Positions 1-47,841 of a stretch of DNA of 47,841 nt are shown in pieces. Source of the DNA: Bacillota bacterium (GTDB lineage: Bacteria > Bacillota > Limnochordia > Darwinibacteriales > Darwinibacteriaceae); assembly GCA_012838305.1 (NCBI GenBank), contig DUPN01000001.1, forward strand, positions 1 to 47,841, read 5' to 3'. The notes under the pieces were generated by a model, which was not told where the DNA came from, ran no database searches, and was given only the letters and a program-made list of their open reading frames with translations. A program made the position numbers and the translations under genes. The stretch's first letter is position 1; the number at the start of each line of letters is the position of its first letter.

Positions 1-26
1 ACTAAGATCGAGAGGGTCGAAAGGCC

Positions 27-55
27 TTGACACCGATCCGTATCTATGGTAGAGT
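27..55 (+). promoter_or_regulatory. Likely sigma-A promoter of the cold-shock gene
   Basis: TTGACA at 27-32 and TAGAGT at 50-55 are separated by exactly 17 bases. The -35 box is perfect and the -10 box matches at four of six positions. Initiation near 62 would give a leader of about 120 nt before the cold-shock gene, a long 5' UTR of the kind known for cold-shock mRNAs. Nothing else is evident in bases 1-180. Confidence 0.6.
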
Positions 56-180
56 GGGGACGGTTGAGACTTTAAATGAAGCGAACACATATGGCCTCGA
101 GTTCTACCTTAGAGTAGCAAGGGTTTACACGGTTTGCGTAGTTTAGGCTTTTGACTAGAATATTTTAGGAGGCCATTGAA

Positions 181-378
181 ATGACTGGTAGAGTTAAATG
201 GTTTAACGCAGAAAAAGGTTTTGGATTTATCGAGCGCGAAGATGGAGACGACGTATTCGTACACTTCTCCGCTATCCAAGGTACCGGTTTCAAATCCCTG
301 AACGAGGGTGACGAAGTCAGCTTTGACATCGTAGACGGCGACCGCGGTCCCCAAGCTTCAAACGTAGTTCGCCTCTAA
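181..378 (+). CDS. Cold-shock protein, CspA/CspB family
   Basis: A 65-residue single cold-shock domain, the normal length for the family. It binds single-stranded RNA and DNA in the cytoplasm and acts as an RNA chaperone. Both nucleic-acid motifs are visible: RNP1 as KGFGFIE (about residues 13-19) and RNP2 as VFVHF (about residues 26-30). The start has AGGAGG about 7 nt upstream. The gene is monocistronic, with its own promoter, a long leader and a strong terminator. Which Csp paralogue it is cannot be decided from one copy. Confidence 0.97.
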
Positions 379-402
379 ATCCAACGGACACAGAAGGCGT
401 GA

Positions 403-436
403 GCGGCTCCATTTTTCCAAATGGGGCCGCTTTTTT
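403..436 (+). terminator. Intrinsic terminator after the cold-shock gene
   Basis: A 12-bp stem (403-414 with 419-430, one G-U pair) closes a 4-nt loop and is followed by six T residues. Confidence 0.9.
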
Positions 437-530
437 GTGCCAAAAATTCCCAGATAAAGTTATTTGTGAAAGAGGGAAAAGCCCATTGTTCGGAGAATGT
501 TAAGAGCAAAATATAAATGGAGGTGCTTTC

Positions 531-1850
531 ATGCATCAGGGAAAACGTGTTATGATTTTGACCTTTGTGTTAGTAACTCTCTGTGTTCAAGGGCTGGCTT
601 TGGCCCAGACCACCACAGTCGAGTTCTGGCACAGCATGACAGGTTCAAGGCTGACCGTACTCAATAACGTGGTCGAGCAGTTTAATGCGATCAATCCAGC
701 TCAACAGATTAATCCGGTTCTAATTGGAACTTATGAAGAGGGACTCGCCCGCTTTATGGCCGCCTACCCGGTGAACCAAGAGCCAGGTATTGTGCAAATC
801 TACGAAGTGGGAACGCAATCCATGCACGACAGTGGCATGATTATCCCAGCATACCAAATTCCGGAGCGCCTCGGTGAGAATTGGGATTTTGGGCAATACG
901 TAGCTCCCATCGTCCGTTACTATTCCAAGGACGGTAACCTCTGGTCCTGGCCATTTGCATCGTCATCGGCTATGCTGTATTACAACGCCGATCATCTGCG
1001 TCAGGCGGGATTAGATCCAAATAAACCGCCCACGACCTGGCAAGAAATGTACGAGATGGGCCTACAACTGATCGAGGCCGGCGTCGTCACCCATGCTATG
1101 AGTACGGGGTGGCCCGACTGGATGTTTGAAACCCAGCTAGCAATGCACGATCAGAACTTCGCCAACATGGGCAATGGACGCGAAGGCTATCCCACCGAGG
1201 TGGCCTGGCCCAACGAGTTCACCGATGATCTCATGGAGATCTGGGCCCAAATGGCCAAGGACAATGTGTGGATCTATGGCGGCGCAGAATACAACGCCAA
1301 CGGCGCTTTCAACAGCGGAGAAATAACGTTCTTGATGCAGTCCACCTCCTCTTTGGACGGCGTGCTCAACACCGTGGGCGATGCCTTCGAAGTGCGCACC
1401 ACGTTCCTGCCTCGCGTCAGCGACGAGTATCCCCGCGGTAATGTACTCATCGGCGGAAACAGTCTCTATGTTTCGAACAGAGTGACCGATGAAGAGTTGG
1501 CCGTCATTTTCGAGTTCTTCAAGTTCTTATCCGATCCAGACATTGGAACCTACTGGCACAAGAATACAGGGTACTTCCCTGCCACCAACGCCGGTATGCA
1601 GGCGCTGATGAACGAGGGCTGGTTTACCCAGAGCCCCAACCATCTCACCGCCTTCCTGCAGATTTTGTCGGGCAAATCGGAAGGTACTGCTGCAGCTGGA
1701 ATGCGCTTAGGACCCTTTGTGCAAGCCCGTGAGTGGGTGCGCGATGCGATGGAGAAAATCGCCAGAGGCGAGGACCAGCGGGCGGCCCTCGAGTATTCTG
1801 CTCAGCAAATCAACCAACTGCTTGCCGACTACAACGAATTCCTCGACTAG
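531..1850 (+). CDS. ugpB: ABC transporter substrate-binding protein, UgpB-type (glycerol-3-phosphate family)
   Basis: A 439-residue family 1 solute-binding protein with an N-terminal signal peptide (positive start, hydrophobic stretch, cleavage near ALAQ about residue 26). It lacks an obvious lipobox cysteine, which is unusual for a Gram-positive-type binding protein. Compared from memory with E. coli UgpB, the order of conserved blocks is the same: FWHSMTG near the N-terminus, QIYEVGT, LIGGNSLYV, YWHKNTGYFPAT and a C-terminal MRLGPF block. UgpB binds sn-glycerol 3-phosphate or its diesters outside the membrane and delivers them to UgpA/UgpE. It is first in a ugpB-ugpA-ugpE operon with GGAGGTG five bases before ATG. 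The family is firm; the exact ligand is inferred. Confidence 0.88.
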   Translation: MHQGKRVMILTFVLVTLCVQGLALAQTTTVEFWHSMTGSRLTVLNNVVEQFNAINPAQQINPVLIGTYEEGLARFMAAYPVNQEPGIVQIYEVGTQSMHDSGMIIPAYQIPERLGENWDFGQYVAPIVRYYSKDGNLWSWPFASSSAMLYYNADHLRQAGLDPNKPPTTWQEMYEMGLQLIEAGVVTHAMSTGWPDWMFETQLAMHDQNFANMGNGREGYPTEVAWPNEFTDDLMEIWAQMAKDNVWIYGGAEYNANGAFNSGEITFLMQSTSSLDGVLNTVGDAFEVRTTFLPRVSDEYPRGNVLIGGNSLYVSNRVTDEELAVIFEFFKFLSDPDIGTYWHKNTGYFPATNAGMQALMNEGWFTQSPNHLTAFLQILSGKSEGTAAAGMRLGPFVQAREWVRDAMEKIARGEDQRAALEYSAQQINQLLADYNEFLD

Positions 1851-1872
1851 ATCAACTCTAGGCGCAGCACAC

Positions 1873-1901
1873 AGATCACCGGGGTCAGACCCCGGTGATC
1901 T
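1873..1901 (+). promoter_or_regulatory. Intercistronic hairpin between ugpB and ugpA
   Basis: A perfect 12-bp inverted repeat (1873-1884 with 1890-1901) closes a 5-nt loop, 22 bases after the ugpB stop. No T-run follows, so it is not a normal terminator. By analogy with hairpins after binding-protein genes in other importer operons, it probably protects the ugpB message or causes partial read-through. Confidence 0.75.
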
Positions 1902-1933
1902 CTATCATCTGCATTAGGTTCAGGAGGGTTTTT

Positions 1934-2818
1934 GTGGATAGATTTCCTAAGCATCGTTTTCTGCCTTACGGACTGATACTCCCATCGTTGACTGTGATTG
2001 TGGTTTTTTTGATCATCCCCTTTGGGCAAGCGATCTATCAGTCCTTTTTTCGCGTATCTCCCTTTGGCCGGCAGCTAAGATATGTAGGGTGGCGCAATTT
2101 CGTCGAGATGTTTCGCTCTCCAGAGTATCTTTCCAGCTTTCAGAACACGCTGATCTTCTCTGTTCTGGTCATCGGCATTGGGCTTACAATTGCCTTGATC
2201 ATCGCCGTCCTCACTACCCAGAAAATTCGTGGGGCCGGGTTTTACCAAGTCGCATTCATATGGACATATGCCATGTCCCCCATCATTGCGGGCGTTATGT
2301 GGTCCCTCATTTTTGACCCATCCATCGGCATACTGACCCATGCCATCGCTACTGTTACAGGGTATCGAATCAACTACTTCACCGATACGGTGGCGGCCTT
2401 CATCCTGGTCACCGTTGCTTCAGTCTGGGTCATGCTAGGTTACAATATCTGCTTCTTTGTGGCAGGTCTGCAAAATGTGCCGCATGAACTGAAGGAAGCG
2501 GCCGCCATTGATGGCGCTACTCCTTTGCAGACGTTTTGGGTCGTCACCTTCCCCATGCTCAGTCCAACTACGGCCTTTTTGATCTTCGTGAACACGGTTT
2601 ATGCCTTCTTCCAATCCTTCGGTCTAATTGACGTGGTAACCCAAGGAGGCCCCAATCGCACAACGGAATTTCTGATCTACAAGATTTATCGAGATGGGTT
2701 CGGACGTATGCAAGAGGGTCAAGCTGCGGCCCAATCTGTGGTACTATTTATTCTGGTAGCTATCGTAGGAGCATTCCAGATCTACACTTCAACTAGAAAA
2801 TCCGTCTACAACCGTTAA
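1934..2818 (+). CDS. ugpA: ABC transporter permease, UgpA-type
   Basis: A 294-residue MalF/UgpA-like inner-membrane permease with six predicted helices. The EAA loop that contacts the ATPase is visible as EAAAIDGA, about residue 200. It forms the translocation pore with UgpE. The GTG at 1934 is chosen because AGGAGGG (1922-1928) sits five bases upstream; a longer reading from 1895 would begin inside the intercistronic hairpin. ugpE follows 12 bases downstream. No ATPase gene is present in the operon, so a shared MsmX/UgpC-type ATPase elsewhere is likely. Confidence 0.9.
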   Translation: MDRFPKHRFLPYGLILPSLTVIVVFLIIPFGQAIYQSFFRVSPFGRQLRYVGWRNFVEMFRSPEYLSSFQNTLIFSVLVIGIGLTIALIIAVLTTQKIRGAGFYQVAFIWTYAMSPIIAGVMWSLIFDPSIGILTHAIATVTGYRINYFTDTVAAFILVTVASVWVMLGYNICFFVAGLQNVPHELKEAAAIDGATPLQTFWVVTFPMLSPTTAFLIFVNTVYAFFQSFGLIDVVTQGGPNRTTEFLIYKIYRDGFGRMQEGQAAAQSVVLFILVAIVGAFQIYTSTRKSVYNR

Positions 2819-2830
2819 GGAGGTGCTCCA

Positions 2831-3664
2831 ATGCGTATCAAACGAAAAACACTGCAACACCTTGGAATCCATACTGTGCTCATTTTGACTCTCATTGCGG
2901 TAGCCTTTCCAATCTATTACGCGTTCACGATGGCCACTCATACCCATCAGGATGCGTATGCCTTCCCACCTATCCTCACCCCAGGCAATCAGCTCATCCC
3001 CAACATTCTAGAAGCCTGGAAACGCGTGGATATGGGAGTGGTGCTTACCAACAGCCTGATCATTGCCGTCTTGGTTTCTATCGGAAAAATCGTGTTTTCC
3101 ATTTTGGCTGCTTTTGCTTTTACGCACTTCAAGTTCCGAGGAAGCTGGTTCTTGTTCCCTCTCTGTATGGTAACCCAGATGATGCCCTTACCCATTAGGG
3201 TGATCCCCCTGTATCAAACAATGGCTAACATGGGGTGGCTCAACACGTACAGAGCCCTGACCATACCCTATTTGGCCAGTACCACAGGGATTATTCTGTT
3301 CCGTCAATTCTATATGACTGTACCGGAAGAATTGGCTGATGCGGCCCGAGTGGATGGAGCAACCCCCATGCAGTATTTACGCAGCATCTTGATTCCCCTC
3401 TCCTGGACGAACATTGCCGCCTTGCTGGTAATCGAGTTTGTTTATATGTGGAACGAATACCTGTGGCCCAATATCGTTACCACGGCCTCCGATATGCGTG
3501 TGGCCCAGATGGGACTGCGTATGCTCTATACCTCTGAACGAGGTGCAGCGGAGTGGAATATCATCATGGCCGGCACTCTCGTAATTATGCTGCCGCCGTT
3601 GATCGTGCTGATCTTGTTCCGCAAACAATTTGCTCAAGGTATTGCCATGCAGACAACGAAATAG
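2831..3664 (+). CDS. ugpE: ABC transporter permease, UgpE-type
   Basis: A 277-residue MalG/UgpE-like permease with six predicted membrane helices. The cytoplasmic EAA-type loop reads DAARVDGATP, about residue 180. It pairs with UgpA to form the importer channel. The start codon has a near-perfect AAGGAGGTG about 6 nt upstream, immediately after the ugpA stop. The gene ends the operon; a terminator starts 10 bases after its stop and no ugpC ATPase or ugpQ phosphodiesterase follows. Confidence 0.9.
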   Translation: MRIKRKTLQHLGIHTVLILTLIAVAFPIYYAFTMATHTHQDAYAFPPILTPGNQLIPNILEAWKRVDMGVVLTNSLIIAVLVSIGKIVFSILAAFAFTHFKFRGSWFLFPLCMVTQMMPLPIRVIPLYQTMANMGWLNTYRALTIPYLASTTGIILFRQFYMTVPEELADAARVDGATPMQYLRSILIPLSWTNIAALLVIEFVYMWNEYLWPNIVTTASDMRVAQMGLRMLYTSERGAAEWNIIMAGTLVIMLPPLIVLILFRKQFAQGIAMQTTK

Positions 3665-3673
3665 GGTCAGTTC

Positions 3674-3698
3674 AACGCCAGGTTTCTGGCGTTTTTCC
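3674..3698 (+). terminator. Intrinsic terminator of the ugp operon
   Basis: An 8-bp perfect stem (3674-3681 with 3686-3693) with loop GTTT runs into five T residues at 3692-3696. Confidence 0.85.
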
Positions 3699-3715
3699 TT
3701 GTATAGCGCTCATTC

Positions 3716-5359
3716 CTAAAGATTTTCAGCCAACCAGCCCACGACAAGATCGAAGAGACGAGGATTGATTCGCATCGGATTGAGGGGATCAAAATCATCG
3801 TTGTCATAAGGGAAGAACAAGAATTCGTGACTGGTATTCTCTAGATAGTGTAACTGCACTTGTTCATTTCCCGCTGCGCGCAAAGCGGCTGCCAGTGCTT
3901 GGGCATGATAAGGCATCACCTTCAAGTCCCGTTCGCCCTGGACAAGCAGGACCGGGCTTGTCACGCTAGCAATACTCTCCAGCGGAGATTGTTCCATGTG
4001 CTGTCGCACCCACTCAAGATTGATGGGGAGCACGCGGCTTACTTCCTGCCCTTCTCTCGCTTCAGCAAGGAGCTCCTCCGTCAGGGGCACAAGACGCTGA
4101 ATGGCGTCCCGCTCTGGATCGGACAAGTAAGGCTGCTGCAACTGATATTCCAGCTGCTCCACCATCAGCTGATCAAGAGTCGTGGACGGAGCAGCCAAAA
4201 GAACCATGGCTTGAAGGCGCTCTTGGAAGAGCGGAGGGAAGTAGGCCCCTTCACTGTGACCTAGCATGGCCACGCGGCTAGAGTCAATTTGAGGATGCTC
4301 ATCGACCAAATCAAGCAGCGCCTCAACGTCCGAAAGAAGATCGCTGAGGGTTGCTGCGGCATAATCCCCTGTACTCATCGCCACTCCCCGCTCATCATAG
4401 CGAAGAGTGGCGATGCCGACCTCGGCGAGCCTTTCGGCGAAAATGCGAAACATGTCCGTCATGTAGCTCGGCGGCGTATTGCCGTCACGATCCTGGGGAC
4501 CGGAACCGGAGTTGAGCAAGACCACGGGAAACGGTCCCTGCCCAATAGGCAACGAGAGGGTTCCCGCCAAGGTGATCTCCCCATTTGGTCTGAAAAACTC
4601 TTCCTCGCTAAAGGTCTGCTCTCTTCTAGAGAGGGCCTTGGCGGACTGAAGGCCAAGGTACTCCTCCCGCATTACTTGTACGGCCTGCATGGGCAGCTCA
4701 AAACCAACAAGTTCTTCGCCACGGGCCAAGACACGAATCTGCAGATTCCCAGGCATATTCGCAATGTATTCGTCCAAGGCGAGAGTTTCACCGCCGGCGG
4801 TTTGATAGAATGCCAGACCAGCGCGCTCCACCGTAGCTTGGAGTACAGGATTTTGATTGCTTAAAGTTAGACTTGGCACCACCACATCCAGGGTTATCGG
4901 ATCCTGCCCGGCGGTGAAGAGACCTGGAATTTGTTCATAATGGGCGAAAACATTGTTCTCCAAGACCAAGAAAGGCCTGTGCAGAGGAAAGTGTTTTTGC
5001 AGCGGACCAACCTCGACCTCCACACTATCTCCTTTGAACACGGCAGAGAAACTTGCTCCAGGACGCAGTGCCCCCCTGTATTCCGTCCACTGGCCGTCAC
5101 ACCCCGTGAGGGAGCTTGTGATCTCCAGAGTCTGACCCCCCAGAGATATGCTTCCTTCTGTACGGAACTCCGCATCGCTCAAGGAGTAGACCTCACGACC
5201 TGCCTGAACACCGCCTAGGAAAAGAATGAGGGAGCCGGACCTGCCGGGGCTTGCTTGAATCGCACTAAGGCCGCTTGTGAGAAGAAACAAAACGATGAAA
5301 ACCAGCATCAAGGTGCGCAGCTGCAATTGGATCCTCCTCTTAGAATCGAAATCGGTCAT
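3716..5359 (-). CDS. Exported alpha/beta hydrolase (acyl-hydrolase or peptidase-like)
   Basis: A 547-residue protein in two parts. After a basic N-terminus and one hydrophobic signal or anchor segment (about residues 14-34), a non-catalytic N-terminal region runs to about residue 245. The C-terminal half is an alpha/beta hydrolase: oxyanion region NSGSGPQDRDG, nucleophile elbow GHSEG (Ser about residue 369), acid in GERDLK and histidine in NTSHEF. All three catalytic residues are present. The layout resembles membrane-attached hydrolases of the S9/dienelactone type; the substrate cannot be told. GGAG lies just before the ATG at 5359. It is monocistronic and converges on the ugp operon. Confidence 0.8.
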   Translation of the reverse strand: MTDFDSKRRIQLQLRTLMLVFIVLFLLTSGLSAIQASPGRSGSLILFLGGVQAGREVYSLSDAEFRTEGSISLGGQTLEITSSLTGCDGQWTEYRGALRPGASFSAVFKGDSVEVEVGPLQKHFPLHRPFLVLENNVFAHYEQIPGLFTAGQDPITLDVVVPSLTLSNQNPVLQATVERAGLAFYQTAGGETLALDEYIANMPGNLQIRVLARGEELVGFELPMQAVQVMREEYLGLQSAKALSRREQTFSEEEFFRPNGEITLAGTLSLPIGQGPFPVVLLNSGSGPQDRDGNTPPSYMTDMFRIFAERLAEVGIATLRYDERGVAMSTGDYAAATLSDLLSDVEALLDLVDEHPQIDSSRVAMLGHSEGAYFPPLFQERLQAMVLLAAPSTTLDQLMVEQLEYQLQQPYLSDPERDAIQRLVPLTEELLAEAREGQEVSRVLPINLEWVRQHMEQSPLESIASVTSPVLLVQGERDLKVMPYHAQALAAALRAAGNEQVQLHYLENTSHEFLFFPYDNDDFDPLNPMRINPRLFDLVVGWLAENL

Positions 5360-5476
5360 TACTACTCCATTTTAGATGATCACGGGCAGAGCTTCAACTT
5401 CTCCTGACCGGGCAGGATTCTTCTGGAAAATAGTCGAAGATACGATTATGGAACACAACACATGGGAGGTTTTGCC

Positions 5477-6370
5477 GTGACCCTCAAAATCATCACCGAC
5501 AGTGCCTGCGACTTACCCGATGCGATCATAAAGGAATATGACATAGATGTCCTGCCATTTCTGATCTACATCGATGATGTAGAGCACAGAGACGGGATCG
5601 ATATCACTACCAAACAAGTCTATGATGCAATCCGTCAAGATAAAACCCCAACCACCGGTCAAGTGCCCATGGGCGAAATCATAGGAACAATCAGAAAGTA
5701 CGCTGAACAAAACCGGGACTGTCTGTACTTGAGTTTCTCCTCGAAGCTCTCCGGAACATGCAATACGGTACGTCTAGTGGCACAGGAAGTGATGAACGCC
5801 TTTAAGGACTTCCAGTTCACCGTAGTTGATACCTTAAGCGGATCCCTGGCCCAGGGCCTTATTGTCCTGGAGGCTGCGCAAAGCGTCAAGGCCGGCTTCG
5901 CTCCTGCCGCCATCATCGAGCGGGCACAGCGCCGTTCCCAGGACAATGTGGAACATGTCTTTTCCGTAGATGACCTCAACTACCTCTATCGGGGCGGGCG
6001 CGTCAGCTATGCCAGCTCCTTTCTGGGGGGCCTTTTGCAGGTTAAGCCCATTCTACACGTGCGGAATGGTCTCATGATTCCCTTTCAAAAAGTCCGGGGT
6101 AAGAAAATGGCCATCAAGCGCATCGTGGATCTGGTAAGGGAACGCTCACTAGGCGACCCCAATCAGATCATTGGAATCACGCATGCCGATGACCCTTCAG
6201 CTGCAGAGGAACTGCGTTCCTTGCTCGAGGACACCCTCGGCTACCGCAGCTTCATCGTGAACCTCATCGGAAGCGTCTTGGCCTGCCACATCGGCATAGG
6301 GGGTGTCGCAGCCTTCTTTATGAACGGCAATCTAAACGAAGCAAACCTGGCACCATCTCCACATCTCTAG
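5477..6370 (+). CDS. DegV family fatty-acid-binding protein (FakB-like)
   Basis: A 297-residue DegV protein. The family signature TDSACDLP lies near the N-terminus, and SGTC about residue 90 corresponds to the pocket that binds the fatty-acid carboxylate. FakB proteins present exogenous fatty acids to the kinase FakA for phosphorylation and entry into phospholipid synthesis; no fakA lies in this window. The GTG at 5477 is chosen because GGGAGG (5464-5469) is seven bases upstream, whereas the ATG at 5462 overlaps that ribosome site. It is probably transcribed alone. Confidence 0.9.
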   Translation: MTLKIITDSACDLPDAIIKEYDIDVLPFLIYIDDVEHRDGIDITTKQVYDAIRQDKTPTTGQVPMGEIIGTIRKYAEQNRDCLYLSFSSKLSGTCNTVRLVAQEVMNAFKDFQFTVVDTLSGSLAQGLIVLEAAQSVKAGFAPAAIIERAQRRSQDNVEHVFSVDDLNYLYRGGRVSYASSFLGGLLQVKPILHVRNGLMIPFQKVRGKKMAIKRIVDLVRERSLGDPNQIIGITHADDPSAAEELRSLLEDTLGYRSFIVNLIGSVLACHIGIGGVAAFFMNGNLNEANLAPSPHL

Positions 6371-6396
6371 CTCAATCGCAACCCATGCTTTGATCT

Positions 6397-6425
6397 TTTA
6401 CTTTTCGTTAACGTTACGTTATACT
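6397..6425 (+). promoter_or_regulatory. Promoter of tyrosine phenol-lyase with internal palindrome
   Basis: TTTACT (6397-6402) and TATACT (6420-6425) are 17 bases apart. The spacer contains the 8-bp palindrome CGTTAACG (6406-6413), a possible operator. Start of transcription would fall near 6432, giving a leader of about 35 nt. Confidence 0.6.
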
Positions 6426-6427
6426 AA

Positions 6428-7843
<1,416 letters not shown>

Positions 7844-7854
7844 TCCGTTCTGTC

Positions 7855-7880
7855 AAAAAAAGGCCCCCTGGGCCTTTTTC
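7855..7880. terminator. Bidirectional terminator between tpl and the FAD oxidoreductase
   Basis: A 6-bp GC stem (7861-7866 with 7870-7875) has an A-run before it and a T-run after it, so it can stop transcription from both convergent genes. Confidence 0.85.
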
Positions 7881-9346
7881 TATTCTATTCGAGTCTGCAA
7901 AAAGTCCAAGAGATCCGACTTTTCTACTCGGCTCACTCCGCTGTGTTCGATATCCGAGCGGTCATCAAAGGATGGTCCTTCTGTTCTTTGCATCACTTCA
8001 GCAATACGCGGGCGGCAAAAGGTCCCCTGGCACCAGCCCATGGAAGCCCTCGTACGCCGCTTGACCCCATCAATGGTCTTTACAGGGATACCCCTCTGGC
8101 AAGCATCGATGATTTGGCCTTCTGTCACCTGTTCACAGCGGCAGATTATCTTCTCCGGTGATGATGGCCGATCGAGCAAGGGCCTGATTGCCCGTAACGG
8201 CCGTAGATCGCCCTGCTCGATAATGGGCTTGCGGTAAGGGTCAAAGCCAGGGTCAGGCTCGAGACGTAACCCAGAGCGCTCCAGGATGTTCTCCACCATG
8301 TGAACTATGGCTGGCGATGCGGTTAAACCCGGCGACTCAATGCCCGCCACCTGGAGAAAACCAGGTACCTTCGTCTCTTCGATCAAAAAATCGCCTGTAG
8401 AACTACGTGCTCGAATTCCGGTGAAGCTGCGTAGAAACTGTCTAGCATCGAGGCCGGCATACAGCCTTTTGCACTGATCGAAGATTGCTGCAATCCTCTC
8501 CAAATCAGTGGAGGTGTCTTCCCGGTCGGTCTGGTCCGTGGCATCAGGCCCGATCAGAAGATTCTGGTAAAGCGTCGAGGCAAGCAAAATCCCTTTGCCC
8601 TTGGCGGTCGGCAGACCGAAGATAACATGGTTGATGGCCTTCCCGCTGCCCCTGGCGAAAAGCAGATATTGGCCACTCCGGGGCCAAATGGTGAAGTGAT
8701 CCACACCCACCATTTGTGAGACCCGGTCTGCATAGACGCCCGCTGCGTTAATCACATAACGGGCCCGGATACTCTCTCCGGCGGTGTCCAGCCGAAAGTT
8801 ACCCTTACTTCCGCTAACCGCATATACCTCAGATTCCAGTCGCAAAGAGACGCCGTTTTTTATGGCGTTCTCTGCCATGGCAATGGCCATCTCATAGGGC
8901 GAACACACCCCCGCTCCCTCACAAAGAAGTGCCCACTTGATCTCGGTGCTCAGCTCCGGCTCCAGCGCACGCAGGGTCTCCTCTCCCACAATGCGCAAAT
9001 CCCTCAATCCGTTGGCTTCCCCCTGTTTGAGCAAGGCCCTAAGGGGTCTTGGATCGTCCTCAGTGGTGACCACAAGGGATCCAGTCGTTTTAAATCCGAA
9101 GCTTAACTCTGCGTTAAGCTGGGAAAAAGCCTGCCGGCCTGCATAGCAGAGCTGTCCTTTCAGGGTGGACTGAGGTTCTGCATACCCACCATGGACAATA
9201 GCGCTATTGGCCTTGGTTGCGCCCATGGCCACGTCAATGCCCTTTTCCAAAAGGAGAACATCCAGTTGATACCTTGATAGGTGGCGAGCGATGCTAGTGC
9301 CAATAATCCCAGCACCAATGATGGCCACATCATATATTTGTGTCAC
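7880..9346 (-). CDS. FAD-dependent oxidoreductase with BFD-type iron-sulfur domain (GlpA-like)
   Basis: A 488-residue two-domain flavoprotein. Residues 1 to about 375 form a DAO-type FAD domain with the Rossmann motif GAGIIGTS at the start. The C-terminal part is a BFD-like [2Fe-2S] domain with Cys402, Cys404, Cys439 and Cys444. This arrangement is known from anaerobic glycerol-3-phosphate dehydrogenase relatives, which often sit beside a second oxidoreductase and a DUF1667 protein; neither is here. The substrate could be glycerol 3-phosphate (an ugp importer lies nearby) or another 2-hydroxy acid. The GTG start lies 14 bases after the ccdA stop, so it is probably co-transcribed with tlpA and ccdA. 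Confidence 0.85.
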   Translation of the reverse strand: MTQIYDVAIIGAGIIGTSIARHLSRYQLDVLLLEKGIDVAMGATKANSAIVHGGYAEPQSTLKGQLCYAGRQAFSQLNAELSFGFKTTGSLVVTTEDDPRPLRALLKQGEANGLRDLRIVGEETLRALEPELSTEIKWALLCEGAGVCSPYEMAIAMAENAIKNGVSLRLESEVYAVSGSKGNFRLDTAGESIRARYVINAAGVYADRVSQMVGVDHFTIWPRSGQYLLFARGSGKAINHVIFGLPTAKGKGILLASTLYQNLLIGPDATDQTDREDTSTDLERIAAIFDQCKRLYAGLDARQFLRSFTGIRARSSTGDFLIEETKVPGFLQVAGIESPGLTASPAIVHMVENILERSGLRLEPDPGFDPYRKPIIEQGDLRPLRAIRPLLDRPSSPEKIICRCEQVTEGQIIDACQRGIPVKTIDGVKRRTRASMGWCQGTFCRPRIAEVMQRTEGPSFDDRSDIEHSGVSRVEKSDLLDFLQTRIE

Positions 9347-9360
9347 AGTATCACCAATCC

Positions 9361-10068
9361 TTACAGGAATAGCTCAGCGTAAAGTCCAAAACGGCCGAAC
9401 ATCATCAAAAACCCCGCAACGACCAAGAGCACGCCAGAAACAGTCTGGATAATATGCAGATTTCGTTTGATCACAGCAAAGGTGTCCTGCAAGCGCCCCC
9501 ACAAGAGGGCGGTGAGGAAAAAAGGGATGCCCAGTCCCAAGGAAAAGGTGAGGAGCAGAGCCATACCTTGGTAGAGGGTGTCCATATTGGAGGCCAGAAT
9601 CAAGGCCGTCCCTAAAAAGGCTCCCAGGCAAGGGGTCCAGCCCAAAGAAAACGCTGCGCCAAAGAGGAGGCTGGACAGAAACTTTAGGTTCTTCGTATTG
9701 GCCCCCACCGTTCGACTCCTGTTGAGAAAACCAATCTTCAGCACTCCCAGAAAATTCAGGCCAAAGAGAATCACAATTAACCCGCCTATACGCTGCAACA
9801 AAACGCGGTTACTCGCAATCAGACTACCCAGGGCGGACGCTGTGGCACCAAGTGCGACAAACACAAGGGAAAAACCTGCCACAAAACCAAGCGTGTTGAT
9901 GAGCAGACGTGACTGGGACTTCCCCTCCCCGCCTTCCAGTCCTCCCAGATAGAGCAGGTAAATGGGGATCATCGGCAGAATACACGGCGACAGGAAGGCC
10001 AGAACACCCTCAGCAAAAATCAGCCCAAAGAGGGACAACGAAACTTCAGGGGCCATCTGCTGTAACAT
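9361..10068 (-). CDS. ccdA: CcdA-type thiol-disulfide transmembrane transporter
   Basis: A 235-residue membrane protein of the short CcdA/DsbD-core family, about six helices. The two redox cysteines that carry electrons across the membrane are visible in LSPC (Cys29) and GWTPC (Cys147). It takes electrons from cytoplasmic thioredoxin and passes them to an outward-facing thioredoxin-like partner. That partner is the upstream tlpA, whose TAA stop overlaps this ATG as TAATG, implying translational coupling. CcdA is needed for cytochrome c maturation in several bacteria, and this genome has a ccm set about 28 kb away. Confidence 0.92.
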   Translation of the reverse strand: MLQQMAPEVSLSLFGLIFAEGVLAFLSPCILPMIPIYLLYLGGLEGGEGKSQSRLLINTLGFVAGFSLVFVALGATASALGSLIASNRVLLQRIGGLIVILFGLNFLGVLKIGFLNRSRTVGANTKNLKFLSSLLFGAAFSLGWTPCLGAFLGTALILASNMDTLYQGMALLLTFSLGLGIPFFLTALLWGRLQDTFAVIKRNLHIIQTVSGVLLVVAGFLMMFGRFGLYAELFL

Positions 10069-10595
10069 TAGCGAGCGTCCTCAATCATCCTCAGCACCGT
10101 GGCCTTCGTTGTCGAGCCCACCACATAGCTGGAGAAATACCCTTCTGCATCGATCACAACAGTGGTTGGCAGGCCTGGAATACCAAAGATCTGCGAGCCC
10201 ACTGTGCCGTCGTCAAGCAAATTCGTCATGGTCAAATTGTTGTCCTCCAAGAACTTGGCCCCCTTTTCCGCTGTCTCCTGCCAACCATCGACCTGATTGA
10301 GCAAGAGCAACACAGCGTCTCCTGACTCTACTAGTTCATTATGGAGTTCCTGAAATTCGGGCATTTCCGCTTTGCAGGGAGGACACCAACTAGCCCAGAA
10401 ATTCAGGACCACAATTTGGCCTCGGTAATCACTCAGCCTGAACGTTTCGTTCTCAATATTCATCAGGGAAAAATCAGGCACTAGGATCTTCCCGTCCTCT
10501 TCATCCTGGGATGCGGCTAAGGTCCAAGCTCCCCAGCCAAGGGCCAAGACAGCTAAAAACGCTAACAGAAACACACTAACTGTTCGTCTTCGCAT
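10068..10595 (-). CDS. Membrane-anchored thioredoxin-like protein, TlpA/ResA family
   Basis: A 175-residue AhpC/TSA-type thioredoxin-fold protein. An N-terminal membrane anchor (about residues 6-27) follows a basic MRRR start. The active site WCPPC (Cys71, Cys74) and the cis-proline loop GLPTT are present. It would reduce disulfides outside the membrane, including apocytochrome CxxCH sites, with electrons from the coupled CcdA. The ATG at 10595 is chosen because AGGAGG lies nine bases upstream; the open frame continues 72 codons further but crosses the promoter at 10618-10647. Confidence 0.9.
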   Translation of the reverse strand: MRRRTVSVFLLAFLAVLALGWGAWTLAASQDEEDGKILVPDFSLMNIENETFRLSDYRGQIVVLNFWASWCPPCKAEMPEFQELHNELVESGDAVLLLLNQVDGWQETAEKGAKFLEDNNLTMTNLLDDGTVGSQIFGIPGLPTTVVIDAEGYFSSYVVGSTTKATVLRMIEDAR

Positions 10596-10617
10596 CAAAC
10601 CATGCCTCCTTTTCCTA

Positions 10618-10647
10618 ACTATACCCCAGGGAGGTTCCAACTCGCAA
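10618..10647 (-). promoter_or_regulatory. Promoter of the tlpA-ccdA-FAD operon
   Basis: On the minus strand TTGCGA (10647-10642) and TATAGT (10623-10618) are 18 bases apart, about 23 bases before the tlpA ATG. Its position argues against the longer tlpA reading frame. Confidence 0.55.
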
Positions 10648-10755
10648 GCATAGAGATTGTGAGCACCTTCCTCTGCTTCCTTGACAAAAGGCGGTAATTC
10701 AAGGAAGATCAGGATATAATCAGTTATTTTTCCTCCAGTGAGGTGCATAAAAAGC

Positions 10756-12288
10756 ATGAAGAAAATACTCTCCCTACTCTTCCATCGTGTTACCGTCATC
10801 GCCCTGGCCATTTTGGCTCAACTGGCGGCATTGGTACTGATGGTCGGCCGATTCAGCAATTTCTTCCCCCAGTTTTATGTGTTCTTCACAGTCCTCAGTG
10901 TCATTGTGGTCATTTTTATCGCCACTGGAAATCACAAGTCCGCCTACAAGATCGCTTGGATCATTCCCATCATGCTCTTTCCCATTCTTGGCGGCCTTTT
11001 TTATCTGATGCTAGGTAACCCCCGCACAAGTCAGAGAATGAAACGCAAGATGCAGCAGTTGAGACTCCATGGTGATCGTTCGCTCGCCTCCAGCGCCCCC
11101 ATACTCAAGGATCTGGCCAAGGTGGATCAACACGCAGCGAATCAAGCCCGCTACATCCAGAATTATGCCTGCTATCCGGTGTACAAACACAGCTACTCGA
11201 AGTTTTTTCCCTTAGGCGAACTAGCCTTTGAATCAATGCTCGAAGAACTCCGCCGAGCCAAACACTACATATTCCTTGAATATTTCATTATTGAAGAGGG
11301 GATCATGTGGAACCAGATTCTAGATATCCTGGTTGCCAAGGTACAAGAAGGAGTTGATGTACGGCTAATCTATGATGATGTGGGATGCCTTTTTAAGCTG
11401 CCTCACAAATATGACCAGAAGCTGGAGTCCATGGGCATCAAGACGGAGCGCTTTCATCCCCTAACAGCCAAGTTGACGGCCACCCTCAACTATCGCGATC
11501 ACAGGAAGTTCCTGATCATTGATGGCCATACCGGTTTCACGGGCGGAATCAACCTAGCCGACGAATATATCAATGCCTACGGGAAACTGGGCCATTGGAA
11601 GGACTCCGCCTTTCTGATCAAAGGAGAGCCCGTCTGGTCCTTGACAGTCATGTTCTTGACCATGTGGGAGTACGTCAGGGGCGAAACAGACAATCTGGGG
11701 GATTTTAGACCCAAAGAGTTCCCACCAACCCCGCTGGAACCAGGATATATTCAGCCCTTTGGCGACAATCCCCTCGATGGCGAGGCGGTGAGTGAAACCG
11801 TTTACCTCAACCTAATTAACCGAGCCAGACGTTATGTTTACATCAACACGCCCTATCTGATTCTGGACAACGAGGTGCTCACAGCCCTCAGTGCAGCAGC
11901 CAAATCGGGAGTTGATGTCCGTATTGTCACGCCCCATATTCCCGACAAACCCATTGTTCATGCTGTAACCCGTTCCTATTATCCCATCCTGCTTCAAAGC
12001 GGTGTGCGTATCTACGAGTATTCCCCTGGTTTCATGCACTCAAAGGCCATTGTAGCCGACGATGAAGTGGCAGTTGTGGGTTCCATTAACTTGGACTATC
12101 GCAGTCTCTACCTGGCCTTTGAAAATGGAGTCTGGCTATGGCAAACCCCTAGCGTACTCCAAATCCGAGATGACATCCTAGATACTTTGCGGGTCTGTGA
12201 GGAGATCACCCTGAAGAAAATGGCCGATCCATCTGCCCTGCGCAGACTGAGGTGGTCGGTCTTACGACTGCTGGCCCCCCTCTTTTGA
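10756..12288 (+). CDS. cls: Cardiolipin synthase
   Basis: A 510-residue phospholipase D-type cardiolipin synthase, the usual length. Two N-terminal membrane helices (about residues 10-30 and 38-58) anchor it. Two HKD catalytic motifs follow: HRKFLIID with His249 and HSKAIVADD with His428, each followed by a glycine-rich stretch (FTGG, VVGS). It joins two phosphatidylglycerols into cardiolipin and glycerol. The ATG at 10756 has GAGGTG ten bases upstream. A perfect -10 box TATAAT (10715-10720) lies in front but without a convincing -35 at normal spacing. Confidence 0.95.
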   Translation: MKKILSLLFHRVTVIALAILAQLAALVLMVGRFSNFFPQFYVFFTVLSVIVVIFIATGNHKSAYKIAWIIPIMLFPILGGLFYLMLGNPRTSQRMKRKMQQLRLHGDRSLASSAPILKDLAKVDQHAANQARYIQNYACYPVYKHSYSKFFPLGELAFESMLEELRRAKHYIFLEYFIIEEGIMWNQILDILVAKVQEGVDVRLIYDDVGCLFKLPHKYDQKLESMGIKTERFHPLTAKLTATLNYRDHRKFLIIDGHTGFTGGINLADEYINAYGKLGHWKDSAFLIKGEPVWSLTVMFLTMWEYVRGETDNLGDFRPKEFPPTPLEPGYIQPFGDNPLDGEAVSETVYLNLINRARRYVYINTPYLILDNEVLTALSAAAKSGVDVRIVTPHIPDKPIVHAVTRSYYPILLQSGVRIYEYSPGFMHSKAIVADDEVAVVGSINLDYRSLYLAFENGVWLWQTPSVLQIRDDILDTLRVCEEITLKKMADPSALRRLRWSVLRLLAPLF

Positions 12289-12356
12289 TCCACAGCAGGG
12301 AACAGGGTTTTCCTCGTCGAATAGCACCATATGCTGACACCGAAGGAGGTCCAGGC

Positions 12357-14708
12357 ATGCCATCATGGTCATTTAGGAAAATCCGTCACCGAGTGTTGGC
12401 ACTCTTCGTCGTCGTAGGACTTGTCCTCACCCTTGTGGTATTGCTCGCGACCGGCATACTCACTCGTTCGTTGGTAGCAAACTTGGTCGAAGACAATGCG
12501 CGCAATTTGGTGCAGACCCAAAGTAATATCATCGAACTGTGGCTTGAAGAGCGCGTTCAAGAACTGGTCCAGCTGGCCAACTCTTCCCTGCTGGAGTCCT
12601 TAGATTGGGAAGCCATTGAGCCCCATCTGCAGCGCCGTATCGCCCAATCCCACGACTACTTCCTAATCTATTTCTTAGCCGCACCCGACGGTTCCTACGA
12701 TACGACCTCACAGCGGGAAGCAGGCTACATTGGCGACCGGGACTATTTCGCCCGGGTGATGGCGGGAGAAACCGTTGTCTCGGAGCCCATTGTTTCGCGT
12801 TCCACCAATGAAAGAATCATCGTGATCGCTACCCCCATCTGGAATGAAGACCGCACTGCGGTTGCCGCTCTCTTCGGTCTTTCCATCGATCTTGTCAAGA
12901 TGCTGGCCGGAGTAGGCGAACTGACCCGGGAAGCTACCAATATGCCGGTTTTTTTGGTGGATTCTGGGGGTTACTTTATTCTGCACCATAACCCCGACCT
13001 GATTCAGAACAGTCGAATCCAAGACGTCTATGCTGGCTGGGACGACCTCAAAGGACTGGAGCACGGCTCCTTCGGGGTCAGCGAGAACGGTCTTGACTAT
13101 CGTGTCTTCTTCCAGAGACTCTTGGGTATTAGCGATTGGACCGTTGTGGTTAAGGTGCCTACCACGTTTTTTACACAGCCAGTCAGACGCTTGATTGGAC
13201 AACTAACGCTTGTGAGCGCACTGGGCTTTGTCTTAGTGCTCTGGCTTGGTTACTGGTTTTCCTCTACCATCACAAATCCCATTGTTGAATTGAACCGCAT
13301 CTTTAAGCGGGGGGCCCACGGTGACCTGACTGTTCGAGCCGAAATAGCAAGTGCCGATGAGTTAGGTGAGACAAGCTCCTCGTTTAACCTAATGATGAAT
13401 ACGATCGGGACCATGACCTACTACGATCCCTTAACAGGACTACCCAACCGCCGGAATTTCATGGATCACCTGGAGAAAAGCCTAAAAGAGGAGACCACAG
13501 TAATTCTAGCCCTTATCGCCATACGGGATCTTTCCGAGCTCAAAACCCTTTTCGGATCCCAGGTGACAGACGGTATCCTGATACACCTGGCTGAGGCGCT
13601 GAAGAAGGTAAGCGATGAGGATCTAGTGGTGGGACGGATCGCAGACGCCGAATTTGGCCTGATTATTCCCTCTCGCAGCAGCGGCGTGCTCCTAACCATC
13701 GACCGCCTCGAGGATCTCTTGAAAGAACCCCTCCATGTTGAGGCCGGCGCCAATGCACGCATCTTTGGCGGGATTAGTATCAGCGAACGCCAAGGTCTAG
13801 ACGCAGAACTCGTCTACCAACAGGCCCAGGCCGCTTTGTATGAAGCAGAACGCACGTCCCAAGAACAGCTGAAGCTGTATAATCCCAATACCCATCACGC
13901 CATGGTCGATCGGCTGCGTTTCCAAACGGAGGTCCACACAGCGGTGATCCAGGAACAATTCTGCGTTTTCTATCAGCCCATCATTGACCTGCGTACGAAT
14001 ACCATAATAGGAAAGGAAGCGCTCGTTCGCTGGAGGCATCCACTTAGGGGCTTGCTGACCCCGGGCCATTTTCTAGAGGTGGCCGAAGAAAACGCTCTAA
14101 TTGAAGACATTGGGGAGTTCATGCTGCACGAGGTCTGCCGACAGCATCAAGAGTGGCTGACCCAGGGACTTCAACTCGGATGGGTGGCGATCAACATCTC
14201 TCCCAACCACTTCCGCTCCCCCCACTTCCCCGCCCTGGTCCAGTCTGTCTTGCGCACCTATGGGGAGCAAGCCACAATACTCCGGCTTGAGATTGTGGAA
14301 GATGCCATGTTGTCCCCAACCCCAGAGGTCCTGCGAAACTTCGAGGAACTCAAAAAAATGGGCGTTCAGGTGGCCATCGACGACTTCGGTACAGCCTATT
14401 CCAATTTGGGATATTTGGTGCGTTATCCTGTGCAAACCCTAAAAATTGATAGAGCCTTCATTGACCAAATTGACCTTGACAAACGAACGCAGGGATTGAT
14501 CCGCTCCATGATCGGCATAGGACGAAACCTATCCATGGCGGTTGTGGCCGAAGGCGTAGAAAGAGAAAGTCAACTGGAGTTATTGCGTGATATGGACTGC
14601 GATGAAGCACAGGGTTTTTTGTTCAGTCCCCCAATCCCCGCCTCAGAGTATGTCCAAGTGATTGGCGAATTAAGCGAACGTCTCCAGCGAACTAGGCCCC
14701 CAAGATGA
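12357..14708 (+). CDS. dCache-HAMP-GGDEF-EAL protein, probable c-di-GMP phosphodiesterase
   Basis: A 783-residue membrane sensor. Order: helix 1 (about 13-35), extracytoplasmic double-Cache ligand-binding region (about 40-275, with DRDYFARVMAGE), helix 2 (about 283-305), HAMP (about 306-358), a degenerate GGDEF domain (starting PLTGLPNRR, about 355) and an EAL domain (about 520-770). The GGDEF signature is replaced by ADAEF near residue 428, so cyclase activity is unlikely. The EAL domain keeps KEALVRW, NISPNHF, the LEIVE glutamate, DDFGTAYSNLG, KIDRAF, AEGVE and QGFLF, so c-di-GMP hydrolysis is likely. The ATG at 12357 has AAGGAGG upstream; the open frame extends 35 codons further without support and overlaps the end of cls. 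Confidence 0.92.
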   Translation: MPSWSFRKIRHRVLALFVVVGLVLTLVVLLATGILTRSLVANLVEDNARNLVQTQSNIIELWLEERVQELVQLANSSLLESLDWEAIEPHLQRRIAQSHDYFLIYFLAAPDGSYDTTSQREAGYIGDRDYFARVMAGETVVSEPIVSRSTNERIIVIATPIWNEDRTAVAALFGLSIDLVKMLAGVGELTREATNMPVFLVDSGGYFILHHNPDLIQNSRIQDVYAGWDDLKGLEHGSFGVSENGLDYRVFFQRLLGISDWTVVVKVPTTFFTQPVRRLIGQLTLVSALGFVLVLWLGYWFSSTITNPIVELNRIFKRGAHGDLTVRAEIASADELGETSSSFNLMMNTIGTMTYYDPLTGLPNRRNFMDHLEKSLKEETTVILALIAIRDLSELKTLFGSQVTDGILIHLAEALKKVSDEDLVVGRIADAEFGLIIPSRSSGVLLTIDRLEDLLKEPLHVEAGANARIFGGISISERQGLDAELVYQQAQAALYEAERTSQEQLKLYNPNTHHAMVDRLRFQTEVHTAVIQEQFCVFYQPIIDLRTNTIIGKEALVRWRHPLRGLLTPGHFLEVAEENALIEDIGEFMLHEVCRQHQEWLTQGLQLGWVAINISPNHFRSPHFPALVQSVLRTYGEQATILRLEIVEDAMLSPTPEVLRNFEELKKMGVQVAIDDFGTAYSNLGYLVRYPVQTLKIDRAFIDQIDLDKRTQGLIRSMIGIGRNLSMAVVAEGVERESQLELLRDMDCDEAQGFLFSPPIPASEYVQVIGELSERLQRTRPPR

Positions 14709-14712
14709 CAAA

Positions 14713-14740
14713 GCTGGAGGATCCTAGGGACACCTCCAGC
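14713..14740. terminator. Hairpin between the EAL gene and the basic peptide gene
   Basis: An 8-bp stem (14713-14720 with 14733-14740) with a 12-nt loop lies between convergent genes. The T-rich side (TTTGTC) is on the minus strand, so it better fits termination of the peptide gene. Confidence 0.45.
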
Positions 14741-14758
14741 ACACTCGTCTAATCTCAA

Positions 14759-14833
14759 CTACTTCTTACCACTCTTAGCCGGTGCTTGTGGCTTTTTAGG
14801 TGCTGCTTTCGGGGCTTTTTTCTTTTGTCCCAC
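14759..14833 (-). CDS. Short Lys/Ala/Pro-rich basic peptide (24 residues)
   Basis: A 24-codon frame starting with GTG at 14833, preceded by AAGGAGGG at six bases, a near-optimal ribosome site. The product is almost only lysine, alanine, proline and glycine (VGQKKKAPK at the start, SGKK at the end), similar in composition to histone H1 tails or small spore-type proteins. The frame stays open upstream to 14995 with a Cys-rich sequence, but no ribosome site precedes that start. I do not recognise the family. The 170 bases upstream (14834-15007) show nothing else I can name. Confidence 0.5.
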   Translation of the reverse strand: MGQKKKAPKAAPKKPQAPAKSGKK

Positions 14834-15007
14834 GCCTATCCCTCCTTCGCACATTCGTTGAGGACACGAGGAACGACGGAAGGTACACTGACCCCAAGCA
14901 ACACCGTAGATTCCGCTTTCCTCAGCTCCATTGTAGCAGCACCCCTGCGGGCTGTCGAAGGCCAAAACGGTCCAGTTTTCTCCCTCAAGGTTCACTGGAG
15001 GAGATTC

Positions 15008-15463
15008 CTACCTTTCCGCTTCTCCGCTCCTTCTCAGGCGTGAAATGGCGCCTGATTTCAAACCCTCATAAACCTCATGCCACTGCGGCAAATTACGGCG
15101 CATAGCTACGGGACGACCGTCCTGGGCTCGAACACAGACATGGACGGACTCTCCTGTGGCACAGAGCCGATCTTCAACCAGAACCTCATAGGCGTACCTG
15201 ATCCGGAGTCCATCATAATCCTTCAGCCAAGTCTTGATGGTCACTTGATCACCGTAGCGAACAGGACTCTTGTACTTCGCTTCGATCTCGATCACCGGCG
15301 AGACGAAGCCCTGCTTTTCTAGATGAACATAGTCCAGACCCACACTCTCCAGCAGCGCGGTCCGGCCCAGTTCAAACCAGACGAGATAGTTGGCGTGATA
15401 CACAACCCCCATTTGATCCGTCTCCGCGTAGCGTACTTGCGCCCTTGTCTCTGATACCAGCAC
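15008..15463 (-). CDS. Acyl-CoA thioesterase, YbgC/FadM (4HBT hotdog) family
   Basis: A 151-residue single hotdog domain. The family active-site region reads VRYAETDQMGVVYHANY, with the catalytic aspartate in ETDQMG and the conserved HANY. It would hydrolyse acyl-CoA or acyl-ACP thioesters in the cytoplasm. The GTG at 15463 is preferred over the TTG at 15472 because GGGGG then lies nine bases upstream, whereas it abuts the TTG directly. It follows pepA by 33 bases on the same strand and is probably co-transcribed. Confidence 0.9.
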   Translation of the reverse strand: MLVSETRAQVRYAETDQMGVVYHANYLVWFELGRTALLESVGLDYVHLEKQGFVSPVIEIEAKYKSPVRYGDQVTIKTWLKDYDGLRIRYAYEVLVEDRLCATGESVHVCVRAQDGRPVAMRRNLPQWHEVYEGLKSGAISRLRRSGEAER

Positions 15464-15496
15464 CTGCTGCAACCCCCTTCGGTCTCTGATCCAGAG

Positions 15497-16966
15497 CTAG
15501 ATTAGGCTTTCGGCGAAGTGATACAAGAGACGTACCCCAACACCTGTTGCCCCTTCTCTCAGGTATTCTCTATCCTTCGCTGCAAAACATGTGCCCGCAA
15601 TATCCAGGTGGATCCAGGGTTTTTCTTCTACAAAGGCTTCAATGAAAAGGCCTCCTGTGATGGTTCCCGCTTCACGCCCCCCTGTGTTTTTCAAGTCCGC
15701 CTGGTGGGTCTTGTTTTGCTCGCGATACTCTGGGAAGCTCGGCAGCTGCCAGACCCTCTCTCCCGACTGATCCGAAGCCGCCTGCAATCGTTCATACAGA
15801 CCTTGATCGTTCGTGATGACACCCGTTGTAACAGTGCCTAAAGCGACAATAGCAGCTCCGGTAAGGGTGGCCACATCAACTACTGTACTGGCTCTCTCTT
15901 TGGTTACAACGTAGTGAGCGGCATCAGCTAAGGTCAGACGCCCCTCAGCATCGGTGGACTCGATCAAGATGGTCTTACCGGCCATCGATCCAATGATGTC
16001 ACCCGGGCGATACCCCGTTCCCGAAATCAAATTTTCACAGGCGGCTACAACCGCGACAACATTGAGGTGCAGGTTTTCTGCAGCGATAGCGCTCATAGCT
16101 CCGATGACGGAAGCAGCGCCACCCATATCGAACTTCATTCCGCCCATACCTTGAGCTGGCTTAATAGACAAACCGCCGCTGTCAAAGGTGATACCCTTGC
16201 CCACCAAGCCTAGGATCTGCTCCGGTTCTTCAGGCTTGCCCAGATGCCGCATCACAATGAAGCGAGGGCTATTGGCGCTGGCTTTGCCCACTTCTAGGAA
16301 TGCGGTCATACCGAGCTCTTCGATGGCATCTCGCTCCATCACTTCTACGGCGAAACCGAAGGTCTCCCCAGCCTTGATGGCTTCCTCGGCCAACTGTGCG
16401 GGCGTCATGGAATTGGCCGGTTCGTTGACTAAATCCCGGGCCATGTTCGTGGCATGTCCCAAGGTCTGGCCAAGTTTAAGCCCACGCATCACATCCACTT
16501 CCTGCTGTGACGCATAGCTGATCTGAAGCGACTTTAGGCTCTGTTCCTTGCTTTCGCCCAGGTACCGATCAAAACGGTAGCTATTTAACAGGGCCGCTTC
16601 CACCACAGCGCGCACAACAGCATCTAAGGGAAGCAGGTTCAAGTCCCATGGAAGCATCGTCAACGTTTCTACCTTGTGCTTTTCCGCCTGTTTCAGGGCA
16701 TTGCCAGTCGCCTTGCGTAGCTTTTCCAGGCAGAGTTCTGCGGCCTTACCCAGGCCCCCAACGACTACCTTACGCAGGTTTGCAGTTTCCTCTTCAACAT
16801 AGGTGCAAACAGCCGTCTCCCCCAACTTTCCAGCAAAACCCTGGGCCTCGCACAGGGTTTGTACCGCAGCATGGGGCCACTTGCATTCGGCTATCCCATC
16901 CTCAGCAACGAAAAACAATAGATCCCCTGTTACATCAGGACTGTAAAGCAAAGCGCGAACATCCAT
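15497..16966 (-). CDS. pepA: Leucyl aminopeptidase, M17 family
   Basis: A 489-residue cytosolic di-metal aminopeptidase of normal length. The metal and catalytic lysine site is in VGKGITFDSGG, a second metal segment in MKFDMGGAA, and the M17 signature is STDAEGRL (usual form NTDAEGRL). The N-terminal half is the divergent regulatory domain. It releases N-terminal residues from peptides. GAGGAAGAGG precedes the ATG. It leads a short minus-strand operon with the thioesterase. Confidence 0.95.
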   Translation of the reverse strand: MDVRALLYSPDVTGDLLFFVAEDGIAECKWPHAAVQTLCEAQGFAGKLGETAVCTYVEEETANLRKVVVGGLGKAAELCLEKLRKATGNALKQAEKHKVETLTMLPWDLNLLPLDAVVRAVVEAALLNSYRFDRYLGESKEQSLKSLQISYASQQEVDVMRGLKLGQTLGHATNMARDLVNEPANSMTPAQLAEEAIKAGETFGFAVEVMERDAIEELGMTAFLEVGKASANSPRFIVMRHLGKPEEPEQILGLVGKGITFDSGGLSIKPAQGMGGMKFDMGGAASVIGAMSAIAAENLHLNVVAVVAACENLISGTGYRPGDIIGSMAGKTILIESTDAEGRLTLADAAHYVVTKERASTVVDVATLTGAAIVALGTVTTGVITNDQGLYERLQAASDQSGERVWQLPSFPEYREQNKTHQADLKNTGGREAGTITGGLFIEAFVEEKPWIHLDIAGTCFAAKDREYLREGATGVGVRLLYHFAESLI

Positions 16967-17047
16967 TTTCCTCTTCCTCTCTGCTGCAAAAAGCTACATA
17001 TTTTTGAATTCCTTCTGCCTACAAGACAATCCCTGCAACCTTCTATC

Positions 17048-17590
17048 CTAGAGTTTTAACAAAACCCCCAAGACACCACTGGCCACAATGAAAGCAATGG
17101 GATGCACTTTGGGAAACCTCTTGATCAAGAAAACGAGAACTGCAAACAGGATCACTGCTGGCCAGCGCGGAGCAAAGGATTCCATATTGAAGAGAGACAC
17201 CAATATTACCTCAAAAACCGCCCCAGCAATCAACCCTGCTGTGGCCGCCCGCAACAGATAAAACCCGCGCTGGATGAGGACGGAATCTTTGAATCTTTCC
17301 ATTGCAGAGGCAATGATCACGATAATGGCAATAGAGGGAGTAATAATACTTAAGGTAGCTAAGACGCCGCCAAAAGCCCCAGCCGCCTTGAATCCCGCGT
17401 AGGTTGCCATGTTAATGCCGATGGGACCGGGGGTACTCTCGGACACAGCAATCATGTTCAGAAGCTCTTCCATGCTGAACCAAGGATGGTGAAAGGTCAT
17501 GTCCCTTAGAAAGGGCAAGGTCGCCAGGCCGCCGCCGATGGCAAAGAGCCCGGTTTTGAAAAACTCATAAATTAGGATCAGATAGGTCAT
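17048..17590 (-). CDS. Chromate transporter, second CHR half (ChrA)
   Basis: A 180-residue short CHR-domain membrane protein. The family start motif is seen as TGLFAIGGGLATLPFL, then SESTPGPIGINMATYAG. Short ChrA proteins work as pairs of opposite membrane topology. This half starts at an ATGA overlap with the first half, so their translation is coupled. The family exports chromate, but in anaerobes it may move another oxyanion such as sulfate; the substrate is not visible here. Confidence 0.88.
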   Translation of the reverse strand: MTYLILIYEFFKTGLFAIGGGLATLPFLRDMTFHHPWFSMEELLNMIAVSESTPGPIGINMATYAGFKAAGAFGGVLATLSIITPSIAIIVIIASAMERFKDSVLIQRGFYLLRAATAGLIAGAVFEVILVSLFNMESFAPRWPAVILFAVLVFLIKRFPKVHPIAFIVASGVLGVLLKL

Positions 17591-18132
17591 GATGCCCGAT
17601 CACCTTCCCTTCTCCGTAGAACATTGCCTAGGACAAAGGATACCGCCACAATCCAAATAGGCGACAGCTTCAAAAAAGCTATGGCCGCAAAGGTCAGGAG
17701 CGCCCAAACTAGACCAAAGGTATCAGCAATGCCCGCTTTGCCCAGCTTGTAAACGGAGAAGGAGACCAGTGCAGATACCGCAACCCGAATTCCCGCAAAG
17801 GCGTGGTCTAGCCAGGCGAAATCGGTCAGTTGGTGCAGAACCGAAGCCACAACCAAAATGATCATGATCGATGGCAGTACCAAACCAATCGTTGCAGCAA
17901 TAGCTCCCAGGAGACCCCCCTGAAAGTAGCCCACAAAGGAAGCGGTATTCACAGCAATAATACCCGGGGTACTTTGGCCAATGGCGTAGTAGTCCATCAG
18001 TTCCGCCTCGGTGGCCCACTTCTTCTTCTCCACCACCTCACGCTGCAACAAAGGTAACATAGCATAGCCACCACCAAAGGTGAACAGGCCCATTTTGAAA
18101 AACGTAGACAATAAATCCCAGTAAATGGTCAA
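17587..18132 (-). CDS. Chromate transporter, first CHR half (ChrA)
   Basis: A 181-residue short CHR-domain membrane protein with the typical MGLFTFGGGYAMLP start and GQSTPGIIAVNTASFVGY block. It pairs with the overlapping downstream half. The TTG at 18132 is chosen because a doubled GGAGGAGG lies seven bases upstream and translation then begins directly at the family N-terminus (TIYWDLL); the longer frame from 18174 adds 14 unsupported residues. Confidence 0.88.
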   Translation of the reverse strand: MTIYWDLLSTFFKMGLFTFGGGYAMLPLLQREVVEKKKWATEAELMDYYAIGQSTPGIIAVNTASFVGYFQGGLLGAIAATIGLVLPSIMIILVVASVLHQLTDFAWLDHAFAGIRVAVSALVSFSVYKLGKAGIADTFGLVWALLTFAAIAFLKLSPIWIVAVSFVLGNVLRRREGDRAS

Positions 18133-18158
18133 ACAGAATCCTCCTCCATGCACGCTCG

Positions 18159-18185
18159 CAAGACCCAGGAGCAACCCGGGTCTTG
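18159..18185 (-). terminator. Hairpin between aldo/keto reductase and chrA genes
   Basis: An 8-bp perfect inverted repeat (18159-18166 with 18178-18185) lies ten bases after the aldo/keto reductase stop. There is no clear T-run on the minus strand, so termination would be weak. Confidence 0.4.
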
Positions 18186-18194
18186 TTGTTTCGT

Positions 18195-19094
18195 CTAAGG
18201 TAAGGTGTTGCCTGCGGCAAGGTAAAGCTCATACCACTCTTGACGTGAGAGCCCAACATCCCCCGCCTTACTCAGGTCCTTAAGTCGATGGCAGCTCGTG
18301 GTGCCCACTATGGGCTGCATCTTGGCAGGATGGCGCAAAATCCAGGCAATGGCCAGCGCAGCAGGTGTTACCCCTTTACGGTCGGCCGTGGCAGCCAAGG
18401 TCTGGTTCAGCGTTGCGAACTGCGGATGATCCAAAAAGACTCCTTCTATGAACCCATATTGCAGGGGGGACCACGCTTGAATGGTCATCTCCCTAAGGCG
18501 CGAATATTCTAAGATACTTCCGTCACGGTCATGGGCAGCCCTGTTATCCAGGTTTACATTGAAGCCGGAGTCAACCATTCCCGTGTGCACCAGGCTGAAC
18601 TGAAGTTGATTAAAGAGAAGCTTCTGCGAGCAAGACTTGCGCAGCAGTTCAATCTGAAGGGGGTTTTGGTTACTCACCCCAAAATACCTTACCTTCCCAC
18701 TCGTCTCAAGCTCCTCAAACGCCTCGGCCACCTCTTCAGGCTCCACTAAAGTGTCGGGGCGATGGAGCAATAACACGTCTACATAATCTGTACCGAGCCT
18801 CCTGAGGCTCCCTTCTACCGAGCGGACAATATGCTCCTTGGAGAAATCGTAGAACCCGGAGCGAATGCCGCACTTTGTTTGGATGACCACTTGATCCCGG
18901 GAGACTCGCCGTTCCCTCATAGCCTGCCCAAAAACCTCTTCACTTCTTCCTTGACCGTAAATGTCGGCATGATCGAAGAAATTGATCCCGAGACCCAAAG
19001 CTGTCTCCAACAACTCTCCAGCTTCTGTCACCGACAAGCTGGCCATGCGCATGCAACCATGAATGATTTGACTTTGTTGCAGGACTGATACCAA
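18195..19094 (-). CDS. Aldo/keto reductase, YdhF-like
   Basis: A 299-residue NAD(P)H-dependent TIM-barrel oxidoreductase. The catalytic tetrad is visible: Asp and Tyr in FFDHADIYG, Lys in QTKCG and His in LLLHRPD. The cofactor-binding C-terminus has PIVGTTS. It reduces carbonyls in the cytoplasm; the natural substrate is unknown. The TTG at 19094 is preferred over the TTG at 19100 because GGGAGG lies eight bases upstream rather than two. It sits 21 bases after the MFS transporter gene and is probably in one operon with it, which suggests action on an imported compound. Confidence 0.9.
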   Translation of the reverse strand: MVSVLQQSQIIHGCMRMASLSVTEAGELLETALGLGINFFDHADIYGQGRSEEVFGQAMRERRVSRDQVVIQTKCGIRSGFYDFSKEHIVRSVEGSLRRLGTDYVDVLLLHRPDTLVEPEEVAEAFEELETSGKVRYFGVSNQNPLQIELLRKSCSQKLLFNQLQFSLVHTGMVDSGFNVNLDNRAAHDRDGSILEYSRLREMTIQAWSPLQYGFIEGVFLDHPQFATLNQTLAATADRKGVTPAALAIAWILRHPAKMQPIVGTTSCHRLKDLSKAGDVGLSRQEWYELYLAAGNTLP

Positions 19095-19115
19095 GCCCAA
19101 AACCTCCCACGTGAA

Positions 19116-20393
19116 TTAGTCTTCCACATCTAAGAATTCAAGTTTGCTCTGGGGAGCGTTCATTTTACTGTCACCATGCCGGACCTGACTCATGGTAAGA
19201 AAAGCGACAACCATAAAGATGGCTGCATAGGGGAAGAGAGTGCGATAGCCCACATATTCCAGGAAAAACCCGGAGAGAATCGGAGTTAGGATCTGGGCCG
19301 ACATGGAGGCTGTGTAATAATATCCGGTGTACTTGCCAATATCGGACCCTTGGGCCATCTCCACGACCATGGGATAGGAGTTCACATTGATGGCCGCCCA
19401 TCCAAAGCCCACAAAGACCAGCAGCACATTGAGCAGAGGTGAAAAGGATGTAAACAGGGAAGCCAGGGCAAAACTGACGGCTAGAATGGTGATCCCAGAC
19501 AGAATTGTCCGTTTACGCCCAATCCTAGCTGCAATCATCCCCGCTGGAACGAAGGCAATGACTGCAGCTCCAGTAGCCAGCATCAAACTACTGGCGAAGC
19601 CTCCGCCGGCCACACCCAAAAAGCTCTGAACATACTTGGAAAAGGCTGTTGTGACCGCGTTATAGGCGAAGAACCAAAAAAATATCGAAGCCAAGATGAG
19701 CCAGAGACTTCGCCTGACTGCAACATCCATCTTGCCTGTTCCTTGTTCTTCCCTGTTTTCATCTTTCCCCGGGGCTTCATAGGCCTTCATTTCCTTGGCG
19801 ATTTTGTTCTCTTTGATGGTCAAAAACAGAACGGCCACAGCCAGGATCATAAAAGCGGCAACAATGGCGAAAATGGGTACATAGTTTGGTATACCCGTAT
19901 CCGGGACTAAGAGAGCAATAAGGGCTAACGAAAACACCGCACCTAACGCTCCCATCAGGTTGATGATTCCGTTTGCCTGGGAACGCAGGGGCTTGGGAGT
20001 CACATCGGGCATCAGAGCCACAGCGGGAGAGCGATAAGTACTCATGGCAACCAAAGTGAAAAGCAACATGACCACAAAGAGAGGCAAGTTCGTCAGATTA
20101 TCGGCCACGGGCACAAGTACCATGGCGATGACGGCAGCAGCTGTACCAACCAGGATGAAGGGCATGCGTTTGCCGATATTGGTACGAATCCGATCGGAGA
20201 AGGCACCGAACAGAGGCAGCATAAAGAGTGCCAGAATGTTGTCAAGGGCCATAATGCCTCCAGCCACCGTGTCGCCGATTTCAAAGGTATTCTTGAGAAT
20301 CAAAGGAATGATGCTGTCATAAAGCTGCCAAAAAGCCGAGATAGACATGAAGGCTAGACCAATGAAAAAGGTTCTCCCGTAATTTAGCTTCAC
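19116..20393 (-). CDS. MFS transporter, SLC45/GPH sugar-symporter type
   Basis: A 425-residue secondary transporter with about 12 membrane helices and a central cytoplasmic loop rich in charged residues (about 205-235). The first helix carries FWQLYDSIIPLIL and the loop between helices 2 and 3 has DRIRTNIGKRMPFI, typical for the GPH/SLC45 group that moves sugars with cations. The GTG at 20393 follows GAGAGGGG; the open frame continues 39 codons further but that part is basic, polar and unsupported. It is followed by an aldo/keto reductase in the same operon. Confidence 0.88.
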   Translation of the reverse strand: MKLNYGRTFFIGLAFMSISAFWQLYDSIIPLILKNTFEIGDTVAGGIMALDNILALFMLPLFGAFSDRIRTNIGKRMPFILVGTAAAVIAMVLVPVADNLTNLPLFVVMLLFTLVAMSTYRSPAVALMPDVTPKPLRSQANGIINLMGALGAVFSLALIALLVPDTGIPNYVPIFAIVAAFMILAVAVLFLTIKENKIAKEMKAYEAPGKDENREEQGTGKMDVAVRRSLWLILASIFFWFFAYNAVTTAFSKYVQSFLGVAGGGFASSLMLATGAAVIAFVPAGMIAARIGRKRTILSGITILAVSFALASLFTSFSPLLNVLLVFVGFGWAAINVNSYPMVVEMAQGSDIGKYTGYYYTASMSAQILTPILSGFFLEYVGYRTLFPYAAIFMVVAFLTMSQVRHGDSKMNAPQSKLEFLDVED

Positions 20394-20597
20394 ACCAAAA
20401 CCCCTCTCTTTTTTCTTCCATAATGGTACATCACTTGTCTTTCTCCATGTGCTGCCAATTCCCTGCCTTGTCCGGTAGAAGCGGTGAACACAGGGCATGG
20501 CAGAATCCAAAAATGTCGACGGGGAAAAGAGGGATTTGTGCCGGTATGGCGAAAATAGGAATTAATCCTGTTACTTGTCAAAGGAGGTTCAAAGGCG

Positions 20598-21314
20598 ATG
20601 AAAGAGTTTGAAGCTGGCTGCCAGCGACCGAAGGCGCAAGCAAAACCCGCCCTGGAAACTGCAGCTACACCAGTGGTTCAGAAAGGAGAGCAAAAGACGA
20701 TGATTCGAGTTGGAAAACCGGCCCCAGAATTCATAGCTCCAGGATTTCACCGAGGGAAGTTTGTAGAGATGAATCTGGCTGATTATCGAGGAAAGTGGGT
20801 TATGCTCTGTTTCTATCCGGGCGATTTCACCTTCGTCTGAGCAACAGAAGTTTCAGCAGTTGCTGAAAAACACCCTGAGTTTGTGAAATTAGGAGTCGAG
20901 GTATTCTCCATCAGTGTGGACAGTGTTTTTGTCCACAAGATCTGGAATGACAAAGAACTGTCCAAGATGTTGGGCGGTAAAGATGTACCTTTTGCTATGC
21001 TTTCTGATCAAAGCGGCAGCATTGGTCAGCTCTATGGAGTGTATGATGAAGAGGCAGGTACAGAAACTCGCGGCCGTTTCATCATTGACCCCGATGGCAT
21101 TATCCAGGCCTTCGAAGTCATGACCCCACCAGTAGGCCGGAATGTGAAAGAGACATTGCGGCAGATTCAAGCCTTCCAGCTCGTGCGGGAAGCCAAGGGT
21201 ACTCAAGTGACCCCAGCTGGTTGGAGACCGGGTAAGAAGACGCTCAAACCAGGCCCCGACTTGGTGGGTAATGTCTGGCAGGAATGGAAAGTGCAAGAAG
21301 CCTTTGAAGAATAG
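20598..21314 (+). CDS. Selenocysteine-containing peroxiredoxin (AhpC/Prx1-like), UGA read as Sec
   Basis: One gene interrupted by an in-frame TGA at 20838-20840. The protein before it ends CFYPGDFTFV and continues after it as ATEVSAVAEKHPEF, so the TGA stands exactly where peroxiredoxins have the peroxidatic cysteine (FTFVCPTE). A SECIS-like hairpin follows. The C-terminal part is a normal AhpC tail (GRFIIDPDG, PAGWRPGKKTLKPGPDLVG). It would reduce hydroperoxides. The resolving cysteine of AhpC (VCPAGW) is Thr here (VTPAGW). Two starts are possible: ATG 20598 (AGGAGG at ten bases; 238 residues, Sec81, with a Cys8 in an extra N-terminal tail) or ATG 20700 (GGAG upstream; 204 residues, Sec47, the canonical position). 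A sequencing error or dead gene is the alternative, but the exact position and hairpin argue against it. Confidence 0.85.
20838..20868 (+). promoter_or_regulatory. UGA codon and SECIS-like hairpin for selenocysteine insertion
   Basis: The TGA at 20838-20840 is followed after 10 bases by a perfect 7-bp stem (20851-20857 with 20862-20868) with apical loop AGTT. The loop begins 17 bases after the TGA and has G as its second base. That fits the known bacterial SECIS pattern: hairpin about 16-37 nt after UGA, G among the first two loop bases. Confidence 0.8.
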
Positions 21315-21336
21315 GATTAAGACACTTAGGATCAGT

Positions 21337-21364
21337 AAGCCTCGTCCCCGGACGAGGCTTTTTT
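21337..21364 (+). terminator. Intrinsic terminator after the peroxiredoxin
   Basis: A 10-bp perfect stem (21337-21346 with 21351-21360), loop CCCG, then a run of T. It shows the message continues to the end of the second half of the selenoprotein frame. Confidence 0.92.
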
Positions 21365-21440
21365 CGCCGCAAATATTCCCAAGTATCACCCCCTGCAGCC
21401 GGTGAGAAGCTACCTGTAGCGAATATGGGAGTGAAGACAA

Positions 21441-22577
21441 ATGGGCAAGACCATCCTTATCCTCGGCGGAGGAACCGGTGGAGTGGTAGCTGCCAATGTA
21501 CTTGCCAAAGTACTGCCTAAGGAACACCGCATCGCTTTGATCGACAGAAACGAGAACCATCTCTTCCTGGCGAGCCTGCCCCTGGTGATGATCGGTAAAC
21601 GTAAGCCAAGCCAAATTACCCGCAGCCTAAGAAAACTTGAGAGTAGGAATATTCAGTTCATCCAAGCGGAAGTGGAGGGTTTCAATCCCCACGAGAAGAC
21701 GATCCAAACGGACCTAGGCGCTCTTTCCTACGATAGCTTAGTTATTGCCCTGGGTGCAGAACAACAAGGTCTACCTGGATACTCCTTGGCAATGAACCCC
21801 TACAGTCTTCAGGGAGCCCTCCAGCTTCAAACGGAGTTGTCCCGCTTTAGACAGGGTCATATTGTGCTATTCGTCTCCAGCCTGCCCTTCACAGGGGCCA
21901 TAGCCCCCTATGAAATTGTCCTCCTCCTAGACGCCTATTTTCGTCAACGCGGACTCCGCAAGAAGGTCCAGATCTCTCTGGTTACACCTGAAGACCGTCT
22001 GCTGAGCATGGCCAGTCCCCGGCATAGTGCCAGACTGGCAGAAATCCTGACAAAGAGGCAGATCAGGATGCATACCTCGACTGAAGCCCAGTCCCTCTCC
22101 CAAGACCGCTCCCTAACTCTGCATCCCGGGGATATTACAGGGGATCTCTTTTTGGGAATTCCCCACCACCTCGGCCCCGCTCCCCTTCGCCACTCTCCTG
22201 TGGCAGATCCACAAGGCTGGATCAAGGTGGACCCACACACGCTAGCAACCTGCTGCCCCGATGTGTACGCGGTTGGTGACGCTACAGGAATCGTCTCAGT
22301 CAATGGGGCCTGGATCCCCAAAGTGGGCTTTTTTGCCCACTATCAAGCGGAAGTCGTCGCCCGTAACTTGGCCCTGTGCTATGCCAACAAAGAGTCGCGC
22401 TTCCGTTTTGTGGGTTCAGCATCAGGCGCCTCGATGCTCTCCGGCTACAATCGAGGCTGTTTTGTCTCGATACAAGCATACGCCAACCCCCCCACTGGAA
22501 GTCTTTCCACTCCAAACAGAGCTGCTTTCTGGACAAAAGCCCTCTTCGAAAAATACTGGCTGTCCCGCTGGTTTTAA
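21441..22577 (+). CDS. FAD/NAD(P)-dependent oxidoreductase, SQR/NDH-2-like
   Basis: A 378-residue two-dinucleotide-binding flavoprotein. The N-terminal FAD site is LILGGGTGGVVAANVL and the C-terminal FAD site is CCPDVYAVGDAT, followed by KVGFFAHYQAEVVARN, the pattern of sulfide:quinone reductase and type II NADH dehydrogenase relatives. The cysteine that SQRs carry before the APYE motif is missing (LPFTGAIAPYE), so true sulfide oxidation is doubtful. It may pass electrons to quinone or another acceptor. It follows the peroxiredoxin terminator and probably has its own promoter in 21365-21440, though I could not define one. Confidence 0.8.
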   Translation: MGKTILILGGGTGGVVAANVLAKVLPKEHRIALIDRNENHLFLASLPLVMIGKRKPSQITRSLRKLESRNIQFIQAEVEGFNPHEKTIQTDLGALSYDSLVIALGAEQQGLPGYSLAMNPYSLQGALQLQTELSRFRQGHIVLFVSSLPFTGAIAPYEIVLLLDAYFRQRGLRKKVQISLVTPEDRLLSMASPRHSARLAEILTKRQIRMHTSTEAQSLSQDRSLTLHPGDITGDLFLGIPHHLGPAPLRHSPVADPQGWIKVDPHTLATCCPDVYAVGDATGIVSVNGAWIPKVGFFAHYQAEVVARNLALCYANKESRFRFVGSASGASMLSGYNRGCFVSIQAYANPPTGSLSTPNRAAFWTKALFEKYWLSRWF

Positions 22578-22650
22578 CATGCATAACTTACCCAGGAATC
22601 GTCCATTCTAAGGGTGAAGCAAGACCACTATCAATAGATTGGAGATCGTC

Positions 22651-22851
22651 ATGCCAAAAAAGCTTGATGAGAAGGGCAAGAGCAAAAAGAACCTTCAGCA
22701 GCAGATTCGTCATACTAAGGATCGCATGCAGGATACGGAATTTGCCCTGGAGAATGAGTCCATGTCCCAAGGACGACGCAAAGAGCTGGAAATCAAGAAT
22801 GAGCAGCGCCGCAAAGATGTACGCGGCAAAACCAAGGAACTTAAGGAGTAG
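22651..22851 (+). CDS. Tlp-like small acid-soluble spore protein
   Basis: A 66-residue, highly charged, helical protein without cysteine. The core resembles the Tlp family of spore proteins: repeated short helices and a KNEQRRKD segment comparable to the KNxRRE motif of Bacillus Tlp. Tlp is made in the forespore; its role is not well understood. The ATG at 22651 is chosen because GGAG is six bases upstream; the TTG at 22639 has no ribosome site. The match is by composition and a short motif only. Confidence 0.55.
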   Translation: MPKKLDEKGKSKKNLQQQIRHTKDRMQDTEFALENESMSQGRRKELEIKNEQRRKDVRGKTKELKE

Positions 22852-22886
22852 AAAGGGCGGACCCCATTGGCAGGGTCCGCTTTGTT
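22852..22886 (+). terminator. Intrinsic terminator after the Tlp-like gene
   Basis: An 8-bp GC-rich stem (22857-22864 with 22873-22880), 8-nt loop, followed by TTTGTT. Confidence 0.75.
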
Positions 22887-22947
22887 GATTAGAAAAGGAT
22901 ATTGCTTGGGCCTTTTGTGGATAATCAAGACCAAATAGATTTACAAA

Positions 22948-22986
22948 TGATAATCACTTGCATTTACTGAATGGATATGCTAGACT
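22948..22986 (+). promoter_or_regulatory. Superoxide dismutase promoter with Fur/PerR-like box
   Basis: TTGCAT (22958-22963) and TAGACT (22981-22986) are 17 bases apart, with TG one base before the -10 (extended type). Overlapping the -35 is TGATAAT-C-ACTTGCA (22948-22962): the left half is a perfect Fur-type half-site and the right half matches 4 of 7. Metal- or peroxide-dependent control is inferred. Confidence 0.5.
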
Positions 22987-23039
22987 GGAATCAAATCTAA
23001 TCCTTACTAATTTAGTTAGGATTTCAAGGAGATGATTCC

Positions 23040-23660
23040 ATGTTTGAACAAGCGAAATTGACATACGACTTTGGTGCTTTGGAACCCCATATTGACAAGT
23101 TGACCATGGAGATTCACTACGGTAAACATCATACGGCCTACACCAACAACCTGAACGGAGCCTTAGAGAAACTACCGAACCTCAAGGGGAAGAGCATTGA
23201 AGAGATCTTGACCAACCTTAGTGCCATCAGTGACCCCTCTCTGCAAACCGCGGTGCGAAACAATGGTGGTGGATACTACAATCACAATCTCTTCTTTGGA
23301 GTTTTGGGGCCCGAGGGGGGCCGAGAACCCGCGGGTACTCTGGGGAAGCAGATTGAAACGGACTTTGGCGGCTTTAGCGAGCTTAAAACGGAACTTATGG
23401 CAGCCGCTCTCGGGGTGTTCGGCTCCGGTTGGGCTTGGCTGTCCACCGACAAGGCCGGCAAACTTCAGGTGACCAAAACGCCCAATCAAGACAACCCCCT
23501 CATGACCCATGGCGGGGAGCTCATTCCCATTTTGGGCATTGACGTTTGGGAGCACGCCTACTACCTTAAGTACAAAAACGTACGCCCGGACTACGTCAAC
23601 GCCATCTTCAATGTCCTGGACTGGGAGAAAGTAGCCAAGCTCTATCAAACGGCAAAATAA
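23040..23660 (+). CDS. sodA: Superoxide dismutase, Fe/Mn family
   Basis: A 206-residue enzyme that converts superoxide to oxygen and peroxide. The four metal ligands are visible: His in EIHYGKHH, His in YYNHNLFF, and Asp and His in GIDVWEHAYY. The active-site glutamine lies in the PNQDNPLM segment, the arrangement of Mn-type enzymes, but metal choice from sequence is not certain. AAGGAG lies upstream of the ATG. It is monocistronic with its own promoter and terminator. Peroxide it makes could be removed by the nearby selenoperoxiredoxin. Confidence 0.95.
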   Translation: MFEQAKLTYDFGALEPHIDKLTMEIHYGKHHTAYTNNLNGALEKLPNLKGKSIEEILTNLSAISDPSLQTAVRNNGGGYYNHNLFFGVLGPEGGREPAGTLGKQIETDFGGFSELKTELMAAALGVFGSGWAWLSTDKAGKLQVTKTPNQDNPLMTHGGELIPILGIDVWEHAYYLKYKNVRPDYVNAIFNVLDWEKVAKLYQTAK

Positions 23661-23681
23661 AAAGAGAATAGCGGAATTACC

Positions 23682-23714
23682 GAGGTGTCGGACAGTTGAC
23701 TGGCACCTCTTTTT
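23682..23714 (+). terminator. Intrinsic terminator after superoxide dismutase
   Basis: An 8-bp outer stem (23682-23689 with 23702-23709, one G-U) and a 4-bp inner stem are followed by five T residues. Confidence 0.85.
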
Positions 23715-23791
23715 CACGCCCAAAACAGGAGAATTAGCCTAATTCCCTTTTCCCTGGCCTGAATACCATATGACAGAAAGGGGGGTGTTTC

Positions 23792-24031
23792 ATGGGAAAT
23801 GCATTCTACAGGAGAAAAGAGTCCGATTTTATCCCAGCCCTCATGGATAATATTCCAATGGTATCCTCGATCCTTGGGTTGCTTAGGCAGCCCCAAGGCA
23901 AGGCATGGAATCTGGCCGAAGTTCTTGGGCAAATGGATACGAATGTGTTCAAAACACTAGCGAAACAGATCGCCCCAGCGGTACCACTATTGGAGGAACT
24001 TTTGTCTCAAATCTCAATATACGAGGAGTGA
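23792..24031 (+). CDS. Small protein of unknown function, possible spore component (79 residues)
   Basis: A 79-residue frame preceded by GGGGGGTG six bases before ATG. After a short polar start, it has two amphipathic leucine/proline-containing helical segments (MVSSILGLLRQP and VPLLEELLSQI). I do not recognise a family. Its build resembles the proteins at 24173-24442 and 25770-26054, which also alternate short leucine-rich helices with conserved prolines. It overlaps nothing, and the next small gene starts five bases later using a ribosome site inside this gene's end, so the two are coupled. Confidence 0.65.
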   Translation: MGNAFYRRKESDFIPALMDNIPMVSSILGLLRQPQGKAWNLAEVLGQMDTNVFKTLAKQIAPAVPLLEELLSQISIYEE

Positions 24032-24036
24032 GTGAA

Positions 24037-24129
24037 ATGGGTCGGCCCCAGTGTTGTGGTATGGACCCAGTCACGGCCATCTTCATTCTCTTTCTGGTCG
24101 TGCTGTTGATCATCGGCTTTAACACCTAA
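24037..24129 (+). CDS. YjcZ-like small hydrophobic sporulation-type protein (30 residues)
   Basis: A 30-codon frame: a short start with two adjacent cysteines (MGRPQCCGMDP) and a single hydrophobic membrane helix (about residues 13-27) with a short polar end. This is the layout of the YjcZ family, tiny membrane peptides common in spore formers. The ribosome site GAGGAG lies eight bases before the ATG and covers the stop of the upstream gene. The family match is by architecture only. Confidence 0.6.
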   Translation: MGRPQCCGMDPVTAIFILFLVVLLIIGFNT

Positions 24130-24172
24130 TCAAAAAAAGCCTACCATTGGTGTACAGGCGGGAGGTGTTGGA

Positions 24173-24442
24173 TTGAAGAACAAAGACGGACGCAAGACAG
24201 ATTCATCCACTCTTGATGCGCTGCTTAAGCTGCTTCCGATGCTAGCCCTGAACTACCCCGGCTTAGCCTCCATGCTGGGGCAGCTGAGTGGAGATACTCC
24301 GGCAAGTACAGGTCAAATGCAGGAAGCATTGCCGAAAATCACCAAGCGACTGGCAGAGATGGATCCAAACACCAAGGAAGAGCTGGCGCAGCAGCTCCTC
24401 AGCTTCTTCCCTGAACTCGGCGAAATTCTCAAAGGTCACTAA
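24173..24442 (+). CDS. Small protein of unknown function, possible spore component (89 residues)
   Basis: An 89-residue frame beginning at TTG 24173, with GGGAGGTG five bases upstream. A basic start is followed by leucine-rich helices with prolines (LLKLLPMLALNYPGLASMLG, then LAQQLLSFFPELGEIL). It shares this style with the 79- and 94-residue neighbours and may be a diverged relative. No signal peptide or clear membrane helix is seen. It ends just before a strong convergent hairpin. Confidence 0.65.
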   Translation: MKNKDGRKTDSSTLDALLKLLPMLALNYPGLASMLGQLSGDTPASTGQMQEALPKITKRLAEMDPNTKEELAQQLLSFFPELGEILKGH

Positions 24443-24444
24443 GA

Positions 24445-24472
24445 ACCCTAGGGGGATGATACCCCCTAGGGT
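24445..24472. terminator. Strong hairpin between convergent small gene and YheC/YheD gene
   Basis: A perfect 11-bp stem (24445-24455 with 24462-24472) with a 6-nt loop, flanked by AAGAA on the left and TTCTT on the right. It probably ends transcription from both sides. Confidence 0.7.
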
Positions 24473-24478
24473 CAATTC

Positions 24479-25537
24479 TTAGCTCAGAAGATGGCCTTGA
24501 TACTCAAGGGGATTGAGATACACACGCCGCAGCATGTTGCCATTACCTAGCTTGCGAAAAAGGCTCTTATCGGGTTTACCATTTACCTCCAATATCCAGG
24601 GTCTACCCGCGGTATCGAGAAGATAGTCTACCCCAAGCTCACCTAAGCGGCCAAGCTTCCCGTCAAGCGTCTTTGCTACAGCAAAGCTTAACGACTGCAA
24701 AAGGGAGATCAGGACAGGAGATAGCAGGTCCTGGACGGACACAATGGCTTCATAGTGATTGGTTAAGAGATTCGATGCAGCAGTCAACCGGCTCAGCTGT
24801 CCCCCCACCTCCCACCGGCCTTGGCCGTTTTTCTGCATCACTATTCGAACATCGAATTTTCGACCATGATAGGTTGCACTCTCAATATACTCCTGGGCAA
24901 TAAAGGCCTGAGGAGGGGCTGCAGCTAGCAAGAAGGCGATCAGAATTCTCTCATCGAGAATGGGAATTGACCATCCCCACCCTGTGACAAGAACGTAAAC
25001 ACCCGACGTTACGAAGGTCACTTTCAGGACTTTGGCTCCGCCATGTCCCAAACGAGGCTTGAAAACCAAGGAGACGTGGCGACCGAGCAGTCCAACCAGA
25101 TCCTCTGGACTGTATTGGCAGGTCGGGGGCAGGTACTCCCCGACCTCACTAGCTTCTAGGTGTTGGTGGACATTCAATTTGTCCAGGTGTGTGCACTCAT
25201 TAAAGATATTCTCTGCGCCCAAAGTGGTACTGAGCTTCCCTATGATGTCCCTGGGCTCCGGAAAACAACGGTTATAGACGGTTCGCGGAAAGGCAAAACG
25301 GCCTGCCCGGAAGAGTCTGTCCTTGAGAAGCAGACCCGTCACTGTCTCCCCTTCCCAATCGATGCCGCCTGGATCAAAAAACAGCAGACCCCAGCGGCGA
25401 CCTCCAGACAATCGGCGGTAATGCGGGACCTTTTGCACTTTGTTCAACATCAATGCTCGGTCAACTCTTGGATACACAGTCGCTCCCCCTGCCGAAAATG
25501 GGAATTCTGCATCATGGCAGACCATTCCCATGATCAT
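24479..25537 (-). CDS. YheC/YheD-family endospore coat-associated ATP-grasp protein
   Basis: About 352 residues. The family blocks are present: an FDPGGIDW segment, FPRTVYNR, the nucleotide-binding loop FKPRLGHGGAKVLKV, FDVRIVMQKN and the ATP-grasp end WILEVNGKPD. Family members are linked to the spore coat and are predicted ligases of unknown product. The start is uncertain: ATG 25537 (MIMGMV) begins the first strand but has no good ribosome site. The open frame runs to 25705, but that part overlaps a likely small gene and its terminator on the plus strand, so the short form is preferred. Confidence 0.82.
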   Translation of the reverse strand: MIMGMVCHDAEFPFSAGGATVYPRVDRALMLNKVQKVPHYRRLSGGRRWGLLFFDPGGIDWEGETVTGLLLKDRLFRAGRFAFPRTVYNRCFPEPRDIIGKLSTTLGAENIFNECTHLDKLNVHQHLEASEVGEYLPPTCQYSPEDLVGLLGRHVSLVFKPRLGHGGAKVLKVTFVTSGVYVLVTGWGWSIPILDERILIAFLLAAAPPQAFIAQEYIESATYHGRKFDVRIVMQKNGQGRWEVGGQLSRLTAASNLLTNHYEAIVSVQDLLSPVLISLLQSLSFAVAKTLDGKLGRLGELGVDYLLDTAGRPWILEVNGKPDKSLFRKLGNGNMLRRVYLNPLEYQGHLLS

Positions 25538-25594
25538 ATTGTAAGACCAAGAAGGGTAGCAACTTCTGAGTCCCAAGACAAGGGGGTGCACTCC

Positions 25595-25675
25595 GTGACC
25601 AACGAACAAGAGACCTTCATCATCTTCGTCGCTTTGATCCTGATCGTGGTGTTGGCGGTAATTCTGCTCGCCTAG
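25595..25675 (+). CDS. Very small hydrophobic peptide, YjcZ-like (26 residues)
   Basis: A 26-codon frame from GTG 25595: an acidic start (VTNEQETF) then one hydrophobic helix to the C-terminus. AGGGGGTG lies upstream at good spacing, and a 10-bp terminator follows eight bases after the stop, which supports a real transcript. It is divergent from the YheC/YheD gene. A CATATTGT sequence at 25535-25542 matches the -10 pattern of sporulation sigma factors E and K. Architecture resembles the 30-residue peptide at 24037. Confidence 0.55.
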   Translation: MTNEQETFIIFVALILIVVLAVILLA

Positions 25676-25683
25676 TCCCTCCG

Positions 25684-25717
25684 GGGATGGAGGTTTGCCC
25701 TCCATCCCTCTTTTCCT
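25684..25717 (+). terminator. Intrinsic terminator after the 26-residue peptide gene
   Basis: A perfect 10-bp stem (25684-25693 with 25699-25708) with a 5-nt loop, followed by TCTTTTCCTT. Confidence 0.8.
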
Positions 25718-25769
25718 TAGATTATCCTATGACCGGTACGACAAAAGCGGAACCTGGGAGGTGATTAAA

Positions 25770-26054
25770 TTGGACACCCTGAAGGCATCATCCGAAAGAC
25801 CCTGGACAGCACTGCACGCAGTCCACCAGGGCTTAGCCCTGTGGATCGCTAGCTACCCAGTCCTTCTCCCTATCCTTGAGCAGTTCACGGAAAGGGTCAC
25901 CACTGGGCTGGATCAATTGGCAGAATCCTTACCCAGAGTCACGGAAATACTGAAGGAGACAGGAGCACGCCCTGATGCCTCGGACCGACTAGTCCGGGAG
26001 CTGGTGGCGGCCATACCAGGGCTGGATCAACTGCTCCAGAAAGCAGATAACTGA
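25770..26054 (+). CDS. Small protein of unknown function, possible spore component (94 residues)
   Basis: A 94-residue frame from TTG 25770, with GGGAGGTG six bases upstream. It is made of leucine-rich amphipathic helices with prolines (WIASYPVLLPILEQF, LAESLPRVTEILKE, AAIPGLDQLLQKA), like the proteins at 23792 and 24173. No known domain is recognised. It lies in the same small-gene neighbourhood around the YheC/YheD gene and shares the same type of ribosome site. A convergent hairpin follows. Confidence 0.62.
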   Translation: MDTLKASSERPWTALHAVHQGLALWIASYPVLLPILEQFTERVTTGLDQLAESLPRVTEILKETGARPDASDRLVRELVAAIPGLDQLLQKADN

Positions 26055-26074
26055 TTGCGAAAAAGCCGTATAGA

Positions 26075-26110
26075 AAGCTGGGAGACACAATGGATCTACC
26101 CAGCTTTTTC
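26075..26110. terminator. Convergent terminator between small gene and membrane protein gene
   Basis: An 8-bp stem (26075-26082 with 26100-26107) followed by five T residues on the plus strand. An alternative pairing uses the A-run near 26060 with the same T-run, so it may work in both directions. It overlaps the last codons of the minus-strand gene. Confidence 0.6.
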
Positions 26111-26545
26111 GGTTGTTCCATCCAACCTGAGAATTAAGTAAGCCAAGAGCGCACCCCATAGTACGGAGCCTATTTGGGCACTGAGAACGGTTCCCGTGGT
26201 GATCAGAGCCAAGTGGGGTACTTGGTACAGCACCGTAATCCCACTCTCGAAGAAGGATATGATCAAGCTGAACACCACACCTTTGCCGATATAGCCCTGC
26301 GATCGGATGTTGGGGATTAGGTAAGAGAACATAATCCCCCGAAATCCCGACCAGATGTGTTGCATAGCCAAGGCCGAAGCGACCTGCAGTGATGACTGGG
26401 GGATTGTTCCGTAAACCGCCACTCCGGCCCAATCGAGCAAACGCAGATCGGCCAATCCCAAAACATAGTACGAGAACAAGTTCCATGCGTTGAGCGGAAT
26501 CGCCGCCAGAACTCCCGCCACAAACCCTCGGTAAAACCTGTCCAT
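26096..26545 (-). CDS. Uncharacterised integral membrane protein, four predicted helices
   Basis: A 149-residue hydrophobic protein. Helices are predicted at about 5-27, 62-85, 88-108 and 115-142, with few charged residues between them and a short polar C-terminus. GGGGGG lies five bases before the ATG. I do not recognise the family with confidence; it is similar in style to small conserved membrane proteins of spore formers. It stands alone between convergent and divergent neighbours (mrfA starts on the other strand). Confidence 0.72.
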   Translation of the reverse strand: MDRFYRGFVAGVLAAIPLNAWNLFSYYVLGLADLRLLDWAGVAVYGTIPQSSLQVASALAMQHIWSGFRGIMFSYLIPNIRSQGYIGKGVVFSLIISFFESGITVLYQVPHLALITTGTVLSAQIGSVLWGALLAYLILRLDGTTEKAG

Positions 26546-26638
26546 CCTATCCCCCCCGTACTTGGTTCGGTCATGAATAGGTTCTCCAAGAAAAAGACAT
26601 TCATGCGGGTTTCCCGGCTATCCTGAAGGCGAAAAGCA

Positions 26639-26667
26639 TTGACCGCAAACTGGCGTTCGGCTATGAT
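26639..26667 (+). promoter_or_regulatory. Promoter of mrfAB
   Basis: TTGACC (26639-26644) and TATGAT (26662-26667) are 17 bases apart, five of six matches each. Transcription would start near 26674, after the two upstream in-frame start codons at 26639 and 26663, so it decides the mrfA start in favour of ATG 26693. Confidence 0.75.
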
Positions 26668-26692
26668 AGAGAAAGAAGGGCAGGTGTCACAC

Positions 26693-29005
26693 ATGGGTGT
26701 ACGTGTGGAGAGTGTTCTAAGGAAAATCGAAAGCAATCCTCGTTTCATGCGCAATGTAACCTTTCGACACACCATCCCGGCACAAAAAGGAGTCTACGAG
26801 CCTATCCCTGCACATCTTCCGCCCCAGCTGCGCCAGCTGTTGCAGCGCAAAGGTATTGCAGAGCTTTACAGCCACCAAGCAGCAGCCATCAACGCAGTAG
26901 AAAGCGGAGCGGACATAGTGGTTGTCACTCCCACCGCTTCTGGAAAGACCCTCTGCTACAATCTCCCAGTGATAAAGACGCTCTTGGAAGATGAAGAAGC
27001 ACGGGCACTTTATCTCTTCCCCACCAAGGCCTTAGCCCAAGATCAAGTAGCGGAACTTATGGTCTGGAGCGAGGAGCTGGGGGGAAGAATCAAGACTTAC
27101 ACCTATGACGGAGATACCCCTGGAGATGCTAGAATTGCCATTCGCAGCGCCGGCAGCATCGTGGTCACCAATCCCGACATGCTCCATTCCGGCATTTTGC
27201 CCCACCACACCAAGTGGATGCGGCTCTTTGAGAACCTCAAATACGTTGTCATTGACGAGCTGCATATTTACCGCGGAGTCTTTGGCTCCCATGTAGCCAA
27301 TGTTCTTCGCCGTTTAGCGCGCATCTGCCAGTTCTATGGCGCCAAACCCCAGTTTATCTGCACATCGGCCACCATCGCCAACCCCAAGGAGCACGGTGAA
27401 ACTTTGCTGGGAAGGCCGGTCAGCGTGATCGATATCAATGGAGCGCCCCGAGGACAGAAGGACATCCTGTTCTATAATCCGCCGGTTGTGAACAAACCCT
27501 TAGGCATCAGACGCAGCTCACTTTTGGAAGCGGAGGCAGTAGCCCACGAACTGATTGCTGCGGAAATTCCCACCATTGTCTTTACCCGAAGCCGTCTCGA
27601 TACAGAGGTGCTCGTCACCTATCTGCGCAAGTCCTTTCACAAGTTGGGACAGCCACACGAGACCATCAGAGCGTATCGCGGGGGTTACCTGCCCAAGCAG
27701 CGCAGACAGATTGAGCGGGACCTGCGTGCGGGCAAAGTCCTCGGTGTGGTCAGCACCAATGCTCTGGAGTTGGGCATCGATATTGGTACGCTCCAGGCGG
27801 CTGTCCTCACAGGCTATCCAGGCACCATAGCCAGTACGTGGCAGCAGCTTGGACGGGCCGGCCGCGGCCATGAGCCCTCTCTAGCCGTCATGGTGGCTAA
27901 CTCCAGTCCATTGAACCAGTTCATGATCCAAAACCCCACCTACTTCATGGATCGCGGTGTTGAATTTGCCCGCATCAGCCCCAATAATCTGTATATCCTA
28001 GTCTCTCACCTCAAGTGTGCCGCATTTGAGCTGCCCTTTGTGCAAGGTGAACGCTTTGGAGAGGTGGATCCCACCGAGATCCTTGACTACCTTACAGACC
28101 AGATGATCCTGCGCAAAGTGGACGATCGCTGGTATTGGATGAGCGAGAACTATCCTGCAGTCGACATTTCCCTACGCAGCGCCTCTACAGAAAACTTCGC
28201 CATCATTGATACCACTGACGGACAAACTCGGGTGATCGGTGAGATTGATCGTTTTAGTGCTCCTATGCTAATTCATGAAGGGGCCATTTATATCCATGAG
28301 AGCGTCCAGTACCACATTGACCAGCTTGATTGGGATCGCCAAAAGGCCTATGCCAGGCAAGTGGATGTGGACTATTACACCGACGCCAATTTAGATGTGG
28401 AGCTGAAGGTGCTGGATGTCTTTGACAAGGAAGAGTTCCCACAGGTCAAGCGCAGTTGGGGCGAAGTGATGGTTGTGGCCAAGACCCACATGTACAAGAA
28501 GATTAAGTTCTATACCCACGAGAACATCGGCTGGGGCAATATCTCCCTACCCGAACAAGAGCTGCACACAGCAGCCTACTGGTTTAGCATCCCCAACGAG
28601 AATGTAGCCACACTGGATCGAGGCGCCCTGCAAAGTGCCTTGCTTGGTGCCGCCCACTTGCTGGGGAACATTGCTTCTTTGGAACTGATGTGTGAACCGA
28701 GTGATCTGGGAGTAACTGCACAAATTCGTTCGCCTTTCACTGGCGATCCCACCGTCTATATTTACGAGAAGTACCCTGGTGGAGTAGGATTTAGCGAACA
28801 GCTCTTTGCTGCCCATGGGAGACTTCTCTGGCGGGCGTTATCCATTATCCAGAAATGCCCCTGCCCTTCCGGCTGTCCCTCCTGTGTGGGACCGGTGGAA
28901 GAGGTGGGCATTGAAGGCAAGGCGCATACGTCCTGGTTTTTGAAGGGGGTATTGAATGATGGACCTCAAACGCAAACTGCAGAGGCTTTTGCCCCAACCG
29001 AGTGA
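26693..29005 (+). CDS. mrfA: DEAD/DEAH-box helicase MrfA (YprA), mitomycin-type lesion repair
   Basis: A 770-residue superfamily 2 helicase. Walker A is TPTASGKT (about residue 80), the DExH box is IDELHIYRG, motif III is CTSATIANP and motif VI is QLGRAGRG. The C-terminal DUF1998-type region ends in a zinc-binding cluster, Cys722, Cys724, Cys728 and Cys731. The match with B. subtilis YprA/MrfA, from memory, runs over the whole length. MrfA works with the exonuclease MrfB to excise mitomycin C lesions independently of UvrABC. mrfB starts within the last 50 bases of this gene. Confidence 0.94.
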   Translation: MGVRVESVLRKIESNPRFMRNVTFRHTIPAQKGVYEPIPAHLPPQLRQLLQRKGIAELYSHQAAAINAVESGADIVVVTPTASGKTLCYNLPVIKTLLEDEEARALYLFPTKALAQDQVAELMVWSEELGGRIKTYTYDGDTPGDARIAIRSAGSIVVTNPDMLHSGILPHHTKWMRLFENLKYVVIDELHIYRGVFGSHVANVLRRLARICQFYGAKPQFICTSATIANPKEHGETLLGRPVSVIDINGAPRGQKDILFYNPPVVNKPLGIRRSSLLEAEAVAHELIAAEIPTIVFTRSRLDTEVLVTYLRKSFHKLGQPHETIRAYRGGYLPKQRRQIERDLRAGKVLGVVSTNALELGIDIGTLQAAVLTGYPGTIASTWQQLGRAGRGHEPSLAVMVANSSPLNQFMIQNPTYFMDRGVEFARISPNNLYILVSHLKCAAFELPFVQGERFGEVDPTEILDYLTDQMILRKVDDRWYWMSENYPAVDISLRSASTENFAIIDTTDGQTRVIGEIDRFSAPMLIHEGAIYIHESVQYHIDQLDWDRQKAYARQVDVDYYTDANLDVELKVLDVFDKEEFPQVKRSWGEVMVVAKTHMYKKIKFYTHENIGWGNISLPEQELHTAAYWFSIPNENVATLDRGALQSALLGAAHLLGNIASLELMCEPSDLGVTAQIRSPFTGDPTVYIYEKYPGGVGFSEQLFAAHGRLLWRALSIIQKCPCPSGCPSCVGPVEEVGIEGKAHTSWFLKGVLNDGPQTQTAEAFAPTE

Positions 29006-30170
29006 TGCGCCGACCATCCAGACACATAGAGTCCCCAGTCTGGATCATATCTTGCATGGCCAGGAGGTAAGCACTCCTTTTGGGGCCTGTTACATGATGG
29101 AAAAAAGCCTCCCCCTGACCGCTTTGCATGGACATTGGCCTTTAAGAGAAGTCTTGGATGCGGATTATGGTTCATTACGTGCATTTCGCTGCGGGCTTGA
29201 GCCCCGCTTGGACCTGAAAGAAGCTCTGTTTTTGGATACGGAGACAACGGGCTTGGCGGGGGGGACCGGCACCTACGCCTTTTTGGTAGGACTAGGCTGT
29301 TTTACGGCCACCCATTTTGTGGTCAAGCAGCTGCTAATGCGGGATTATAACGAGGAATTGGCCTTGTTGTATCTCTTGGATCAGGAACTACAACAGAAGA
29401 ATTTGATCATTTCTTTCAATGGTAAGACCTTCGATCTGCCTTTGCTGCAAACCCGTTTCACCATTTCCCGTGCGGGATTTTTGGGCGCACACGAGAAGCA
29501 GCATCTTGATTTACTGCATTTGGCACGGAGGCTCTGGCGGCACAAATTGTCCAGCTGCAGCCTGGGCAGCCTGGAAGAGAATATCCTTGGGGTGCGGAGA
29601 GTTGACGACATTCCTGGATATGAAATCCCCCAGCGCTACTTTGAGTTCCTGCAGACAGGAAATGGCGGTCTACTGCAGAACATCGTGGAGCACAACGTAA
29701 TTGACATCGTCTCCATGAGCACCTTACTCTATCGCTTGTTGACCACTGTCGAGCTCAAGCCCGAGGAGTGCGATTGTTCCTATGAGGCAGTAGCCCTGGC
29801 CAATCTGTCCCTGATGGCTGAAGACCATCCCTTAGCCCTGCGCTACCTAGAAATAGCGGCAACCCTCACCGACGATGATCAGCAATACGTCAAAGTCATG
29901 CGCCAAGCCGCCTCCATCCTCAAGCGCATGGCCGAGCACGAGAAGGCCGCCCTGCTTTGGCAAAGGATCCTGTCCATCACCGCTGACGATTTGGCCACCT
30001 CGGAGGAGTTAGCCAAATACTATGAACACAGGGCCAGAGACCTGCTCTCCGCAGAGTATGTAACCCGCCGAGCCCTGGCCATGGCCTGGCACAGCCGATC
30101 CCCGAAAGCCCCTGCTTTGGAGCACCGTCTGAAGCGAATTGAACGGAAAGTACACAAAGGGGCTCTCTAG
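28956..30170 (+). CDS. mrfB: MrfB (YprB) DnaQ-like exonuclease, mitomycin-type lesion repair
   Basis: A 404-residue protein. An RNase H-like DEDD exonuclease domain shows LFLDTETTGLAGGTGTY (about residues 91-107), FNGKTFDLPLL and HNVIDIVSM, matching the metal-binding acidic motifs. The C-terminal third is helical and repeat-like (TPR type). It partners MrfA, whose gene overlaps by 50 bases, so translation is coupled. AAGGGGG precedes the ATG ATG start. Its stop TAG overlaps that of the opposing lacI-type gene in a shared CTAG (30167-30170), leaving no room for a terminator. Confidence 0.92.
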   Translation: MMDLKRKLQRLLPQPSDAPTIQTHRVPSLDHILHGQEVSTPFGACYMMEKSLPLTALHGHWPLREVLDADYGSLRAFRCGLEPRLDLKEALFLDTETTGLAGGTGTYAFLVGLGCFTATHFVVKQLLMRDYNEELALLYLLDQELQQKNLIISFNGKTFDLPLLQTRFTISRAGFLGAHEKQHLDLLHLARRLWRHKLSSCSLGSLEENILGVRRVDDIPGYEIPQRYFEFLQTGNGGLLQNIVEHNVIDIVSMSTLLYRLLTTVELKPEECDCSYEAVALANLSLMAEDHPLALRYLEIAATLTDDDQQYVKVMRQAASILKRMAEHEKAALLWQRILSITADDLATSEELAKYYEHRARDLLSAEYVTRRALAMAWHSRSPKAPALEHRLKRIERKVHKGAL

Positions 30171-31171
30171 ACCGCCCTAACTGAGTCGCGCTCGATAATT
30201 CTGTGGGGCAGATAAAGACGAAGCTGCTCCAAAGGATCGGAGTTGCGAAGCTTCTGAAGTATTTGCATCGCCTGTCGACCAATCTCGTACATAGGTTGTT
30301 CCACCGTTGTCAACTTCGGAATGCTCATCCTCCCGATTTTGAGGTTATCAAAACCGATCACGGAAATGTCGTCTGGAACCCTGAGCCCAAGATCGTATAG
30401 GAGTGATATGGCCCCCAGAGCCATTTCATCACTGGCACAGAACACCGCGGTCAGATCAGGTATCCGGTCGATCAAGCGGCTCATGGCTTCATAGGCTGCC
30501 TGGTATTTAAAGGGAACAAACTCCACCCGATCCCCAACCTTAGCTAGACCTAGCCCGTCCCTGCAAGCTCGTTTGAATCCTTTGTATCGGGGAAGTCCCG
30601 CAACCGTATCACCAATTGGCCCACTGATCATGGCGATTCGCCTGTGACCCTTGGCGACTAGATAAGTGAGGGCGTCATAACTTGCCTGTTCGTCATGGAC
30701 CTTCACAGAAGGAAGTTCATAGACCAATGATTCGGTTGCCACTAAGACGACTGGAATCTTCATGGTCTGAAACATCTCGTAGTATGGTTCTGTCACTGGT
30801 TTGCTCATAAAGAAAATGCCATCAACCTGTTTCTCTCGGAGTACAGTCAGATTTCGGATAATACGAGACTCACTGCCATCGGTATTGCACAGAATCAAAT
30901 TCATACCCAAAGCATGCCCCATGTCTTCCATACCCTTAACTACCTCGGCAGCATAGAGATTGGAAATATCAGGGATGACTGCTCCCGCCGTGCGAGTCTC
31001 CTTATAGATCAAACCACGAGCCAAGGCGTTAGGGCGGTAACCCAAATCATCGATGGCCTGCCTAACCCGTTCTCTCTTCTCGGGAACGACGCTTTCTGGT
31101 GCGTTCATAACCCGTGATACTGTGCTGATGGATACATCGGCTAATCGTGCAACATCCCGAATCGTACTCAC
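30167..31171 (-). CDS. LacI-family transcriptional regulator
   Basis: A 334-residue repressor. The N-terminal helix-turn-helix reads TIRDVARLADVSISTVSRVMN, followed by the hinge and a periplasmic-binding-protein-like effector domain (about 60-330). It is the last gene of a six-gene operon with a sugar-type importer, so it probably senses the imported compound or a product. Two near-identical 14-bp palindromes at the operon promoter are the likely operators, making control autoregulatory. The GTG start forms a GTGA overlap with the yesL-like gene. Confidence 0.93.
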   Translation of the reverse strand: MSTIRDVARLADVSISTVSRVMNAPESVVPEKRERVRQAIDDLGYRPNALARGLIYKETRTAGAVIPDISNLYAAEVVKGMEDMGHALGMNLILCNTDGSESRIIRNLTVLREKQVDGIFFMSKPVTEPYYEMFQTMKIPVVLVATESLVYELPSVKVHDEQASYDALTYLVAKGHRRIAMISGPIGDTVAGLPRYKGFKRACRDGLGLAKVGDRVEFVPFKYQAAYEAMSRLIDRIPDLTAVFCASDEMALGAISLLYDLGLRVPDDISVIGFDNLKIGRMSIPKLTTVEQPMYEIGRQAMQILQKLRNSDPLEQLRLYLPHRIIERDSVRAV

Positions 31172-31812
31172 CGTCCAAAACCCCCTCCGCTCCGTCCCAA
31201 AAAACTCAACTGATCCAAAACCGGCTGTATGACGCCTATGATGATGAATGCAATTGCGCTAGCCCCAAAAAACAAAAACAAAGGGCGAAGCCGCAGCATG
31301 AAATAGTAAACGACTGCCACAGAAGAAACAATAGCCAAGAAATGCAGGGGTTTAAGCAGACCCAAGAACAAGGCGCTCCTGTAATAGGCCCACCACTTCA
31401 GGTCGAAGTGCACGTAAACAGGGACACAGAAGACGCAGGTAATCGAGTAAAACACCCCTATGATCAATGTTAGGCAGGAAAGAACGGTAGACAGCCAGCC
31501 GCCCATCAAAGCAAGGATCTGGAAATCCGCATACAAAACGATTCCTACAAGAACCAGCGGCCAAAACACGAGATTGGCCTGCCAAAAATCTTGGCGGTAA
31601 TACGACAGGAATAGTCTAGACAGCGAAAGCTCAGCGTTGTCGTTGCGAATCATGCTCCTTAGCACAGCAAAAAGGGCAACCGTAGATGGAGCGAACCCCA
31701 TGATCAATACACCGCAGAGTGTCCCACAAATCCACAGCAGATTCAGGCAGGCCAAATGCGCAACCCACCTAAAGACTACGCCTGTATCTTCAAGCCATTG
31801 GTTAGACAGCAT
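31168..31812 (-). CDS. YesL-like (DUF624) membrane protein
   Basis: A 214-residue membrane protein with five to six predicted helices and the DUF624 style of N-terminus (WICGTLCGVLIMGFAPSTVALFA). DUF624 proteins sit in sugar-importer operons of Bacillota, such as the rhamnogalacturonan locus of B. subtilis, and may assist the transporter; their function is not known. GAGGGTGG lies six bases before the ATG. It overlaps the LacI-type gene by four bases. Confidence 0.82.
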   Translation of the reverse strand: MLSNQWLEDTGVVFRWVAHLACLNLLWICGTLCGVLIMGFAPSTVALFAVLRSMIRNDNAELSLSRLFLSYYRQDFWQANLVFWPLVLVGIVLYADFQILALMGGWLSTVLSCLTLIIGVFYSITCVFCVPVYVHFDLKWWAYYRSALFLGLLKPLHFLAIVSSVAVVYYFMLRLRPLFLFFGASAIAFIIIGVIQPVLDQLSFLGRSGGGFGR

Positions 31813-31848
31813 TGCCTACCACCCTCTCCAGCGCTAGTACGTCCAACT

Positions 31849-33426
31849 CTAGCGGGCTGTCAGTTTCGGCCAAGCCAACTCTACACCCTGCTGCTCTAGT
31901 ATCCCCTGATATTCTCGGAGTCTAGGCTTGTCATTCCTCACTTCCTTTGGCTTCAACTTCCTTTGCAGGCAATAAGCAGCCAAGCAGCCTGCGGCTTCAC
32001 CAACATTCCATTCTACTGGATGCAGCCGATAACACCCCTGGGTGATGTGGGTAGTACCAATGTTCTTACCAGCGGCTAAGAGATTCGCGATTCTCACGGG
32101 AATAAGACTCCCCAAGGGGATTTCAAAGGGTAGGCTGGCAACGTCCAGGTAGTTGTCCCCACCAGTGCTAGGATGTAAATCGATTCTATAACTGCCTATT
32201 CCCACTGAGTCGGGAAAGGTTGCCGTCTGATCGTCAGGACGAGTTTGGGGGCTAACATCCTGTTGTAATATGGTGAATTCTGCCTTGATTCTTCTCGATT
32301 CCCGAATATAGGGGAGAGCCAATCCATCGGCACTATCTACAATATCTCTCCTGAGCCGCAAACCAGGGTAACCTCGGCCACCATCTGGCCTTGGCGCCTC
32401 GGTCTGCATCCAGTATAGGAAAGACAATGACAGCTGTTTGGCCCCTTCGATATGCCTGTCCCTTTCAGTCTCACTGACATCAATGATGGGTCCCAGCCAA
32501 TAATCAATCTGTGGCCAGTTAACCATGACTATGTCACTTTGATATTCGCCCTCGATAAAGTTTTCCCTATCAATGATCCTACGGAACAGCCACAGGGAAT
32601 CCCTAATCGAGCGACCGGGCTGGTAGAACAGATCCCTACTCCAGGGTTCCAGTGTAGGTGGAAAAGGGTGCGTCCAGCTCAGTAGTTTATCAGGCCAAAA
32701 GTCGGGCCTGTAATTACGCCAGAAGTCATAATCGGTTGGCCTGGCAATCACATGATTTTCGCCTTCTAGATAGTCCATGGCGAAGCACATGGTGAAGGAC
32801 TGCATGTTCGTTGGGTCCGCTTCTGCTAAGGCATCCGGCTCACTGGTTTCCGTTTGTGATTCCGCTCCAACAACGTACTCCGCCTTCACCAGGGGCAACA
32901 CATCTCCACACTCGGTGGCATCCAAAAAGTATGCACCTTTTAGTTCTACTACATCACTCGTCTCTATATTCTTCACCTGGATCCACTCCATCTGATTACC
33001 GTGAGTAGCAGCGTTTATAGGCCTGTGTTTGAGCAAGACGGTAATCCGTCCATTGGAGACGTACGGAGCCAACATTTCCTTCAGCACGGCCAGGCCTACT
33101 TTGGGTTCATGGCAAAGCTTGCTAACCCAGCCATTACCTGGATTCAAATGACGGTTACTGCGGGCCTGCGGGGTCAAGGGATAGTTGTTTCGATAGTACC
33201 TGCGGACCCCATCCCGAAACTGGCGGTAGGTTGATGTGGCGCCGAACTGCTCAATCCAGGGGTGTTCATCGGGGGGGACCGCTTGCCCCGTCATCTGCCC
33301 GCCAATCCATTTGGATTCCTCTGTGAGGATCACCCTACTGCCCATTCGAGCAGCGGCCAAACTTGCTGCGATACCACCTAGCCCCCCACCAACGATAATT
33401 ACGTCTGCATCCATTTTCTTCACCAT
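31849..33426 (-). CDS. FAD-dependent oxidoreductase, FAD_oxidored (PF12831) type
   Basis: A 525-residue flavoprotein. The Rossmann motif VIIVGGGLGGIAASLAAARMG lies at the N-terminus, with ESKWIGGQMT next, the usual start of this family, and a C-terminal FAD closing segment (LLAAGKNIGTTHITQGCYRLHP, WNVGEAAG). It has no signal peptide. Family members occur in carbohydrate-use operons, where they are thought to oxidise a sugar derivative; the substrate is unknown. It lies between the importer and the yesL-like and lacI-type genes. GGAGGG stands eight bases before the ATG. Confidence 0.88.
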   Translation of the reverse strand: MVKKMDADVIIVGGGLGGIAASLAAARMGSRVILTEESKWIGGQMTGQAVPPDEHPWIEQFGATSTYRQFRDGVRRYYRNNYPLTPQARSNRHLNPGNGWVSKLCHEPKVGLAVLKEMLAPYVSNGRITVLLKHRPINAATHGNQMEWIQVKNIETSDVVELKGAYFLDATECGDVLPLVKAEYVVGAESQTETSEPDALAEADPTNMQSFTMCFAMDYLEGENHVIARPTDYDFWRNYRPDFWPDKLLSWTHPFPPTLEPWSRDLFYQPGRSIRDSLWLFRRIIDRENFIEGEYQSDIVMVNWPQIDYWLGPIIDVSETERDRHIEGAKQLSLSFLYWMQTEAPRPDGGRGYPGLRLRRDIVDSADGLALPYIRESRRIKAEFTILQQDVSPQTRPDDQTATFPDSVGIGSYRIDLHPSTGGDNYLDVASLPFEIPLGSLIPVRIANLLAAGKNIGTTHITQGCYRLHPVEWNVGEAAGCLAAYCLQRKLKPKEVRNDKPRLREYQGILEQQGVELAWPKLTAR

Positions 33427-33445
33427 GCAACGTACCCTCCAATCA

Positions 33446-34291
33446 CTAACCTTTCACGGACGAGCTGACCAATCCTTCGATGATGTATCTTTGGCCAAAC
33501 AAAAAGACAAGCACAATGGGGATTATGGACGCTGTGGCCGCAGCCATCATTCCGGGATAATCGATAGAGTATTCCAGAAGGAAATTGTTCAGCCCCAAGG
33601 GCACCGTGTACAAATCCTCATCGATCAGGAAAACAAGCGCATCTTCATAGTTGTTCCAAGCCCAGGTGAAATCTAGAATGGCAAAGGTCACAATGGTCGG
33701 CTTGGCCAGGGGTAGGAAAATCTTACGAAACATGGTGAAGTGCCCTGCCCCGTCGATAATCGCGGCCTCAGTGAGTTCTTTGGGAAGTGTCAGAAAGTGC
33801 TGCCTCATGTAGAACACGCCAATGATGGTGAACATGGTCGGCAAGAACAGAGCCCAATGCGTATTATAGATACCGGCCCAATCAAACATGATGAACTTCG
33901 GAACAAACAGAATCTGGGGAGGAACCATCATCAGTAGTAGATAGAGTCCGAAGAGGAGGTTCCTGCCCCGAAATTGAACACGAGCAAATCCATAGGCAGC
34001 CATGGAACCGAAGGTAATGGCTCCAACCGTACCCAAGACGGCTATCTTCAAAGAATTTCTGTAGTATTTCACGAAATTGAGCGCTCCAAGCCAGACCTTG
34101 CGATGGGCTTCCCAAGTCGGCCTTTCCGGAAGCCACTTCACGGGATATGCAAATACTTCAGGCTGTGTCTTGAAGGAGGTAGAGATCATCCACACCAATG
34201 GAATAATCATGATCAAAGCCGCAGCGATCATGATCAGCGTCAAGACCATCTGGCCAATGTTTTGCTTGCCGTTGCGCGTCATGAGCATCAT
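33446..34291 (-). CDS. ABC sugar transporter permease, MalG-type
   Basis: A 281-residue inner-membrane permease with six predicted helices. The EAA loop reads EAAIIDGAGHFTMF, about residue 190. It pairs with the MalF-type permease that ends five bases upstream. Three ATG codons lie at the start (34291, 34288, 34282) after GGGGG; the exact start is open by a few residues. No ATPase is encoded in the operon. Confidence 0.92.
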   Translation of the reverse strand: MMLMTRNGKQNIGQMVLTLIMIAAALIMIIPLVWMISTSFKTQPEVFAYPVKWLPERPTWEAHRKVWLGALNFVKYYRNSLKIAVLGTVGAITFGSMAAYGFARVQFRGRNLLFGLYLLLMMVPPQILFVPKFIMFDWAGIYNTHWALFLPTMFTIIGVFYMRQHFLTLPKELTEAAIIDGAGHFTMFRKIFLPLAKPTIVTFAILDFTWAWNNYEDALVFLIDEDLYTVPLGLNNFLLEYSIDYPGMMAAATASIIPIVLVFLFGQRYIIEGLVSSSVKG

Positions 34292-34296
34292 TCCCC

Positions 34297-35178
34297 CTAG
34301 TCATAGTACACCCATCTTCTCTGCCCATACCATTGCAGCATGGTGAAGAGGAAGATGATCACAAAGAGCATAATGGCAATGGTAGAGGCATAGCCCATCT
34401 CGTAGTATCTGAAAGCAGTACGATATACATAAAGCGGTAGAATCAGCGTGCTGTTTACGGGCCCACCGCCAGTAACGGCTTGGATCATGCCAAAACTCTT
34501 AAAGGCATTCATCGTTCCTATGACTAGAAGAAAGAAGGTAATGGGAGAGATATAGGGCAATGTGACATACCGAACCACTTGCCACGATTTGGCCCCATCA
34601 ATCTGTGCGGCCTCCTTCAGATGCCTTGGGACCTCCTGCAGAACAGCCAAGAAAATGATCATGTTAAAACCCATGCTCTGCCATGTGGCAATGATAATAA
34701 CCGTTGGCATAGCATACTTGGTTGAGGCCAGCCATAGCGGGGGATTTCTTACGCCCAGGCTGACTAGAAGCTGGTTAATCGGTCCCTGGGTAGGATGGAA
34801 CAGTAGCATCCAGGAGAATCCAATGGCGACTGCGCTGATCAAGTAGGGTAAGAAGAAACTGGCTCTGAGTCCATTGCGAAAAAAGACCCTTCTATTGAGT
34901 CCACTCGCCACCAGGAAGCCAACGCCGACAGACAGAGGAACATGTAGTAAATAGAAAACATTGTTGCGCACAGCCTTCCAAAAGATCCCATCGAACAGCA
35001 GGCGCCTAAAGTTGGTCAAGCCCACAAAACGGAGATCCCTCCCTGTTGGACCCAGCCAATTGGTGAAAGCCAGCCCGAAGGAGAATAACAGTGGAATCAA
35101 AAAGAAGACTGTCACCCCAATTATGCTTGGAAGCACAAACAGGTAACCCGCTAACTGTTGTCGTTTCATCCACTTCAT
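34297..35178 (-). CDS. ABC sugar transporter permease, MalF-type
   Basis: A 293-residue permease with six predicted helices and the EAA loop EAAQIDGAKSW, about residue 190. It forms the translocation channel with the MalG-type partner. GAGG lies before the ATG. It is separated from the binding-protein gene by 68 bases that hold a 10-bp hairpin, so its expression may be lower than that of the binding protein. Confidence 0.92.
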   Translation of the reverse strand: MKWMKRQQLAGYLFVLPSIIGVTVFFLIPLLFSFGLAFTNWLGPTGRDLRFVGLTNFRRLLFDGIFWKAVRNNVFYLLHVPLSVGVGFLVASGLNRRVFFRNGLRASFFLPYLISAVAIGFSWMLLFHPTQGPINQLLVSLGVRNPPLWLASTKYAMPTVIIIATWQSMGFNMIIFLAVLQEVPRHLKEAAQIDGAKSWQVVRYVTLPYISPITFFLLVIGTMNAFKSFGMIQAVTGGGPVNSTLILPLYVYRTAFRYYEMGYASTIAIMLFVIIFLFTMLQWYGQRRWVYYD

Positions 35179-35207
35179 CTTTGTAACCTCCGAAGCCCCA
35201 AAGGACT

Positions 35208-35235
35208 GCTGGGAAGGAATAGCTCCCTTCCCAGC
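35208..35235 (-). promoter_or_regulatory. Intercistronic hairpin between binding protein and permease
   Basis: A perfect 10-bp stem (35208-35217 with 35226-35235) with an 8-nt loop, 11 bases after the binding-protein stop. No T-run follows on the minus strand. It resembles the ugpB-ugpA hairpin in place and kind. Confidence 0.7.
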
Positions 35236-35246
35236 TTCCAGGCGAC

Positions 35247-36512
35247 TTATTGCCTATTGAGAAAATCATTGTGAAACTTAACCATGTTTGCAATGGTCGC
35301 ATCTATGCTCTGTTCGCCAAGGAAATACTTTTCAATTTCCTGATTGATGTAGTCAAGTACCTGGTAAGGCGGGGTGGGCAAGAGCTTGGTATCCCCGGCC
35401 TCGTAGGTGCGATCGAGTGACTCTAGGTTATAGGTCTCCTCGGCAGCCTGTACGATGAGCTTACGTGCCTCTGCTTGGGGCGCACTGGCGTGAGCTGGTA
35501 CTCTGCCGCCTGGCGCTAGGGCCATCATGCCCTCCTGCGCGTACCAATCGATGAATTCCCAGGCCTGATCAGGAAACCGTGTTGTAGCAACAATCGACAT
35601 GGCGTCTTCTACATGGTGTGCTGGTCCGCTGTAACCGTCGAAGTGCGGATAAGGTACGAAGGCAATTTTAAAGCTCCGGGGATATTGCTTAAGATCGTTC
35701 GACATTCTGAGTCTCCACGCTCCAGCTTGGTACATGGCTATTTTGCCTTCCAAAAACATCTGCTCAACGGCCATATTGGTGGCTTTTTGTATCGCCAACA
35801 CGGGCATGACTTTGTCTTCGTGCATAAGCCCGTAATATGTTTCCAAACCCTCACGAACATTGGGATGGTCCAAATTCGATGTTCCATCTTCCTTCACAAA
35901 ACCGGTATCGATCACAGCGTTTTGGACAATACCATGAATGTTACCTGCATCTAGTGCAAAGGCATACTCATATTCATCACTCTTGAGTTCATTAGCTAGA
36001 GTTCTAAGTTGCGAAACTGTCAGCCTTTCCGGGATGGCAATACCCTTACTGGCAAAGGCATCCTCATTGAGCATAATGAAGATGGCGTTGATGTTCGTGG
36101 GCAGAGCATAGTACTTGTCGCCGACTCTCCAGCGCAATGCCCCTGATCCGATGTTGGCTGCCATGTAGTCGTCATCCACTCTGTCAGTTAAATCAAGTAG
36201 AAAACCAGAGAGTACTCGCTGCTCATAGTCGTTCGCAGAGTGAGACATGAGAATGTCAACATCATCACCGGTTTGCATGGCCATGTTGACTCGCAGATTT
36301 CCGTCCTCGTTGTTGACATAACGAACGTATTCAACTTGAATATGCGGGTTCGCCGCGTTCCACGCTTCTACCGCTGCTTGAGGTCCATTTTCTGCAGGCA
36401 CTCCGCCCCAGAATTTCAGGTATACTACTTCAGATGCGTAGGAGATGCCTGCCAGACTGATGGATATGACCAACACCGCCAAGGACACTAGAAAGCTTCT
36501 TCTCCCTCTCAT
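35247..36512 (-). CDS. ABC sugar transporter substrate-binding protein
   Basis: A 421-residue family 1 solute-binding protein. A signal peptide (MRGRRSF then a hydrophobic stretch, cleavage near SYAS about residue 27) has no lipobox cysteine, as in the other binding protein of this window. The mature start LKFWGGV and the central GKIAMYQAGAW segment are typical of the family. It delivers a carbohydrate to the two permeases downstream. Neighbouring YesL, PF12831 and LacI genes suggest a plant-cell-wall-derived sugar; that is inference. It is first in the operon, behind a strong promoter with two operators. Confidence 0.9.
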   Translation of the reverse strand: MRGRRSFLVSLAVLVISISLAGISYASEVVYLKFWGGVPAENGPQAAVEAWNAANPHIQVEYVRYVNNEDGNLRVNMAMQTGDDVDILMSHSANDYEQRVLSGFLLDLTDRVDDDYMAANIGSGALRWRVGDKYYALPTNINAIFIMLNEDAFASKGIAIPERLTVSQLRTLANELKSDEYEYAFALDAGNIHGIVQNAVIDTGFVKEDGTSNLDHPNVREGLETYYGLMHEDKVMPVLAIQKATNMAVEQMFLEGKIAMYQAGAWRLRMSNDLKQYPRSFKIAFVPYPHFDGYSGPAHHVEDAMSIVATTRFPDQAWEFIDWYAQEGMMALAPGGRVPAHASAPQAEARKLIVQAAEETYNLESLDRTYEAGDTKLLPTPPYQVLDYINQEIEKYFLGEQSIDATIANMVKFHNDFLNRQ

Positions 36513-36537
36513 TGTTAAAGCCCCTTTTCTAGGATTT

Positions 36538-36551
36538 TGAAAAGCTTTTCA
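36538..36551. promoter_or_regulatory. Palindromic operator O1, likely LacI-family site
   Basis: TGAAAAGCTTTTCA is a perfect 14-bp palindrome in the 5' leader of the binding-protein gene, 26 bases before its ATG. It differs by one base from the second site. Confidence 0.7.
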
Positions 36552-36628
36552 CTGACTGGAAAATTACAGAGAGATGAATATCCGTCCTGTTAAGGTCACA
36601 TATGTACTTCAAACAGCTATCATAGGTT

Positions 36629-36642
36629 TGAAAACCTTTTCA
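36629..36642. promoter_or_regulatory. Palindromic operator O2, likely LacI-family site
   Basis: TGAAAACCTTTTCA has the same half-sites as O1 and lies directly downstream of the -10 box, over the expected start of transcription. Centre-to-centre distance to O1 is 91 bases. Confidence 0.72.
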
Positions 36643-36648
36643 TTAACT

Positions 36649-36676
36649 ATTATAGCGAAATCAAGTCGGTTGTCAA
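36649..36676 (-). promoter_or_regulatory. Strong promoter of the sugar-importer operon
   Basis: On the minus strand a perfect TTGACA (36676-36671) and a perfect TATAAT (36654-36649) are 16 bases apart. Transcription would begin near 36642, inside operator O2. Confidence 0.85.
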
Positions 36677-36762
36677 TACTTTGTTAGGAATATCTATAGT
36701 TTTTCATGACTCAAAGTGAGATGAACTCTGAGAAGCACTCCAGTAACCCGTAACATACTTCG

Positions 36763-36885
36763 TTAGCGTCCCAAGACATACATTCCCAGACCTAACGCCA
36801 CCAACAAATGCAGAAGTATGCCCTTAGTCCCAAAGATAACAAGGCGGACAGGCAAGAGCAGAAGACTGGCAAAAAACCAAAGCAT
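36763..36885 (-). CDS. Small hydrophobic membrane peptide (40 residues)
   Basis: A 40-codon frame with ATG 36885 and GGGAGGTG six bases upstream. Two hydrophobic stretches (about 3-17 and 24-38) are split by a short basic turn (RLVIFGTKG), so it could span the membrane twice. I do not recognise a family. It stands between the sugar-importer promoter and the terminator of the FMN-motif gene. Bases 36886-37065 upstream show only a weak 6-bp inverted repeat near 36963. Confidence 0.5.
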   Translation of the reverse strand: MLWFFASLLLLPVRLVIFGTKGILLHLLVALGLGMYVLGR

Positions 36886-37065
36886 CGGTGTCACCTCCCG
36901 AAAAATGCATGTATACCATTCTTGTTGATCAGACGGACTCCTGCCTCTCAAAAATACATAGATGGCCAGGGTTTTCTAGCTGGCCCCTAACTACACGACG
37001 GACCCGGCTTTGATGCGTGAGTGCGTGTCAATGTGCAAGGAACTATCTTCAAACTCCGCTCAAGA

Positions 37066-37112
37066 AGCAAAAAAGCCGTAGATCCCCAAATTCCAAGGGT
37101 TCCTACGGCTCT
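37066..37112 (-). terminator. Intrinsic terminator after the FMN-motif protein gene
   Basis: An 8-bp perfect outer stem (37074-37081 with 37103-37110), with further partial pairing inside, is followed on the minus strand by six T residues. Confidence 0.85.
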
Positions 37113-37130
37113 ATGTTATGCGGTTAAGAT

Positions 37131-37655
37131 TTAGTTGTTCAAGGCATCCTTAGCGGCGGCCAAAAAGGCGGAAAGATAACCATAGTTATCAACCAAGGTA
37201 GCCCCAGTTACCATATCAACAGCTGCTTCTGCATCGTTAGCAGCGAGGAAGGCTTCGAGTTCAGCTACGGTCATGCCCACAACAAACTGTTCCAAAGCGG
37301 TGAAGTTGTCAGCAATAGTCACGGTAGAACCGGCTCTGGCCATATTATTGCTGTAATATTCGCTGTTGAGCTTTTTGGATGCAAGGGCTTGGTCGGGATT
37401 TGCAAAAGCGTCACCAAAGTCCTTATCAGAGTTGGGAACACCAATGGTCTCTGCTCTTGGCAGCATTTGATACTCATCGAGGTAAGCACCAACGATGACA
37501 TCGCCCTGGAGTGCCACAACGGCTACTGCAAAACACCTTGTGCCATGAGCAGCATAGTCTGCTTTACCCATTTTGAGGGAGTCAGCAGCAAAACCAGCAC
37601 CAGCAACGCTAAAGATAGATACCAAAACCAAAGCCAAAACAAGAATCTTCTTCAT
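37131..37655 (-). CDS. Exported protein with FMN-attachment motif
   Basis: A 174-residue secreted protein. A signal peptide (MKKILVLALVLVS, cleavage near GFAA about residue 24) is followed by a mature part with a GDVIVGAYLDEYQ strand and a C-terminal DMVTGAT (residues 147-153). DMVTGAT fits the motif Dxx(S/T)GAT, where the last Thr (Thr153) receives FMN from ApbE in RnfG/NqrC-like proteins. An extracytoplasmic flavin electron carrier is therefore likely but unproven. No lipobox is seen. The ATG at 37655 has GAGGT five bases upstream; the frame extends seven codons further. It has its own strong promoter just after ccmD. Confidence 0.7.
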   Translation of the reverse strand: MKKILVLALVLVSIFSVAGAGFAADSLKMGKADYAAHGTRCFAVAVVALQGDVIVGAYLDEYQMLPRAETIGVPNSDKDFGDAFANPDQALASKKLNSEYYSNNMARAGSTVTIADNFTALEQFVVGMTVAELEAFLAANDAEAAVDMVTGATLVDNYGYLSAFLAAAKDALNN

Positions 37656-37719
37656 AGTCGACCTCTTTCTGTTCATATGATTTTAGAACTACGGAATGAC
37701 ATGTCCATTCACAAATCTT

Positions 37720-37748
37720 ATTATAAGCTACGACCCTTGCCTCGTCAA
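37720..37748 (-). promoter_or_regulatory. Strong promoter of the FMN-motif protein gene
   Basis: On the minus strand TTGACG (37748-37743) and a perfect TATAAT (37725-37720) are 17 bases apart, giving a leader of about 57 nt. Confidence 0.8.
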
Positions 37749-37787
37749 GACTAGTTTGTGTTCCTTTTATCAATAGTTTGTGATGTT

Positions 37788-37925
37788 TTAATCAACTCTC
37801 TCTTCCACAAGCTCCTGTAAAAGGCCTACCTCCCTCTCCAACCCTCTCTGCTGCCCATGAATAAAGGCTGTGTACCCTAAGAGCAAAAGCCAAATCACCA
37901 TGTATCCAATGGCGAAAAAAGTCAT
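37788..37925 (-). CDS. ccmD: CcmD-like small haem-exporter subunit (45 residues)
   Basis: A 45-residue frame with ATG 37925 and AGGGG five bases upstream. It has one N-terminal membrane helix (MTFFAIGYMVIWLLLLGY) followed by a charged helix with regular glutamates and leucines (LEREVGLLQELV). Both parts fit CcmD, which helps release haem-loaded CcmE from the CcmABC complex. It lies 33 bases after ccmC in the right order. Small size makes a sequence-only call moderate, but position and layout agree. Confidence 0.82.
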   Translation of the reverse strand: MTFFAIGYMVIWLLLLGYTAFIHGQQRGLEREVGLLQELVEERVD

Positions 37926-37958
37926 GACAACCCCTCTTTCCTTGCGAAAAACTCTATT

Positions 37959-38627
37959 CTAGCGGAACAATTCTGCCTTAAGCTCCCTTACCTGTTCCCG
38001 TAGTGCGATGGATTTCATGCGCAGGGGCACCAAGTAGATATAAAGCAAAGAGAAGACAGCCACACTGGAAAACAATGCGAGGCGCATTTTCCCATCCAAC
38101 CCAATGCCGTCACTAGACACCACGATGGGGTGAATGGACCGCCACCACCGGGCGGAGAAAAAGACTAAGGGAACATTGATAAAGGCAATAATGCCATAGA
38201 CAGCCGATAAGCGCTTTCTCGCTTCTGTCGCTCCCCCACTCTGCAAGGCGAGGTAAGCTACGTACATGAACCAGAGAACCAGCGTCGTTGTGAGTCTAGG
38301 ATCCCAGGTCCACCAGGTGTTCCAAATAGGATAGGCCCAGAGAGGTCCCGTTAATAAGGTGCCGCTAATAAACACAGTCCCTATCTCCGCTGAGGCTAAA
38401 GCTAGATGGTTCATGCGGTCCTGTCTACGCCGGAGATAAGCAATGCTGGCGCCAAAGACGACACAAAAGGCTAAGAGTCCTATCCAGGCCGCAGCCACGT
38501 GGAAATAAAAAACCTTCTGGACGATACCCATTGTTCGCTCCACAGGAGCGTAATAAAAGACAATGTAGATGTTTATGGGCACAAGTACCGTCAGCATCCA
38601 GAATAGGATGTACTTTCCATTTCGCAT
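37959..38627 (-). CDS. ccmC: Haem exporter permease CcmC
   Basis: A 222-residue membrane protein with six predicted helices. The tryptophan-rich WWD haem-handling motif is WAYPIWNTWWTWDPRLT, about residues 96-112. CcmC holds haem for transfer to CcmE outside the membrane. Haem-ligand histidines are expected in the loops either side of the WWD region; one is in FYFHVAAAW. GGAGGG within the ccmB end lies seven bases before the ATG. Confidence 0.95.
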   Translation of the reverse strand: MRNGKYILFWMLTVLVPINIYIVFYYAPVERTMGIVQKVFYFHVAAAWIGLLAFCVVFGASIAYLRRRQDRMNHLALASAEIGTVFISGTLLTGPLWAYPIWNTWWTWDPRLTTTLVLWFMYVAYLALQSGGATEARKRLSAVYGIIAFINVPLVFFSARWWRSIHPIVVSSDGIGLDGKMRLALFSSVAVFSLLYIYLVPLRMKSIALREQVRELKAELFR

Positions 38628-38630
38628 CCA

Positions 38631-39311
38631 TCAACCCTCCAAAACATAATCGAACAAGAGCAAAGGAGTAATCGTAAAGACAAAATCAAAGGCCAAAAGC
38701 ACATAGACCCACCCCATGGTAGATTGAACCTCTCCGGAGACGGCACCCTGGGAGCAGAGAATTGCACCCATCAAGAGTGGTATGAGCAGGGGGAACATCA
38801 AGACGGGAAAGAGCAGACGGGCCCCGGGCAACTGCACAGTCATTCCATTTAGCATGGTCCCAATGGCTGCCAAACCCCAGCTACCTAAGAATAAGGAAGC
38901 GAAGAAGAAGCCCATATTCAGGTCAGGAGCGCTCACTCCTAGGAAAACCCAAAAGAGGGGAATCACGACCACTTCCAAAATGAGCAAGACAGTCAGACTA
39001 CACAAGAATTTGGCAAGGAAGAGAATGCCCCGATCCCCACTGGCCAAAAGCAGTGCGTCTAAAGACCCTTTTTCGTGCTCTTTGGAAAAGGCACGTTGCA
39101 GGGCTAGAGTAGCCGCGAAGTAAACGCTCACCCACAGCACCGCCGGGAAAACCCGATCGGTATCTGACTCCACCAACTGGAGAGCATAGCTGGAAATAAA
39201 GACCAGCATCACGCCGAAGACCAAGGTCCCCACGAGATGATGAAAGGAACGAATTTCGTCTTTGAGGTCCTTGAGATAAACAAGGTACACCTTGCCCCAA
39301 AAGTTAGGCAC
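38631..39311 (-). CDS. ccmB: Haem exporter permease CcmB
   Basis: A 226-residue membrane protein with six predicted helices, the usual CcmB size. It starts with an amphipathic stretch (YLVYLKDLKDEIRSF) typical for the family. CcmB joins CcmA and CcmC in the complex that releases haem-CcmE. The GTG start at 39311 has GGGAGG eight bases upstream and overlaps the end of ccmA by eight bases. Confidence 0.92.
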   Translation of the reverse strand: MPNFWGKVYLVYLKDLKDEIRSFHHLVGTLVFGVMLVFISSYALQLVESDTDRVFPAVLWVSVYFAATLALQRAFSKEHEKGSLDALLLASGDRGILFLAKFLCSLTVLLILEVVVIPLFWVFLGVSAPDLNMGFFFASLFLGSWGLAAIGTMLNGMTVQLPGARLLFPVLMFPLLIPLLMGAILCSQGAVSGEVQSTMGWVYVLLAFDFVFTITPLLLFDYVLEG

Positions 39312-39951
39312 CTTTTGTACCTCCCCCCTGGACCCGGCCGCCCTTGAGCTTGAGTTGGCGGTACCCTAATGTCCTCAAGTGATCCGGCTCGTGAGTGATC
39401 AGAAGCTGTATCGCTTGGGAGCAATGTCCCTCCACAAGACCCCTGAGTAAATCCTGACCCTCCTGGTCCAAACTGGTAAAGGGCTCATCGTAGAGGATCA
39501 ACCGCGGCTTAGACACAAGAACTCGGGCCAGGGCCAGTCTCTGCTGCATACCCCGGGACAGGATGGCGGCAGACTCATAGCGATAGTGCCACAGCCCCAC
39601 CAGAGACAACAACTCTTTTTCCCACTCCTCGGAACTTGTGCCATACATGGCTGCAAAAAAGTGTAGATTGTCACGGACAGAGAGGGATTCATAGAGCATG
39701 GGTTGGTGCGAAACGTAGCCTACGACACCGAGGGCGAGGTCATATTCAGCGCCATTCCAAAGGACTTGTCCCCCGCTTTTGGGGAGTAATCCAGCCAAGA
39801 TGCGGAGCAGAGTGGTCTTTCCGGCTCCATTAGGACCTGTAATCACCACCAGCTCCCCCGTCTCCGCCTGAAAGGACACATCCTCCAGAATCCGCTTAGC
39901 CCCAATCTGCTTGTATAGCTGTTGCACTTCTAGCCTGTCTTTTTTGGCCAC
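39304..39951 (-). CDS. ccmA: Haem exporter ATP-binding protein CcmA
   Basis: A 215-residue ABC ATPase. Walker A is GPNGAGKTT (about residues 38-46), the signature is LSRGMQQR and Walker B is LILYDEP. CcmA powers release of haem-loaded CcmE. It starts with GTG inside the last 22 bases of ccmF and overlaps ccmB, so the genes are tightly coupled. It is a little shorter than many ABC ATPases but normal for CcmA. Confidence 0.93.
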   Translation of the reverse strand: MAKKDRLEVQQLYKQIGAKRILEDVSFQAETGELVVITGPNGAGKTTLLRILAGLLPKSGGQVLWNGAEYDLALGVVGYVSHQPMLYESLSVRDNLHFFAAMYGTSSEEWEKELLSLVGLWHYRYESAAILSRGMQQRLALARVLVSKPRLILYDEPFTSLDQEGQDLLRGLVEGHCSQAIQLLITHEPDHLRTLGYRQLKLKGGRVQGGGTKGA

Positions 39952-41792
39952 AACCTCACCTGCCTAGCCTGTGCACAGAGGATCACCAACATACCTAGAT
40001 AGACAATCCACGAACCCACCCAGATCCAGCCAACGAGGGCAAAGCGCTGCAGGTGGAGCTGGGCTGCGGGGTTTTCCCATCCCACTAAATTCAGATAGAT
40101 GTCTTCCTTAAGCGTACTGAAAATGCCAACTTGGGTAGAAGGCTGGTTTCGACCCTGCCAAAAGGTCTTCTCTGATCGGAGTGTCCCCCGCTCCCGGCTG
40201 TCCTTCGAAATCGCCAATGTAGTACCGATAGTATATCGATCCGAACCATAGCGGGCACTAAGTCCGTCATAGTCCAAGACATAGTCGCCGAAGACAACTG
40301 TATCACCGGGTTCCACCGACACAAAGACATCATCCACATAGAGGGACGATCCTGTAATTCCCACCAACATAATCAGCACCCCAAGATGGGCTAACACCGC
40401 TCCCCACTCCCTTGTGGAGCTTGGAACGAGGAGCCCGGGTAAATGAGTGCCAAAACCAAAGGCAGCCAAGGCGAAGGCTCCGTTTGCGGTTGCAGCACCG
40501 ACCCCCGAGGCCAACAAAACCGGCAGCCATAATCTCTTCAGTAGACGGACGATGGACATCGGATCCTGGAGCACAGGGGCTGCGCTCATGAAAAACAGAA
40601 TGGCCAGAAAGAGTGGAACGCTCAACTGGTTGAAGAAACTTGCATCCAAGACCACTTCTCGTGCACCAAAGAAGCGGGAAATTAGGGGAAACATGGTCCC
40701 AAAAAGCACCCCTGCACACAACATCAAAAGAAGGACCGAGCTAATGAGTATGTTCGTCCCTGCCGCCGACAGTCCCTGACCCGCCTGGGTGTCGGTTAGC
40801 CTAAGCAACTTGCGCCTCGACCATCCCAGCGCTAAGCAGAAGACGAAGAGAAGTACCAAGACAAGAAGGAAAATTTGACCCAGGACACCACCTGCAAAGG
40901 CATGAACCGAGTCCAGGACCCCACTGCGCGTCAGGAATGTTGCGAAAATCGTCAGAAGGTAAGTTAGAACAATGAGGCCGTAACTCCAGATTCTCTTGAA
41001 TCGGTATTCCTTCGGCAGTATAGCAAGGTGCAGAAGCGCGGTTGAGGTCAGCCACGGAAACAACGAAGCATTTTCCACGGGATCCCAGGCCCAGTAGCCT
41101 CCCCAACCCAACTCCGTATAGGCCCAGTGGCCACCTGTAACAATACCGGCCGTCAAAAAGAGCCAGGAAAGCCGGATCCAAGGTACAGCCCGCTCCTGCC
41201 ACACAGCTTGGTCATCCCGGGTAATAAGTCCAGTTAGAGCCAGGGCAAAGGGAACAAGAAACCCACTGAAGCCCACAAATAGAAGAGGAGGATGAATAAC
41301 CATGCCCAGACTCTGGAGCATGGGATTCAGTCCAGAACCATCATAGGGAGGGTCCGCCAGGAGTTCAAAAGGAGGGGTCACAAACAAAAGGAGCAGGAGA
41401 AAGAAAAGCCGCACCAGATCAATGACGATCCCCAGGCCAACCCGGTGAGACTCCTTATCTCTCTGAACTCCAAGGGTCAGGAGGGAGATGACCAGCAACC
41501 ACAAGAGCAGCGAACCGCTCTGACCAGCCCACAGAGCACTGACTTTGTAGATCAGGGGCAGGTTACGAGCGGAATGGCGCGCAACATAAGCCACTGCAAA
41601 ATCGTTGCTCAGGAAGGCAACGATTAGGCCTAGCGTGGCCAGGCTGATCGCCAAGGTCGAGAGGGTGCTCCAACGTGCAGTAAGTGCCCCTTTGGATCCG
41701 TTCTTTTCCCGAATAGCAAGAAGGCCTGTGATGATGGCAAGGATCGTGGATCCACAGGCAAGATAAAGTAGGATAATTCCAAGATAGGCCAC
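39930..41792 (-). CDS. ccmF: Cytochrome c haem lyase subunit CcmF
   Basis: A 620-residue polytopic membrane protein, close to the usual length of CcmF. The WWD haem-handling motif is WGGYWAWDPVENASLFPW, about residues 232-249. CcmF joins haem from CcmE to the CxxCH of apocytochromes. In System I it works with CcmH, which is not found here. The GTG start overlaps the stop of ccmE by one base (TAGTG), so translation is coupled. Confidence 0.95.
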   Translation of the reverse strand: MAYLGIILLYLACGSTILAIITGLLAIREKNGSKGALTARWSTLSTLAISLATLGLIVAFLSNDFAVAYVARHSARNLPLIYKVSALWAGQSGSLLLWLLVISLLTLGVQRDKESHRVGLGIVIDLVRLFFLLLLLFVTPPFELLADPPYDGSGLNPMLQSLGMVIHPPLLFVGFSGFLVPFALALTGLITRDDQAVWQERAVPWIRLSWLFLTAGIVTGGHWAYTELGWGGYWAWDPVENASLFPWLTSTALLHLAILPKEYRFKRIWSYGLIVLTYLLTIFATFLTRSGVLDSVHAFAGGVLGQIFLLVLVLLFVFCLALGWSRRKLLRLTDTQAGQGLSAAGTNILISSVLLLMLCAGVLFGTMFPLISRFFGAREVVLDASFFNQLSVPLFLAILFFMSAAPVLQDPMSIVRLLKRLWLPVLLASGVGAATANGAFALAAFGFGTHLPGLLVPSSTREWGAVLAHLGVLIMLVGITGSSLYVDDVFVSVEPGDTVVFGDYVLDYDGLSARYGSDRYTIGTTLAISKDSRERGTLRSEKTFWQGRNQPSTQVGIFSTLKEDIYLNLVGWENPAAQLHLQRFALVGWIWVGSWIVYLGMLVILCAQARQVRLWPKKTG

Positions 41793-42178
41793 TACTCTTC
41801 TCCCTCATATTTTGATGGGCACTGCAACATCAGCTTACTGACCTGGAATTCCCCACTGGAATCAAATGTTCCTTCCATAATCACTTCTTCCGAATGGTGA
41901 AAATTATCGGGGAGCACACCTTGATACGAAGCTCGCAAGTGGGACTGCCCATCGGTGAGAGAAAACTGTAACAGAGGCATGCCGGCATTATACGTCACAC
42001 TGTCCTCGACCAGTTGGCCTTTGATCCTCAGTTTTTGCTCGGAAACGTCCTTCGCTCTGGCCTCCGAGATCGTATAGTAATAAGCGGCGGAGTTCTCGAA
42101 AGCTCGCAAGGCCAAAAAACCCAGCAAAAACAGGGGTAACAAAGAGAGCAAGAGTACCTTCAGTTTCTTCTTGGACAC
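41792..42178 (-). CDS. ccmE: Haem chaperone CcmE, CxxxY variant
   Basis: A 128-residue membrane-anchored OB-fold protein: one N-terminal helix (about residues 7-26) and an outward-facing beta domain. The covalent haem site of standard CcmE is a histidine in HxxxY; here the C-terminal motif is CPSKY, Cys120 and Tyr124, so cysteine replaces histidine. This CxxxY form is known from sulfate reducers and archaea in System I*. The GTG start has GAGGTG five bases upstream. It follows the cytochrome gene after a long hairpin. Confidence 0.92.
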   Translation of the reverse strand: MSKKKLKVLLLSLLPLFLLGFLALRAFENSAAYYYTISEARAKDVSEQKLRIKGQLVEDSVTYNAGMPLLQFSLTDGQSHLRASYQGVLPDNFHHSEEVIMEGTFDSSGEFQVSKLMLQCPSKYEGEE

Positions 42179-42218
42179 TGTATCACCTCGAAGATATCGT
42201 CATGCAGTCGGAAACAAA

Positions 42219-42248
42219 CTGAGGAAAGCGCAGACGCGCTTTCCTCAG
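42219..42248 (-). promoter_or_regulatory. Long hairpin between the cytochrome gene and ccmE
   Basis: A perfect 13-bp stem (42219-42231 with 42236-42248) with a 4-nt loop. On the minus strand it is followed by TTTGTTTCC, a weak T-tract. It may act as a partial terminator, lowering ccm expression relative to the cytochrome, or protect the cytochrome message. Confidence 0.75.
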
Positions 42249-42279
42249 GAGAAACCACTATCCATTCACGCGGGCATTA

Positions 42280-43029
42280 CTAGTGACCTTCGTGGCAGCC
42301 GGAACAATCCATTTTACCTAGGGTATCGTCGGCCATTCCGCCCACATGGCAGTCAAAGCAAGCTTTGGTTTCTTCGGACATGGGGAAGGCTGGTACAAAG
42401 GTTCCTGCCTGAAGCTGATTCATATACAATGCGGCTTGAGCAGCTACATCACCGGTAAGCGCCTTACAGCGGGGTCCTCTTTCGCTGGACTTCTTACCTG
42501 TCGCCTTACACCAATTGGCAATGGAAGCATGGCAAAGTGGATTTCCGGCCACACTGCTCTCAGTGGTGTTCAGGGGTAGGGCTGTGGCACTATACCAAGC
42601 CATGAGCTCGTTCACAATTACAGCTGTACCCTGGCCCCGTCCATAAACCAAGGATACGGCCGCTGCTGCTCCATTGACTGCTCCGCAGAGTGTTCCCCAA
42701 GCTACGCCTCCACCCTTACCGAAGTTCATGACCTGCGAGGGCACATAGTTGAAGGGCTCGCCAAGAACCTCAACAAGAGCTCGGAATGCACCTTCGGCAC
42801 ACCCGTTTCCTTCGCCGTAATACTGTGCACCCAACTCACGAACCTTTTCCACGTCGAGAGGTTTATCGAAGTATTGCTCCCACGGATATTCTGGAAGGTC
42901 AATCGTGGCTCCCTCCGCCTTTGGCGCAAACAAGCCCAAGCCGGTACCGGCCAAAGCGAGACCTGCAGCAGCCCCTCCCGCGCTTACCAGAAAATCTCTT
43001 CTCGTCAATACCTTCTTCTTTTCCTCCAC
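42280..43029 (-). CDS. Tat-exported split-Soret-type cytochrome c with C_GCAxxG_C_C domain
   Basis: A 249-residue redox protein. A twin-arginine signal (LTRRDFLVSAGG then a hydrophobic stretch, cleavage near KAEG about residue 40) sends it out folded. The central domain has GNGCAEGAF (Cys77) and later cysteines in GTLCGAV, NPLCHAS and NWCK, the C_GCAxxG_C_C pattern of split-Soret cytochromes. The C-terminus has two haem sites, CFDCH (224-228) and CSGCH (242-246). It is flanked by tatC and ccmE, so translocase and haem machinery are local. The GTG at 43029 is chosen because GGAGG lies eight bases upstream; the ATG at 43044 overlaps that site. Confidence 0.85.
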   Translation of the reverse strand: MEEKKKVLTRRDFLVSAGGAAAGLALAGTGLGLFAPKAEGATIDLPEYPWEQYFDKPLDVEKVRELGAQYYGEGNGCAEGAFRALVEVLGEPFNYVPSQVMNFGKGGGVAWGTLCGAVNGAAAAVSLVYGRGQGTAVIVNELMAWYSATALPLNTTESSVAGNPLCHASIANWCKATGKKSSERGPRCKALTGDVAAQAALYMNQLQAGTFVPAFPMSEETKACFDCHVGGMADDTLGKMDCSGCHEGH

Positions 43030-43132
43030 TTCATTCGCCTCCATACATATTGTCTATTGCGAACACATTCACAATCTAACATCACTACTTCTCCGTATAC
43101 TGCCAAAACCCTGCCAATCGAAAGCAAATATC

Positions 43133-43148
43133 GTGAAATCTTTTTCAC
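43133..43148. promoter_or_regulatory. Inverted repeat between tatC and the cytochrome gene
   Basis: A 16-bp inverted repeat with 6-bp arms (GTGAAA and TTTCAC) and a 4-nt centre, about 100 bases before the cytochrome start and 11 after the upper end of the tatC-side gap (43160). The spacing does not fit Rex, Fnr or Crp sites. It may be an operator or a weak terminator. Confidence 0.35.
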
Positions 43149-43159
43149 ATAATGACAGG

Positions 43160-43900
43160 CTACTCTCGTTCCTGCAACTTCTGGCGGAACACGACCCTGC
43201 ATAACAGGATACTGAGCTCATAGAGCAGCAGCATGGGCAAAGCCATTAGAACTTGGGAAACGATATCCGGTGGGCTCAAGACGGCCGCCAATACAAAGAT
43301 GAGCAAGATAATGTACTTCCTGTTCCGCACCAATACATCTGGATGGAGAATCCCCACCCCCGTCAAGAGAAGGACAATGAGGGGCAGCTGAAAGATCACG
43401 CCAAAGGGCAGGATAAGTCCAATCACAAAAGAAACATAATTTCCAATTGAGATCAAGGGCTCTAGTTGCTCCGTGCCAAAACCCATAAAGAAGCGATAGG
43501 CAATGGGCAAAATTACCCGATATGCAAAAACTACGCCCACAACAAACATGGCCAGGGAAAAAGGCAAGCCGATCAGCAAAACACGGATCTCCTCGCTCCG
43601 TAAACCAGGCACAAGAAACCGAATCACTTGGTATAAAATGATCGGGAGCCCCAGGACAAGGCCAAAAACCAATGCTACTATCAGGTGCACCATGAACGCC
43701 TCTCCGGGATAAAGAAAGACCAGCTCACCCGGGATGCGCATCAGATACTGGACGATGGAGGGAGAAAAGTAAAACCCAACGATTGCGCCCAGAAGAAAAG
43801 TGCCAATGATGATGATAATTCTGCGCCGCAGTTCCGCAAGATGATCTACGAGGGTCATGCCCTCGACAGGGCTTTCAGTCTGCTGCTGCCTCTCAACCAT
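43160..43900 (-). CDS. tatC: Twin-arginine translocase subunit TatC
   Basis: A 246-residue membrane protein with six predicted helices. The N-terminal cytoplasmic signal-binding region reads LVDHLAELRRRI, and the first outward loop has PGEAFMVHL, both conserved in TatC. It recognises the twin-arginine signal and exports folded proteins. The downstream cytochrome is the obvious local substrate. The second ATG (43900) is preferred over 43906 because AGGTGG then lies six bases upstream. Confidence 0.95.
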   Translation of the reverse strand: MVERQQQTESPVEGMTLVDHLAELRRRIIIIIGTFLLGAIVGFYFSPSIVQYLMRIPGELVFLYPGEAFMVHLIVALVFGLVLGLPIILYQVIRFLVPGLRSEEIRVLLIGLPFSLAMFVVGVVFAYRVILPIAYRFFMGFGTEQLEPLISIGNYVSFVIGLILPFGVIFQLPLIVLLLTGVGILHPDVLVRNRKYIILLIFVLAAVLSPPDIVSQVLMALPMLLLYELSILLCRVVFRQKLQERE

Positions 43901-43948
43901 ATGCATCCACCTAATCCAAGGAAGAGACCGTCAACCGGCGTCCAACCA

Positions 43949-44128
43949 TTACTTCTTCTCGCCTTCGCTTGAGGCTGCCTCGTCAGAATCCAACCCTTTT
44001 GTGGCATTCTTGAACTCTCGCAAGCCTTTACCCACTGCTTTTCCTATATCAGGTAGTTTGGAGGGTCCAAAAACCACCAAAGCAATCACGAGTACCAAAA
44101 TCAGTTCTCCCATCCCAATTCGACCCAT
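43949..44128 (-). CDS. tatA: Twin-arginine translocase subunit TatA
   Basis: A 59-residue protein with one N-terminal membrane helix ([14 protein letters not shown]), the hinge [14 protein letters not shown] and an amphipathic helix ([14 protein letters not shown]), then a charged tail. This is the complete TatA layout and length. It forms the pore with TatC. It is first in the tatA-tatC-cytochrome-ccm cluster. GGGGG lies about nine bases before the ATG. Confidence 0.95.
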
Positions 44129-44171
44129 TTGACTACGCCCCCTTTGTTAGATTTTTATCTATGGTATCTCC

Positions 44172-44200
44172 AGCCTACCACCTGAAACCTTCAATGTCAA
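44172..44200 (-). promoter_or_regulatory. Possible promoter of the tat-cytochrome-ccm cluster
   Basis: On the minus strand a perfect TTGACA (44200-44195) stands 17 bases before TAGGCT (44177-44172). The -10 matches only three of six bases, so this is tentative. The divergent peptidase promoter was not found in 44201-44302. Confidence 0.35.
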
Positions 44201-44302
44201 GCTAGTCCCAAACGCAAAACGATGGCCCTTTGAAGGAATTTGGGCCCCTAAGCGGAAGATTGTTCTGTGAGCGGAAAATATACATGAAAGGGACAAAAGA
44301 AA

Positions 44303-46306
44303 TTGGAAAACCTGCGAATTGATGATTTCACCGAATACAAATTCCTTTCCGGCGTCAAGCATAACCCAAGTGGAACCCATGCCTGTTTCATCACCCATGA
44401 AGCCAACATGGACGAAAACGGATATACATCAAACCTCTGGATTTATGATTTTCTGAAGCACCACTGCTACCAACTTACGAGTTTGGGTAAGGAACGTTCG
44501 TTCACTTGGCTCAGTGATGAAGAGATTGTCTTTGCCTCTCTCCGCAACCCCAAGGATCAGGATCTGCAGAAGAAGGGTGATGTCTTTACCGTCTTCTACA
44601 CTATCAACATCCATGGTGGAGAGGCCAGAGAGTCCTTTCGAGTACCCCTACAGGTACAGACCTTGGAGCCCCTGGGAAACAACCGTTTTCTCTTAACCTG
44701 TACGTATCACCCTGGACGCCCCAGCCTACACACTCTCACCGAAGACGAAAAGGCGCCAGAGTTGAGGAGGCGCGAGGAGGAAAAGGATTACGAGGTCCTA
44801 GAAGAAATTCCCTTTTGGGGTAATGGAAGGGGGTTTGTTAGCGGTCAGCGGACGCGGCTCTACACCTACGATGGCGACAGCAACTCCTTGGAACCCCTCA
44901 CCGGAGAACTGCTACAGGTGGCCAGTGTCGAGCTAAATCAGGACAAGACACAGGCGGTTGTTGTGGGTGCTGAGTACACCGATGTAATGCCCCTCACCAA
45001 CTCCCTCTATCTGGCGGATCTTCCGTCGCTCCGCATACGAAAACTCTCCCCCGATGACGGCTTTTCCTATTTCTCCGCACATTTTTTGAGTGATGAAAAA
45101 GTGATCTGCCGCGGGAGCTTCCGCAAGCAATATGGGCTCAACGAACACGCCCGTTTCTATCTAGTGAGCATCGACGATGGAATCAAGGAACTGATCACAC
45201 CAGATCTTGACTTGTCCACCTGGAGTACAGTTGGTTCCGACTGCCGCTATGGCGCTAGGCAAGGGCTGCAGTCTGACGCGGGCGTCCTCTATTTTGTCAG
45301 TACCGAAGGCGACAGTTCCTACCTCAATCGCGTGGATGCATCGGGCCAGATTGAAAAGATGTCTATCCACGGGGGATCCGTCGATGATTTTAGCGTAAAA
45401 GACGGAGAGATCCTGATCATCGCCCTGCGGAACCTGGCCCTTCAAGAGCTCTACAGCCTTAAAGATGGCCAAGAGAAGCAGCTCACCAGCTTCAACAGCT
45501 GGGTTAATCAAGAGCGCAGTCTGTCCAGTCCAGAAGCACTAAGCTTCGAGACAGCGGCTGGTATTACCATTGACGGTTGGGTACTGAAACCCGTGGACTT
45601 CGTGGAAGGCCAAAGCTACCCCGGCATTTTGAACATCCACGGTGGACCCAAGACAGTCTTTGGCACTGTCTTTTTCCACGAAATGCAATACTGGGCTAAC
45701 GAAGGGTATTTTGTTTTTTTCTGTAATCCCCGAGGCAGCGATGGTAAGGGTAACGCCTTCGCCGATATTCGCGGTCAATACGGTACGGTTGACTATGATG
45801 ATCTCATGCGTTTTACCGATCGGGTTCTGGCCAGCTATCCGGAAATCGACGGCGACAGAGTGGGAGTTACAGGCGGCTCCTACGGCGGTTTTATGACGAA
45901 CTGGATCATCGGGCAAACGACCCGTTTCAAGGCGGCTGCATCACAGCGGAGTATCAGCAATTGGACTTCCATGGGCTTCACTACGGACATCGGTTACTAC
46001 TTCACCCCGGATCAAATCGGAGCTACGCCTTGGACGAATTATGAGAAGCTGTGGGAACACTCACCGCTGAAGTATGCTCACCAAGTCAAGACTCCAACCC
46101 TCTTTCTTCACTCTGAAGAAGACTACCGCTGCTGGCTGCCGGAAGGTCTGCAGATGTTTACCGCCCTAAAATACCACGGCGTGGAAGCAAGACTGTGCAT
46201 GTTCAGGGGTGAAAACCATGAACTCAGCCGAAGCGGCAAACCCAAACACCGTATTCGGCGCCTCAAAGAACTGACCGACTGGTTCAACCGCTTCTTAAAG
46301 TACTAG
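44303..46306 (+). CDS. S9 family peptidase (acylaminoacyl-peptidase/prolyl oligopeptidase type)
   Basis: A 667-residue serine peptidase without signal peptide. Residues 1 to about 400 form a beta-propeller; the C-terminal third is the alpha/beta-hydrolase domain. The catalytic triad is visible: Ser526 in GGSYGGF, Asp607 in SEEDYR and His639 in GENHELS. The oxyanion region is NIHGGP. It cleaves short peptides in the cytoplasm, with specificity not decidable here. The start is TTG 44303, with AAAGGG ten bases upstream. The next gene begins 18 bases after its stop, so they are probably one operon. Confidence 0.93.
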   Translation: MENLRIDDFTEYKFLSGVKHNPSGTHACFITHEANMDENGYTSNLWIYDFLKHHCYQLTSLGKERSFTWLSDEEIVFASLRNPKDQDLQKKGDVFTVFYTINIHGGEARESFRVPLQVQTLEPLGNNRFLLTCTYHPGRPSLHTLTEDEKAPELRRREEEKDYEVLEEIPFWGNGRGFVSGQRTRLYTYDGDSNSLEPLTGELLQVASVELNQDKTQAVVVGAEYTDVMPLTNSLYLADLPSLRIRKLSPDDGFSYFSAHFLSDEKVICRGSFRKQYGLNEHARFYLVSIDDGIKELITPDLDLSTWSTVGSDCRYGARQGLQSDAGVLYFVSTEGDSSYLNRVDASGQIEKMSIHGGSVDDFSVKDGEILIIALRNLALQELYSLKDGQEKQLTSFNSWVNQERSLSSPEALSFETAAGITIDGWVLKPVDFVEGQSYPGILNIHGGPKTVFGTVFFHEMQYWANEGYFVFFCNPRGSDGKGNAFADIRGQYGTVDYDDLMRFTDRVLASYPEIDGDRVGVTGGSYGGFMTNWIIGQTTRFKAAASQRSISNWTSMGFTTDIGYYFTPDQIGATPWTNYEKLWEHSPLKYAHQVKTPTLFLHSEEDYRCWLPEGLQMFTALKYHGVEARLCMFRGENHELSRSGKPKHRIRRLKELTDWFNRFLKY

Positions 46307-46324
46307 CCAAGGAGCCTGTGCCTG

Positions 46325-47841
46325 ATGACAACCATAATCTACATTCCTTTGGATGAAAGGCCCGTTAATCGCATTTTTCCGCAAATCCTGGCCGAGGCGA
46401 CGCCTGGAATCGTCCTGCGCACACCCCCGGCAGAGCTATTGGGAACCAAGAAGAGGCCCGCCAATCTTGGAGCACTCTGGGAGTGGCTGGAGAAGGAACT
46501 GCCCGGCGCAGACAAGCTGCTTTGCTCGTTGGATATGCTCTTTTACGGAGGCATCGCACCCTCGAGGATCCATCAGCTGTCTAGAGAAGAAGCGGCGAGT
46601 CAGCTTGAGCGCCTAGAACAACTAAAGGTTCGTTCTCCCAACATTGAGGTTTTTGCCTTTAGTCTGATTATGCGCGTTCCAGCAAACAACTCCAGCGATG
46701 AGGAACCCGACTACTACCGGCAATACGGCCAACTTATCTTCCGCTGGGGCTGGCTTCGGGATCAGCTCAGTCGGGGGCAGGGAGGGTCAAAGGAACGAGA
46801 AGAGCTGACTGAAGTGATGGCAGCCATACCCGCAGAGGTCCAATGCGACTATCTCCAACGCAGAGAGCTCAATCATTTCGTCAACTCCGAGGCCATTAAG
46901 CTGGTCGAACGGGACATCATCGATTTTCTCGTTATTCCCCTCGATGATTGCGCAGAATACGGTTTCTCCGCCGCAGAGCAAAGAAAACTCCTGCGACAAG
47001 TGGAACAAACTGGGCTTCAACAGCGCATCCATGTCTATCCCGGGGCCGACGAGGTGGGCTCCACCCTGCTCTGCCGCATCTGTACGCTAACCAAAGGCTC
47101 CAAACCGCGCATCTTTGTTCGCTATTCCTCGGTCATGGGGTCTCACATCATCCCCCGTTACGAGGATCGCCCCTTGGGTGAGAGCATTAAGAGCCAAATC
47201 ACAGTGTGCGGAGGCATCATGGTGGACAACTCCTTGGAAGCAGACGTGATCCTCATGGTCAACTCACCAACACTAAACCATGGAGCGATGCAAGAGGCCT
47301 CCCGGGCTGTCCTGGATAAGGACACCTCCTACTACTCTTTCCGCAATCTCCGGGAGTTTGTGGAGAGTATCGCATACTATCTCTCCATGGGACAGCGGGT
47401 AGCCTTAGCCGATGTGGCCTTTGGCAATGGAGCAGACCACGAACTCATGCAGATGCTCGCCAGAGGTGATCATTTGAGTGCACTGTACTCCTACGCGGCT
47501 TGGAACACTCCAGGCAACACCATCGGTACGGTCCTCGCCCACTCTCTATTGCGCTTTCAGAATCAGGATACAGTCGGCCAACTGTGCAAATTTGTCCTCG
47601 ATCGTTATCTGGAAGACTGGGGTTACCAGGCGTTAGTTCGTTCCTCTCTAACCCCCTATGCCGAAGAACTGGGGGCCAGCTACTTCGATCTCAAAGACAA
47701 ACAGCCACTGATCCAAGAGGCCGCTTTAGACATGCTCAGAAAGTTTGCCCTAACCCACCTAGGTGCCTTCAAGGATCTCTATACTGTGGAATCGTTGCAC
47801 TTCCCCTGGAACAGACTGTTTGAAATTGGCTTTACCTCTAG
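46325..47841 (+). CDS. DUF4127 family protein, cut by the window edge
   Basis: At least 505 residues, open to the last base. The start MTTIIYIPLDERPVNRIFP is the family hallmark (PLDERP), followed by LLCSLDMLFYGGIAPSR and DDCAEYG; later come PGADEVGS and DVAFGNGAD. Aspartate-rich segments suggest metal or sugar binding, but the function of DUF4127 is unknown. No signal peptide. AAGGAG lies ten bases before the ATG. It follows an S9 peptidase by 18 bases. The C-terminus lies outside the window. Confidence 0.85.
   Translation, partial: MTTIIYIPLDERPVNRIFPQILAEATPGIVLRTPPAELLGTKKRPANLGALWEWLEKELPGADKLLCSLDMLFYGGIAPSRIHQLSREEAASQLERLEQLKVRSPNIEVFAFSLIMRVPANNSSDEEPDYYRQYGQLIFRWGWLRDQLSRGQGGSKEREELTEVMAAIPAEVQCDYLQRRELNHFVNSEAIKLVERDIIDFLVIPLDDCAEYGFSAAEQRKLLRQVEQTGLQQRIHVYPGADEVGSTLLCRICTLTKGSKPRIFVRYSSVMGSHIIPRYEDRPLGESIKSQITVCGGIMVDNSLEADVILMVNSPTLNHGAMQEASRAVLDKDTSYYSFRNLREFVESIAYYLSMGQRVALADVAFGNGADHELMQMLARGDHLSALYSYAAWNTPGNTIGTVLAHSLLRFQNQDTVGQLCKFVLDRYLEDWGYQALVRSSLTPYAEELGASYFDLKDKQPLIQEAALDMLRKFALTHLGAFKDLYTVESLHFPWNRLFEIGFTS

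Follow-up and report, generated by a model that had tools for sequence, protein, structure and literature searches.

The gene at 20598-21314 raises a simple question: does the TGA codon that interrupts an AhpC-type peroxiredoxin frame end the protein, or is it read as selenocysteine at the catalytic position? The gene lies on the forward strand of the window, the whole stretch of 47,841 nucleotides analysed here. On comparative sequence evidence we consider it very probable (about 97%) that it encodes a PrxU-type selenoprotein, in which SelB, Sec-tRNA(Sec) and a hairpin would decode UGA 20838 as Sec81.

A peroxiredoxin frame interrupted by UGA

Read directly, the prxU frame runs from MKEFEAGC to YPGDFTFV, meets the TGA at 20838-20840 and continues with ATEVSAVAEKHPEF to a complete C-terminus. 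It stays open for 157 codons after the TGA, up to a TAG stop, and UGA readthrough gives a selenocysteine-containing AhpC-type peroxiredoxin of 238 aa. The readthrough product matches AhpC-TSA (PF00578, 8.6e-37) and carries a 1-cysPrx_C domain; the single frame with a full AhpC-type C-terminus described earlier in a sequence-only reading is thus confirmed both by reading and by domains. In an NCBIfam search the product scored 391.7 bits against the equivalog cut-off of 270 for NF040737 (peroxi_PrxU), with a match spanning nearly the whole model, and 190.3 bits against the cut-off of 272 for the AhpC equivalog TIGR03137. Related solved peroxiredoxin structures were found at 1.5e-47, and an AlphaFold model shows a confident peroxiredoxin core (mean pLDDT 84, pTM 0.80). 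The gene is a further PrxU, a family already named and provided with its own NCBIfam model, and it is the sole strong AhpC-type peroxiredoxin found in the genome to which the window belongs. ORF calling with table 11 cuts it into 20598-20840 and 20883-21314, exactly the kind of breakage that had been forecast for automatic annotation: standard ORF calling would split prxU although it is, on the reading we favour, a real selenoenzyme.

Decoding of the UGA codon

In alignments with solved peroxiredoxins, for example AcePrx-1 (4fh8), the TGA takes the place of the peroxidatic Cys, which bears out the earlier claim that it replaces precisely this codon, and the TxxU active-site motif is present as T78-F-V-U81. 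When the aligned codon was compared in 59 loci from GTDB genomes of many phyla, a comparison of homologues for UGA or Cys that the sequence-only reading had recommended, it was TGA in 57 and TGC in two, one TGC (L075, Dehalococcoidia) belonging to the PrxU clade and one (L078) to a distant AhpC. Within the window's class, all 19 PrxU genes over the cut-off have one TGA, at the aligned codon. A phylum draw of 399 genomes yielded 50 matches, each holding at least one TGA, and the aligned codon is TGA in the 29 that were read in detail. The TGC locus inside the clade, from Dehalococcoidia bacterium LH_S1 (L075:3657), has close relatives that still carry TGA (L071 and L073) and is a probable case of Sec-to-Cys change.

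A hairpin, TTTCAGC-AGTT-GCTGAAA, begins 10 nt past the TGA and occupies 20851-20868, with the 7-bp stem (UUUCAGC/GCUGAAA) and AGUU loop that had been noticed from the sequence. Bacterial SECIS elements are described as coding-region structures immediately 3' of the UGA, with a small G-containing apical loop (PMC1088965), and the prxU hairpin agrees with this description on each count. No SECIS family, nor any other, passed when the window was scanned with Rfam at gathering thresholds; the hairpin was therefore tested on its own alignment. Moreover, the evidence for it is comparative because the single-sequence fold of the region is no better than shuffles (z = -0.31, 64/200).

In the alignment 87.8% of the cells are paired (0/500 shuffles), covariation reaches 0.391 compared to 0.123 after shuffling (0/500) and double-changed cells number 69 compared to 22.4 (0/500), all of these figures exceeding those of slid controls. 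The stem joins third bases of codons, that of a Ser TCN with that of an Ala GCN and, across the loop, that of an Ala GCN with that of a Val GTN. Among relatives, the Ser/Ala pair occurs in all four Watson-Crick types (A-T, G-C, C-G and T-A) and the ends of the loop are mostly A-T or G-C (A-U or G-C in the RNA, leaving GU), with nearly no mismatches in either pair. On the protein tree, pairs 18/27 and 21/24 need 10 joint changes each, about as many as their single sides (9+9 and 8+10), and thus the two sides of the stem change in concert. For other third-position pairs nearby, the number of joint changes is 15-32. Tree-based sign tests on independent pairs gave none in the wrong direction, with at most five well-supported pairs, too few to reach 0.05. 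Cys-type AhpC genes of the window's class form 0-3 of the 8 stem pairs, against 7-8 of 8 in the TGA genes. By its covariation, the hairpin behaves as a SECIS element under selection, and prxU thereby contributes a clean SECIS of which the support is evolutionary.

The host genome, a 121-contig draft that has prxU on a different contig from the sel genes, encodes the full set of genes that had been suggested for a search, among them selA, selB and selC, whose absence had been named as evidence against a selenoprotein. selA (C80:31882-33228) and selB (C80:30005-31861) adjoin each other and both lack an internal UGA; selC, a tRNA-Sec with anticodon TCA, lies beside them. selD is located on contig C118, its own frame carrying a Sec-type TGA at GGG-U-TAK followed by a hairpin, GGACC-GGA-GGTCC. 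Across the class, selB was found in 14 of the 19 genomes whose PrxU exceeds the cut-off and in 19 of the remaining 54 (Fisher p = 0.0065, kinship ignored). Three of the five selB-less PrxU genomes have selA, bringing those with selB or selA to 17 of 19; the other two (G044 and G049), fragmented drafts of which G044 is 75% complete, gave neither gene at the thresholds used. The association is also seen in gene order elsewhere: in Thauera phenolivorans the order is prxU, selA, selB, and selA adjoins prxU on its downstream side in Thiocapsa.

Could the TGA instead be a nonsense mutation of TGC or TGT in a dead gene, or a misread base? A single base change is enough to turn either Cys codon into TGA, and homologues with Cys at this position do exist. 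However, the same TGA recurs in independent genomes of several phyla, coding is conserved in the alignment over 150 codons past it, the SECIS covaries and the genome has the full Sec machinery. Independent assemblies, some from the same genus and some from other phyla, have TGA at the aligned codon; this excludes a TGC or TGT misread at 20838, which the earlier reading had named as the result that would overturn it. We regard a pseudogene or an error as highly improbable, and no more credible is the decoding of UGA as some other amino acid, whether by a general code with UGA=Trp or by nonspecific readthrough. Such decoding would leave the prxU frame open across the UGA, as is observed, but the codon coincides exactly with that of the catalytic Cys, the gene has the hairpin and the genome has selABC/selD, selA and selB of the same genome are free of internal UGA and the window's other TGA readthrough candidates resemble ORFs that adjoin by chance rather than genes containing UGA. 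The TGA is more than chance, because it stands at the aligned codon across phyla and is accompanied by compensatory synonymous changes in the hairpin. The selenoprotein peroxiredoxin proposed from the sequence is therefore supported, by the NF040737 match, the sel genes, the conserved TGA and the SECIS covariation among other evidence.

Catalytic residues, N-terminal extension and second start

The comparative evidence for the UGA decoding step is strong: the hairpin that begins 10 nt past the UGA, acting together with SelB and Sec-tRNA(Sec), would have Sec81 inserted there in place of a stop. The chemistry that would follow is predicted from the family: as the peroxidatic residue, Sec81 would attack H2O2 or organic peroxides and be converted to a selenenic acid. 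Thioredoxin-dependent peroxidase activity is likewise a prediction, given only by the family name. The protein lacks the classical resolving Cys near its C-terminus, and we therefore infer that the selenenic acid is probably reduced in one of two other ways: a thioredoxin-like partner may act on it directly, or it may first react with Cys71 or with Cys8 of the N-terminal extension.

The residue at the resolving position of 2-Cys peroxiredoxins is Thr205 (21210-21212), as seen from the structure and family alignments: it aligns with a Cys of AcePrx-1, and the window's protein lacks the resolving Cys in V-C-P. Most relatives have Thr, Ala, Met or Leu at this position; 10 of 59 loci, from several phyla and otherwise PrxU in sequence, keep the Cys, as do all 11 Cys-type AhpC controls. 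Cys71 (20808-20810, in LCFYP) was found in 58 of 58 aligned PrxU, in 29 further PrxU and in none of the 11 Cys-type controls, where Val or Phe takes its place. A Syntrophus/Dehalococcoidia group within the PrxU clade (L070-L073 and L075) is without the N-terminal extension described below and has CVU or CVC instead of FVU (TCVU or TCVC with the preceding Thr), which puts a Cys two positions ahead of the catalytic one.

The extension (20598-20699) consists of a GCxRP motif containing Cys8, a residue present in 47 of the 48 sequences with that column filled, and a variable linker that is probably disordered in the model, pLDDT falling below 50 at residues 10-32. Its start, ATG 20598, is preceded by a Shine-Dalgarno sequence, AAAGGAGG (20580-20600 with the start; duplex -12.8 kcal/mol). 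Long-form prxU genes keep an in-frame ATG where extension-less genes start, and an AAGGAGG-like stretch, which also encodes KEE or KGE, precedes it; genes having only the short form begin at this very position. In the window, this corresponds to AAAGGAGA (encoding KGE) and ATG 20700 (20682-20702), from which a 204-aa short form is predicted on family-level evidence.

Does the stretch serve initiation, or does it merely mirror a conserved KEE/KGE peptide in a gene that makes the long protein only? The KGE/KEE residues are themselves conserved, and for the window gene alone the internal Shine-Dalgarno exceeds its codon null only slightly (-8.7 vs -7.2, p 0.17), as expected if ATG 20700 is no start. 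Against this, the mean anti-Shine-Dalgarno energy of 15 diverse genes (<75% identity, window included) is -11.3 vs -6.8 kcal/mol (sd 0.79), a value reached by 0 of 2000 codon-preserving shuffles, a null that treats genes as independent though they are related; other internal ATGs in prxU genes average -4.6. A second set, made up of 20 other long-form genes, gave the same result (-12.5 vs -6.3, 0/2000 under the same null). The common start of the short-only genes also speaks against a long protein only, as does the codon used where the Met is replaced by V or L: in the three such genes checked, it is GTG (L125 and L133) or TTG (L115). Val has four codons, of which GTG is one, and Leu has six, of which TTG is one; the three cases therefore fit start-codon selection, in a small number of genes; a fourth gene with the Met replaced (L137) has no start codon there.

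Altogether, a gene making only the long protein seems to us rather unlikely, and the conserved second start of the long-form genes suggests that two protein forms are made. For the family, dual initiation has good support, and it is likely in the window's prxU as well, with start 20700 probably giving a short form without the extension. With somewhat less assurance, we favour a general scheme in which long-form prxU genes are dual-start genes that encode a short Sec-peroxiredoxin and a long form bearing an N-terminal redox arm (GCxRP), Cys8 being a candidate resolving residue in place of the lost Cys at the C-terminus. A limited literature search returned no analysis of an internal start or of the resolving Cys in PrxU, which describes that search and does not establish absence from the literature. 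The gene thus raises several points about PrxU: the loss of the resolving Cys together with a PrxU-specific Cys71, the conserved N-terminal Cys and the conserved second start.

A separate observation concerns a Tissierellia MAG. In its prxU extension (L034:2838-2915), the codon next to the conserved Cys is another in-frame TGA (VSC-U-GVEP), and a hairpin, ACCUUC-GGUG-GAAGGU, comes after it. In this one sequence, the product may be a double selenoprotein that has a CU redox pair, or the extension may be broken and the short form retained.

Neighbouring genes and known systems

Directly past prxU, at 21338-21365, the sequence reads as a hairpin like that of an intrinsic terminator, AGCCTCGTCC-CC-GGACGAGGCT, with a run of T after it. 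Farther along the forward strand lie a FAD/NAD(P) oxidoreductase, distantly like type III sulfide:quinone reductases in its domain and NCBIfam matches (21441-22577), and a Fe/Mn superoxide dismutase identified by domain match (23040-23660), which adds an oxidative-stress context. A similar oxidoreductase occurs near prxU in two other loci (L024 and L026). Its best NCBIfam match in the window is SQR_III_seleno, and the possibility that it too is a selenoprotein was rejected: the score is 196 against a cut-off of 525, and the frame ends in TAA without a conserved continuation. When the window's remaining TGAs were read through, no further convincing selenoprotein frame emerged, the long extensions at 26624, 34303, 9376 and 5405 looking like adjacent genes that share a frame by chance. 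In two other loci, the gene before prxU encodes an ODP-family metallo-beta-lactamase-fold protein (L066:3810-4994 and L070:3648-4871), a neighbour that would fit oxygen or peroxide defence.

That Sec-peroxiredoxins exist, as the sequence-only reading stated, has been known since 2001: the founding PrxU is that of Eubacterium acidaminophilum (Sohling et al. 2001, as cited in PMC8533274), 12 Sec-containing Prx genes were counted in a 2006 survey (PMC1794560) and a 2026 review lists Sec-containing Prx (TxxU), with active site PxxxTxxU, among the established prokaryotic selenoproteins (PMC13188914). The window's gene resembles PrxU (NF040737) in its over-cut-off match, its TxxU active site, a SECIS directly past the UGA and a host with Sec machinery. 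No defining difference was seen in this comparison, made through the family model rather than the founding member's sequence; genes of the window's long-form type have in addition the N-terminal extension and second start. With AhpC and typical 2-Cys peroxiredoxins (TIGR03137; PF00578 + PF10417) it shares the fold, the DFTFV surroundings and a 1-cysPrx_C region with PAGWRPGK, but it stays below their equivalog cut-off (190 vs 272) and has Sec for the peroxidatic Cys, Thr for the resolving Cys and a gained Cys71. Other bacterial selenoproteins that are Prx-like or thiol peroxidases, the Prx-like thiol:disulfide oxidoreductases and Prx-SUH (PMC13188914), belong to different families with UxxC, UxxU or CxxU motifs, whereas the window's protein is TxxU and of the AhpC/Prx1 type.
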